Assembly (NCBI RefSeq): GCF_032362555.1
Contig: NC_083517.1
Location: forward strand, 206,001-270,000
Length of the DNA: 64,000 nucleotides
Source of the DNA: Amyelois transitella
Taxonomy: Eukaryota; Arthropoda; Insecta; Lepidoptera; Pyralidae
Reading direction: 5' to 3'
Shown here piece by piece: positions 1-64,000 of this stretch. The translations under genes and the position numbers were made by a program. The first letter of the stretch is position 1. Every line of letters begins with the position of its first letter. The notes beneath the pieces are model-generated. The model was not told where the DNA came from and searched no databases. It was given only the letters and a program-made list of their open reading frames with translations.

Positions 1-120
1 GAAAAATGTATGTATTCCACACAACTTTATGACGATCAATCATCTGTCATCTTCCATTACTTATCATTACCTATCAGTGACTGGATTCTGCCAGGTAGCA
101 TCACAATACATCTGATTGAA

Positions 121-330
121 GGACTGTAAAATGCGAAAGTTGTTACTTTCGGGTTCGAATCCCGGTAGGGGCATGATAAGAAAAGAACTTTTCTGATTGG
201 CTTGGGTCTTGGATGTTTATCTATATAAGAATTTATTTGAAAATATAGTATCGTTGAGTTAATATCTCATAACACAAGTCTCGCACTTACTTCGAGGCTA
301 ACTCAATCTGTGTAATTTGTCCCGTATATA
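121..330 (+). mobile_element. Family 2 tRNA-derived SINE, head damaged
   Basis: RNA polymerase III B box gggttcgaatcccgg at 150-164, then the family body (ggcttgggtcttggatgttt, cgaggctaactcaatctgtg) to cccgtata. Confidence 0.75.
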
Positions 331-584
331 CATACATATGGTCACGTCTATATCCCTTGTGGGGTAGACAGAGCCAACAGTCTTGAAAAGACTGATCGGC
401 CACGTTCAGCTATTTGGCTTAATGACAGAATTGAGATCCAAATAGTGACAGGTTGCTAGCCCATCGCCTAAAAAAGAATCTTAAGTTTGTAAGCCTATCT
501 CTTAGTCGCCTTTAACGACTTCCATGGGAACGAGATGGAGTGGTCCTATTCTTTTTTGTATTGGTGCCGGGAACCACACGGCAC
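331..584 (-). mobile_element. Family 1 SINE-like retroposon, full length
   Basis: Read on the minus strand it starts gtgccgtgtggttcccggca and ends in a TATG tail. Other copies below are named by comparison with this layout. It abuts the end of a family 2 SINE at 121-330. Confidence 0.85.
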
Positions 585-831
585 ACCTACATATATTTAT
601 TTATTTATTTTATTTACTTAACTTACTTAATGATCAACATTACGTACTTAGGACCAATATTGTAGGCAGGTGTTACGTCTAGTCTGGTGACCGATCTTTT
701 AGTATTCCCGAGTCGTCATCACGACTTCCCTTTAACTTTCCCTTTTGGCGTACTCCGCTGAGACCACATCATTCCACTTGCCACAATCCTATCATACTTC
801 TTTCGCTTCTCGAATCATCAATAGAAAATCA

Positions 832-1115
832 ACATACATACATATAATATCTCTATATAATATCTATATATATATGTCTATATCCCTTGCAGGGTAGACG
901 GAGCCAACAATCTTGAAAATACTGATAGGCCACGTTCGGCTATTTGGCTTAATGATAGAATTTAGATTCAAATTGTGACAGGTTGCTAGCCCATCGCCTA
1001 AAAGGAGAATCGCAAGTTAATAAGCCTATCCCTTAATCGGCTTTTGCGACATCCATGGGAAAGAGATGGAGTGGCCCTATTCTTTTTTCTATTGGTGCCG
1101 GAAACCACACGGCAC
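832..1115 (-). mobile_element. Family 1 SINE-like retroposon
   Basis: Near-complete; the tail is broken by TA-rich sequence at 840-873. A fragment resembling the family 3 LINE end (ccacttgccacaatcct) lies just before it at 745-830. Confidence 0.8.
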
Positions 1116-1674
1116 AAAAAAAAAACAAAAAATACTAATAAATTTTGATCTATAATAAGACTTTGTAAGCGACGGTGTTGTACAATTTGATTGACAATAT
1201 GGAAGTACTGCTTATAATTATCTGCTAATGGCTATTTTAATTACTCTTTTGGTACTTACGTTAGTTTCGGGGCCAGTCGTTACGAGAGAGAACATCGAAA
1301 TATAAGGTAACCTATAAGGTAATGATGATATAATGATCCAGGTTGGGTCAAATTTTCCTGGTAAAAGGGTCCCAGAGACTGACTCTTCCACATCATTTCG
1401 TAGAAGTCAATGACATGATGTGGATATAATAAAGTTATTATGACATAATGTTACATACTTAATTTCAAAAAGCTCTTGTAATTATAATTCAGGGTCCCAG
1501 AGACCTAAGTTAGAGTCCATTGGCTCGCAGTTAAGAGTTTCATTGTGTTTGTATTACGTAAACTATTATTTGTGCCTAGTCAGGTGGTTTATCAAAACAG
1601 CATTGTGTGTCGTTTGTTTTGTTTAACTAGTGGACAATTAAAATCCATCATTCATATTGGTTGGACCTGCCAAA

Positions 1675-2833
1675 ATGGCCGGCGGCGCGGGATTGTGAGT
1701 AATAACTAATAATTCACTCTTATTCTTTTTACCATTTTTATTAACTTTTCTATCGAACTAATGAGTTTCCACGCAGTTATTAAATGTTTACGTTGTTTCC
1801 ATCAACAGCCAATGATTTTAAATATAAAATTTGTACCTTACTGTCCATGAGAAATAGTGACAGATTCCTTATTACCCGTTATATTTCACAATGAAATGAA
1901 ATTCTATTTCAACAACGTTTATTACTCTTCTTCTTTAGATTGATATTTTGTGCTATTATCACCAATCATTTGAGATTTCAAATTCGCACAGATATAAGTA
2001 CTTACTGCCATGCAAGACGAAGGTTAGTAGATAGTCCTAGTAATATTTCACTTGAAAATTCCAGTTTAATCCTGGGCGCTGTCATATTTGTCACTTTCTG
2101 GAGTGGGATGTTTATCGCCTCGATTCTGAAGGCTGATAAGGAGTCGAACACTCCCACCACCACCCGCTTTTTGTCCAAACAGCACTGGAAGGGCTCTGGG
2201 TACCTGGAATATACTGACTGACGTATGAAGGGCTCGCCCCACTGGTACCTGATGGAAAAGATTTTGAATTATTATAATCAGTAAGTACCTACTGGTTACA
2301 TTTCTTTTGTGTGTAATGTAGTAGTTGTTTATACGTGTGTTCAATATCGTTTGATTTTTTGATTCTAAAAAATATATTCGACGTATTTTCATAGAAAATG
2401 TTTTTATTCATTCCTTGCCTAGGACGATATATAAATAAATATATACCTAACGCACAAATCACACAGATTGAGTTAACCTCAAAGTAAGTCATAGATTTGT
2501 GGTAAGGGATATTAAGTCAACAATACTTCATTCATCCAAGACCCAGGGCAATCAGAAATAGTTCGTTTTCCATCATGACTTGACCGGGAATCGACCTCGG
2601 GGCCTTAGACTCAGGAAATCACGCTCGGAATATGATCAAATGATGAAAATTATTTTAGGGTGCTGTTGACCGGAGTATTATTCTTTAGCCTGTATCTGAT
2701 GACCAAAGACGTGCGAGATGCCGTCATCCAGAAGGTCCAAGCCAAGTTTTTGTCGAGTGACGAAAGGGTTGGCGACGCCTGGGATTACTCTAACAATTGG
2801 CCTTTTGTAAACGATAGTACAGTATCGTTTTAA
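1675..2833 (+). CDS. Small two-helix membrane protein gene, three exons, unrecognised, interrupted by in-frame TGA
   Basis: Exons 1675-1694, 2065-2280 and 2659-2833 join in one phase (20 + 216 + 175 nt, 137 codons) through good splice sites (donors gtgagtaa and gtaagtac; acceptors ccag and tttag). The start ATG (ccaaaATGG) opens MAGGAGF followed by a hydrophobic helix (LILGAVIFVTFWSGMFIA), a polar Lys/Thr/Ser segment, and in exon 3 a second helix (VLLTGVLFFSLYLM) with an acidic, Trp-containing tail ending at TAA 2831-2833. Codon 59 (2219-2221) is TGA in the same phase; it is followed by CGT and then ATG at 2225, so the second half could be a separate 76-codon ORF. A polyadenylation signal aataaa lies at 2873-2878. 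I do not recognise the family. The GC-richer codons and consistent phases across three exons argue for a real gene; readthrough, a dicistronic mRNA, a null allele or a base error are all possible. Confidence 0.55.
2065..2280 (+). CDS. Exon 2 of the two-helix membrane protein gene
   Basis: Starts after ccag (2061-2064) and ends before the strong donor gtaagtac at 2281. It encodes the first membrane helix and the basic linker. It contains the in-frame TGA at 2219-2221 and a possible restart ATG at 2225. Confidence 0.55.
2519..2605 (-). mobile_element. Family 2 SINE fragment
   Basis: atccaagacccagggcaatc to tgaccgggaatcgacctcgg. Confidence 0.6.
2659..2833 (+). CDS. Exon 3 (last) of the two-helix membrane protein gene
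   Basis: Acceptor attttag at 2652-2658. The phase matches exon 2 (CA+G then GTG CTG TTG). It encodes the second hydrophobic helix and a charged C-terminus ending in TAA; aataaa follows 40 nt later. Confidence 0.6.
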
Positions 2834-2872
2834 ACATGGACAATGTAAGTGAACGTGTAATTAAGGATAAGT

Positions 2873-2878
2873 AATAAA
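2873..2878 (+). terminator. Polyadenylation signal aataaa
   Basis: Canonical aataaa 40 nt after the stop codon of the small membrane protein gene. Confidence 0.5.
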
Positions 2879-4741
2879 TTACGTTTGTAAAAATGTAACT
2901 AATTGTTTTATTTATTGTATATTTTTACATTATTTTTCAAAATAACATAATTGTGAATATAAAAAAAACATTTAAAATACAAATAAAATTATACGCTATA
3001 ATGTTGTTTTAAAATACACAAATGAATCTCATCAATATATAATTATTTTTATACATTTTAACAATGTTATATATATTTGTAATTGAATTAGGTCTGTAGG
3101 TACCTATAAATACTTAAAAATATATTGTGATACAATTTTTGTTAGGCAATTTGGGTCAAAGTATGTATCATATTTAAGTTATACAAACTTATACATTTTT
3201 ATACTTTAGTGAGGAGAGTATGTGCGTGTCAAAAGTACCTACGTGTTGTGAAGTAAATTATGTTTGAACGTATAAAACTATTTTTTTTGGATAAATTTGG
3301 TTTTTATGTAGTTTGCCTGCTCGGGTTACGAAATGATACTTTCATATTGGTCCCATAGAAATTTTACCAGAATATATTTTAATCTAATGTAGATACTGCC
3401 TAGGATAAGATAATATATACGAATGATACATCAAACTATTGAAAATAGCAACGGGATGTGCCAAACAGTTCCTACCAATTATCTTACAATTAATACTACT
3501 TACAATAAAAATGTGATAACTGTCAAACAATAAAATTGTAATAAACAATAATTTTCACTAACTACACATACAATTTTATCATAAGTTATTGTGTACATGT
3601 AAACCTAGGTACAAACGTGTTTAAAGCTAATGATCCACTCAACCCTACTTAAAATCTAAATGGGGTAATGTACCTTACCATTATTCACTCTTACCCATAG
3701 AAATCGGAAAAAATATGAGTCCATAGAAATGCCATATTGAATTTGAAACTATAAGAATGACTTGGCAATATTTTGTATTAAACAAGATTTTTTCTGGAGT
3801 TGAAAGTTCAGAGTGATGAAAAAAAATGTGTTATGATGGTGACGCTGTCCTTACTCGTGCAATTATAATCTTCTTCCTCCTGACTTTAGTTCCGGTTACA
3901 TCCTCACCTCTCTGGAGAAGAGCCCGGGCCATACCTTTAACCATGGATCTTAGATTGGGAGAGTCAGGTTTTTACACGAAGCTTCTTCTATTAAACTTGT
4001 GATGTCACATTTACCACTTCTATAGACTTATATTATTCCGAATTCTATGCTTATACCAAATAAATCGATTGTAACTGTTATACTTTTCATGACAACTAAA
4101 TTAATATGTCAGTTAATCTATCACGCTATAAGAAGTAATTGTGTCAGTAAAAGTAACTTTGTAATTAAAGTGATTTTTAATCTGAATCAAAATACTATTC
4201 AGATTTCTATACTTATATTTCATTTCAACTATTAAACACTAATTGAACACTTCAACCTGTGATGAAATTAGTTTATGTAATTCTAGCTTTAGAGGTAGCG
4301 GAAATACAAACTTACCAAAATTTATCATATAATTAGGATTTTTACCAAATCTTCGTAAAAAAGACGAATTGACAGGTTTTTGAAGGTAAGTAAATTTTAT
4401 GAACAACAATAGTTTGTTTTCGAAACATCGTATGCACGAATAGCGATATTCCCGCTACCGTGGGAATTAAAGAAAATCCTTTTTCAGTAGGTATTCCTTT
4501 GGATTAAAAAAAACATTTATCTCCTGTTATAGTTTTATATGTCTATAAGCATTCCCTACGTGATGATAGTGCATTATATTACGATTATAAAAAATGTTGA
4601 CGACCATAAAAATACTCATTCTAGTGGCAAGTTTGGTTGACATACTCGTATTTATAAACTTACATTCGATATACAAATAAAATTAAGTACAAACTATTTT
4701 ACATAAGCATTTACATATTTTTTTATAAACATACTTCAATC

Positions 4742-4883
4742 AGATATGGATTCTTACATACATACATACATATGATCACGTCTATATCCCTAGCGGGGTA
4801 GACAGAGCCACCAGTCTTGAAAATACTGATAGGCCACGCTCAGCTGTTTGGCTTAGTGATAGAATTGAGATATGGATTCTTAC
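4742..4883 (-). mobile_element. Family 1 retroposon, 5'-truncated, with 16-bp target duplication
   Basis: agatatggattcttac occurs at 4742-4757 and again at 4868-4883, bracketing the element (4758-4867). The TATG tail is at one end and the head is missing, the pattern of incomplete reverse transcription. Confidence 0.88.
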
Positions 4884-6121
4884 TAATTATTATTAGTCGC
4901 TCGGTGACCTCCTATCACTGTAACATGATTTCAAACGTCCGAGATAAATAAAGGTTTGTTACGTGCGCGTTTAATACCTGTAGTATTTATAAATAGTATA
5001 ATGCAACACGAATGTTTCAAATCAGTTATGTCATTCATATTGTGATGATATTATCATACTTAATTACAAATTAGATAATTTGTAAAATGGGGTTATTTTC
5101 AATGAAGTAATTTCTTCATCATCATCTTTCTCCTGGTTAGTCCTGCTTGTGTCCACACCTCTCCGGAGACGCCATTGACCCTGACCCTGCACTGGGTGAG
5201 TCAGGCTTTTATTTATTTATTTACTTAAAGCTTAATCGTACAAAATACAAATGAATAGCACAATTGGCGGTCTTAATGCTGGAAGCATTATGTACCAGTC
5301 AACTATTGGGTCATGTACATTTTTACACGAAGCGACTCCCGTCTGACCTCGGACACCTTGGAGTTATTCCAGTCCCATTTGTTGAATCGCCAAGAAATTC
5401 GATGTAAAAATCGTTCCTTTTGCAAAAATAAGTAAGTTGTTATGAACAACACTCAACGGTCCACACCAGGCTTAAAGATTTAAACAAAAATAAACAAACA
5501 CATTCAGAACCATAGACAAATTGGGTTCACACGCAAGTACAAATAATAGTAGCCTGCGTTACATAATATAATATTAGCTATAATCCCTGATTACTGGTAA
5601 ATGCACTGGACATATCATCTTTATAATGAACGGCATAGTTTCGCAAACTCGATTAACAGATCTATCGATTGATAAATTTCAATTCCTGTATTCATTGACT
5701 TATAAATCTTTCATTGATTATTTCTTTTCAATAATTTATTGGTAAGTAGTTCTACTGATACACTATTAAATCTTTTAACGATTGATAGATCGGTCCACAT
5801 AATGTATCGGACCATCATCGGTCACATTGCAATATAAATAGTTAATATAGAAATATCACTTACTACAGCTTAAGAAAAAATTAAAAAAAGATAGAAAGAA
5901 AAAAGTATTTTACGATGATGAAGGAAGTTGGTCATCAAAAATGTAGAAATACCCAGAAAGTAAATTACCTAGAAAGTTGGATTTTTATGATCTCAAGATT
6001 CGAGATATCGTTTAATTCTGATATTTTTGTTCTCTCATTCTAAACATTCATAATGTCCAGTGCATTAACAGTAACGGGGGTTCACATTAGGCAAGTAAGG
6101 TAGACTAAGGTAACAGGTACA

Positions 6122-6227
6122 TTATTTGGAATTGTTCTCGTGCTTCCTCCCCTTGGGATAAAGCCCCTCGATGCCCTTCCCGAACGGACTTTGACCGTTC
6201 GTCGTCAGGTAATAAGATCCTTGGGCA
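6122..6227 (-). CDS. Lipase gene 1, exon 8 (last)
   Basis: Acceptor tttcag at 6228-6233, then one base completing a codon, then the family's C-terminal signature (YYLTTNGQSPFGKG) and stop TAA at 6124-6122. Confidence 0.85.
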
Positions 6228-9200
6228 CTGAAATAAACAAAAAAAGATTCTTAATCTATATATATTAAATATATATATATATAATAGATACCCAGTTTAA
6301 GGGTAAGTAATGTGTTTTATATAGATATTAAATTCTCGTGTCACAATGTTCGTTCCAGTACTCCTCTGAAACGGCTTGATTGATTCTCATGAAATTTTGT
6401 GAGCATATTGAGTAGGTCTAAGAATCGGCCAACATTATTTTTCATGCCCCTTAGTGATAAGGGTTGTAAACCCTTAACATTTTTTTAACCAGAAATTACT
6501 TAAAAATTATTTATAGGTATGGCAAAACAATGTTAGTCGGGACAGCTAGTATACATACATGTTTAGTTTTAATTTCTTTTTGTAGTATTGGTCTTTAATA
6601 AAGCGGGTGACGTAGTTTTTGAGGGTTTTTAAAATATGAAAATGATGACGTTTAATTTAAATAAAAATAGGCTTAAACAGCTCAGAAGCATGGGTATAGT
6701 CTATGTTTAAAAGGATGCAGTTGTTTTAAATGTCACCCTGTACATACATACATACATACATAAAATCACGCCTCTTTCCCGGAGGGGTAGGCAGAGACTT
6801 CCTCTTTCCACTTGCCACGATCCCTGCATACTTCCTTTGCTTCATCCACATTCATAACTCTCTTCATGCAAGCTCGGCGGTTTCGGGTATTTTTGACCTG
6901 ACCCCTGTATATTTCTAAAAATAAAGTACTCGTAGTAAAAATGAATGGTACCTAGTATCACAGTTGACGCCCATGTAGACCATGCCGCGCTCGGGCGCCG
7001 GGTTGTCGCGGAAGCGCTGGTAGCCGGCGGCGGGCGACGCGGGGAAGGCGGCGGGGCGGCGCACCGACTCCGCGTAGAAGCGCCACGAGCGCCAGTGGCT
7101 GCACAGGTCTGCGGTTGTTAACGGAATTACGTGGAAATTAATGATCCGAGTTTTTTTTTTATGTGGATAAGACCATTTAAATGTAATAAATATATGTATA
7201 TACTTCATGATATTCGTCTTATTGTTTGTTGTACATTTTTACATTATATTGAAAAATAAAAGTAATTCAAATAATAATCAACTTTAGTTTTTCAGTATGA
7301 GAGGATAGAGGTATAAAGAGATTTAGAAGAAGTTAAATATTTTATGCAAATTAATTACATCTACAAAATTAGAGATAATTTCCTAGGATGTGTTTAAATA
7401 CACAAGTTAAAAAAGAAAAATATTCAAAATAATAAAAATATTAGGTACAGAAATTAGAAGAAGATCAGAAGATTAAATACGATACTAAAAGGTATAAATC
7501 TGTCTTATTTATCTAGAATTAAGTACAGTCAGATGTATAAAAATTGTGGACAGTCAGTTTCATGTTTTATATAACAACAATTTTTGATCTCGGCACCAAC
7601 AAGCAATCATATACAGCTAGAGAATTATATGTAGATATATAAATAATGTGTTATGTTTCTCCCAAACCATTGAGTTTCAATAGACCGTAATAAGAAAATT
7701 ATAAAAATGAAAATGTGGGTTTTCGTATAAATGATGATTATAGTGCACAGTATATTTACAAGTGATTATATTTATTGGAATTAAATTTTAGTATCTAATT
7801 CATCCCACAGATCCTCCAATATTTTTTCTTGATCCAAACCCGAAGTCAGTATCTGGGTAATCCATTAAATTCCCATTTTAATTTATCTTATTTACATAAA
7901 TTGAGACTCTGAAATAGTAATCACTATACAGTGAAATTAATTTCGTTTTGTCGTTTGATGGGTGGGCGTATCTTTTAACAATGACAGTGAAATTGGACTA
8001 GGTACCTACGTCATTTCTTTTCGTGGTTGTCGTATAAGGCGACTCAAGGCCAGCTATTGTCAAAAACACAATCTTTTTCACGTGATTATAGTAGGTCAAA
8101 TAGGGGTACAAGATTTATTTAATCTAATATGTTTGGTAAAATGTTCATAGTATCAGAATTTATTATTATATCTATATTTATTATTATCAGATTTTCTATT
8201 AGATACACTATTTCAGAATCTCATCAATCAATATTTGCCGTCGTTAGTGCCTTATATTATTGTCTTGATTTGTCAAGTTTTGGAGCTTAACGTCAAAAGT
8301 TATTTTGTTTTTGGCCACCATTATTCTGCATTGCGATTGGATTGAGAAGGGTAACCGTAACTGTTTTGTTTCCTCTCCTTCCTTCGTCGTCTCTTCTCTT
8401 CTTCGCTCAATTTCCTCTTGGGAACTTTGCGAGAAGTGAGTTCGGTCAAGTTTGGTAGGCTGGAAACTTAAGAAACACAACATTCTTTTAACGGAAAAGA
8501 GAATATAATAAAAAGGAAATAATGAAGAATTTAACAAATACATATGTATATAACACAAAAAATGGTACAAAAAATATCTATATATATAGTATGAATATTA
8601 TAAGGTTATATTTTCAAAAGATAGTCACTGGCAGAAAAGAAATTCTCACAAAAGATTCACGTGAAAAAGAAAAATGTTTATAAATGTACATACAAATTAC
8701 TGAAAATACATTCTGAACTATCCTACTGACACCCCCTCCCTATACCTCACATTTTAGTTTTAGAACGCCGGATTCGCTTCTCTTAATATTCTTCTCGACT
8801 TGGGTTAGATATTTTTTTCGAAATACGGACAATGTTGTCCGTCCGGCCAGGGCATGATGAGAAACGATCTTTCACTTATAAGCCTGGGTCTTGGATGTTC
8901 ATATAAATAAGTATATAATATAAAATATAGCATCGTTGAGTTAGTATCTCGTACAAGTCCCGAACTAACTCCGAGGCTAACTCAATCTCAGTAATTTGTC
9001 TCGCATACATTTATTTATTTCGCTTGAGCTTCCTCATACGTAACCACCATAACTTACTATCTTCGGAGAGCGGTATGGGCGCGAACCGCGGGCACCCCGG
9101 CTGGACGCTCTTCCCCCCGTTGGGCCAGAAGTCGGCGCTGCCGGTGCGCACGGGCGCGCCGTAGCCGCCCGCGTCCGTGTGGATCACGTCCACGAACTCC

Positions 9201-11480
9201 GCGTCCTTGGCCGAGACGTGCTCCATCACGACCCCGTCGGGGTAGAAGGCGGGGAAGGCGGGGTCGAGGGCTGTCAATCTGGAATGTGACGCGTAAGCTT
9301 TAAGGCCTTTTTTGTGCCGTGTGGTTCCCGGCACCGATGTTAAAAAGAATAGGACCACTTCATCTCTTTCCCATGGCATGGTAAAAGACTACTAAGATAT
9401 AGGCTTATATACTAGGGATTCTTCTTTTAGGTGATGGGCTAGCAACCTGTCACTATTTCAATATCAATTCTATCATTAAGCCTAACAGCTGTACGTGGCC
9501 TGTCAGCTTTTCAAGACTGCTGGCTTTGTTTACCCCGCAAGGGGAATTCATGAAAAGCTTTAAGGCCTGAGCACACAAAAAGCAGATCAGACAGGAGCGA
9601 TGCAGTTTGGAAGCGGGCCCGCACCAATTTTGATACGAGAAACCTGCTTTTGATGTAAAAAAAAAATGTGCAAATTTTCGTAACCAACTTCCAAAGAAAT
9701 TTATTTTCCAAGCTGGTCTGCTAGCGAAGAAAAATCTTACCAGCTTCACTACCTGTACATATTGTAAAATTCAATCAAGGGAAAGTTGGTATTCTTCTTT
9801 TAGGCGATAGGGTAGCAACCTGTCAATATCTCTATCAAATCTCATTCATGTTCAGCTGACCGTGGCATTTAATTCTTTTTAGACCTTTGACTCTGTCTAC
9901 CTCGTAAGGGATAAAACGTGATATCTACTTATGTTTTCACTTCCAGTGACGGTAAAATACCTTTCCGCCGCCGTGGCAACTCAGTTTCGCAACCGGTTGT
10001 GAATAAGGATTTTTTTATTATATTTAGGCGACTGGTTGCGATGGAAGAATTTTTTTTATAAACGCAATCAGTTGTATTATTTATGTCATTGAAACATCAC
10101 CCACCTTTTAATGGTTTTATTATATTTCGCCTTCAGTTCCCTAGCCGCGTACCCCGCCACGTGGCTCCCCAGGGAGTGTCCTATCACGTGGAGCCGGTCC
10201 AACATCAGACCGCCTTCCAACAGCGTGTTCAGCTTCTCCGCTGCTGCCAACCCTACCTGGAATGTAGCATACAATATTGTTAGTATACTGGTTTCGGGAA
10301 GAAAACTAACATTTTTCGGGAGCCGCATGTTTTCTGAAATTTAGAATAGCTTAGTTCTATTAGCGACTAAAGGATAGGCTAATAAACTTGGGATTCTTCT
10401 TACTATTTGAATCTCAATTACATCATTAATCCATATAGATGAACGTGGCCTTGCTGTCTTTGCAAAACTATTGGCTCTGTCTACCCCGTTATGATAAGAA
10501 GTGGTTCTATTGTAAAGAACCGTAAAGGTATAGGAATCACTTCATATCTTTCCCATGGATGTTGTAAAAGGCAACAAAGGGATCGGCTTATAAACTTGGG
10601 ATTTTTCTTGTAGGCGATGGGATTTCAACGTGTCACAATTTGAATCTCAATTCCAATCTTAAGTTGAACAGCTCAGCATGACCTTTCAGACTATGTGTAT
10701 GAATGTAAGCATAATGTATGTATGCACCATTCTATTCTTCCCCATGAATGTCGTAAAAGGTGACTAAGGGAATATAGGAAACAAGCTTCCATGCTGGTAG
10801 CAACGCAAATCCATGCTGTGTCCCAGTTGCTTTCTTCCTGTTCAGATTGTAAAAGCCAATTAAGGAAAGGCTTGGAAATAATATATAACTTAAATAAACT
10901 TACTGATATTAATAAACCTAAAACATATTATCATAAAATACCTAACAAATATCAAATAAATAAATATACATGTATATACTACAATATAAATGTGGATGCG
11001 TCACGACGACAGCAACTTTATATGTTGAATTTACAATAAAAAAATTCGCAATAAAAAATAAAAAAAAACTTTTTTAGGCGATGGGCTAGCAACATTTCAC
11101 TATTTGAATCTCAATTCTATCATTAAGCCAAATAGCTGAACGTGGCCATTCAGTCTTATCAAGACTGTTGGCTCTGCCTACCCCGGAAGAGATATATGTA
11201 TGTACAATAAAAAAACATGTTTTTGAGGCGGCTGACTTAAAGTAATTGTTTCGTAACCGTGTACAGGAACCGTGGTTTAGAACCACTCGGTCTTATCGTA
11301 ATTAACATACAGAATGTATTCAAATAATGTCATTATATCATCATCACATTAGGCCCGAAACCCTGGCCCTTGTCGATTTATTTCTAATAATAAATAGTTA
11401 TAGACAGGTTTATTATCTTTAGCAGTGAAACTTGTATGGTAATTTTTACTACGCTTTTATTAGCTTGGGTTGTATGTATG

Positions 11481-11511
<31 letters not shown>

Positions 11512-14500
11512 CGGAATCTTTGAGCTTAATTTTCACTGATTTCTAAACGTCTGATCAACTTGGAACTTTGCACACGTATCGAGGACCGATGACAATGCAA
11601 TATTTTGATAAGAGTTTCTCATTATCCTTATTAAAACTGCCAGGATTAATAAATTCATTTTTAGATCCTTCGTATGAGAGTAAGAGAGACAGAGATAGCA
11701 CCAGTGCCAGTAATCTCCATACAAGAAACCAAGAAGTTCTGACGTATAATGAGTCAAAAAGAGATGTAATATATTTCCATATAATGTTACTATTAACCTG
11801 AGGCTTCTTTATTTCATCGCATTGCTCCATTCAGAATTACCATTAGAAACAATAGTAGAATTAGTAGAATATTTTAAAACAATAAAAAATATATAAGTAA
11901 TAAAACAAAAGTAATAAATGAAAATTGAACAACTAAATTTACAATAATACAAGAATAAAGTTACTACCTACAGAACTTTGCGATATTTAATACGTATTTA
12001 ACATATTAATGCAATTCTTGAATTAACATTAGGTATCTTTTGCCTATTTATAATAGCAACACTGTAATACTCGTTAGGAAAATGAGTGACAGTTTTTTAT
12101 GTCAAATAAGTTTAGCAGTAAGTTTTGATTGAATTCGATTCGAACACCTGTAAACTTTCTTTCTGTTGTTTTTTACCGGTGCCTGTGTATTTACCTATTT
12201 GCACTTTGTTTTGTGCTGATAACTTGTCGTTATTTGGAGTTTGGAATCTTCCGTTGAGTCGAGCTTTGTTCTTCCGGATATTCGTGTGATTTTATCATCT
12301 GAGATTGGACTCTGACTGTGTTTACTGTGTTGTGCAGATATTTTGAGATAGGACTCCTGTAAAAAGTACCTTATTATTTGAGATAGGAGTCCCAAGTTTG
12401 TGTTTGTTTTTGTGAAAGACAGATTTTACAACAAAAGTGCCACGATGTCTTCAGATAAACTTTGTTGCGTTCCTGGTTGTAAAGGCAGTGGAGGTATGTT
12501 TGAAATATTTTTGTTCCTGTATCAATCTGCCTCTTAATCTTGTGGTTTGATTCCTGGCAAGGCCACAATCGAAAATTATTACGTTTGCTGGATAGTCAAA
12601 AATATTATTAACAGTGATTTATCACTATAAAATTCTTTTCAACTGGGTTTAACAATGATCATACATACATACATATAATCACGTCTATATCCCTTGCGGG
12701 GTAGACAGAGCCAACAGTCTTGTAAAGACTGATAGGCCACGTTCAGCTATTTGGCTTTAAGATAGAATTGAGATTCAAATAGTGACAGGTTGCAAGCCCA
12801 TCGCCTTAAAAAGAATCATGATGATGAGAATATTATGAGATTTAATCCAATCAGGCCACATATAACTTTAAGAAAGTTAGTTGTGAAAACCTCCGGCGAT
12901 GGGCGCTTGGTTGCGAAAGTCTTTTCTAGTAAGATAGTTATACCAGAAGTGTTAACTTCCAAAAAATAATTGTATAAAAAAACTAAAAACTACCCATTTT
13001 ATTGCTAATCGAACTAAAAAATAGAAAATAAATAATAGTTTAAAAAAAAACTAAAAAACTACGCTTTTATTGCTAATCAAACTAAAAAATAGAAAATAAA
13101 AATTAATGACAAAGGAATTCAGTAGTAGCAAGTCGAACAATCAGTTATAGTCAGTTGTAGTAGTAATTACCTCGGATTAAAATTATAACAAAATTAAATT
13201 TATAAACAAAACAATTTTAATCAGAGTAAAAAGCGTGGGGTGCATTTTACTTCATTTTCATAACTCTCTTGTCATAAATATATGCTAATAGAATGATTTT
13301 AATATTTACTACATCAGGCACCCCACGCTTTTTACTCTGATTTAAATTGTTTTGTTTATAAATTTAATTTTGTTATAATTTTAATCCGAGGTAATTACTA
13401 CTACAACTGACTATAACTGATTGTTCGACTTGCTACTACTGAATTCCTTTGTCATTAATTTTTATTTTCTATTTTTTAGTTTGATTAGCAATAAAAGCGT
13501 AGTTTTTTAGTTTTTTTTTAAACTATTTGAAATAAATTATGTAATAGCTATTTTCATTCTTGTTATTTTCCGTCATATTGTTATATGTTAGTTTTTCTTT
13601 ATCATGGTACGTCGCTTTCATAATCAATAGTAATAAAAATTCTCTCTGTGAAAGCTTTTTATTACGATTTATCTTCATAAATTAAACATTAATCTTTTAT
13701 ATTGCTGAAAGAGGTGTTTACGAAAGTTTGTGAGTCTGAACGTTTGGTATTCTTTTACGTAAAAACTTAAAGTTTATTTCTTTTAAAACATGTAAAAAAT
13801 AAGCTACATTTTACACACGTACAGTTTTTTCATAACTATTTTGGGGGCTTTCATCAAATTGACATCTCAACCTTATGAAAATTTCTTCTGAGGAAAAATT
13901 TTAAACCTATCAAAATAATATCGCGCAACCAAAGAAAAAACAAGAACATTATTAAAAAATCAACACTTTTCTTTTAATGCCACCTATATGTAAAGACCGT
14001 AAAAATAAGTTCATTGCCTACTTTCTTTAAAAAAAAAACCTGACATTTGCGTGCTAGACCACAACAGTTAATTAAAAAACATACCTTTTTCGAATTCCTG
14101 ACAGCATTGACTAAGTACGACCCGTGGGACATGTTGGACCAATCCAGGAGCACCACGTTGGTTCCCGGCCTGCACTCTAAGTACGCGCTCACCATCACCT
14201 GAAACAGGAATTACATTCATTCATTCATTCATATAATCTGACAGAATGGACGGTAGTACGCTTGTCTGTGACACCGGAGGTCCCGGGTTCGAATCCCGGC
14301 CAGGGCACGATGAGAAAATAACTTTTTCTGATTGGCCTGGGTCTTGGATGTTTATCTATATAAGTTTTTATTATAAAATATAGTATCGTTGAGTTGGTAT
14401 CTCGTAACACAAGTCTCGAACTTACTTCGAGGCTAACTCAATCTGTGTAATTTGTCCCGTATATATTTATTTATTTATTTTATTTATATAATCACGACTA

Positions 14501-17500
14501 TATCCCTTGTGGGGTAGACAGAGCGAGCAGTCTTGAAAGACTGATAAGCCACGTTCAGCTGTTAGGCTTTATGATGGAATTGAGATTCAAATAGTGACAG
14601 GTTGCTAGGCCATCGCCTAAAACAAGAATCCCAAGTTAATAAGCCTATCCAAATTACAATAATCTTTTTTCCATATTTTTCTCAATTCTATCACTGAGCC
14701 AAACAGCTGAGCGTGGCCTATCAGTCTTTTCAAGACTGGTGGCTCTATCTACCCCGCTAAGGATATAGACGTGATCATATGTATGTGTATATGTATGCAT
14801 ATGTATGTATGAAATCAAAATAGTTAATAGATCGTTTGTTAGATTTTTTAGGAAGAATCATATTCAAATTAAAGAAGTTAATTAGCAAATTAAATTGTAC
14901 ATAACCAAGTAATAAAATTCAGTGATGCGATATATTCTGTTGTATAATTTTATAATTAGGTTTTTTTTAAATAAAGACGTGTTGACGGAAGATAACGGAA
15001 GTTGTGTCAAACAGTTCTTATGCCAAATAGTTAGTTATAATCTTCTTAATTTTTTAATTGTGTAGTTCCGTTAAAAGCAGGGCTAATCCATCCCTTAAAA
15101 TACGGACCAATAAAGAACCTTATCTTTTTTTGAAGTCGGTTAAAAAAAGTCAAATGGTTAGGAAGGAGTAAGTGGAATTATGGCTAATCAAAGCATTATA
15201 TATAATTTTTAAATGTCATAAATTATGAAAAATTGTATATTATCACATTGGGCTATAAGTGAAAATACCTGGACGCTTTCCTGTTGCGCGGTCTCGATGA
15301 ACCCGTGGATGTACAGCACGGTGGGGTTGTTCTTGTCGAAGCCCTTGATCTCGAAGAGGCGGCTGGCCTGGTCCAGGGGGAAGTCCACATAGTCCTCGAC
15401 TGTGCTGCTGCATAAGAAGAAATACAAGGTGACTTTTAATTCAACTGCATAAATTTAACTGTTAAGTGTAGGTACTCATCTAAAGGATATTTAAAAACAT
15501 TAAAAGAAAAATATCGGTTCATATTTCAGAAAGTAGGAAAAATAATAAAAGTATCAAAATCCACGATCCTAAATACGTAATATCACCCCGGCCGGCGGAT
15601 AAGCGACGTGTAAGATTCAGAGGTCAACGACACAATTCATTCAGCTGAACGATCTCGACAACTCTGTACTTTACTTGATCTTGATACTAGAAAAATAATT
15701 TATTTTTCAGACATTTATTAACATGTTTAGTTTTAATTTCTTTTTGTAGTATTGGTGTTTAATAAAGCGTGTGACGTAGTTTTCGAGGGATTTTTAAATG
15801 TGAAAATGATGACGTTCAATTTAAATAAAAATAGGCTCAAACGGCTCAGAAGCATGGGTATAGTCTATGTTTAAAAGGATGCAGTTGTTTTAAATGTCAC
15901 CCTGTATAGGTAAACTAGCTGTTGCACACGACTAATTGACTGTTTGCTTGAAAGCAGGCTAGTTGGACTACTGGTTCTGCAACAATCTGTCCAGATTATT
16001 ATGTGTGCGTTTTGAAGAGCGTTTCGTTCTGTGTTTGGAAATAAGCAACCTCTTTATGTTTGCAACTTGCCACAAATTTAAAAAAGAGTTTTTCAGTCAG
16101 AACAAAAATAAAAAAGTGACGATCGAGAGACAAGTTGAAGAGCAAATTGCTAACAAATAAGTCCCGTTTGTATTTAATGTACCTATAATGTAATTCTTTT
16201 AACGAAAATATACAGTTTTAAATTAGTTCAAGAATAGTGGAGTTTTAGTTGCATTTGTTTTTAAGTACATTTTTCCCGTAATATATTATTTCAAAGTGCA
16301 TGAACACGCTGAAAGGGACGCTAGCCTCAAGGGGGTAAAGTGCTTAGGTAGTTTGTAGCTAGTTGCTCTTTGACAAGTACTAATATTTTAGATGTCAAGT
16401 TCCATATAAATCGGCTTAGCTTAAATAGCGTAGACAGATACACATATGTACATTTTCAGTGTTGGTTGGTATGGTTTAACATCCGACCTTTTTCAATTAA
16501 AAAATGATCATTTTGCATTGAGGGTTAAAATCTATCCAGTAAAGTTAAACTCTGTCTGTATAAACTAAACCTAAAGTTATTAGCCATTCAAATAACAGTG
16601 TTTAGGTTTATAATTGAAGCCCCGTGGATGCGACCTTGTAGAGGCAATCAGGCGGCGTTCGTCACAGCGTGAGTATGTAGAAAATATATAGCTATGTTAT
16701 GTAGGTACCTGAACGAGATGGAAAAAGGTTGGAAAACATATGAATATCTAGAGAATGTCCGCAGCTTCACTCGCGTAAATTTTGTAAAATCCTCTCTTAG
16801 TGCACCCCGTACCGACCGTATGCTAAGTATAAAAGATGTGCGTTGAAATGCCAGTCAGTCAGTCAATAGTCTCTAGTAGTATTTAGAAGCAGAAGAAAAT
16901 GTGCCCCCAAAAGACAAAAACCATTTAATGGCAACCCTAGACTACCCTAGCTTGACTCGTTATAAATTTATTATTGGATAGCTGTGAAGTTGACGTTGTT
17001 GAAGCAAATGCTGCAGTGCAGTTTGTTAACGCTTCTTCTGCACTGACGATTTGGAAGCGGCAGTAAACTTAGTTTTAATTTATTTATTTGACGTCAACCA
17101 ATGTTGCGGAACCGAAAGATATGATAATTATTAAGTGATGTCGAAGAGTTCCATTTTTCATCCAATTGTGAATTTGAATATATCAAATGAAAATTTCCTA
17201 TTGTTATAAGCATAATAAGCATAATTATAATAATTAAAAGCACGGAATTAATATAAAACCCCATTTGAAAACTGTGTTTTTAATTTTTAATTCGAAACGT
17301 CAAAAATGGCGTCGTCCACGATGTGACGTCACTATAAACGTTCAATGTAAACAAGTCATGTTCAAGTCAACCAAACATCACCTCATTATGTATTGGATTA
17401 ATAAAGTTTATGTGTGTGTATTGCGTAGATAGTTAGGTACATACATATTGGTTGGTTCTGTCTACCCCGCAAGGAAAATTTCTTACTGTTTCAAAGTGAA

Positions 17501-20500
17501 CTTAACTTTAATAAGGGGTGTATCGCAGCAGCAGGTATACTTACGTGGCGTACCAGTAAATAATATTAGAATAGAATATAATAGATTTATTTTCAATATT
17601 GGATACAAAGTATCACTTATTGACGTCACATAACTTAAATATAATTACAACTGCTACCGCTTCCAAAACACATGTGTAGGTAGATGAAGCGGCGGAACAA
17701 ACTACACTGCAGCATTTTCATCGGACGTCAATTTACAAATGTAGATCTCTTAAATCTAAATCGTGGACGAATGCACATTGTCTACAATAAAAAACATGAA
17801 TGAATGTAGAACTAATTATATCAATATGAATATTTCGTCATTATTGGTGTTGTAGCACGTAAAACACGTAGTACATACTCAGCGAGGTTATCTCGCTTCT
17901 CACAATTTACCTTAGTATATGAGCTGTTTATTAATCTTAATAATTCATGCATTAAATAACTCCCATATTATTGTCCCCCAACAGTCTTGTAAGATCTATC
18001 TATATATCTTTAAGATATAATTGAAATTCAAATAGTGACGGGTTGCTAGCCCATCGCCTAATAGAAGAATCCCAAGTTTACAAGCCTACCCCTTAGTCGC
18101 CTTTTACGACATCCATGGAAAAGAGATGGAGTGGTCCTATTTATTTTCTATTGGTGCCGGGAACCACACGGCACTTTCAATTTTTTTTGTATATATTATT
18201 TTTTTGTCATTTGGTTCCCGGCCTAACGAGGCCTATCAGTCCTTTCAAGACTGTTCTGTCTACCCCGCAAGGGATATAGAGGCGATTATATGTACCTATA
18301 TTTTATATATTAGGTTACAGGTATTCGTCACACATGGCGGTTATCATTGCTGAATTTCCGTTATCAGTCCTTATCAATATCTTATCAGACCGCAATGTAT
18401 ACAGTGCTATCCAAGCGTGGCGGACAAAACCCTATCTTTATAAAGTAATCTGACTATCATACCTACTTATTCCCATTAATATGAATTAGTAATCTATATT
18501 GACGTTATTGATTGACAGTATGTCTGTAATTGTAATCTTATCTTGAATGTTTATTTTGAAGGTTGTACCTTTAAATATTCGTCAAAATAACTGAAAGTTG
18601 TCACAAGTTTTTTTTAAATAAGTTTTGTTTATTGTACAAAGTGCGCTTAAAAGAAATAGAGTGAGGTCTATGTTATTTATAAATTTTCCTGTGTAGGTAT
18701 ATTTTTTTTAATTTGTAAAACCTTTGTTACCGAGATGAGAGAATACTTTGTCGTTTGAGCTTATCTTAGACCTATTCTTTTTTAACTCAAACTTTTTTAC
18801 TTTAATAGGCAGTGAAAGTTTAAAAAAATGTTGGGCTTTTGCAATTGATATTAAAAATTATGAGTTTATTTGTTTGTTACCTCTGCACGGCTTAATCTAC
18901 TGCATAAATCTTCTTGAAATATCACGTATATTTATAATTAGAGTCTGGAGAAGGAGACACCCTGTCTTCTTTCTAAGGTAAAAACTATAGTTCCCGTTGA
19001 ATTTACGAAAACCTGTATTCATTTGAAGGTTGCGCTAAAATCGTAGCTTTTTATGGGTGACGTTAAATTCGTTCCTTTTTGTAGATGATGCCGATTTCGT
19101 CGTTTTTTGTAGATGACGCTAAATTCACGCGGGCGATGTTGCGGATACATGCTAGTTAGTACTGAAGAGTATAGCCTGATAAAATAAGAAGAATTCAGCT
19201 CACTTACCCGTTATAAAACCGCAGATATACATCTTCAACTCGATTGCTTCTGTCCGGCAAGATACCTGCAAAAGAATACATACGAGTATGTTATTGGCCG
19301 GGGAGATGGTAATAATGAGATTCAAGGCAATTGGCATTTTCAAAGGCTTTGATATTGTTGCGGGATTTCTAACAGACTACGAAGATTTCTATTCAATACT
19401 AGAAACTTTGAAATACTTATTAGCTTTCTCATTTAAAAAAGACGTGATACATAAATTAGGTAAATACCTACTCAATATGCTCACAAAATTTCACGAGAAT
19501 CGGTCAAGCCGTTTCGGAGGAGTATGGGATCGAACACTTTCACACGAGAATTTTATACATAAGATAGGTACCTACATAGAAGTTAAGTCACTTATTTAGT
19601 TCTGTAAAATTAGTACTGTCTTCATACTAGTGTTGCGCTCTACTACCTTGCGGAAAGATGATAAACACATTGGTCACGGTATCTTGTTAATGTCTAAAAA
19701 TAGCCGTTAATTTGCACAAATGCAGTCAAGATAGGTATAATTTAAATCTATTTTGAACAAAAAGAGGATAGTAAAGGAGGAATGTTTCTCGCTATTTCAA
19801 AGTGAGTGGCTAACTTATTTATAAATTTATTCACAAATTTAATTAACTATATTAGACTTAGCTTTTACCCTCAGATTCGCGGCTATTTTTTTTTAATTTG
19901 TTTTAATCGCCATCTACAATAAGCGACGAAATAAAGAACGAATTAAACGCCATGTTGAATATTAAAATTTTGGCGCCTTCCATTGCGAACAATATAGTCT
20001 GTGACTATGCGTCAATGTCAAATACATATGTCTTTTCTGTCTTTAAAAAACGCTATACTGTGTGGCTGCATAAGTGTGCTATTATTGAAATCCTTTAATA
20101 ATATTATTATTTAGATTGCTATCTTATAATTAAAACAACACGCCACCTACAAAAAGCGATGAATAAAGCGCTATCTACAAATGAAAACAGGTTTTACGCA
20201 TATCCTACCCCATGTCCTGTCCAGACTCGGAATTATATATACGAAATATTTCAAGAAATTATTCAGAAGATAACACGTGAAGCGGTATCAAATAAACTTA
20301 CTTTCGCATTTGTAATCGCGGCTACTCGAATCTCAATTCTAGCATTAAGCCAAACAGCCGAATGTGGCCTATCAATGTTTCAAGACTTTTCGCTCTCTCT
20401 ACCACGCAAGGGAATTGACTTTATGAATGTCCAAGAAAGAGCCATGATGATTATAATAAGTTTATTTTCCAGTCTCCTCTCCAGCTTCTCCAGAGAAGAA

Positions 20501-23500
20501 AATGTGACCAGGTTTAGCGGAGGAAGAAGAAGTATAGATGTAAGAAGAGTTAACAAAGTTTCCGTCCCCGCTCCAATTCGCCGCGCACGTCAAACGCAAC
20601 AGCTCTGACCTCCGACAAGGGCCCGCCTGACCCAGATTGTACAATTAAAAATTCATCTTACAAGTCTTCCGTCTATCACTATAAATAGAATTTGACGCCG
20701 AGAAAATTGGAATTTAGTATTAGCATATTTATGTTTTGGTCGTGCTTTGAAATTGATCACTTCATAATCGAATGATTAGTGTGACGATAAATATCTACTT
20801 ATATGATTAATGATCATGAGATTATGAATAAATAAAAATGTATGTGTCAAATTACGCTGAACTAGCCTCAAAGGGCATTTAAAATAGACATATAAATAAA
20901 CATATGACACGTCTTTATCACTTACAGGGTAGACACAGCCGACGTTCCCAAAAATACTGAAGACACGTTCAGCGATGGCGGAATTAACATTTGGATGTGA
21001 CAGGTTCCTACTTAGACTCTTGCAATCTAAAAAACTAAAAAAAGTATGGATGTTTGTTACTCTTTCACGCCAATACTACTGAACCGATTAGGGTGAAATT
21101 TGGTATGTAGGTAGCTACTTTATATCCAGGAGTTCCCGCAGGATTGATAGGGGTGTTTATGCGGACGAAGTCGCGGGCAGCCTCTAATAAACTTATAAAA
21201 CATAAGAAGAAAAATTGCATTAAAATAGCAGATAATTAATTACTTTATCTTATTAACCAAACTTGTTATAGAAATGTGTTTTTTAACAATAATACTTAAG
21301 TATATTTAAGAGTCAAATAGACTAGAGATACTCTTATTTAAGTCCCATGGATGTCGCAAAAGGCGACTAAGGGATAGGCTTAAACTTGGGATTCTTTTTT
21401 TTTAGGCGATGGGCTAGCATCCTGTCACTATTTTAATCTCAATTCTATCATTAAACCATATAGCTGAACGTGGCCTATCAGTCTTTACAAGACTGTTGGC
21501 TCTGTCTGCCCCGCAAGGGATATAGACGTGACTATATGTATGTTAAATAGACTATAACATGACTTCAATACCAAGATATGTACACAAGTAAGTCCCTCGC
21601 GATCCAAGGCCAGCATACATACACACTGTCACATCAGGTCATTACCGTAATGGGAAGGTAATTTTCATAGTGGTCGAGTTACTGTTGCTTAGCTGCTAAC
21701 TTTTAGTTACTTTATTTCAGTTGGTTTTATTTATTTATTTTTATTAATAAGGCCGCGTTCCAGAATAAGAGATAAAATAAAGGTACGTTACGTGCGTGTA
21801 ATACTTATGGGTATGGTATGGTAATGGGTTTTGGATGTTTATCTACATAAGTATTTATTATAAAATACTAGAGGCCGCCCGCGACTTCGTCCGCATGGAA
21901 ACCCTATCAATCCCGCGGGAACTCTGGGATAAAAAGTAGCCTATGTGTTATTCTGGGTCTTCAGCTACCTACATACCAAATTTCATGGTAATCGGTTCAG
22001 TAGTTTTTGCGTGAAAGAGTAACAAACATCCATACATCCATACAAACTTTCGCCTTTATAATAGTAGTAGGATAGTATCATTGAGGTAGTGTCTCGTAAC
22101 ACAAGATTCGATCTTGCTTCGAGGCTAACGCATTCCGTACTCAGTATATATAAAATATTATTAATAAATAATATTTTATTACGAACTTGCTCGCAAATTG
22201 AAGCAGCAAATTAATTTTCCGTGACACTTTCACTTAAATCATACCAAATTTTACGTAGGTATCTAGCCAGGGATTTAGATTGTGTTTTTGAAGTCAGTCA
22301 GTGTTCCCCTTTTTATGTATACTTAAAGGTAGAAGTACTGTTTCTTAATAATTTTAATATAAATATATTTTCGATACTTCAACTTTTTCTCCAGTATTTA
22401 AACCACGCGTCTCTTTAAGTCACTCGCCATTTAGACACAGAGTTGTTTTATAAATATAACATACATACATACATATGGTCACGTCTATATCCCTTGCGGG
22501 GTAGACAGATCCAACAGTCTTGTAAAGACTGAATGGCCACGTTCAGCTATTTGGCTAAATGATAGAATTGAGATTCAAATAGTGACAGGTTGCTAGTCCA
22601 TCGCCTAAAAAAGAATCTTAAGTTTGTAAGCCTATCCCTTAGTCTCCTTTAACGACATCCATGGGAAAGGGATGGAGTGGTTCTATTCTGTTTTGTATTG
22701 GTGCCGTGAACCACACGGCACTATTATTATATATTATTTATAAATTATAAATATTGATTGAATGAAACTCGCCTCGTGTGAATCTATTCTCAGCGTCGTT
22801 CGGACGCGTTCGTGTTCCGTTGAAGTAAATCACCAATGAGTTATTAATGAAGAAAGGTCATCGATCATTAGTGTATGAGCACTACTAACATAGGTAATGA
22901 ATCATTGGTACTTGGGAATAAAATCATTCATTGTATATTTCAGTCATTGATTTCTTCATTTATTTATTAGCTTTTTCCCGCGACTTCTTGAGCAAATTTT
23001 CTTTTTCGCAATAAAAAGTTACATGTGTTCTTACTTCCTAAAGGAAGACTCTATCTATGTACTACAACATTTCATCAAAATCGGTTTAGCGGTTAGGACG
23101 TGACAGCGTAACAGACAGGCGGACAATCGAGTTACTTTCACATTTATAAAAGTAGGTATTTAGAGGGGCAGATGTCTGCAGGGACACACGACCTTTGACA
23201 AGATATACTTATCTCTTTCTCCCTTAGTATCTCTAATTTTAATTTTATGGTTAGAGAGAGAGAGAGAGAGGAAAGATTAGAATCTTTGGTATTTTTTAAT
23301 GTTCCGTTTCGTAATTGTTTTTTTTTTTGTGCTTTTCTACTATCCTGATGCCGAAATGATAAAAAAATAGCGAAACAAACAAGGGTTCAATTGCAAATAG
23401 ACTCAAATTATAGGTAAGCGTGATCAGTAGGGAATATTGATGTAAAAGGAATGTGTGGACTGAAAGAAGATGACCATTCGTGACAATACGTATGTATGTA

Positions 23501-26500
23501 TGTAAGAAAACTAATTAGGGTGGGCGGCCCTCGCGGCCGTGACGCAACCAGTAGGAATGCAGTAATTGTCTCGATATGAGCCCAATCGATTCTATAAACC
23601 CACTTGCGGGCATACAAACGGGTAATGAAATATCAAATATATTTACATATGGTCACGTCTATATCCCTTGCGGGGTGAGAGCCAACAGTCTTGGAAAGAC
23701 TGAATGGCCACGTTCAGCTACTTGGCTTAATGATAGAATTGAGATTCAAATAGTGACAGGTTGCTAACCCATCGCCTTAAAAAGAATCCCATGTTTGTAA
23801 GCCTATCCCTTAGTCCCTTTTACGACATCCATGGGAAAGAGATGGAGTGGTCTTATTCTTTTTTGTATTGGTGCCGGGAACCACACGGTAATGAAATATG
23901 CTGAAGAATTAGTCGATACTTTTCGGGATTCGATACCAGCTAATATTAATGCGAAAGTAAGTTTGTTTATTTGTTGCCTCTTCACTATTTATCTTTTGAA
24001 CTGTCTGGAGAAGGACATAGGGTTTTCGTCCTGGTAAAAACTATAGTTCCCGTGATATTAGCAAAAAACCTGTATTATTTTGTAGGTGGCGCTAAATTTG
24101 CGCGTGTAAGTAACGCAAATTAGCGCGGGTGCGGGAAGCTGTTGGTAAACGCAATTTTTTTTCATTTAAAGTATAAAATTTTTGAATAAAATTAATATTT
24201 TCTTCGATTCTTAAATCTGATCCCGATCTGAAAAAGAAATAATAAAAACCCGACCCATAATTCATTTCTTCTTTAAGGCGATGGGCTAGCAACCTGGTAT
24301 TATTTATATCTTAATTATATAAAGCTAAACGTGGCCTTTCTGTCTTTTCGAGACTTACCCAGTCTTACCAATATTTTTCTATTAATTTACCCAATATTTT
24401 TCAAAAAGGCGTGCAACCGATCGAACGATAATAAAATCAAAATCTTAGTCTGGGTAAGTGAGTTCAATTTATATGGTACCTACCCATAAAATAAGGCTAA
24501 GTATTCCTATTCTTTTAATAGCACAATAATAAATCCATTAGCATATGCATTTATTTCTATTTCTATACTTATTTTTAATAATTATTTGTGAGTAAAATCA
24601 CAGTTACGCAAGACGATACCGTGTTAAGATAAGTTGGAAAGCGGAATTTCCTGCTACAATTGTCTCAAAATGCACATGTCCACTCGACTTACACGGAGAG
24701 AGGTGATATCGATATAGTAAGATATATCTGTTTGACCGGTTATCCCTTGCGTAATGCGCTGGTGAGCTAAAAATAACCAAAGCCGATTAACATGATGGTT
24801 TAAGGTATATCTGTTATATAATTTGGCAGGTGACAAAGGAAAGTAGAACAATAAAAAATATCTCGCCCACAAAAAGAAATAGTGGAATTTTTCGTCAAAA
24901 GCCGTATGTCTTTTCTATTATACTTTTTATATAAATATCCATCACACACATTCGAAACAAAGAGAGGTTCACTTTAAACTACTTAATACTTAAATTATCA
25001 CGACCTTTTTACAACCTTTTTTACTGAAGCACTGATGTGACATATACTTCATTTGGTTTAGTATCAGAGGAATGAGCACTGAGGTCTAAAATACAGGTTG
25101 TACCTAGTTCAGACGCAGTTGCAAATTACTTTATTATTAAGTATTTACTGCTTTTCTGATTGGTCAGTAAAGAAATTATTATAATATAATTATGATTAGA
25201 TTAAACCCTAGGCTCCGTCCATGCTTAATGTACTCTTATGTCCTTTTCTCTATTTCCTATATGTATTGAAAATGTCATGATGTTCGGGTAAGGTGGTTTA
25301 ACTGTGAAGAGGTAACAAACAAACAAACTCATTTACGCATTTATAATATTAGTATGGACATAGTCTATGACGTACAAAAAAAACACCTTTTTTTCCGCTT
25401 GCCAAATCACGCATAAGAAATAGATTAATCTGTGTCAAAATTAATCTATTTCTTATGCGATTAAGTATTTTAAACCAATAAATTACTATACCTACTGGTT
25501 TAAAATACTTAGTACCTACCTAAGTGCGTGAGAGAAATGAGAGCGGAGTTCAAAGACATTAAAAGCATTACTTGAAACTTAACTTGAAAAGTGGAGTTCA
25601 TACGAGCTTCCATATTCAGTACACTATTAATTAAAACGCTTTTTACTACTAAAAGAAATCCTGAAGTGGTCTAAGGTTACTAGCAAAGCACCTAGTGAAT
25701 TTTTGGCTGAACATTTATGAAGAGAGGTGAGTTAGCGATAATTTAGTTATTGTATAACCCTTTGTTTTTCTGAACCATATAAGCTAACTATCTTAATTGG
25801 TGTCAATTTGTAACCTTTATTATCTTTTTATAAAACGTTACATTAAGTTTTAAAATTGAAAGGCTTTCCAATAAAATCAAAGAATTTTAGCCTGATATTG
25901 GACCCAGTCACAATTTCTGTCATATTTTTATTTATAAAAGAACGAAGATACAGTGACGATTATCAAAGTCACTAGCATATAATGTACTCGTATGTTATAA
26001 CGGAACTTCGTATGAACTTGTTTTATTTATACAGCTGAAGAATCAATGGTGTCTAATTTGCATCCATTTGAATGCAGCGATGATGGTTTTATACGATGCA
26101 TTCCATCGAAATATAACTACAAACAAAAATATAGCATGAAGAGAGTTGTGAATGTGGACAAAACGTACGAAATATGCAGAAATCGTGACGAGTGGAAAGA
26201 TGTAGTCTCTGCCTACCTCTCCGGGGCAGACGCGTGATTTTCTTATGTACACACATGCATACAGACATATGGTCACGTCTATATCCCTTGCGAGGAAGGC
26301 AGAGCCAACAGTCTTGAAAAGACTGAATGGCCACGTTCAATTAAGATTCAAATAGTGACAGGGTGCTAGCCCATCGCCTAGAAAAGAATCCCAAGTTTAT
26401 AAGCCTATCCCTTATTCGCCTTTTACGACATCCATGGGAAAGAGATGGAGTGGTCCTATTCTTTTTTGTATTGGTGCCGTGAACCACACGGCCCTTATGT

Positions 26501-29500
26501 AATGTTTTTTTAAATCATCATAATAACAATAAAAAGAAAATACGAAGCGTCTAATCGCATTTCAATCTCGCACAGGTTGGAGTAATTATAGAATATAACA
26601 ATACGCAATTGTTTAAAAGGGTCTATAAATAGCGTATGGAAAGCAGGGCATTGCGTTCCAATCTGTTAACTGCATTAGTGGTACTTCCTCCACGCCAAGA
26701 GATGTGTGAACAGCATTCATCAGGTCAGAGCATGGTGAGATGTGGACTTGGAGGAATAAACAGAGGAGCGCGTATCTCGTTGGTTGAGAAAGGGCAGCCG
26801 ATCTTGAGCGATACTATTTTGAACTGCCGTCAAATAAAAGGTGGTTCTTTGTAACTATGTTTGTTGTATGTTTATAAGTGTTTTGTATGTTTCACTTGAC
26901 TTGTTTTGTATGTAACTATTTCTATTGTATGGTGTATGTTTGTATGTGTTTTGTTTGTTTAACTTGACCTGTATTGTATGTAACTATTTTTGTTGTATGT
27001 ATGTGTATTTGCGACCATCTCGCGTTTCGCTGAACCGATTTTGACGTGTTTTTCAGGAAAGTGTTTGTTACACTTGGGAGAAGGTTTTAGAAATTTAACC
27101 AACTTCATAAAAGAAGATTTCCATTGGAGGCGGTTCTCTTTTTACAAAAGTTATCCGACACCGATACTAGGATAAATAAAAGTGTAATTATGAAATCAAC
27201 ACACATATTAAAATAGGTACTAAGCAGACGAAACTAACGGCTAAATACCCGAAAGCCACATTTAATTATTCAAATTATTAATGGAGTAAGTATTAAAAAG
27301 ATAATTGGTAACTGAGTTTTTATATAAAATTATATCGGTAGTACATGATTTTCGGTACATTAAAATATTAGAGTAAATTAAAAGGATATTAAAGATATAT
27401 TTTATGATACACTTTATAAACAATAAACGTAAACTTTAGGCTTAGCTAAAACAAAACTAAAGTACGAGTATAATTATATAATATTACTAATCAATTTAAA
27501 AAAAAAACTACTCTAAATTATAGACAAAAAAAAAATATTAAAAAAAAAAATTTAAATGTAAACAAATTGTCTTTTATTTAATTTGGTTCCTACGAGCAAT
27601 TAGAATATTAGACTATAATTTTAAAAAACGAAATGAACCCATGCCCCTCCTCTCAAATTATGCTCCTTAATAAATTAGACTTGTCAGTATCATTCAATTG
27701 TTTCTTTTTATGAGAAATTGTGAAATGAAGTGAAACATGTTTAGACAGTTGCAAGCAGCTGATTTCTAATTCGACCATTATTTTGTAGGCTATTTTGCGT
27801 GTCCAATAATTACTTGGAAAGAAACAAAATAGGAATCAGGACACGGAAAATTATGTTTTTCGAAACTTCTATTTCACATATACATATATGTACTTACCTT
27901 TCGAAACGATTTCTTTCCGAACATTTATACAAGCGTATTTTCTTATCTTTATCCCTTACCAGGAGAAGGCCTACGTTCAGCTGTATGGCAAGATGATGGA
28001 ATTGAGATTCAAATAGTGACAGGTTGCTAGAGCATCGTCTAAAAGAATTTTCGTACGTTATTTATTTGAATAAAATGAATTTTAAAGTATGTTTTCGTAT
28101 ATAAATTAATAAAATTTTGCATTACTGACTAATGGCTGTCATCTGAAAATACTGGGCGTAGGAATCATAAATTACTAAAACTAGAAGTGAAAAATTCCTC
28201 ACTGTTGACTCTAAATATTATATTAAAATAATAAAGAGGAGAAATTAGTATTTAAGTATGTTTGTAACGAATAAACTCAAAACTACTGAACCGATTTTGA
28301 TGTAATTTGGTACCCAGATAGAATGGACCTTTATGAATAACATTGGTTAGCGATACCCCTTGCAGAAGCTAGTATATTCTATAATACTAGACTACTGGAC
28401 TGACAATAACTCGTCACTAAAAACCTGTGTTTGAAGAAGTTTAATTGTAAAAAAAAATATCTCCAAAAGTTAGAAATAATTTGAGTGCCGACCTTAAATA
28501 TTGATTAATTATGAATCACAGTTTAACAGTTCACTATGAATAATTTAGCCGACGCAAAAGCCTCGGGGACGCGCCATTTCGTAATTTCCCCAAAGAATAA
28601 TGTTATTAGAGAGAATATTATATAGAAATATTAATTGATTAATCTATTTGATTCTCCTGTAATGAATACCCAATGGGCTAAGTTTTTCTGACTTGTTCAT
28701 TAGTTTTTGTTCTTCCCTGAATTTGGAACAGATTTCCATTAGTGAATTTTTCATAAAAAAAAAATATTGTTTGTTCACAGCAAATAACTATGTGGTTTAA
28801 TTAATTTGTACTTTTGATAACTTCCAACATTTTATCAAAAAATTTAAACTGTCTTTTAACACAGACATAATCACGTCTATATCACTTGCGAGACAGACAA
28901 GAGCTAAGTCTTAAAAAGACAGATAGGTCACGTTCAGCTGTTGAGATTCAAAAAGTACCAGGTTGCTAACCCATCGACTAAAAAAATAATCCTATGTTTA
29001 TTAGCCTTACGATATCCATGGAAAAGAAATGGAGTGGTCCTATTTTATCTGTAGGTGCCGGGAACCACACGGTACTAATAATCTTTTAATTTAGTTCTAC
29101 AAAATCATTAACCAAAGATACTAATTTCTTTTAATCTAAGATAAATACTACTTAGTACAAACTTAGTCATCACTTGATTCATAGCCGGAAAATCAATCAT
29201 CATTACTTTTATAATTTTCCAAATTGACGAGTAGGTAGATTTGAAGGCCTTCCATTTACCTTAACACACTAATTTCATTTTCAATATGAATCAAATATAA
29301 CACTAAGTGAGTAATTATTTTCGTGTAAATTAAAGACTAGATTAACAACATACATACACACAATAACGCCTGTCTCCCATTGGGGTAGGCAGAGACTAAG
29401 GATTTCCACTTGCTACGATCCATACAGACCTCTCCCGCTTCCTCCACACTCATTACTCTTTCCATGCATATTCGACGATTACGGGTAGGTACCCCTAACA

Positions 29501-32500
29501 TATCCCTTTTTAAGACACTAGCTGTGCCCGCGACTTCGTCCGCGTGGAATAGTTATTTTGGGCATCATATTTATTTTTGCAAAAATCCTCCTCGGCTTTA
29601 TCAATTATAGCTGCTAATTGTTATGCGACTTGGCGACGACTTGGCCCACATCATTACCCGCGACGGAACGGAGACCGTATAGTGAGATGAGAGGCCTTTG
29701 CCCAGTAGTGGGATCTTACAGGCTGATACTTTACTTTACTTTAAAATAGTAATATCTTCTAACTTCTAAGATGTTCATTGAAATTAAGTGATATCAAAGA
29801 CAGTTGTTTACAATTATATTATATTATACAATTATATTATATTTAAAAGATAGACATAATCAGTTTAAAAGTAGGTAAGAGGTAAAAACAGACAAACATA
29901 CAAAGGAAGTATTATAAGTAGAATGATAGCTATCTATATGTAGGAAGTAGGATAGAGCAGGGCAATCGAAAGATGCGGGGTGAGGGGGGTGGTCAGGCGG
30001 TCACGCGTATTAGAAAGAACGCTGGTTCGCCGTATTAAATGTTTCGCTGCAAATTGCTTATAACGACTATATCTCAAAACCTATTTGTCTGATTTATATA
30101 CTGTAAATGGCAATTTTAGTCTACATGAAAAGCCGAAAGTAATAAACATATTTATTTGGATAAAGATTAATACTGAATTAAAGAAAATTGGTTTCAAAAT
30201 AACTTATGTTTATAATGAAAAAATAATCTTAAAAAATGAACATAAAAGTGGTTATTGTAAGTAAACCTTAAGAGATAGATATATGCTCTCGCGGACTTTT
30301 TTGTGGCAAAAAATGAGTACTTCACATCTTTAGTACATTGTTTTACTATATCTTTGTTGGTTTGCGCAGCGTTCGCGTGAAAAGCTCGCAGATGGCCGAC
30401 TCATTCAACTTTCACCTGCATTGTTGACGTTTCCCGTAGGAAATCCGGGATAAAATGTAGCCTATAGCCTTCCTCGATAAATAGACTATCTAACAGTGAA
30501 AGAATTATTCAAATCGGTTCAGTAGTTTCTGAGATTAGCGCGTTTAAACAAACAAACAAACAAACAAACAAACAAACAAACAAACAAACAAACAAACAAA
30601 CAAAACAAACTCTTCAGCTTTATAATATTAGTATAGATTCGAAATTTGGTCCTTGAGAGTTCGACGAAGCCGGCCCTGTCTCACTTTTCAGTCATCTCTG
30701 CCTTAATAATTATACAAGGTACTTTTTGGTCGTTGCTTTTAAATAATTTATTTGACGTCAACCAATGTTGTGAAACCAAACGTTTTGACAATTATTAAGC
30801 GATATGAAGTATCCTATAATAATTAATAAAAATTTTGAATTTGAATTTTGGTGAGACCTACATATAATACGCCTCTTGTTCAGCGCGGCCTTATAGTTAC
30901 AATATGAATATAAAATAAGTTGAATGACACTGATGTTTGAAAATACATACATTAATATCGTTAATCAAAATATGTTGTTCATGAGATGGTGATCAATTAA
31001 TAAAGTAGGTATTCTGAGTTCATTAAAAAGTTTTATTATGTGTTGCCTTGTGGTTCCCGGCACCAATACAAAAGAGAATAGGACCACCCCATCTCTTTCC
31101 CATGGATGTCGGGATAAACTTATAAACTTGGGATTCTTTTTCAAGGCAATGGGCTAGCAACCTGTCACTATTTGAATCTTAATTTTATCATAAAGCCATA
31201 CAGCCGAACGTGGTCTATCAGTTTTTTCAAGACTGTTGGCTCTGTCTACCCCGCAAGGGATAAAGACGGGATTTTATGTATGTATTCGATTAAAACGGGC
31301 GGAGTTGCGTACTTAAGTCAACTGTAAAATATAAAATATTACAATAAATATTTTTGTTAGTACCTAGGTATAAAGAACAAAGTCCACTTTTTCTGTTATG
31401 GAAAAAATTTGTACTTTGTCCTTCGTAATATCTTTCATCAGTAGATACCAATCAAATATGAAAGTAATCATTTGATAATTGGTACAAAGTACAAATGTCT
31501 TTATATCAAGGTTCAAAGTGCGCCGCGTGGTTCCCGGCAATAATTAAAAAAAAAGGAACAACGGTTCCCCATGGACGCCGTAAAAGGTGACTAAGTGATA
31601 TATAGGCGCTCAGGTGGACGTTAGAGAACCATAAAAATTTGTAAAATCTACGAAATATACACATGCAAATATTACTCGTTTCATTGTATTATAGGATAGG
31701 TAGGTATGTATTTTTCATGCACTTATTTTAATTTGTTCCACATATTTTCTTCTTATTCAGAAATTGTCCATTTCCCTTCTCTATTTGCTACGGCGTCATG
31801 AAAATCCCATGGAATTTGATTACACTTAAAGTATCCTAATTGCGATCCAAATTTTATCTTGTTCAGAAAGGTATTATCCAATTTAGGAGGGAAATCTCAG
31901 CCTTATTGAGTTTTATCTGTTATCAATGGTACATTACACGAAACATACTTTGAAATCTTTTCCATTTTCAGTTATATTATTTTTGAATCAGCGTTTACTC
32001 TTAGCTTCGTCCGCGTGAGTTAACCATCAATAAAAAGCGACGAATTTAACGCCATCTAGAAAAACGTTTTACGTTTGAAACGAGTGGGATACCACTAAGG
32101 GGAAATCCAGAAAATCCCACGAGAACGGTAATATTTCGTAAAATTTCGATTCCGGAGAACTTAAGGGAATATTTTTTGTTGATTGCGCTAAATTTGGCGC
32201 TTTTTGTAGGTGGCGTTTAATTTGTTGTTGGTACTAATTTCGCCGCTTTTTTTAGTAGATGGCGCCTTATTCATGCGAGCGAAGATGCGGGTAAAATCCA
32301 GTATTTTTTATATATTCTGATGTAGGTACTGGATTGCAAGACATGTCAATCTGTCAGCGCCCTTATTGCGCATTCATCGCATATCTCCGCATCATTGAAC
32401 TGGACTTATTAAGAGACATTAAAACATAGTCTGAATACCAAACAAAATACCACCAGCCATCATAATTATGCTAGTGTTTGTAAACATGTCTGTTTATCTT

Positions 32501-35500
32501 TCAACGCGTAACGTTAAAATTTTCATAAAAAATTTGCTTCGAAATGATCCTGGATTGGGTAAGTCAGGTCTTTACACGAAGAAAATAACTTCTGCCGTTC
32601 TCTTCCCGTGAAAACTGTAAAAGCCAATCAAGGAAAAGTCTTATAAACTTTGTGTTTTGTCTCAGTCTTTGATTTAGATAGTGACAGGTTGCTACACCAC
32701 ACAAGGCCATCCGGCTACACGTAACCTTTCAGTCTTTTATACATTCTTGGCTTTGTCAACCTCGTAAGAGAAAAAGACGTGTTATAGAGTGAATATTAAT
32801 AAGTGATATTCACGCTTAAATTCAAATTGATTGACTGATTCGTCCGACCGACGGCCAGTTAATTGCAGTCCATTGTTATGACCAAGTGATGGCTGATAGG
32901 TTATCAAGGATCTCATGAAAAAACCAAAACGTCAATATTCAGGCTAATAACATTTTTATATACTTATAGGAGATTTCAAAATAATTTTTATGGCAATTTA
33001 GGTAGGTACAGTATAATTTACAGCCTAAACGTAATCATTTTTTTGAACGATATCATTCTTAAAAAGATCTTAAACTTTAAACAAAGAACTTTGCAAATTA
33101 AAAAAATCAACTCCCAAAGATAATCATTTAAAACATGATCACTAAACGATGAACAAAATTTTGAGCAAGAGCAATATTACATTAGATCTCGGCATTTGAT
33201 CGTCTGACATTTTCTAAGATACATTTGAAAAAAAAAGTTTTGGCGGGAATCCAAACGTTATGTTGTTTTGTGTTGTACCTAATATATTTTTTACCGTTAT
33301 GTTCATCAAAATCTATGAAATTGAAAATTTATGAAGATTGGTATAACAAGTATAAATAAATCTCTATTTGCATAAACAAGGTAAAATAAATTAAAACTTA
33401 ATACATATTTGCCCTTCAAAAATATAAAATACAAAATTATTAAGAGCCTTTAAAATTTCGTAACCGAAATAATTAACTTACTTCGAGGCTAACTCAATCT
33501 GTGTAATTTGTCTCGTATATATTGGTTTATTCGCTTATTTATGCAGATTTCTAAATTCCATTTTGATAATAATTATATATATAACATATTATATATTTTT
33601 TTATTCCAATAAGTATTGAATCGTACAGATATTTGAGTGCAAATAACTTATCCCACAAAGGTGTACCTCTCAATCTTTTTTTTTTCCGGTGTATAGCGAA
33701 ATAACTACCAAAATAGACGAGTGAAACCTTTGTGTATTGTGCCCGTCAATAGTCTCCGAGCAACCGGTGACAGTTCCATTTATATTCCGCCCATATTTCG
33801 GAGCTCCAAAACGAGGTACCATTTCAGTTTGCAATTTTGATGTTTACATCACGGAATAGAAAAAAAAAAAATTGGAACCCTTTCATGTAAACATAGATTT
33901 TTTTCTTTTTATTTCTGGATTTTCAGAACAAATTGTAGTAATACATACATATAATCACGGGTTTAACTGTTTGGCTTAATGATAGAATTGAGATTCAAAT
34001 AGTGACAGGTTGCTAGTCTGTCGCCCAAAAGAATCCCAAGTTTATAAGCCTTTGCCCTAGTCGCCTTTTATGACATCTATAGGAAAGAGATGGAGTGGTC
34101 TTATTCTTTCTTTTCTAATGTCACCCTATTTTTGTATGTTCGCGAGAATATTGAAAAGTTGTGGACGGATTTTGTTTCCGTTCGAAATATTGGAAATTGG
34201 GGTTTTCTGAGAAAGCCAACACATCAACCTTATTTAGTCATGCAAATTTCATTAGTAATGACGAAAAATATGACGTAAAATTTTAACTAACGTTTATTAA
34301 ATATCTCATTAGAATAATAAATAATTATAATGAAACCCTTTAATAAATAATCAACTTACATATCTGTTAATTTTATTATTTTTACGTACAAATCGTGATA
34401 GTAGTAAAATTTTGTCTCTGCCTACCTCTTCAGGAAAGAGGTACGATTTTTATGTAAGTATGCAAGTTTAATAAGATAAAAACAACCATGATGTTGCAAT
34501 TTTAAAAATAAATCATCGATCAATTGACTTTGAATTTGTATGATTAATTGATCATACAAATTCAAAGTCAAATATATTTATAAATAATGGCACATCTGCT
34601 TGCAAGTTGATTTTACTTACCATTAGTTTATGTAAAAAAATGTATATACATACATAAATATAATCACGTCTATATCCCTTGCGGGGAAGACAGAGCCAGC
34701 AGTCGGAAGTTTATAAGCCTTTTACTATATCCATGTAAAAGGGATGGAGTTGTCCTATTCCCGTCATTATCATTATCAACAGACATAGCATATAATTAAA
34801 ATTTAATTTTGTGTAATATCGAATGAACAATCTGCTTTATTTTAAGTACTAAGAAATTGAATCAATACAGTATTAATAATAATTCGGTGTCATTACTTAT
34901 TAAAAACTAAAAGGACCGCATTATGTAACATTGACGCATTTCTTTAAAACATGAAGTATTTAGTGAATCAAAAACGTCATAATTTTATGGAATTTTCTGA
35001 AAAATTGTTAAAAAGGTTTAAAGAGATGTAAGAAAACATTGTAGGATATTTTTGTTTAGAATCAAAGATTCAAAAACATTTTGTTTTCATAAAAAAATCC
35101 TCTAAAACAAGAATAACTCAAATTTCCTCTAAAATAGCTTAGATAATTTTTTACCAGCCTATAGGTATTATACAAATTTATCTCATAATAAGTATTTCTA
35201 GGTAGGTATTACGTAGCCAGCTTTCTTAAGTATGATTTTTTTAAAGTAAGTATGTATGTTCTCGTAAATTCTATCTTGTCTTTTATAAAAAAAAAGCAAA
35301 CAATAATTATAATCCTTGTTGGTTGACTGTTAGAAATATAGTTTACAACCAAATAAAATAAGAAGAAACAAAAAGTTATTTAAGTAAATGTTTGAAGGAA
35401 ATAAAGACCTGATTAGCAATAAACTACAGAATTCGCTGAAATTTTATTAAAATTACTGAATTCATTGTATTAAAATATTTTATATCACTCAAACTTTATT

Positions 35501-36135
35501 ATGAGCTATACACAAGTTATACCAACCAAGGTTCAATTTTAATCATCCAAACGTAACATAATGAATAATTAAAAATCGTGATTTGTGAAACTACTGATAA
35601 GATAACTATTATTAAGATGAACGTTATCTCAAAAACAAGAGCAGTTAAATTTTGGCAATGGCCGATAACTGGTTGCCTACACACACCACGTGTTCCGAGG
35701 ACTCCCGACGAGTCCCGAAGACTGACGAAACGACAGCAGAAATAGTTGTGAACTTTTGAAACATCCCGTACTTCGGTCGAATTCGCGGCCTCGCTCAACA
35801 AACTAATTTCACGAATACAAAGTCGCTAACAAACATTTAAGGTAACTTGCCCAACAGACAGCACAACTACAAAAACAACTTCGTAAACACGCATTAATTC
35901 CGTATTGTATCACGTTTAACGCGGCGAAATATTTGTTACAAGGAAACCGATCTGAGAAAACGCGATCGGATGAAAATAAATACCTGTAAATAACCTAAAT
36001 TACGCACAGGTTCACTGGGGTTCATATAAAATTGGTACAGATAATTAGGTGATGTATTGAGGAAGCTGTGATTGCTTGTTCCGTACCTGTTCCCCACCAA
36101 TACCGCTTCCAGCCGTCTGTGATCACGCGAAACAT
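6122..36135 (-). CDS. Pancreatic-lipase / phospholipase A1-like gene, eight exons, intact triad
   Basis: Exons in transcript order: 36135-36087, 19265-19208, 15407-15269, 14198-14085, 10256-10105, 9278-9058, 7108-6952, 6227-6122. All phases agree and give 331 residues, normal for insect members of the family. Family landmarks in order: VEDVYLRFYNG (near residue 25), YIHGF oxyanion-loop motif, LLDWS, nucleophile elbow GHSLG (Ser148), TALDP with Asp176, VIHTDAGGYG, a very short lid, LCSHWRS with His249, YMGVNCD, and C-terminal YYLTTNGQSPFG. The short lid suggests a phospholipase A1-like or galactolipase/triglyceride specificity, as in many lepidopteran gut and fat-body lipases (family knowledge, not shown here). 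The catalytic exons are GC-rich against an AT-rich background. The first exon (MFRVITDGWKRYWW...) fits by phase and donor but encodes no clear signal peptide and lies 17 kb upstream, so it is the weakest part of the model. Confidence 0.85.
6326..6550 (-). mobile_element. Family 9 repeat
   Basis: attctcgtgtcacaatgttc, cctctgaaacggcttgattg, gaaattttgtgagcatattg, ending gtcgggacagctagta. A plus-direction copy is at 19478-19570. Confidence 0.7.
6557..6743 (+). mobile_element. Family 7 repeat, copy A
   Basis: acatgtttagttttaatttc to ttaaatgtcaccctgta; differs from copy B (15721-15906) at only about ten positions by eye. Confidence 0.8.
6738..6905 (-). mobile_element. Family 3: LINE 3' end with coding C-terminus and TATG tail
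   Basis: On the minus strand an open frame reads MNVDEAKEVCRDRGKWKEEV then SAYPSGKEA and stop, followed by ttttatgtatgtatg. Related reading frames recur in the other family 3 copies, so this is probably the end of a LINE protein. Confidence 0.65.
6952..7108 (-). CDS. Lipase gene 1, exon 7 (catalytic His)
   Basis: Acceptor ccgcag, then LCSHWRSWRFYAESV and GMVYMGVNCDT. It carries catalytic His249. The donor is tag|gtacca, weaker than the others, but phase and homology to the next exon both support it. Very GC-rich. Confidence 0.85.
7109..8847. other. Lipase gene 1 intron 6, mostly unique AT-rich DNA
   Basis: No repeat or coding sequence recognised between 7109 and 8847. Confidence 0.5.
8848..9003 (+). 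mobile_element. Family 2 SINE, 5'-truncated
   Basis: gggcatgatgagaaacgatc to gtaatttgtctcgcat; ends 55 nt from lipase exon 6. Confidence 0.75.
9058..9278 (-). CDS. Lipase gene 1, exon 6 (catalytic Asp)
   Basis: Acceptor attccag, donor gtaagtt. Encodes LTALDPAFPAFYPDG, VIHTDAGGYGAPV and FWPNGGKSVQPGC; Asp176 is the triad acid. An intact family 1 SINE begins 31 nt from the exon edge on the intron side (see 9309-9554). Confidence 0.88.
9309..9554 (+). mobile_element. Family 1 retroposon with 14-bp target duplication next to a lipase splice site
   Basis: aagctttaaggcct flanks it at 9295-9308 and 9555-9568. The element runs from the head to the pyrimidine-rich end, antisense to lipase gene 1, and starts 31 nt from exon 6 on its intron side. 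Confidence 0.85.
9790..9935 (+). mobile_element. Family 1 retroposon, head missing, diverged
   Basis: ggcgatagggtagcaacctg through ctctgtctacctcgtaaggg. Confidence 0.65.
10105..10256 (-). CDS. Lipase gene 1, exon 5 (nucleophile serine)
   Basis: Acceptor attccag, donor gtgggt. Encodes VGLAAAEKLNTLL and LHVIGHSLGSHVAGYAA with nucleophile Ser148 in the GHSLG elbow. Confidence 0.9.
10343..10870 (+). mobile_element. Three diverged family 1 fragments in tandem
   Basis: Fragments at ~10350-10495 (ends ttggctctgtctaccccg), ~10505-10690 (contains cttcatatctttcccatgga) and ~10728-10870. Old copies in the intron upstream of lipase exon 5. Confidence 0.6.
11073..11205 (+). mobile_element. Family 1 retroposon, 5'-truncated
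   Basis: ttttaggcgatgggctagca to the tail atatatgtatgtac. Confidence 0.75.
11471..11511. repeat. (GTAT)n microsatellite
   Basis: About ten uninterrupted gtat units. Confidence 0.95.
12445..12493 (+). pseudogene. Possible first exon of a THAP-type zinc-finger protein
   Basis: ATG at 12445 (context ccacgATG) opens MSSDKLCCVPGCKGSG and ends at gag|gtatgt. Cys-Val-Pro-Gly-Cys at the very N-terminus is characteristic of THAP domains, many of which belong to P-element-like transposons. No second exon was found nearby, so it is probably a truncated mobile-element gene lying antisense in a lipase intron. Confidence 0.35.
12659..12816 (-). mobile_element. Family 1 retroposon, 5'-truncated
   Basis: catacatacatacatataat tail, body to cgccttaaaaagaatc, head absent. 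Confidence 0.8.
13034..13527. repeat. Long near-perfect inverted repeat, ~210-bp arms, 74-bp loop
   Basis: The left arm 13034-13243 matches the complement of 13318-13527 almost base for base (for example gcgtggggtgc against gcaccccacgc at the loop edge, aatagttt at the outer edge). A partial direct copy of the outer arm sits at ~12980-13033. It lies in an intron of lipase gene 1 and would fold into a long hairpin if transcribed. It could be a fold-back transposon or a recent inverted duplication. Confidence 0.9.
14085..14198 (-). CDS. Lipase gene 1, exon 4
   Basis: Acceptor tttcag, donor gtatgt, phase 0 on both sides. Encodes VMVSAYLECRPGTNVVLLDW, the family's beta-strand before the elbow, followed by SHGSYLVNAV. 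Confidence 0.85.
14240..14482 (+). mobile_element. Family 2 tRNA-derived SINE, near full length
   Basis: cggtagtacgcttgtctgtg and cccgggttcgaatcccggcc carry the pol III promoter region; ends with repeated ttta units. Confidence 0.85.
14486..14650 (-). mobile_element. Family 1 retroposon, 5'-truncated
   Basis: Body from atcacgactatatccc to aataagcctatcc; directly follows a family 2 SINE. Confidence 0.75.
14680..14815 (+). mobile_element. Family 1 retroposon, 5'-truncated
   Basis: tctcaattctatcactgagc to gatcatatgtatgtg tail; opposite in direction to its neighbour, so the pair forms an inverted repeat. Confidence 0.75.
15269..15407 (-). CDS. Lipase gene 1, exon 3
   Basis: Acceptor atgcag, donor gtattt. 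Encodes STVEDYVDFPLDQASRLFEI and NPTVLYIHGFIETAQQESVQ; IHGF is the oxyanion-loop motif of the family. Confidence 0.87.
15721..15906 (+). mobile_element. Family 7 repeat, copy B
   Basis: Same ends and order as copy A, 9 kb away in another intron of lipase gene 1. Confidence 0.8.
16985..17190 (+). mobile_element. Family 6 repeat
   Basis: gttgacgttgttgaagcaaa, gctgcagtgcagtttgttaa, cttcttctgcactgacgatt, then gacgtcaaccaatgttgcgg. Confidence 0.7.
17570..17735 (-). mobile_element. Family 6 repeat
   Basis: gaatataatagatttatttt to ctacactgcagcattttcat, reverse of the copy at 16985; the two form an inverted pair ~380 bp apart. Confidence 0.7.
17975..18300. mobile_element. Two family 1 fragments, head to head
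   Basis: 17975-18174 is a minus-direction copy ending in ccacacggcac; 18209-18300 is a plus-direction copy with a large internal deletion (ggttcccggc joined to cctatcagtc). Confidence 0.7.
19208..19265 (-). CDS. Lipase gene 1, exon 2
   Basis: Acceptor tttgcag, donor gtaagtg. Encodes ILPDRSNRVEDVYLRFYNG, the typical N-terminal strand of insect lipases. Phases match exon 3 and the proposed exon 1. Confidence 0.8.
20332..20415 (+). mobile_element. Family 1 fragment, diverged
   Basis: aatctcaattctagcattaa through ctctctaccacgcaaggga. It accounts for part of a spurious 149-codon ORF. Confidence 0.6.
20895..21010 (-). mobile_element. Family 1 fragment, diverged
   Basis: gacacgtctttatcacttac, gggtagacacagccgac and gatgtgacaggttcct. 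Confidence 0.5.
21340..21545 (+). mobile_element. Family 1 retroposon, near complete
   Basis: From cccatggatgtcgcaaaagg to gactatatgtatg. Confidence 0.8.
21827..22150 (+). mobile_element. Family 2 SINE split by a family 5 insertion
   Basis: ggttttggatgtttatctac to tataaaata (21867) and then agtatcattgaggtagtg from 22074. The 206-bp family 5 element sits between. Confidence 0.75.
21868..22073 (+). mobile_element. Family 5 retroposon, copy A (nested)
   Basis: ctagaggccgcccgcgactt to ataatagtagtaggat. Matches copy B (59850-60047) throughout by eye except for an extra 8-bp unit atccatac. Confidence 0.88.
22460..22721 (-). mobile_element. Family 1 retroposon, full length
   Basis: catacatacatacatatggt tail to ccacacggcac head, little diverged. 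Confidence 0.85.
23252..23271. repeat. (AG)n microsatellite
   Basis: Ten ag units. Confidence 0.9.
23647..23889 (-). mobile_element. Family 1 retroposon, full length
   Basis: atatggtcacgtctatatcc to gggaaccacacgg. Confidence 0.85.
24275..24357 (+). mobile_element. Family 1 fragment
   Basis: aaggcgatgggctagcaacc to ctgtcttttcgagact. Confidence 0.55.
25410..25511. repeat. Two adjacent perfect hairpins
   Basis: Hairpin one: 25410-25429 pairs with 25440-25459 (20 bp, 10-base loop). Hairpin two: 25462-25477 pairs with 25496-25511 (16 bp, 18-base loop). Only two bases separate them. Confidence 0.85.
26045..26243 (+). mobile_element. Family 3 LINE 3' end
   Basis: Frame MKRVVNVDKTYEICRNRDEW then KDVVSAYLSGADA and stop, tail ttcttatgta. 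Confidence 0.65.
26254..26492 (-). mobile_element. Family 1 retroposon, full length, short target duplication
   Basis: acatatggtcacgtctatat to ccacacggcc. cttatgta occurs just before (~26242) and just after (~26493). It sits immediately after a family 3 LINE end. Confidence 0.8.
26850..27005. repeat. Degenerate tandem repeat, ~70-bp unit
   Basis: Units share gtaactat, ttgttgtatg, gtgttttgt and acttgac(c)tgt in the same order about two and a third times. Confidence 0.65.
27940..28048 (-). mobile_element. Family 1 fragment
   Basis: ttatcccttaccaggagaag to gacaggttgctagagcatcg. Confidence 0.6.
28866..29077 (-). mobile_element. Family 1 retroposon, diverged full length
   Basis: ataatcacgtctatatcact to gggaaccacacggtac. 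Confidence 0.75.
29345..29510 (-). mobile_element. Family 3 LINE 3' end
   Basis: ctcccattggggtaggcaga to ccatgcatattcgacgattac; ends where a family 4 element begins (29515). Confidence 0.6.
29515..29720 (+). mobile_element. LINE/SINE ends: family 4 start plus a 'gcccagtagtggga' LINE tail
   Basis: agctgtgcccgcgacttcgt ggaatagttattttgggc opens a truncated family 4 copy; the later part (gaggcctttgcccagtagtg) matches the 3' end of a second non-LTR element type. Confidence 0.6.
30546..30608. repeat. (CAAA)n microsatellite at a retroposon tail
   Basis: About fifteen caaa units inside the 3' tail of a family 4 element whose end (ctttataatattagtataga) follows directly. Confidence 0.95.
31041..31288 (+). 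mobile_element. Family 1 retroposon, full length
   Basis: tgttgccttgtggttcccgg head to attttatgtatgtatt tail. Confidence 0.83.
31520..31605 (+). mobile_element. Family 1 head fragment
   Basis: gcgccgcgtggttcccggca to gtgactaagtgatatagg. Confidence 0.55.
32005..32300. mobile_element. Family 11 'cgccatctacaaaa' repeat
   Basis: gcgacgaatttaacgccatc, gtaggtggcgtttaatttgt, cgcgagcgaa-like end. Other copies: 18960-19150, 19895-20290, 23925-24130, 60595-60905. Confidence 0.55.
32600..32785 (+). mobile_element. Family 1 fragment, strongly diverged
   Basis: tgtaaaagccaatcaaggaa, gacaggttgctacacc, cagtcttttatacattcttg and acctcgtaagag in family order. Confidence 0.5.
33472..33530 (+). mobile_element. 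Family 2 SINE 3' end
   Basis: aacttacttcgaggctaact to tttgtctcgtatata. Confidence 0.65.
33943..34112 (-). mobile_element. Family 1 retroposon with internal deletion
   Basis: acatacatataatcacggg joined directly to tttaactgtttggcttaatg, then to agagatggagtggtc. Confidence 0.7.
34524..34571. repeat. Perfect 21-bp hairpin
   Basis: 34524-34544 pairs fully with 34551-34571 around the loop taattg. Confidence 0.85.
34646..34762 (-). mobile_element. Family 1 retroposon with internal deletion
   Basis: catacataaatataatcacg, gccagcagtc joined to ggaagtttataagcc, then ggatggagttgtcc. Confidence 0.65.
36087..36135 (-). CDS. Lipase gene 1, proposed exon 1
   Basis: ATG at 36135 opens 16 codons and ends at acag|gtacgg, leaving the single base that exon 2 needs. 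No earlier in-frame ATG exists after the TAG at 36180-36178. No signal peptide is visible, and an overlapping ORF in another frame starts at 36187. Tentative. Confidence 0.4.
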
Positions 36136-37105
36136 GACGCTCACCGCACGTGCGTTGCCGGCAGCGCGTGACGGCTAACTGTCTCATTTCTATTTACCTC
36201 CAATCGGCGTTGTGCTAAAATATTTAAAATTCGAATAATAACTTCTTAAAAACAAACAGGACCGGTTAATGTAACAGTGGCGCATTTAAATCTATGATGG
36301 AGTACTTATTTTTGGGGGATGGCTTGATGGAGGGGTCTTACGTAGAAACCGACAAAGGGCTCTTCGCACCCTGATTCAATTAATCTGTAATTAGAGACGA
36401 GAGTGCTCTTAATGTAGAGTTCGGATTTGACACCCCGGCTGTTACTCAGTAAATGGGATTTTGATAGTTTCACCGGGAGTCCTTCGAGACGCGTGTCACT
36501 ACATTCATTCATTCATTCGTATAAACACGTCTATGTCCCTTGCGGGGTAGACAGAACAGTGTTAAGGCGCTACATTCAGATGACATGTACCTCGATGCGG
36601 GCGAGAGGCTCACCCCGCGCGGGGCTCACCCCCGACCAGCTTGCCCCGCTAGATCGCTAGATAGATCGCCGCCGCTCCGTAGCCGCTGGCGCGCGACCTC
36701 ACGTAACCCGAATAAAGTTTGCGAATGCAATGGAGTCCGCATCAGAATATTTATTGTTTTTGATACAATAAAATTATTTTACAAAAAACATATATATATT
36801 AAATGACATTATAAGCAATGATATAGTTGCGGATGTATGCAAACATTTTGTATGAAATGAATAAGTTTGTAATGGTTTTAAAAAAACTACTCGTAATTAC
36901 TTATTCGATTTCGTTCAATCAAAGGTAATTTACATAGTAATGAATATCATATATTTTTAGGGTTCCGTAGCCAAATGGCAAAAATGAAGAAGTTTACGAC
37001 ATTTTATTTTATATTTTATTTTTTTATTTATTTTTTCGGACACCTTAATATTATTTTGAAAGATCTATCTATAAACACACCACACGTATAGGTGACCCAT
37101 CTATA
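36136..37105. other. Intergenic between lipase gene 1 and the MITE
   Basis: Contains a short GC-rich block (36590-36715) of unknown nature and scraps of families 1 and 8. Confidence 0.45.
36515..36560 (-). mobile_element. Family 1 tail fragment
   Basis: cgtataaacacgtctatgtc to ggggtagacagaacagt. Confidence 0.5.
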
Positions 37106-37369
37106 CAGGGTGATTGGTCCATGGTATACGAAGCCGTGACTAGGGCATACCCCGAGGGTTATGTAAGTCGTGTGGTGAAAAAAAAAAATTATATCTTGCA
37201 AAAAAATTAGCTGTTCCATACAAAGTCGAGGACTGCGATATGCGAAATGAATGGAACAGCAAATTTTTTTTGCAAAATATTAATTATTTTTTCCCCATAC
37301 AACTTATATAACCCTCGGGGTATGCCCTAGTCACGGATTCATATACAATTGAATTGATCAATTGCCCTG
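37106..37369. mobile_element. MITE with imperfect terminal inverted repeats and TA target duplication
   Basis: The ends cagggtgattgg and the inverse ccctg are flanked by TA (37104-37105 and 37370-37371). The subterminal arms match closely in inverted orientation: gtgactagggcataccccga (left, ~37136) against its complement near 37315-37335, with ccgagggttat on both sides. The core is AT-rich with no coding capacity. The TA duplication fits a Tc1/mariner-like or related cut-and-paste parent. Confidence 0.75.
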
Positions 37370-37469
37370 TAAATGCCCCTAAAATTTATTAAAATGTACT
37401 ACTATATTTGGCACTGTTAGTTTATCGAGGGTATATAATGAAAAACACTTCACAAATGTACATTATTGC

Positions 37470-37475
37470 TTTATT
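37470..37475 (-). terminator. Polyadenylation signal for the transposase/nuclease gene
   Basis: aataaa on the minus strand, 59 nt past the stop codon. Confidence 0.5.
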
Positions 37476-37533
37476 TACCCGAATTTAAGGGGCTTACAGG
37501 AGCTTAATTTCTCTGGCCTTGACATCAACCTTT

Positions 37534-39882
37534 TCAATAATCATTTACATCTAAAACACTTTCTATAAACTCACTGGTCTCTTCCAACTCTTCGTTTTCT
37601 TTTTCATTGTGTGTTCTAATATTATTGTATTCGGGAGGCTCTCTAATGGGTCGATTTCTTGTCACTCGAGGATCTACCAATTCGGGTAACAAACAATTAA
37701 TATAAAAATGTATAAGTTTGGGCTTAACATTTTCCCAAAATGTATCGTCTCTATCAATTATTTCAATTTTTACCTTCCCCTCTCCGTACCAAACACCTAG
37801 TACGCATTTTAATTTGTTACAAATTTGTATTTGTCCTTGAGCTTGTATGTACCAATCAGATTTTTTATTGACATATATTTCACCACTTTTTTTGTCTAAA
37901 CGCCAAAAATGAATTTTTCCCTGTTTTATTGCTTCATCAACACCAATTTTAGATGCTACAATGGGGCATTTGACTTCTACCAATGTATCTACACCTATGA
38001 TTCCATCAGGAGTTGCACCTAAATATGGATATGTAGCATCTATAAAAAGCCCACATGGTTGTATTTCCACGCCCAGTTGTTTTGAGACGTCCTCCAAAGC
38101 ATTTTTTTCATTTTTTCTACCGTATTCGATAGACTTTACGTGGCTAATATCATTTTTATAAAGCATGTTTTTAACCATATTAGCGCAGCTGTTACTGACT
38201 CTCCTTTTGTAGACTCGTCCGAAATTTGAAGCGGTCAATAAATTTCGCCGGAGTTCCAGCCATTCCCCACAATCACTCTGCAGTATCGTCCGTTGTTGGA
38301 TTTCTTCACGTTGGCTAGCTGTCTTCTTTAAATTTTCAAGGAAATTTGCTTTTGCTAGCTCAAAACTTTCACTATCCAAATCAGGCTTATCAACATTTAT
38401 GCCATAATCAAAATTAATTTTTTTTGATACGATATTTCTGTTTTTTTTTCTTTGAATTCGTGCATTGTATTGTCTTTTTTTTTCTTTCATGTTTTCATAT
38501 ATTTTACACCTTAATGACGGACTTTTATTATCTACATTTTTACTTACGGTAGTAAGTATTTTTCCGGTGTTAAATGATATTACAGCACCTGCACATCTAC
38601 CTTGATAAGAGCGTCTTAATGAATAATTCACTCTTTTACCCCCGACAAATTTTGCAATAATGCCATTAAATCTTTCAACTATATTGCTGTCTACGTTTTC
38701 AATTAAACTTCTTGCGTGGTTAGCAACGTTGCTAGTTATAAATCGCATTTTATGCCATAGATTGGTATTAAAAAAATGTTGGAAATCGTCCTTTGTAACC
38801 TTCTTACAAATTTCTTTATTACACAAATTATGATTTTCAAACGCATGATTAATTGAACATATAATATCTTTATTCAAGTTTTTTATACTTTCAGATTTAT
38901 TTTCATTAATATTTTTATAATATTCTATGCATTTACAAATATAATGTCTTGCCGACAAAATTTTAGTAATTGTTAATAATTTCCTCTCCGATGAATTATA
39001 TTTTGTTTCGGATTTTAAAGATGACATTTTATTACAAAAATTTCTTAAAATATGATTTTTACAATTAATTTTTTCAACTGTCACATCTGAATAGGGACGT
39101 GCTTCTAAAATTTTAGAGTAAACACTACTATCTCCGTCCGCTATGAATCTTGCATATATAAGTCTGTGCATGGAAACTGACTGTTTGAAACCTTCCACAA
39201 TCATAGCAGATTCCATAGCCGTCGATGGTCCAGAAAAGTTTTTGAAGCATTGGTGTTCTCCGACAGTTTCATTTTTTTTCTCGGCTCTGGCACAAATGCA
39301 ACAATATTTATTTTTAACGCTCATAAAAAGAACTTGACCAAATCGTCTGCCTATAATTGTTGCAGCTCCAGATAGTGCCGAATAATTGGATTTATAGGAT
39401 CGCTTGCTCCAGCAACCATCTAAAATGACATCTATCACGGCATTACCATTTTTGTCTACATTTCCTTCCGATATTGCCGCAGCCCTTTCCTTTTCCCCTG
39501 CCTTCTTCATTTCTTCCCAAGCTGTGGTTTCCCAATCTTCACATATTGCATCATGCGCACTTTTATATACAGATTGGCTAATAGAGGGCAAATCTACGGA
39601 GGCACAAATTTGATTAAGTTGGGCATGGCCGCAACCTGCTGCTATAGTGCCTGCAACTACATTTTTATTTATATTCTGCAGCGAATTTGTTATTTTAAAT
39701 TGTTCATTACACATAGAGCATGACAAAAGAAATTCTGATTCCAATCCAGAACATTTTTCTGTTATTAATTGGATTGTATTAAGTCCACATTGGAATAATG
39801 AGGAATGATTTGCTATATTCTTCAGCTCGTTATAGAAGTGCTGTATGTCTATAATCCTATGTCCATTAATTTCTGGTTTAAT
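37534..39882 (-). CDS. Transposase/nuclease gene, exon 4 (both enzyme domains)
   Basis: Acceptor tattacag before 39882, uninterrupted to the stop TAA at 37536-37534. Contains the whole DDE core and the whole nuclease domain. The reading frame is open upstream of position 39744 to the acceptor (starts IKPEINGHRIIDIQHFYNEL). Confidence 0.9.
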   Translation of the reverse strand: MKPEINGHRIIDIQHFYNELKNIANHSSLFQCGLNTIQLITEKCSGLESEFLLSCSMCNEQFKITNSLQNINKNVVAGTIAAGCGHAQLNQICASVDLPSISQSVYKSAHDAICEDWETTAWEEMKKAGEKERAAAISEGNVDKNGNAVIDVILDGCWSKRSYKSNYSALSGAATIIGRRFGQVLFMSVKNKYCCICARAEKKNETVGEHQCFKNFSGPSTAMESAMIVEGFKQSVSMHRLIYARFIADGDSSVYSKILEARPYSDVTVEKINCKNHILRNFCNKMSSLKSETKYNSSERKLLTITKILSARHYICKCIEYYKNINENKSESIKNLNKDIICSINHAFENHNLCNKEICKKVTKDDFQHFFNTNLWHKMRFITSNVANHARSLIENVDSNIVERFNGIIAKFVGGKRVNYSLRRSYQGRCAGAVISFNTGKILTTVSKNVDNKSPSLRCKIYENMKEKKRQYNARIQRKKNRNIVSKKINFDYGINVDKPDLDSESFELAKANFLENLKKTASQREEIQQRTILQSDCGEWLELRRNLLTASNFGRVYKRRVSNSCANMVKNMLYKNDISHVKSIEYGRKNEKNALEDVSKQLGVEIQPCGLFIDATYPYLGATPDGIIGVDTLVEVKCPIVASKIGVDEAIKQGKIHFWRLDKKSGEIYVNKKSDWYIQAQGQIQICNKLKCVLGVWYGEGKVKIEIIDRDDTFWENVKPKLIHFYINCLLPELVDPRVTRNRPIREPPEYNNIRTHNEKENEELEETSEFIESVLDVNDY

Positions 39883-41985
39883 CTGTAATATAATACAAAC
39901 ATTCGTGTAATCAAACTATAAGTAAGTACTCTAAAATCGCTAGAAGTAAGTTAGAAACTATTACTTACATTTTCATTCGAAGCATTGTTTTCTAAATTTA
40001 AATTTAATATTTCTCCATGATTTTCAATACTTTTTCCAAGACTTTCAATATGTTTCCGTTTACGCGGCGCTTTCTTCGTCAGTACTGATCTAAAATGATA
40101 AATTTAATTCTGCTTCATACTTCTATATTCAATTCAAAAAACAAGGTATCGGAGGGATACGAGCAAGACGCGGGACGGATATAAGTTAGAGCGTCAGCAC
40201 CCATTGCCCATTGTAATAACTTTGCTCCCTAAAGGATTGATTTATCAAAAAAAAATACCGGTCAAGTGCGAGTCAGACTCACGCGCCGAGGGTTCCGTAC
40301 GTGTGTACGGAACCCTCGGTAACACAAGTTTGACATAAACAGTCATATTTAGGATGCCAACAACCTTTAAAAGTTTACAAACTTATATGTGCATGAGTTT
40401 TGTATGAAATATAAGTTTGTAATGATTTTTTTATCCTGTTATAATAAGAAATTCGCAAATTTGGGATCCTTTATCTGCATCATATGTTCTCACTTTGTGC
40501 CAAATTTCAGGATTGTAGGTCAACGGGAAGCATCCCACAAGTTTTGATTCCCCTGTGAAATCACTAAAATTGTGACATAAATGGTAATATTTTTTGATTG
40601 CGTTTACCAACATTTTTGATTATTTTTTTGCCGAAAGATATTATAATCCCGAGTATATATTATGAATTTTTAACTTTGTACCCCTACGCGTTACTGAGAA
40701 AAACATGTTTGATAGGCAGACAGACGGACAGACAGACCGAGTGATCCTATAAAGGTTCCGTTTTTTCCTTTTGAGGTACGGAACCCTAAAAAAGTAGCCA
40801 ATATTTGAACCCAAGTGCCCAACTATTTTATACCAAATTTCATCAAAATCGGTCCAGCAGTTTAGCCATGAAGAGGAACAGACAGACAGACAGACTTTCG
40901 CATTTGTAATATTAGTATGCAAGTATGGATTTACGACTCGTTATCTTTATAAGTAAATGTTACATTTATTTTTCACGAGCTGTTGCCCCGCAGCTTCACT
41001 CGCGACTTTTTTTCATAGTAACTTTCACTATCCATTTCAACTCTTTAGGGGGTTGAATTAAAAAAAAAGAAGTAAGCCTATGTTTGACCTCTGGTATCTA
41101 ACTGTTTCCATACCAAATTTCATCAAAATCGGTCCAGCGGTTTAGCCGTGAAGAGGTAACAGACAGACAAACTTTCGCATTTGTAATATTAGTATGGATT
41201 TGACTATAACCGACATAATAATAAATCAACCAAGTGCAAGTCGGACTCACCCTTGAGAAGCCTACAAAAACCTAAAAACCAGTACCAAGTTGTGAAGTTT
41301 AATTATTTGAAGGTATTTTTTTAACCTAGCACCGACTTTCAAATTTTGTTATAATTTCACGATTTTGAAAAAAGGTTTTATATCAATAAAATAATATTAT
41401 AAGTAGGTACCATACCGTTTACTATCTTGGGTTTTCGTTGATGTCGGCGTCGGAATAATCCCATGACTATCTAAGTCCATTATATCAACTGTCGACTCCA
41501 CACCATCCGCACTTCTCTGTTCGGACATTGTCAACGGCGATATCGGAGACAATTTATTTTTCCTAAAAATTAATAACAATCAAATAATAGGATAATAACT
41601 GTAATCGGGCCAAATGAAAACCCTGCGACGTCTTGCACGTACCCTGAATAATACAGTTACCTAGCAGTAAGTACCTATAGAAAAATATATATAGTTTCCG
41701 TAGGCAAAGACCAGGGCAACACCTAGTGATAGTAGGTATAACCGACGGCGGCGGAGCGGCGGCGCCCGCCACTGTTGTTTGTTATTTTATCTATCTACCT
41801 ACCTACTGCCGCCCCGCCACAAGCCGGTATCAAATGAAATATCTTTCACTTTCAGTGAATGCGGAAAAAAATCTCAGTAGGCATCTATATGTCTATCTAT
41901 TAGTAAGTGTAATTAGTACTCACCATCTAAATTGTCTCATATGGGAAGCTCTTTCAAGCTTTTTCTTTTTTTTACATGCTAACAT
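37534..41985 (-). CDS. Mutator-like DDE transposase fused to YqaJ/lambda-exonuclease-type nuclease, four exons, intact
   Basis: Exons in order: 41985-41924, 41562-41416, 40089-39969, 39882-37534; phases agree throughout, giving 892 residues. The N-terminus is basic (MLACKKKKKLERA) and residues 70-90 carry a likely nuclear localisation signal (TKKAPRKRKH). A CSMC zinc-type pair lies near residue 166. A Mutator-type RNase H core follows with candidate acids Asp265 (VILDGCW), Asp359 (FIADGDSSVY) and Glu513 (NIVERFNG). The C-terminal third is YqaJ-like: ELRRNLLTASNFG, IEYGRKNE, ATPDG (Asp736), LVEVKCP (Glu746/Lys748, the E-x-K of PD-(D/E)XK nucleases) and WYIQAQGQIQ. Proteins pairing these two domains are known in several animal genomes. 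By family, one part would cut and join DNA and the other would resect duplex ends; neither activity is shown here. It may be a living mobile element or a domesticated gene. No terminal repeats enclosing the whole unit were found by eye. Confidence 0.85.
39969..40089 (-). CDS. Transposase/nuclease gene, exon 3
   Basis: Acceptor cattttag, donor gtaagtaa. Encodes SVLTKKAPRKRKHIESLGKS, a strongly basic stretch, then an Asn/Leu-rich linker. Phases match both neighbours. Confidence 0.75.
40255..40795. mobile_element. Family 8 'ggttccgta' repeat in the transposase/nuclease intron 2
   Basis: gtcaagtgcgagtcagactc, an internal perfect 15-bp hairpin (40286-40300 with 40305-40319), gacagacggacagacagacc, and the end gaggtacggaaccctaaaaa. 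Scraps recur at 36955-36985 and 41230-41270. Confidence 0.7.
40796..41207 (+). mobile_element. Two LINE-type 3' ends in tandem
   Basis: Both carry ccaaatttcatcaaaatcgg tccag(c)(a/g)g and finish cgcatttgtaatattagtat (to 40918 and to 41207). Confidence 0.7.
41416..41562 (-). CDS. Transposase/nuclease gene, exon 2
   Basis: Acceptor attttttag-type tract, donor cg|gtatgg. Encodes KNKLSPISPLTMSEQRSADG and a Ser/Thr/Pro-rich linker. An internal ATG (LTMSEQ) could also serve as a start. Confidence 0.65.
41924..41985 (-). CDS. Transposase/nuclease gene, exon 1
   Basis: ATG at 41985, 20 codons plus two bases, strong donor gtgagtac. Encodes MLACKKKKKLERASHMRQFR; the junction codon becomes Trp. Confidence 0.6.
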
Positions 41986-42649
41986 GACGTAAAATTATAC
42001 ACCTATTTACACTAAACGAAACAAAAAAACTGTATTAAAAACTAACCTAAACTATCTATAAAAAACTTAAACACTATGATATAACACAATTATGTACAAA
42101 AATAAATTCAAACAAAATGAATGTGGGAAATAAAATACTTCGCAGAATATTTTTCAACGACGCTCGGAGCGACTGGCACAGGTACTGCGTCGGAGAATGT
42201 GATCCGCGGAGTGAGGCACGCTTACAAAGGAGAGCGCTTTATCCCGTCCGGTCGTGTAGGAATGAGACAGAGATAAAGTGTCGGCACTCTACTGTCCAGT
42301 ACTATTGTCGCAACAATTTTAATTCCTGTTTTCATCTATTTAGATTAATAACGTCTAAACAAAACATCCAATCGAAATTTTATCTTCCAGAAGTTATTAT
42401 TTTTTAATGATCTTCAATTTGGTACAAAATTCATATTTTAAATCCTTATAGTTTGAGATAAATTATCGAAATCTAGACTTGTGTTCTTGAATTATTTTGA
42501 TCGAGGATTTTTGTTCCAATCGTGTTTTCATCTTCCACAAATATAATTGAATATATTTACTTTCATATCCTAAAATATTGAAACGATGCAAGTTATATTT
42601 TATGAGAAAAAATCAAGTGAAAATGACCCAAAATCTATGATGTATCACC

Positions 42650-42800
42650 TTAATAGACTGATAGGCCGTTCAGCTAATAGACTATGATAGAAATGAGATT
42701 CAAATAGTGACAGGTTGCTAGCCTATCGCCATTTTTTAGGCGAATCCCAAGAATCCCAAGTTTATGAAGCCTAACCCTTTGTCGCCTTTTACGACTGTCA
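42650..42800 (-). mobile_element. Family 1 fragment
   Basis: tagactgataggccgttcag to gtcgccttttacgac. Confidence 0.65.
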
Positions 42801-43394
42801 CAACAAGTGCAAATAAGGGTGTGCAAGTGCAAATAAATTTTTTCACACAAATTACATATAACCAAAAGTGAAGCCGCGTCATTGAGAAAGATGGTTATGA
42901 AATATCAAATTTTGTTAATTTTTATTTCGAAATTTTGATTGAATAAAAATTAGTTTTTATGTTATTTGCGACTTTTTGTAGGATATTTCTCTCCATTAAT
43001 TTGAACGGTTATTTACCTACCTTTTTTTATCCATTTTTCGTCAGATTTATGTCTTTCATTGATTAGACGGATTTAGACAATATATAACTTTTTTTTTCGT
43101 GCTTTTTGATTTATGTATTCCACTTTCTATAAAAAATATTTAAAAGTTTATGATGCTTGAATAATAACAAACACCGCAAAATAATTTATTTATAAATTGT
43201 ATGGTCGCTGTAAAAGTACCTAATTTAATTATTTATTTTCGTATATTATGTCATGATGGTTCACGGTACCTACTGCCTCGAGCAAGCAGGAGACAAGCGT
43301 CGGGGTCATACTCATACCTGCCATGCGTAGAAGTACCTACCAATATAATATTAATTATTATCTTATATGTATATAAAATTATCTTGTCTTATAT

Positions 43395-43860
43395 ACAAAA
43401 TTCTCGTGTCACAATGTTCGTTCAAAATTCAAAATTTTTATTCATTATTATCTAATAGAATAAATACTTCATATCGCTTCATAATTGTCAAAACGTATGG
43501 TTTAACAACATTGGTTGACATCAAATAAATTACATAAAACTAAGTTTACTGCCGCTTCCAAGGCGTCAGTGCAGAAGAAGCGGTAACAAACTGCACTGCA
43601 GCATTTTCTTCAACAACGTCAACTTCACAATATCAATTAAACTTAGAATAGAATGTGGACGTTCGTTCTCGTACTCTTCTGAAACTGACCGATTCTCATG
43701 AAATTTTGTGAGCATATTGAGTAGGTCTCAGAAGCGGCCAACATGTATTTTCATACCCCTGAGTGATAAGGGTAGTCCATTCTTAACTTTTTTTTAAAAC
43801 TAGAAATGAAAAAAAAATATTTATACGACAAAACAACGTTTACCGGGATAGCTAGTTTAA
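43395..43860. mobile_element. Family 9 element split by a family 6 element
   Basis: Family 9 sequence stops near 43425 (gtgtcacaatgttcgtt) and resumes near 43663 (gttcgttctcgtactcttct). In between, 43490-43645 is family 6 (gtttactgccgcttccaagg to gctgcattttcttcaac in reverse sense). Confidence 0.7.
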
Positions 43861-44522
43861 ATATACAAGGTGCCTGATAAATGGCGTTGCACATTAAAAT
43901 AGTGCACTCATTATCTGATTCTCTTTCCAATAGATTAGCAAAAAACCGAGGATCAAAATTATCCTAATTATCCAACAAAAACAAGAAGTATAAGAATCCA
44001 CGCGGCGCGAATAGGCATTATGACAATTTTTTTTGGTTTGGTGTTAATTTTGTTTCACAACAACTAAAACATTGGTAAACTAACGGTATATATATATACC
44101 TGAGATATACGAAGTAACATAAGATATTATTTGGACTAGTCCAAAACGCCCCTTACAAAACGCTATTCAAGTGTGACGTCATATTATTATACGTCATATT
44201 AGTAACTTGTTCGCGTCATGAACTTTATTTGTATGGCAGCTACCTTAATTATTGCGTTTATAAATATGATGTCTTAATAAAAGTTATTCCAAATTTTATT
44301 TATTCACCCTGGCATAGTTATTTTTCAATAATTTTGACTTTTTTAAATGGACTTTCCCATCGTACTTTGAAGGAATATACATATAACGTATAGGATGTCA
44401 AAATTAAAACTAAAAATTCACGTAACGTATTTTATTACGTGTATTCTATCATGTTATTAAATAATTAATATTGTTTTAAGACCTCTATGATGGTAAACTA
44501 AGGTATCTAAGTATGTAATAGG

Positions 44523-44765
44523 TACTAGCTGTGCTCGCAACTTCGTCCGCGTGGAATAGTTATTTTGGGCATCATTGAAGTCCTCATGGATTATTTTCCC
44601 CGTTGTTTTCACATATTCCATTATTTCTTGGCTCCTTGTAGTTGCAGCGTGATGTTATATAGCCTAAAGACTCCTTCGATAAATGGTCTACCTATTCAAC
44701 AAATAATTTTTCAGTTCAAACCAGTAGTTCCTGAGATAAGCGCGTTCAAACAAACAAACAAACAA
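44523..44765 (+). mobile_element. Family 4 retroposon (CAAA tail)
   Basis: tagctgtgctcgcaacttcg to gcgttcaaacaaacaaacaa. Confidence 0.8.
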
Positions 44766-45445
44766 TCAAGTATTTTTGTGGGCTCATTGCAACGTCATAC
44801 AATAGAAAATTCTTCAAAAACTATAATATTTTCGTTTTATCGTTTGTAAAAATCTAAAATCGTTAAAAATTGTTAATTCATTTTGGGCGTGACGCATAAG
44901 TTAACATACTAATTTATTCAATACATCACTATGTTTGGGAGGTACGATAAACATGTTTTCTTACTTTTTACAATTTCAATTAGTTGCAAATTATCGGTAT
45001 CACCTACCTGTTATTTTTCATTAATTTATTTCTCAAATCAAAGTCGGTACGAATACAAAAAATACGGCGGATGAAAACTAAGACTTATACTTGTTATCAT
45101 AATATAAAGATTAGAGCTATAGATATAGCTCGCAAATATTTTATATTTGGACTTAGTTACTTAATTCTATGTTAGTGTAAGCTATCTGACTGTAGGTTAC
45201 GAACTTCGAGTACAAAATTATATTTTCTGCCATCTAGCGGATAAGTGAGACAACAAAACCCGCATGCTAGCCAATGTCCTTGTTGAGTTGCTTTGCGTTG
45301 TCGTTTAAGTCAACACTTTATTAACAGATGGCAATAGTGTCAAATGAACATGAAGATAAAATTGTATCAGGAGAACTAGATTTTGTTCGCAGCTTTGCCA
45401 GCGTTAAACTAAAATTCCTGTTGTTCCCGTTCTAGTAGGAAGAGT

Positions 45446-45698
45446 GCCGTGTGGTTTCCGACGCTTTAGAACAAAACCATAGATCAAGTATAGTCTGCGT
45501 ATCTTTCCCATAGATGTCGTAAAAGGCGCCTAAGGGATAGGTTTATGAACTTGGGATTCCTCTTGTAGGGCTAGCAACCTGTAACTATTTGAATCTCAAT
45601 TCCATCATATATCCATACAGCTAAACGTGGCCTGTCAGTCGAGACTGTTGGCTCTTTCTACCCCGCAAGGGATATAGACGTGACTAAAAGTATGTAGT
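45446..45698 (+). mobile_element. Family 1 retroposon, diverged
   Basis: gtgccgtgtggtttccgacg head to gacgtgactaaaagtatg tail. Confidence 0.75.
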
Positions 45699-46159
45699 AG
45701 GAAATTCCAGAAAAAAAGTGCCATGGTTGTCCTTGGATAATTAACTTTGTGCACACAATTTTTTTTATTATCTGCAGCTATTAAGGGAGATAACCTTCAC
45801 CATCCCACCACCACGCCTGGCTTTACCAACGTTCCGGTTAGCGACGAATCATGAGAGGAGTACACTATTAAATTACCTTCAGCAGTAGGCAATACAAGTA
45901 AGTATTTTTCTTGAAAATTAGGCAAAGTCACATGCAGGCAGTTAGTTTAGTTAAAATTTCTAAACCCAGGCAGGTTAGACCTGTGCGCTGAAAATCAGTC
46001 AGGCAGTAACGGAAGAATTTTATATAACAAAGATTGAAATAATTTTATGATCCAGATGCCTGCATGTGTAGGTTTCCTCACAATGAATAGAAAAGAATAG
46101 ATTTATTTTCAAAATTGGATACAAGGTATCACTTAATGACGTCACAGTATGTTTTCCGA

Positions 46160-46420
46160 GTGCCGTGTGGTTCCCCGGCACCAATACAAAAAAGAATAGG
46201 ACCACTCCATCTCTTTCCCATGGATGTCGCAAAAGGCGATTAAGGGATAGGCTTACAAACTTGGGATTCTTTTTTAGTCGATGGCCTAGCAACCTGTCAC
46301 TATTTGAATCTCAATTCCATCATAAAGCCATACAGCTAAACGTGGCCATTCAGTCTTTTTCAAGACTGTTGGCTCTGCTACCCCGCAAGGGATATAGACG
46401 TGACCATGTGTATGTATGTT
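46160..46420 (+). mobile_element. Family 1 retroposon, full length
   Basis: gtgccgtgtggttccccggc to ccatgtgtatgtatg. It follows directly on a family 6 tail at 46087-46150. Confidence 0.85.
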
Positions 46421-46947
46421 TGTGTTAGAGCATCGGTTAGCACTGAAATGAACGTGCATAACATTCGTTTGAGTGCTAGGAGAGAGTTGGAGAAGAGTCG
46501 CTGTTGACTACAAACCACTAAAAACGCACGGACAAACAAAACAAGGAGGACTTTTTAATGCATCACTTCAGAGAAAATGTTCTGTGTACGAAACACGAAG
46601 CCTTTCCTCAACTTTCGCAAGTTTCTTTGAGCTCTCCTCGCAGACACAAAGGGAACTCCGCCGTTTTTATATTAAAGTGGGCCTTTTTAATTTTTTGTAT
46701 TGTCGACGGCCCAATACAGTTTTTGCTGTTACTTCTTTTAAAGCCTTAGAAAGTTTGGATACTTTATAAGATACCTATTTTTCGTGTTAGGTATTTGTTC
46801 AAATAAGTGTCAAGATTGAAAGAAAAAAAAATAAAAATGAACGAAAGATATGATGTAGTATGAGAGAATCGCACACTTCATTTGTGACATGAAATTCAAT
46901 TTATTTTTCATAACAAGAATAGTTTACCGATTTGTACGAGTATGTAT

Positions 46948-47138
46948 CCTACTAATATTATAAATGCAAAAGTTTGTATGTCAGAATGGATGTTTGTTAC
47001 ACGCAAAAATTACTGAACCGATTACGATGAAATTTGGTATGTAGTTGAAGACATAGAATAACATATAGGCTACATTTTACCCCGGAGTCCCGTGGGAATG
47101 ATTCAACGCGGACGAAGTCGCGGGCGGCCTCTAGTGTA
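46948..47138 (-). mobile_element. Family 5-related retroposon, older
   Basis: tactaatattataaatgcaa to gtcgcgggcggcctctagtg, clearly related but diverged. Similar old copies: 21035-21190, 55595-55765, 61125-61240. Confidence 0.7.
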
Positions 47139-47694
47139 CCATGAAGATATTACAAACAAACAAACCGAACATAATAAAAAAAATAAAAATATTTCGTGTC
47201 AGAAAATAATACACACTTATTTGTAGGGCAGTTATTATTATTTTTATTTCTTATAAAAATTTTTAGTTTAACGATATACAACAAGTACTAATGATAACAT
47301 TCATGTAGGTTTATATGTCCTCCTGATACAGGTGTATTTCACTTAATAGGAGGCCACAACCACAGTGAAATTATGTACCATTTAGTTAAAGAAATAAATA
47401 TATTTTGATTTTTGATTTTTTTGATATGTAAAAACATTTGGTACTAGAACATATATATGCAGGATTCACCATTGCATCAAAATGTATATGCCAGTAGACT
47501 GCCTGGACTGCCTTTACGAATACCCCAGTTGCCTAAAATGTGAGGCTTAACTGTGAGAGCTGTCACAGGGTGGGGATTACCTGCTACCGGTCCAATCCGC
47601 CGGGATTAATATCGGAAATATTTCGCCTTTTCAATCGCAACTCAATTTGAAATATTGAAATCTGTATTAATTTTTATAAAAAAAAGAGAAGAAA

Positions 47695-47790
47695 GAAGTA
47701 TACAGAGAACATGGTATGTGAAAAGATGTTGTCTCTGCCTATCCCTCCGGGAGAATCGCGTGATTTTATGTGTATGTATGTATTAAATTT
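47695..47790 (+). mobile_element. Family 3 fragment
   Basis: gaaaagatgttgtctctgcc to ttttatgtgtatgtatg. A shorter relative lies at 34410-34470. Confidence 0.55.
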
Positions 47791-47814
47791 TATAAACGGT
47801 AGACGTTTCGCGTC

Positions 47815-48170
47815 GCTACACTGTAAACAATATGTGAAGTTGACGTTCTTGAATAAAATGCTGCAGTGCAGTTTGTTACCACCTTGGAAGCGGCACTAAT
47901 CAACATCAACCAATGTTGTGTAACCAAAAGACATGATAATTATTAAGTGATGTTTGAAATATCCCTACTATAAGCACCTATGTTTGTTATAATTATTTTA
48001 TTTTATATTTTGTGTAGGTATAAATATATTTATTTAGTTTGACCCCACATTAAGTTCTCTGTAAGACCCAATGGTTGACTGGTAGATAATGCTTCTAGCA
48101 TTAAGTCCGCCAATTGTGCTATACATTTGTATCTTGTTCAATGAAGTTTAAATAAATAAATACTAATGAA
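47815..48170 (+). mobile_element. Family 6 repeat followed by a LINE 3' end
   Basis: 47815-47965 carries gaagttgacgttcttgaata and gctgcagtgcagtttgttac; 48040-48170 carries ggttgactggtagataatgc and gcattaagtccgccaattgt, a LINE 3'-end type also seen at 5212-5330 (reverse) and 53610-53760. Confidence 0.65.
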
Positions 48171-48239
48171 TACATTTTTTTTTAATTTGAAATTGGTAAG
48201 TCGTGAGAATGTTAATGTTATTGACAATCAAATTTATTC

Positions 48240-48506
48240 TACACTAATATTATAAAACTGAAAAGTTTGTTTGTTTGAACGCGCTAATCTCAAGAACTAC
48301 TGGATCGAATTGAAAAATTCTTTTTGTGTTGAATAGATCATTTATCGAGGAAGGCTTTAGGCTATATAACATTACGCTGCAACTATTAAGAGCGAAGAAA
48401 TAATGGCAAATGTGAAAAAAAACGGGGTAAATTATTCATCCTTGAGAGCTTCAATGATGCCCAAAATATCTATTCCACGCGGACGAAGTCACGGGCACAG
48501 CTAGTT
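48240..48506 (-). mobile_element. Family 4 retroposon
   Basis: tactaatattataaaactga to cacgggcacagctagtt; full body in reverse. Confidence 0.8.
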
Positions 48507-48827
48507 ATCAATAAATTCCATCTGTTAATCAACAAGATGACCAAATTACATGTCATATTTTTGCCGTCACCAAGGACGCAAATGTTTATCACAGCAGTGT
48601 TTTGAAGTTGCTAATAACGACAATTAGCGAATCTTGTACGTCATATATAGGAAACTTTAGAATTTTCGCTCATCGTATAAAAGTTAGATATATTATATGT
48701 GATTTACGCAAATGACAGCTTGTATCATAATTAAAGGAGTGGGCGTGTTTCTAAAATTGTTAAAATGTACATTCAGAGTTATTCAAACGCTAACCAGTTA
48801 GGAATTTGTTACAGGCTAAGACATAGA

Positions 48828-48928
48828 CATAATGTCACGTCTATATCCCTTCCGGGGTAGACAGAGCCAACAGTCTTGAAAAGACTGAATGGCCACGTTC
48901 AGCTATTTGGCTTTATGATAGAATTGAG
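48828..48928 (-). mobile_element. Family 1 retroposon, 5'-truncated
   Basis: Truncated at gatagaattgag, the same inner point as the copy at 4758-4867. Confidence 0.75.
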
Positions 48929-48999
48929 GTATAGATTGGAAATTGTCAAAACTCTTTATCTAAAGGAATCGCCATTATAATGATGGTGATATTACATAC

Positions 49000-49090
49000 A
49001 CACATACATATATATAATCACGCCTTTTTCCCTGCGGGGTAGACAGAGACTACATGTTTTCACTTACCACTATCTCTGCTAACGTTTGAT
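49000..49090 (-). mobile_element. Family 3 tail fragment
   Basis: atataatcacgcctttttcc to tttcacttaccactatctc; a similar scrap is at 50950-51025. Confidence 0.55.
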
Positions 49091-49356
49091 ATTTCATTGA
49101 TAATTCATTTAATAATTTTTATGGTGTTATTTTATAAATAGATAACACATTTGTTAAAAAAGTTTTTGAAATTATCAATATATCTCCAGTTATTGACGGC
49201 GATAGCTGATTACTGTGTTTTTGCACAATAGTGCAAGAAGTGTCACTGAGCTATGGCCATTTTGCCTTGCTGTAAGACACGGAATTTCATTAAATATTCT
49301 TGTACATTTTCCCGGAGAGATAGGCGGAGGCTATCCCTGCATACTTAAATTATATT

Positions 49357-49690
49357 ATTACGTCTATATCCCTTGCGGGCCAGCAGTCTTGAAAGACTGA
49401 CAGGCCACGTTCAGCTGTTAGACTTAATGATAGAATTGAGATTCAAATAGTGACATGTTGCTAGTGCATCGCCTAAAAGAAAAATCCCAAGTTTATAAGC
49501 CCTTGGTCGCCTTTTACGACATCCATGGGAAAGAGATTGAGTGGTCCTAGTTTTTTTTATATTACACCACATAAAGACATACTTTATTAGCTACATCCGC
49601 ATTTATAACTCTTCTCATGACTTTATCTCTTACGGGGTAGACAGAGCCAACAGTCTCGAGGCCCACTTTCAGCTGAGCGGCTTGTTAATG
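49357..49690 (-). mobile_element. Family 1 copy and adjoining second fragment
   Basis: 49357-49555 covers tail to gagattgagtggtcc; 49617-49690 repeats cttacggggtagacagagcc to cagctgagcgg. Confidence 0.7.
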
Positions 49691-49767
49691 GAATTCAGCC
49701 TCGAATCTCTCGGCCAGTAAAGTTGTCACTTCAATCAATAAAATAAAATGCAAATATGATTGATAAA

Positions 49768-50014
49768 AAAAGATTAGGACCACTCCATCTCGTTCCCATG
49801 GATGTCATAAAAGGCGACTAAGGGATAGGCTATAAACTTGGGATTCTTCTTTTAGGCGATGGGTTAGCAACCCGTCACTATTTGAATCTCAATTCTATCA
49901 TTAAGCCAAACAGCTGAACGTGGCTTATAAGTCTTTTCAAAACTGTTGGCTCTGTCTCCCCGTAAGGGATAAGGACGTGATCATATGTATGTACATATGT
50001 ATGTATGTATATGA
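49768..50014 (+). mobile_element. Family 1 retroposon upstream of the AIG1/ADTRP-like gene
   Basis: gattaggaccactccatctc to tatgtatgtacatatgtatg; ends about 110 nt before the CCAAT pair. Confidence 0.8.
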
Positions 50015-50127
50015 TTGATACGGAAAAGACTGTACCTAGACGAAATTATCGCCACTGTTAAATTTACTAACAAATTCTTCGATCTCAGATTTGGTAGTGA
50101 TTTGACGTTAATACTTAAGTGATGTGA

Positions 50128-50144
50128 CCAATAAAACTCATTGG
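50128..50144. promoter_or_regulatory. Inverted pair of CCAAT boxes upstream of the AIG1/ADTRP-like gene
   Basis: ccaat at 50128-50132 and attgg at 50140-50144, 80-95 nt before the start codon. Position suits an NF-Y-type promoter site; no TATA box is evident. Confidence 0.35.
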
Positions 50145-50221
50145 TGGCAGATCTTACGTGCATTCGCGCAGTTTGACCCGCGGTGGACGCAACTATCTTA
50201 GTTTTTTTAATCGTTGCCAAC

Positions 50222-50413
50222 ATGTTTAGTACAGTTTCGTACAAAAACAGTGACGCGCTCACTAAAGTTAGAATATGGATGTATAGTTTGGCGTATTTAC
50301 ATTTGTCTGTGGTCGGTATTATCATGTTTAGTATTGACTTTCGTAAGGCCGAGTCTCCTAAGGTGTGGATCTATCAGGATATAAGGTTCAAGTTGATCAC
50401 GTGTTGGTTTAAT
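50222..50413 (+). CDS. AIG1/ADTRP-like gene, exon 1
   Basis: ATG at 50222 after gttgccaac; ends TGG TTT AAT before gtaagttt. Encodes helix 1 and the start of helix 2 with catalytic-type Thr60. Confidence 0.8.
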
Positions 50414-53400
50414 GTAAGTTTATTTTTAAATTTTTCGAGTTTAAAAATGGGCGATTACAATTGACAGTCAAAAAAGTAATTTTATTTTTATCGAGGTGGG
50501 TGATGAATATTTGCACAAAATGTTATTTTGTGTCTACCTCGTAAAGGATAAAGATGTGATTGTATGTAGGTATGTATGTTCTTGTTTTGTTTGCATTGAT
50601 TACATATTTGTTTGGCGGGAATTCAAACAGCATGTTGTTTGTGTTTTAAGTTGTAATATTTTCGCTAAATTTGTTGTTACTTGAAAGTATTGCTTAGGAC
50701 TTGGTCCTCGTGAGAATTTCGAGAAAAAAATAGCCTATGTTACGCCAAAATTAGTAGCCTTGCTATTGTCTGTTTGTATTGTAAAAATATCATCAAAATC
50801 GGTCTAAGAGTTTATTTATAAAAATTAAGAGATATATATCTTTTAATTTTTTCAATATAAATATATTAAGATTGTAGCTTATAAAGTTGTTTAGTAAGTG
50901 TTAAAGAATGACACCTCAATTATTGTGGTTTTTCTATTTACTCATTATTAAAACATACAGAAATCGCGCCTCTTTCCCGGAGGGGTAGGCAGATACCACA
51001 TACTTCCACTTGCACTGATAAATCCCGATCCCTTAAAACATATATATGTATAAATATCAAAAATAATTTGTTGTTGGGGTTAATTAGTGTCCTAATTAAA
51101 TAAAAAAGGGGAGTTGTATGACAAAATTCATTTTTAATTTTCTTTCGAAAAGAAAAGGTAATAAATACATGAAAAATCATTCAATTTTTTTTTTATTGGA
51201 CATATTACACAGTTTGAGTTAGCCCCGATGTAAGTTCGAGACTTGTGTTACGAGATACTAACTCAACGATGCTATATTTTATAATAAATACTTATATAGA
51301 TAAACATCCAAGACCCAGGCCAATCAGAAAAAGTTCTATTCTCATCATGCCCTGACCGGGATTCGAACCCGGGACCTCCGGTGTCACAGACAAGCGTACT
51401 ACCGCTGCGCCACAGAGGCCGTCATATCAAAATGTAATATATAATTATTTTTTTCAGTTACTGAGTCTTGTATATCTACCAATGAGCGTCTACTGTGAAT
51501 TCCGTAAACTCCGTTCACAAGAAAAGTTACACCACGTCAGGATTCTGAACCGGATACGATGTATATGTTTCACGAGCATATTACTGCCCACCACAACTGT
51601 AAGTTATATTTCTAATGCAACTATATACATACATATAATATTAATCGCGTTCGAATTCCGGCCAGGGCATGATGAGAAAAGAACTTTTTCTGATTGGCCT
51701 GGGTCTTGGATGTTTATCTATTGCTATACATATAAGTATTTATTATAAAATATAGTATCGTTGAGTTAGTTTCTCGTAACACAAGTTTCGAACTTATTTC
51801 CAGGCTAACCCAATCTGTGTAATTTGTCCCGTAAAAAAAATAATAATAATAAAAAATCTACTAACTTCATACATTTTATACAGGGTGTCTGGTGAATCGC
51901 ATTACATATTTACTTAAGGACATTGTAAATTTATACTAATATTATAAAGCTGAAGATTTTGTTTGTTTATTTGTTTGTTTGAACGCGCTAATCTCAGGAA
52001 CAATTAGTTCGAATTGAATAATTTTGCGTTGAATAGACCATTTATCGATTTATTCGATTAGGCTATATAACATCACGCTGCAACTATAAGGAGCAAAGAA
52101 ATAATTGAAAATGTGAAAAATACGGGGAAAATTCTTCAGCAGCTTCAATGATGCCCAAAATAACTATTCCACGCGGACTTAGTCGCGGGTACAGCTAGTC
52201 ATTCATATATTCTTATAATGCGTAGACAGGTTGCAGTAATAAATGTAGAAGTCCTATTCTTTAGAGACAAAAAAAATATATGTATCTACTATAATTATAG
52301 GAACGCCTCTAAAAATGACATATAGATTTTAATTCCGAAACAGTCACTATTCTTATTGCGGTAAACATGCGTAAGAAGTTGTGGGCAAAAGCTAGTATAC
52401 TCTAAATTGTCTGTAACGATATAGGATCAGAATGCCATGTTTCCAAAACAACGTGGTGGCTACGTCAGTTGGTTGTGTTTCAAATAGTTTCTGACTGGGA
52501 ATGCTATGTGGAGTTTTGAAGGAGATTAATGCTCGCAGGAATCCTGTTTATTAGTTATACTACACTAGTATTTGCCATCGGATACGCTCATGTAAACTAG
52601 AATATACGAACAGTACTTTTTAAAAAATAAAATGTATGCAATATACATTTTATTTTAAAAAATACTGTTAGTGTACATTTTATTTTAAAAAATAACGGTT
52701 TCTATGGCGAAGCGGTAGTGCTCAATTGTATAAAACAGAATAGAATAGATTTATTTTCAAAATTGGATACAAGCTATTACTTATTTGACGTCACATCACT
52801 TAAATCTAATTATTATTACTACCGCTTCCAAAGCGCATGTGTAGAAGAAGCGGCGGAACAAACTACACTGCAGCATTGCGGAACAAACTACATTGTCTGT
52901 GATACAGTAGGTCCCAGGTTTGAATACCGGCCAGAGCATGATCAGAAACGAACTTTTTACTCCACAACCTTCTAGAGAAGTCTAACCCACATTTGGATCA
53001 GGTTATACAACTTGCCTGAATGTCTCCTGACGACCTTTAGAACATTAGGATACTAACTGCCTAAAAATAGGTATACGGGACAAATTACACTGATTGAGTT
53101 AGCCTCGAAGTAAGTTCGAGATTTGTGTTACGAGATACGAACTCAACGATACTATATTTTATAAAAAATACTTATAAAGATAAACGTCCAGGACCCAGGC
53201 CAATCAGAAAAATTTCTTTACTCATCATGCCCTGGCCGGGATTTGAACCCGGGACCTCCGATGTCACAGACAAGCGTACTACCGCTGCGCCACAGAGGCC
53301 GTCCTTAGTACCTTAGTTCTCAATTTTTTTTATTATTAAAATTTTGTATTAGTCAATTAATGACAACAATGTATTCTCTCGTCCACATTTCTATTTTAAG

Positions 53401-55318
53401 TTTGCATAGTTATGAACGTTGATGTTGTAAAAGAAAATGCTGCAGTGCAGTTTGTTACCGCTTCTTCTGCACTGACGCTTTGGAAGCAGCCGTAAACTTA
53501 GTTTTAAGTAATGTTATTAAACCAAAATATATGACAATTAATAAGTGATATGAAGTGTCCCGTAATAATAAACCTAGCTGTAGCTACTATCCCTTAACAT
53601 AATATGTTTCTTTGAATTACCTGGTTGACTGGAAGAAATCCCTCACAGGGATAAGTCCGCACTTGTATATCGTTATTTTTAATGTATTTTTATGTACCAC
53701 TTATGTTATGTACAATAAGTTATGATTCGTTTTATAAATTAAAGACATTGTTGTACTCTATTTTATGCAAATAAAATGAACATAGCTCAGTATTCAAATA
53801 GACAGAACACTAAAATTATTTACTACTTTTTAGAGTCTTATCCTAGAATTTTTCTAAGTTTTCAGACGTACTATTCTGGATCCTCTGGAACAAGGATAGG
53901 GAGCTAATAGCACCAGTGGAAGTGGATGAAATGGCCGCCTTTTGGACTCAGCACAGCATGCATACAGTCTCCTTGGTAGTCGTGACGCTGGACCTGCTCC
54001 TCTGTCCCAGGAGGAGGCCGAAAGACCATAATCTTGGACTGACCATCATGTTTGTTTTTCTAGGAGCATATATATCTGTGTAAGTGTTTACGAAATAGTT
54101 CACTTAACCTTGTGCTCGCTCCTGCGCCAATTTCTGGTGGCAATAACATTTACGTGGCTCTGTCTACCCCGCAAGGGATATATATGTATGTAATGTACGT
54201 ATGTCACTTTATTTTCTAACTACATATAAATTGAAACTTTAGTCATAAGTCGTCCATATAGGTTCTTCTGGCGGTGTATGTAGAGACGAGATGGTCCCAA
54301 CACTAATGTGGTTGACATATGGATCTGGCAAAGCAATAGTGCTAAATTTAAATGTACAGTCACCTGCAGAGACATTTAACCCCGCTATGGCTTTGGCTTG
54401 TATAAACAGGGGGTCATCCGTCTTTATCGCTCATTGTAAAATACTGTACATGTCTATGCCATCGGAAAATAATAAGAACCGCAAGTGTATAAATTTCCTG
54501 GAAGGTCTATAAACTTTCGTAAAATTCTGAACGAAAGACGAATTGTTTTATTTTACTTCCACATTTCCGTAAATTTATAAACTTACAGAATTTACGAGTT
54601 TTAGTTTACAATTCATCTCTCGTATAGAATCGTACGAAAGTTAACATTTGAAAATTTATGGTGAAAATGCTGCAGTATAGTTTGTTCCGCCGCTTCTTCT
54701 ACACATGGGCTTTGGAAACGATAGTAGATTATAGGAAGTCAATAAGTGATACTTTGTATCCAATTTTTCGAAATAAATCTATTCTATCATCGAATCGCGG
54801 TCAGGACATGATGAGAAAAGACTTTTTCTGATTGACCTGGGTCTTGGATGTTTATCTATATGAGTATTTATTATAAAATATAGTATCGTTGAGTAAGTAT
54901 CTCGTAACACAAGTCTCGAACTTACTTCGAGGCTAACTCAATCAGTGTAACTTGTCCCGTATATATTTATTATTTTTTATTATTTACTAAACTATGGACC
55001 AACTGCCATACATTTTAATATTAATTTCTGCCTTTCAGGAGCGTCCACGCGTTACTACAAGGACAATACTTATACCCGATTTTGAAGCTTTTTAGTAGAT
55101 TCAAACTGTTTTTATTAGTTCTATATGTGTTATTGGGACATTATTTCATTTACACAATCCAATGGTTTGTCATTGATATTGTGTGGGGTGGCGACAAATT
55201 ACAAAATAATAAGAGAAACTATAATATTTCGAGTTATATTTCAAGTTGTGAGTTGGCTGTATATAAATATATGCCAATTTTTAGGTTAACCAAATCGGCG
55301 GCATCTGTTGCAGATTAG
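50222..55318 (+). CDS. AIG1/ADTRP-family membrane protein (predicted FAHFA hydrolase), four exons
   Basis: Exons 50222-50413, 51458-51598, 53859-54079 and 55039-55318 join in phase to 277 residues ending TAG. The protein has about six hydrophobic helices. Signatures of the androgen-induced gene 1 / ADTRP family are visible: FKLIT with Thr60 at the start of helix 2, FWILWNKDRELIAP, FWTQHSMHT with His146, and GQYLYPIL. In vertebrate AIG1 and ADTRP the matching Thr and His form the active site that cleaves fatty acid esters of hydroxy fatty acids (family knowledge). Both residues are kept, so an active integral-membrane lipid hydrolase is inferred. For exon 3 I chose the acceptor tttctaag at 53858 because the next AG (ttttcag) gives a frameshift and stop. 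Paired CCAAT boxes lie ~90 nt upstream. An alternative name, rolling-stone-like, was rejected on the FWI...RE and MHT motifs. Confidence 0.85.
51205..51422 (-). mobile_element. Family 2 tRNA-derived SINE, full length
   Basis: Minus-strand head ggcctctgtggcgcagcggt with both pol III boxes, complete body. It lies 35 nt upstream of exon 2 of the AIG1/ADTRP-like gene. Confidence 0.88.
51458..51598 (+). CDS. AIG1/ADTRP-like gene, exon 2
   Basis: Acceptor ttttttcag, donor gtaagtta, phase 0 on both sides. Encodes the rest of helix 2 and the basic loop (LRSQEKLHHVRILNRIR). Confidence 0.8.
51645..51838 (+). mobile_element. Family 2 SINE, 5'-truncated
   Basis: gcgttcgaattccggccagg to gtgtaatttgtcccgt. 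Confidence 0.8.
51935..52200 (-). mobile_element. Family 4 retroposon
   Basis: tactaatattataaagctga to agtcgcgggtacagctagt. It cuts off an element beginning tacagggtgtctgg at 51879. Confidence 0.8.
52608..52700. repeat. Hairpin plus direct copy of one arm
   Basis: aacagtacttttt...aaaatgta is followed by its near-complement ending in tactgtt, then a second direct copy of acattttattttaaaaaat. AT-rich fold-back remnant in intron 2 of the AIG1/ADTRP-like gene. Confidence 0.6.
52738..52884 (-). mobile_element. Family 6 repeat
   Basis: gaatagaatagatttatttt, cttatttgacgtcacatcac, gaagaagcggcggaacaaac. Confidence 0.7.
52885..52952 (+). mobile_element. Family 2 SINE head fragment
   Basis: gtctgtgatacagtaggtcc to gatcagaaacgaactttt, joined to the end of a family 6 element. 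Confidence 0.6.
53073..53302 (-). mobile_element. Family 2 tRNA-derived SINE, full length
   Basis: Head ggcctctgtggcgcagcggt, B box ggttcaaatcccgg (one change), complete body. Confidence 0.87.
53405..53760 (+). mobile_element. Family 6 repeat and LINE 3' end
   Basis: gaacgttgatgttgtaaaag, gctgcagtgcagtttgttac, ctgcactgacgctttggaag to 53580; then a diverged LINE 3' end (ggttgactggaagaaatccc). Confidence 0.65.
53859..54079 (+). CDS. AIG1/ADTRP-like gene, exon 3 (catalytic His)
   Basis: Acceptor ttctaag, donor gtaagtg. Encodes FSDVLFWILWNKDRELIAPV and FWTQHSMHTVSLVVV with His146. Confidence 0.82.
54150..54200 (+). mobile_element. Family 1 tail fragment
   Basis: gtggctctgtctaccccgca to atgtatgtaatg, in intron 3 of the AIG1/ADTRP-like gene. 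Confidence 0.55.
54655..54788 (+). mobile_element. Family 6 repeat
   Basis: gaaaatgctgcagtatagtt to gaaataaatctattctatc. Another copy is at 30735-30850, and a tail at 46087-46150. Confidence 0.65.
54788..54975 (+). mobile_element. Family 2 SINE, 5'-truncated
   Basis: atcgaatcgcggtcaggaca to gtaacttgtcccgtat. Confidence 0.8.
55039..55318 (+). CDS. AIG1/ADTRP-like gene, exon 4 (last)
   Basis: Acceptor ctttcag. Encodes SVHALLQGQYLYPILKL, a long last helix (FLLVLYVLLGHYFIYTIQWF) and a cytosolic-type tail ending TAG. Confidence 0.82.
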
Positions 55319-55402
55319 AAATTAAACTTTAATTAACTATTAATTATTAAAATATTCTTGTAATTAATATACGGAACCAATTGTAAGTTATATTTATTTA
55401 AA

Positions 55403-55408
55403 AATAAA
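55403..55408 (+). terminator. Polyadenylation signal aataaa
   Basis: Canonical signal 85 nt after the stop of the AIG1/ADTRP-like gene. Confidence 0.55.
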
Positions 55409-55910
55409 GTCTGATTAAATGATAGATAAGTTATTAAACATGATTAAGTTTAGTTTTATTAATGTTTTTTTCCGCTAGAATATGGTCATTTCTGTATTCC
55501 ACGTGATGTCTAAAACTGAATAGAAAATATAAAAATCCATGAAAAAAAAATAACGAAATAATCACCATAATATAAAAAGAAATCGAAATTAACTTTGTAT
55601 GTCTGTTATATTTTCACGCCTTAACTGCGGAACCGATTTTAATGAACTTTGGTACAGAGATAGAGTTGAAGCTGAGGAAGAACATAAACATTAATGCGAA
55701 AAAAAAAGGATTGGAATAGGGGATGAGACATTGTCAACGAAGTCGCGGTCAAAAGCTGGTCTAGAATATTTTTCCTGATAAGTAGATACCTATTTTTTGT
55801 ATTGCTGCAAGTCACACTCTAATCAATTTGTATTGCATATGTAATTGTAAATTGTGCGTAACAAATCAAATAAATGAATTATCTATCTTTCTATCTATTG
55901 TGGTAATGAC

Positions 55911-56167
55911 GTGTGGTTCCCGGCACCAATACAAAAAAGAATAGGGCCACTCCATCTATTTCCCATGGATGTCGTAAAAGGCGACTAAGGGATAGTCTTA
56001 CAAACTAGGGATTCTTTTTTAGGCGATGGTCTAGCAACCTGTCACTATTTGAATCTCAATTCTATCATTAAGCCGAATAGCTGAACGTGGCCATTCAGAA
56101 TTTTCAAGACTGTTGGCTCTGTCTACCCCGCAAGGGATATAGACGTGACCATATGTATGTATGTATC
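55911..56167 (+). mobile_element. Family 1 retroposon, full length
   Basis: cgtgtggttcccggcaccaa to gaccatatgtatgtatgt. Confidence 0.85.
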
Positions 56168-56334
56168 TATCTACTGCTTTAATATAATGTGTAACACTTC
56201 TTCGAAATCCGGTTATATTTGTTTTAAATGTCCTTTAGCCTTTTACGAGGAATAAAGATATCGTGATTCAATATTTGTTTATAAAATGTGCAAATATGGG
56301 AATACATTATTTGCACGCTTATTGAAATAAAATT

Positions 56335-56596
56335 AACATACATACATATTATCATGTCTATATCCCTTACGGGGTAGATAGAGCCAACAGTGAACAAAAA
56401 AAAAGACTGAGCCACGTTCAGTTGTTTGGCTTATTGATAGAATTGAGATCCGATAGTGATAGATTGCTAGTATATCGCCTAAAAGAAGAATCCAAATCTC
56501 ATAAGCATATGCCTTAGTCACCTTTTACGACATCCATGGTAAAGAGATGGAGTGGTCCTGTTCTTTTTTGCTATTGGTGCCGGGAACCACACGGCA
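56335..56596 (-). mobile_element. Family 1 retroposon, full length
   Basis: catacatacatattatcatg to ccacacggcac. It makes an inverted pair with the copy at 55911-56167. Confidence 0.83.
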
Positions 56597-56874
56597 CCTT
56601 GCCTTTTATTATTACGTGAAACGGGATAGCTATAGTTTTTCCCGTGACAAAAAGAAATAAGGTAACATTGCCTCAACCAACATTTACGATTTGCGCATGA
56701 AGACAAGCTGACTGACCTTGGAGGTAATGACCTTCGAGATCGCTAAACAGATAAAGGTAATTAATTCTGATAAGATTTAAGGGAGGTCCCCGGCCTACTT
56801 TTTATTATTAGCTAATTAAAATTAGTTTCACGATTTAATCATTCTATGATATTAACTGGCTTTGTGTGTGACTT

Positions 56875-57030
56875 ACATACCTTCATCCCTTGAGGAGTAG
56901 ACAGAGCCAACTGCCTTGAAAAGACTAAAGGGCCATGTTAAGCTGTAGGTATGGTTTTATGATGGTATTGAGATTCAAATAGTGACAGGTTGCTAGCTCA
57001 TCGCGTACGATAAGAATTCCATGTTTATTT
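56875..57030 (-). mobile_element. Family 1 retroposon, diverged
   Basis: ttcatcccttgaggagtaga to ataagaattccatgttt; interrupted at its end by a family 4 element (57033-57305), after which a plus-direction family 1 fragment continues at 57312-57420. Confidence 0.65.
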
Positions 57031-57032
57031 TC

Positions 57033-57305
57033 AACTAGCTGTGCCCGCGACTTCGTCCGCGTGGAATAGTTATTTTGGGCATCATTGAAGCCCTCAAGGA
57101 TGAATAATTTTTCCCGATTTTTTTCACATTCTCCATTATTTCTTCGCTACTCATAGTTGCAGCATGATGTTATATAGCCTAAAGCTTTCCTCGATAAATG
57201 GTCTATTCAACACAAAAATATTTTTTTAATTCGAACCAGTAGTTCCTGAGATTAGCGCGTTCAAACAAACAAGCAAACTCTTCAGCTTTATAATATTAGT
57301 ATAGA
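57033..57305 (+). mobile_element. Family 4 retroposon, full length
   Basis: aactagctgtgcccgcgact to tttataatattagtataga; inserted into a family 1 copy. Confidence 0.85.
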
Positions 57306-57423
57306 TTTCCATTCTATCATCAAGCCATACAGTTGAACGTGCCCTTTTAGTATTTTCAAGCCTGTTGGCTTTGTCTACACTGCAACGGAATAGACGTGAC
57401 TATATTTATGTACGTATGTCTAT

Positions 57424-57788
57424 TCTTCTTCCACCTGGTCCCGGTTGCATCCTCATCACCCTGAAGAGGGGGATGCCTTTAACTATGGATCCTGGATTGG
57501 GTGAGTCAGGTTTTACACGAAACGACTAATATCTGACACCTCCGCAACCTATGCAGGTAAACCTAACCCGTATCGGATCAATCATGGTTACACATCCAGT
57601 TGCCTGAATGTGCAGGGTTCCTCACGATGTTTCCCCTCACCGTAAGAGCATCGGTTATTATTTAAACTAATGTACATAACTTCGAAAATAGTCATTGATA
57701 AGTACATAGTCGAGGTGGGATTCGAACTTGTGCCTTTCTGCGTATCACGCATTTTAACCGGGCATCTTACCGATTAGACCATCGACGT
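57424..57788 (-). mobile_element. Family 10 tRNA-derived SINE, full length
   Basis: On the minus strand it begins with a tRNA-like head: tggtctaatcggtaagatgc (A box) and cacaagttcgaatcccacc (B box), then the body ending cccaatccaggatcc. Fragments lie at 3868-3985, 5116-5375 (split by a LINE tail), 32550-32582, 59457-59525 and 59690-59815. Confidence 0.8.
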
Positions 57789-58603
57789 TCATTATGTATG
57801 TATGTTTGTTCTATTTGGGTGTAACATTTCATGAACTTTTTTGTTTACTTTTTGTGATAACTCGGTACAAATAAAACTACAGTTCTTAAGACAGCAATTG
57901 AGAAAAAAATAAAATATTGTACTTGTATCTTTAGTGGCCTCATACAAAACCAGATAGAAAAAGGAAAAGTAGAGTACCCTATCAGAAACAACACAGCAGT
58001 TTAAAAAAAAACATTCACTGTTAGTAATATTTAATAGAAATTTAAAATTCTTGGTCATTTTCGTGGAAAGAGAATTCGCTAAGTTTACTTTTTTTAATTT
58101 TATTCTTTTAATTAATTTCAAAGCATTACTCTAGCACTATACTTTCAAACGGTTTCACGAACTTTTACTTCTTTAAACTGCGGGAAGTCGTATTCCAAAA
58201 AAAAATATTGGTGGTTACCTCCGCTTTTTCTAATGGTACTTTCTAATGTTACTAATTGAATAATACTCAGATAAAATAATCATTACCAATACGTAAATTG
58301 CAAGGACGCTTATGGTAATAAACCACATCCGCCATTACGAAAATAATAACGATTTATCGTAATTGAAAATATGCATATATTACTTTAAAAAAGAAGGCTT
58401 CTTCTTATTCCACGGACTATTATTCCGACACTCCTTTACGGCCATCTTTACAGATGAAAATAAGTGTTAATTTTTTTACAGTTGTAAGGCTTACAAAACT
58501 TTACTTACCGAATTACAGAGTATCAATACATTCATAGCTAAAGTCTAAATTTCACAGAAAACGGATGTGCCTACATTTATTTTGGCGGCACATTTCCCTT
58601 TGA

Positions 58604-58623
58604 TGATAATTATCTCATTATCA
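58604..58623. promoter_or_regulatory. Cluster of three GATA-factor sites
   Basis: tgataa (58604-58609), ttatct (58610-58615) and ttatca (58618-58623) lie 45-65 nt upstream of the TATA box. GATA factors drive many insect gut and fat-body genes, so expression there is a reasonable inference. Confidence 0.4.
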
Positions 58624-58666
58624 GATGTGTCACAATCAAAACACGATCATTTTTAATCAGTCTTCA

Positions 58667-58674
58667 TATAAATA
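58667..58674 (+). promoter_or_regulatory. TATA box of the pseudo-lipase gene
   Basis: tataaata 73 nt before the start codon, leaving room for a start site near 58700 and a short leader. Confidence 0.6.
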
Positions 58675-58746
58675 CTGCGTCAAAACAAACACACATACAC
58701 AATCTATTAAAAAGTCTATTAAGCGGTGTAGTGGTGAAAAATTATA

Positions 58747-58783
58747 ATGATTAGGAGCGTTTTCGTATTAGCAATAGCTTTGG
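58747..58783 (+). CDS. Pseudo-lipase gene, exon 1 (signal peptide)
   Basis: ATG 58747, 12 codons plus one base, donor gtaagtga. MIRSVFVLAIAL is a signal peptide core. Confidence 0.75.
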
Positions 58784-61700
58784 GTAAGTGACTTATAAAC
58801 GGATGGATTTTGTCTTTTATCATGTCACTAGCTGTGCCCGCGACTTCGTCCGCGTGGAATAGTTATTTTGGGCATCATTGAAGCCCTCAAGGATGAATAA
58901 TTTTCCCCCTTTTTTCACATTTTCCATTATTTCTTTGCTCCTAATAGTTGCAACGGGATGTTATATAGCCTCGATAAATGCTCTATTAAAAATAATTTTT
59001 CAATTCGAACCAGTAGTTTCTGAGATTAGCGCGTTCAAACAAACAAACTTTCAGCTTTATAATATTAGTATAGATTTGTAACCTATAGGCAGGAAGCAAA
59101 TACTCATAGAATAAGGGCCGGTCGGGTGGGGGAAACGGGAATCCGCTGCCTGGCGAAGCGGCCCTGGGTTGAAGGCGCGTTTGTGCCCTAGCCGGTAGAA
59201 TTGAAGGCCTACGGGTCACCCCGCTGGCCGCTCCGTGGTAGTAGCCGCTGGAAATGGGGGTGAGGGTAGCCCTTGCTCCGGGCAACAAGCGGTAGGCGTC
59301 GTCATCGTGTGGTTTTAGGGTGTTCAAGCTTCAGATAATCCCGTAGCTGGCCGGGTAGACGAAGTTCCAAATGTTAAAAAAAAAATGGAATACTTTTATT
59401 ACTAATAGTATCATGTAAGCTGTTTTTGAAAAATAAAAATGTAATGATTGATTGATCATCATCCTCCTGGCGTTAGTGCCGGTTGTGTCGTCTCGTCTCT
59501 GGACTAGGGACCGAGAACCCATGACAACGATCCAGCAAATTCAAATTCAAACTTCGCGACGCCGTTTTTATCGCGCGAAAATTTATCGCTGTCCCGTTTC
59601 ATGTCATGATAAAAAGTGAAAATAGTTTTTCGCGCGATAAACACGGAGTCGCGCGTGCTACGCTATGGGTGCTGGACTGGGTACCTAGCTCTGATCTTGA
59701 CACGAAGCGACTCCTGTCTGAAGCCCCAAGCTTTGCAGGGGATTATTGGTATACCTGTGTAGGTGTCGTTTCCTCACGATGTTTTCCCTCACCGCAAGAG
59801 CATCGATCAGCAATAAAACTAGTGCACATAAATAAAAAATATATGTGTACTAGAGGCCGCCCGCGACTTCGTCCGCATGGAAACCCTATCAATCCCGCGG
59901 GAACTCTGGGATAAAAAGTAGCCTATGTGTTATTCTGGGTCTTCAGCTACCTACATACCAAATTTCATGGTAATCGGTTCAGTAGTTTTTGCGTGAAAGA
60001 GTAACAAACATCCATACAAACTTTCGCCTTTATAATAGTAGTAGGATTATTGTATATGCTAATATTAATTTTGACGTCTCAGCCTGCCTGGTCTGCTAAT
60101 GAAGATGGGGCCCAAGCGCGCACCACGCAAGCTCAAATAATACCAATTCACTCTTGCCTTGAAAATTCACAAGTTGTATTTATCGCAGCGAATCTCATGA
60201 TAAAACGTTTGGCGACCAAGGATTATGTCGTATCAGTTTCTCTATCTATCAATAGTGCTTAAAATAAGTTATGATTAATTTAATTAATTGAATTATAAGG
60301 ATTTTTCGATACAGACTATAATTGTTACAGCTATAGCTACCGGTGACTCCGATGACACAACTCCGAGCTTCCATAGAAATGGCGAGTTCAACAGATATTA
60401 TTTATACAACAGGTAAACTTACCAACACATTTTCATCGTAATTTTTGAATTTCGGGAAATCGACATGCCAAATTTTTTAGGCTGTGGTATGACATTCAGT
60501 GTTCATCAAGTTCATTTCTTTTTTTTTCTAAAATAACAAATTTTAGAAAAAAAATTAACTGTCCGTTCTGATTGTGTTTTATTTGTATAGTAATTCTACT
60601 GGCAGCTTCGCCCGCGTCAATTTAGCGAGATCTACAAAAAGTGACGAATTTAATTTAACGCTATCTTACAAAAAAGTGACGAAATAAGTACTACCTACTA
60701 CAAAAATCAATCAATCAAAAAGAATACACGTTTTTAGCAAATCCGACGGGAACTATAATTTTTAGCAGGATTACACCCTATGTCCTTTTCCAGACTCTAA
60801 ATTATATATACGTGAATATTTCAAGAACATTAATTTAGTAGGTTACCCGTGAAGAGGTAACAAGCAAACAAATAAACTCACACTCGCATTTATAATATTT
60901 GTTGGAATGTAGGTATACCTATTATATAAATAACATAGCATCGTTTGTAAGTTATCTTTTTATTAAGTTAAATGTGCTTTTCTTAATAAAACAAATTGTT
61001 GTCTTTTATCTTCGATCCTAAATTATTATGACCTGCGTGTAAAAGCAAGTTATGTATATTTTTGTCACCTCGGGGCATTTGTCATTTCGGGAAAATCGAG
61101 ATATCCCTATATGTTATTTCAGATTGTGTTCTATACGTGTACTAAATTTCATTCCGTCCAATCGATTTTGCGTGAAAGAGTAACAAACACACAACACATC
61201 CGCACAACTTTCGTATAGTTATAATATTAGTAAGATGGACTGCTACTGTAAAAAAGTACTGGTCGGTAAAATAAGAAAGACTTTTTTCACGGTCGAGAAA
61301 AAAAAAACATCCTGTACCTCAGTATTGCACGTACGAGCGTTAATTCATACAGGTTCAAAATGTGTCAATCTATTGTAGAACATATTCGTGTGGGGGACAA
61401 GTCACAAGCGATTTTACATATACCTATTAAGAAAAAATATCATAAAAATGTTAAATATGTATATATAGTGGCATGTGGTTTGAAATAAAAGTCGCAATAA
61501 AAAATTACGACTTCATGAAAAGGCATTCTGACATTTCGTTGAGAACGCCGGAATCGACAAGCATGATGCGCCCCGTAGGATTTAACAAACCACGAGTGGA
61601 TCTCTTCTACGACAACCTTGAAAAGCTGATGAAACAGTACAACATTCACACCCTCAAGAATTTATAACTGTGATGAAACTGGTGTCAGTTGCGTGCACAA

Positions 61701-63775
61701 ATATTCGTCCGGTACTAGGTGCCACTTTTTAAAATTATGTTTTTTGTTACCAAAGTTTGTTTGATAGTATTCATTATTTTTTTTTGTTAAATTAATTTGA
61801 TTTCTAACTTTGTTATCTAATATAAGTCATAATTTTATAAACATTCCTTAAATATTTTATGTTTTATTTTGAAATAACCTTAGGTGTCCGCCACTGGGGG
61901 ACTTCCCCCTATTGATTGATGACATTGATTGATTTTCAGCCGAGTGAACGGCCAGCAAATGAGCTTGACCACTCAGAGTTCTGACATCATACAGGGGGTG
62001 ACCACGGTTGTGATTGTGCACGGTCATGAGGAATCCTATCAGACTTCTCTCAACCCTGACCTGAGAAGAGGTAACTAATAAATTATTCCATATCCTTAGC
62101 AATGATAGATGGATAAATAGATTTGTATAAGTTAAGAGCGTCAATGTACTCACGACTAGTACAAGTAAGTTCCTGGGTGACCGAGCCGTGCTCAGTGGAC
62201 CATAAAAAGTAGTTAAATAAAAATAACACCATCCCAAACAAATCCCACGAAAAGAATGGCGAAGAAAAATAATTTCCCAGGCCAGGGATCGAAGCCAGGC
62301 TCATCGACTTTAAAGCCGAATCGCTGGCCAACTCAGCAATCAGGGGACCAGTCGCCGCGCCGAAATTATCGTTATCTTGTGACCATTTTATATGGTAAAT
62401 GTTTTTGGGTGAAAATATGGGAAGAAATATACCTATATTTCAAATTTCAACGAAATCCCTAGAGCGGTTACCGAGAACGCTAATACAGATATGTAAACAT
62501 AAGCGTCAAGTATATTGCTCTAAATGAGCATATAAAATGATCACAGTATGGCGTAAAAGTAAGTTGTCTTCATACATTAAGTCCGAATGTCAGTGGAGCG
62601 GCATCAACCTTTGCAGCCAAAACCTTTTGGATTGATTCTCATCATGCCCTGACCGAGAACCCGGGACTGCATCACAGACGGTGCCAAATCTAATTTAAAA
62701 CAATCATGTACCTAATTTTTGTTGCAGAACTTCTAGAGAGTCAAAATGTCAATGTGATAGCCGTGGATTGGTCTATTATCGCGTCGTTGTCGTACTCTCT
62801 AGCCCAGAACTCTGTGCTCAGTGTCGGCGAGTATATGGCTGGCTTCCTGGCCTTGCAGAACATAAACCCAGCGTCCCTTCATCTAGTGGGATTTAACCTT
62901 GGAGCTCATGTGGTTGGCGTCGCTGGCAGGAGACTTGGACGAGTCGCCAGGATCACAGGTATATCTTCTGTATATGTAAAAGACTAGCTGTGCCCTGTGA
63001 CTTCGTCCGCGTGGAACAGTTATTTTGGGCATCATTGATGGATGGGTGATTCACTACTGACTATTTAATAGTACATTGTAGTTGTGCCGTGTGGTTGCCG
63101 GCAGTGCCGTGTGGTTCCCGGCACCAATACAAAAAAGAATATGACAACTCCATCTCTTTCCCATGGATGTCGTAAAAGTCGATTAAGGGATAGGCTTACA
63201 AACTTGGGATTCTTTTTTAGGCGATGGACTGGCAACCTGTCACTATTTGTAGCTCAATTCTATCATTAAGCCAAATAGCTGAACGTGGCCATTCAGTCTT
63301 TTCAAGACTGTTGGCTCTGTCTACCCCGCAAGGGATATAGACGTCACCATATGTACATTGTAGCACATTCAGAGAGCCCCAAGCACCTTGTAATAACAAT
63401 TGCAAATAAGCAACATTCATACATACATAATCTGGAAACCTTCAAACCTATTCCAGCACTGGATCCGTCAATGAGCAACGTCCGACTGACCAGCACTGAC
63501 GCGAACTACGTCGAGGTCATCCACACTGACGGGTCTTCCAACGGCCTGGGCGTTCAGATCGGCCACGCCGACTTCTTCCCCAACGGAGGCGGTTCCCAGC
63601 CTGGGTGCTGGGGCAACGACGCCTGCAGCCACAACAGGGCGTGGCTGTACTTCGTGGCCTCCATCAGGGATAACACGTTCAATGCCAGGTGCTGCAGAAC
63701 TATACGCCAGAAGAACTTGGACCGCTGTCGTGGCGCTTATTTGCCGATGGGGGGAAATGAGTTGATTAAAACGCC
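58747..63775 (+). CDS. Lipase-family protein with nucleophile Ser replaced by Asn (probable pseudo-enzyme), 3' end outside window
   Basis: Exons 58747-58783, 60331-60412, 61940-62070, 62728-62958 and 63457-63775 join in phase for 266 codons and continue past the donor gtgagtag at 63776. Exon 1 is a signal peptide (MIRSVFVLAIALAIATG across the junction), so the product is probably secreted. Motifs: FNRYYLYNR, TTVVIVHGHEES (oxyanion loop), NVIAVDWS, elbow GFNLGAHVVGVAG where Asn140 (AAC) stands at the serine position, ITALDP with Asp163, VIHTDGSSNGLG, FFPNGGGSQPGC, and CSHNRAWLYFV with His219. Asp and His of the triad are kept and the lid is short, as in insect phospholipase A1-like proteins. 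The change is one base from AGC. Loss of the serine recalls insect yolk proteins, which are lipase homologues without catalysis. The expected YYLxTN C-terminal exon must lie beyond 64000. Confidence 0.85.
58829..59074 (+). mobile_element. Family 4 retroposon in intron 1 of the pseudo-lipase gene
   Basis: ctagctgtgcccgcgacttc to tttataatattagtataga, close in sequence to the copy at 57033-57305. Confidence 0.85.
59085..59340. other. GC-rich block of unknown origin in pseudo-lipase intron 1
   Basis: Sharply GC-rich between two AT-rich retroposons, with a minus-strand open frame rich in Pro, Arg and Ala (HDDDAYRLLPGARATLTP). It may be the 5' part of a LINE; not identified. Confidence 0.4.
59850..60047 (+). 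mobile_element. Family 5 retroposon, copy B
   Basis: Same ends as copy A; lies in intron 1 of the pseudo-lipase gene, 38 kb away. Confidence 0.88.
60331..60412 (+). CDS. Pseudo-lipase gene, exon 2
   Basis: Acceptor attgttacag, donor gtaaac. Encodes the mature N-terminus with an acidic DSDD cluster and the strand FNRYYLYNR. Confidence 0.75.
61473..61732 (+). pseudogene. pogo/Tigger-type DDE transposase fragment, frameshifted
   Basis: A first frame reads MKRHSDISLRTPESTS...GFNKPRVDLFYDNLEKLMKQY, the typical stretch just before the catalytic core of pogo-like transposases. After a one-base slip near 61637 the frame continues FTPSRIYNCDETGVSCVHK, whose DETG carries the first catalytic Asp of the DDE_1 family. 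The remainder of the core is missing. A dead remnant in an intron of the pseudo-lipase gene. Confidence 0.75.
61940..62070 (+). CDS. Pseudo-lipase gene, exon 3
   Basis: Acceptor gattttcag, donor gtaact. Encodes SLTTQSSDIIQGVTTVVIVH and GHEESYQTSL, including the oxyanion-loop motif VHGH. Confidence 0.8.
62636..62672 (-). mobile_element. Family 2 SINE scrap
   Basis: tctcatcatgccctgaccga and acccgggactgcatcacaga. Confidence 0.5.
62728..62958 (+). CDS. Pseudo-lipase gene, exon 4 (altered elbow)
   Basis: Acceptor tttgttgcag, donor gtatat. Encodes VNVIAVDWS, GEYMAGFLALQ and HLVGFNLGAHVVGVAG; the Ser position of the elbow is Asn140. Confidence 0.88.
62983..63045 (+). mobile_element. Family 4 retroposon, head only
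   Basis: gactagctgtgccctgtgac to gttattttgggcatcattga, starting 25 nt after exon 4 of the pseudo-lipase gene. Confidence 0.7.
63081..63356 (+). mobile_element. Family 1 retroposon with doubled head
   Basis: gtgccgtgtggttgccggca is followed at once by gtgccgtgtggttcccggca, then a complete body and tail gtcaccatatgtacatt. In the last visible intron of the pseudo-lipase gene. Confidence 0.85.
63457..63775 (+). CDS. Pseudo-lipase gene, exon 5 (Asp and His)
   Basis: Acceptor ctattccag, strong donor gtgagtag. Contains ALDPS (Asp163), VIHTDG, HADFFPNGGGSQPGC and CSHNRAW (His219). The cysteine spacing near the end (CCRTI...RCRG) is typical of the family. Confidence 0.88.
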
Positions 63776-63799
63776 GTGAGTAGATTTTTTTATATTTAC

Positions 63800-64000
63800 A
63801 TACATATACATATGATCACGTCTTAATCCCTTACGGGGTAGACAGAGCCAACAGTCGTGAAAAGATTGATAGGCCACGTTCAGCTGTTTGGCTTAATGAT
63901 AGAATTGAGATTCAAATAGTGACGGGTTGCTAGTCCATCGCCTTAAAGAAGAATCCCAAGTTTATAAGCCTATCCCTTAGTCGCCTTTTACGACTTCCAT
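63800..64000 (-). mobile_element. Family 1 retroposon, cut by window end
   Basis: acatacatatacatatgatc tail to gccttttacgacttccat at the last base. Confidence 0.85.

Follow-up and report, generated by a model that had tools for sequence, protein, structure and literature searches.

An intact transposase-nuclease fusion gene of Amyelois transitella that fits the KolobokE lineage of DNA transposons

Kolobok transposons insert with a 4-bp TTAA duplication and have termini of the form 5'-RR...YY-3' (PMC9587614). In the parts of that paper used here, a zinc finger between the C/DxxH signature and the last catalytic Glu is ascribed to nearly all Kolobok transposases and is said to be absent from MuDR, P, and hAT, the C/DxxH signature itself is common to MuDR also, and a CCHC finger after the first Asp is found, within Kolobok, only in KolobokP, E, D, and 5 and a few solitary families (PMC9587614). 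KolobokE, one lineage of these TTAA-targeting transposons, is described there as having CxxH, a pair of zinc fingers, and, further downstream, a PD-D/ExK nuclease. Related Kolobok lineages also carry an added DNA enzyme, namely, a RecQ helicase in KolobokH, a DEDDh (DnaQ) exonuclease in KolobokD, and a His-Me finger nuclease in KolobokP (PMC9587614). ISL2EU, another animal transposon, likewise combines a DDE transposase with a YqaJ nuclease, but in the sections of the papers on it that we draw on, YqaJ lies on a separate ORF, the transposase is of the PHIS (Harbinger-like) type with HTH/THAP, and the target site is A|AT|T (PMC4482050, PMC9179366). What the additional ORFs of PHIS transposons do, YqaJ included, was given as unknown in the 2015 text (PMC4482050).

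In a 64,000-nucleotide stretch of the A. transitella genome (the window), a first-pass annotation had pointed out a transposase-nuclease fusion gene. We find that this fusion is real and intact, but that it represents no new type of protein and fits an already described lineage.

Gene structure and enzyme domains

The gene is predicted to consist of four minus-strand exons (Table 1) that join in phase, with GT-AG introns and without a stop or frameshift, into a protein of 892 amino acids plus stop, as had been proposed. Exons 1 to 3 are placed by their splice sites and phase and by comparison with some homologues, whose basic N terminus is weakly similar (ASHM-Q-R in P0010). The open frame around exon 4 runs for 793 codons and is far above chance, since the runner-up in the window has 168 and the longest frame in 200 mononucleotide shuffles of positions 37001 to 42500 reaches 171 at most.

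Table 1. Features of the window
Feature	Position	Strand	Description
Exon 1	41924..41985	-	62 nt; start ATG, basic N terminus; GT donor, joining exon 2 in phase; N terminus weakly like that of homologues, e.g., P0010
Exon 2	41416..41562	-	147 nt; unconserved linker; AG acceptor and GT donor, in phase
Intron 2	40090..41415	-	Contains repeats found again elsewhere in the window (blastn of the intron against the window; direct repeats)
Exon 3	39969..40089	-	121 nt; linker including a basic stretch; AG acceptor and GT donor, in phase
Exon 4	37534..39882	-	2349 nt including stop; residues 111-892; Kolobok-type DDE transposase and PD-D/ExK nuclease (Pfam, conservation, structure)
Inverted repeat	37118-37352		Palindromic, MITE-like, about 80% self-complementary; directly downstream of the gene
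Dispersed repeat	42649-42796		SINE-like; upstream of the gene; 23 more matches in the window
tRNA-like matches	53228-53299 and 51348-51419	-	33.1 bits each; tRNA genes or tRNA-derived repeats
Lipase-like open frame	63279-63776	+	Matches part of a lipase domain (PF00151, E 2e-16); probably a host lipase exon

The profile search that had been suggested as a check gave matches above the curated gathering scores for both domains: PF20700 (E 5.5e-94) at residues 18-370 of the exon 4 open frame and PF09588, YqaJ (E 2.7e-9), at residues 551-657, the latter spanning profile positions 1-120 of 150. All catalytic residues named beforehand are at the claimed positions (D265, D359, and E513 of the transposase; D736, E746, and K748 of the nuclease), with QAQGQ at residues 790-794. 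Conservation was counted over all 96 homologues from one of our searches, with gaps set aside; two hand-picked alignments, A1 and A2, held 29 and 59 of the 96, respectively. The six residues are conserved in 97 to 100% of the aligned homologues, the DDE triad in 92/92 (D265), 93/93 (D359), and 94/96 (E513), while conservation is lower at the glutamines of QAQGQ (64/70, 65/72, and 61/72) than at the other nuclease residues. A structure model of the protein (pLDDT, 88.8) matches the ISCth4 transposase and lambda exonuclease; its pTM of 0.61 leaves the relative placing of the two domains uncertain. Like the nuclease domain in fold and in the register of the catalytic Asp, Glu, and Lys, lambda exonuclease and LHK-Exo differ in being stand-alone enzymes without a transposase. 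Thus, Pfam, conservation, and the structure model agree with the claimed fusion and show, at the level of sequence and predicted fold, a single chain with an RNase-H-fold DDE transposase and a C-terminal lambda-exonuclease-fold nuclease, each domain having the catalytic residues expected of it. The sequence claims of the first-pass annotation are confirmed, and its interpretation is supported in part.

Probable assignment to the KolobokE lineage

All four protein-level features of KolobokE that we compared are present, and both fingers and C384xxH387 are near-invariant. The DDE triad has C/DxxH between its second Asp and the Glu, with C384 and H387 each conserved in 92/93 homologues. The CCHC finger downstream of the first Asp comprises C304 (93/93), C307 (94/94), H320 (95/95), and C322 (93/95). 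The other finger, H456/H461/C464/C469, lies between C/DxxH and the last Glu and is also near-invariant, with the highly conserved Cys in the third position (C464, 94/94) expected of a KolobokE protein. Sharing the DDE transposase, C/DxxH, and both zinc fingers with the printed description of that lineage, the protein very likely belongs to it. The locus differs from KolobokE as described in that ends and a TTAA duplication were not found at the window copy (PMC9587614). ISL2EU membership was considered and set aside, the window gene having both domains within one open frame, exon 4.

The label "Mutator-like" given earlier stands insofar as it is the Pfam name of PF20700, but the motifs fit Kolobok and, within it, KolobokE. 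A true Mutator (MULE) transposase that has acquired a nuclease would agree with the family name and with the occurrence of C/DxxH in MuDR, and yet it is highly improbable, as both zinc fingers are present in the window protein and the one between the second Asp and the last Glu is, in the text available, listed as absent from MuDR, P, and hAT (PMC9587614). The suggestion of something new is weakened as well, given that the arrangement had been published by 2022 (PMC9587614) and is found in several insect orders. In the literature searched, which leaves most subscription journals outside, the name KolobokE occurred in one paper, and no paper pairing "Mutator-like transposase" with "YqaJ" was found.

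Mobile-family behavior and fate of the window copy

Protein searches recovered the fusion from many Lepidoptera and from what, judging by species names, are presumably beetles, bees, an ant, parasitoid wasps, aphids, a leafhopper, a caddisfly, and a stick insect. One search gave the 96 homologues; the two others cover the best 120 of 200 matches, from a search that limited scoring to the 7992 candidates with the most shared words, and the best 120 of 250. A scan of viral contigs matched 115 stretches, none of them a relative. Since the closest of the 96 homologues is only about 63% identical, no closely related mobile copy was seen. The nearest relatives with a species name point to a lepidopteran genome. 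Among 201 fetched proteins, we chose by eye 20 species with two or more named entries each, and in 17 of these at least one same-species pair is <60% identical, although some pairs overlap by just 54 to 245 residues and some may combine entries of separate assemblies. The remaining three species have pairs of 94 to 100% only, and the Choristoneura pair is apparently one locus. In Aquatica leii, two members that are 98.4% identical over 761 aligned residues (89.5% with gaps) lie on contigs of 198 and 283 Mb.

Trees were built from the 96 homologues, from 69 of the 201 proteins, and from 18 named rows, each with the query. In the last of these, the geometrid Operophtera and the crambid Ostrinia are sisters at 100/100, nested in other crambids, and Leptidea, Colias, and one Scirpophaga copy group at 100/100. 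Forcing the four crambid rows together, a group picked after the tree was seen, was rejected (AU p 0.00013). The several lineages per species and the conflict between gene and species trees fit a family that behaves as mobile elements do, which does not by itself prove mobility of the window copy.

Some relatives depart from the basic arrangement. A Spodoptera exigua gene model (P0112) combines the fusion with Vps39, CNH, and clathrin-repeat domains, which fits insertion into a host gene, a merged gene model, or exonization, and the same three readings apply to a Diatraea saccharalis model (P0132) in which it is joined to a PDZ domain. Four hymenopteran relatives (P0074, P0075, P0078, and P0085) have a C-terminal extension. 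By eye, that of P0074, P0078, and P0085 resembles an Ulp1/C48 peptidase; Pfam matches to Ulp1/C48 fall slightly below the cut-off in P0075 (E 0.0007) and P0085 (E 0.001), with none in P0074 and P0078. Among the best 120 of 250 nuclease-region matches, at least 12 proteins of 489 to 635 amino acids contain two YqaJ stretches but no transposase (P0150, P0156, P0158, P0159, P0162, P0167, P0168, P0169, P0170, P0171, P0173, and P0179). In the five inspected (P0150, P0156, P0167, P0168, and P0170), PDG and E-x-K are kept in both copies and the C terminus is like that of the fusion; the seven of the 12 that were placed in the tree of 69 proteins form one clade (support, 100). The 12 may represent a nuclease that escaped from the transposon or the source from which the transposon obtained it.

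Around the gene, inverted-repeat scans and scans for TIRs with a 2- to 11-bp duplication and TTAA had low power and gave no transposon ends or target-site duplication above chance, in line with the annotation's statement that there are no terminal repeats. Only the TTAA-type pair scan with shifted controls had a control of its own. Its best end pairs match at 8, 11, and 11 of 16 positions for three flank widths, values that were equaled in 66/112, 46/98, and 80/85 shifted controls, respectively. In six end pairs published for Xenopus Kolobok, just 11, 11, 14, 11, 15, and 11 of 16 positions match, and ends as imperfect as these cannot be told from chance in such a scan. MuDR/MULE elements make a target-site duplication of 8 to 11 bp, and the candidate end pairs checked for one match at 11 to 14 of 20 positions and are mostly AT-rich. 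A 16/20 pair bounding positions 37457 to 42098 was set aside, its duplication being merely AAA and the same scan having six rows at 16 to 17 of 20.

Though less surely than its lineage is assigned, the gene is likely to represent the coding part of a KolobokE DNA transposon or of a stranded copy whose ends are not recognizable. The window copy was probably put in place by transposition rather than domesticated as a host gene. Domestication, in which a KolobokE copy deprived of its ends in the distant past has been retained by selection for a job in repair or genome defense, would account for the complete frame and catalytic residues beside undetected ends, and four exons with an intact frame would suit a host gene. 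Domestication has indeed been proposed for Xenopus Kolobok transposases, 24 of 62 lying in clusters common to two species, but by the same partial account the DDE triad is intact in just 5 of the 24 (PMC6004289), whereas here all catalytic residues are kept. Considering also the low power of the scan for ends, the several family lineages per species, and the conflict between gene and species trees, we regard domestication as unlikely; for the "domesticated DNA-defence factor" of the annotation there is no positive evidence, and the family behaves like mobile elements. Within the transposon explanation, the copy might be neutral and stranded, not yet decayed, so that neither enzyme now matters. 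The unseen ends and the repeats in intron 2 and the flanks agree with such a fate, which we nevertheless hold to be the less probable sub-case in view of the 892 codons without a stop or frameshift. From this open frame, it follows that the insertion would be either recent or constrained.

A possible role for the tethered nuclease

Lambda exonuclease acts on 5'-phosphorylated duplex ends. In the mechanism that we favor, the transposase would cut the element out of the donor site, and the tethered nuclease may then resect, in cis, the ends that the transposase has freshly made. The donor gap would be its most useful substrate, because resection of the 5' strand favors homologous repair, and repair of the gap from the sister or homologue would restore a copy of the element. 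Resection of the transposon's own ends, on the other hand, would harm integration, and the nuclease should therefore be kept off them or act after strand transfer. Such a donor-resection step is plausible, if tentative. Still more speculative is the idea that the fusion is a self-contained cut-and-resect machine, in which the tethered 5'-to-3' nuclease commits the donor break to homologous repair and one copy is gained per jump.

If this were true, KolobokH with its RecQ helicase, KolobokD with its exonuclease, and ISL2EU with YqaJ would have solved the same problem independently, each by carrying resection enzymes of its own. As far as the sections cited describe these elements, recurrent recruitment of such enzymes is a testable theme (PMC9587614, PMC4482050, PMC9179366). 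With confident domain models and conservation for both active sites, the intact-looking KolobokE-type protein of A. transitella could be used to test which functions the accessory nucleases of these transposons have. Should cis resection drive copy gain, it would explain why enzymes able to resect DNA ends occur in several transposon lineages.
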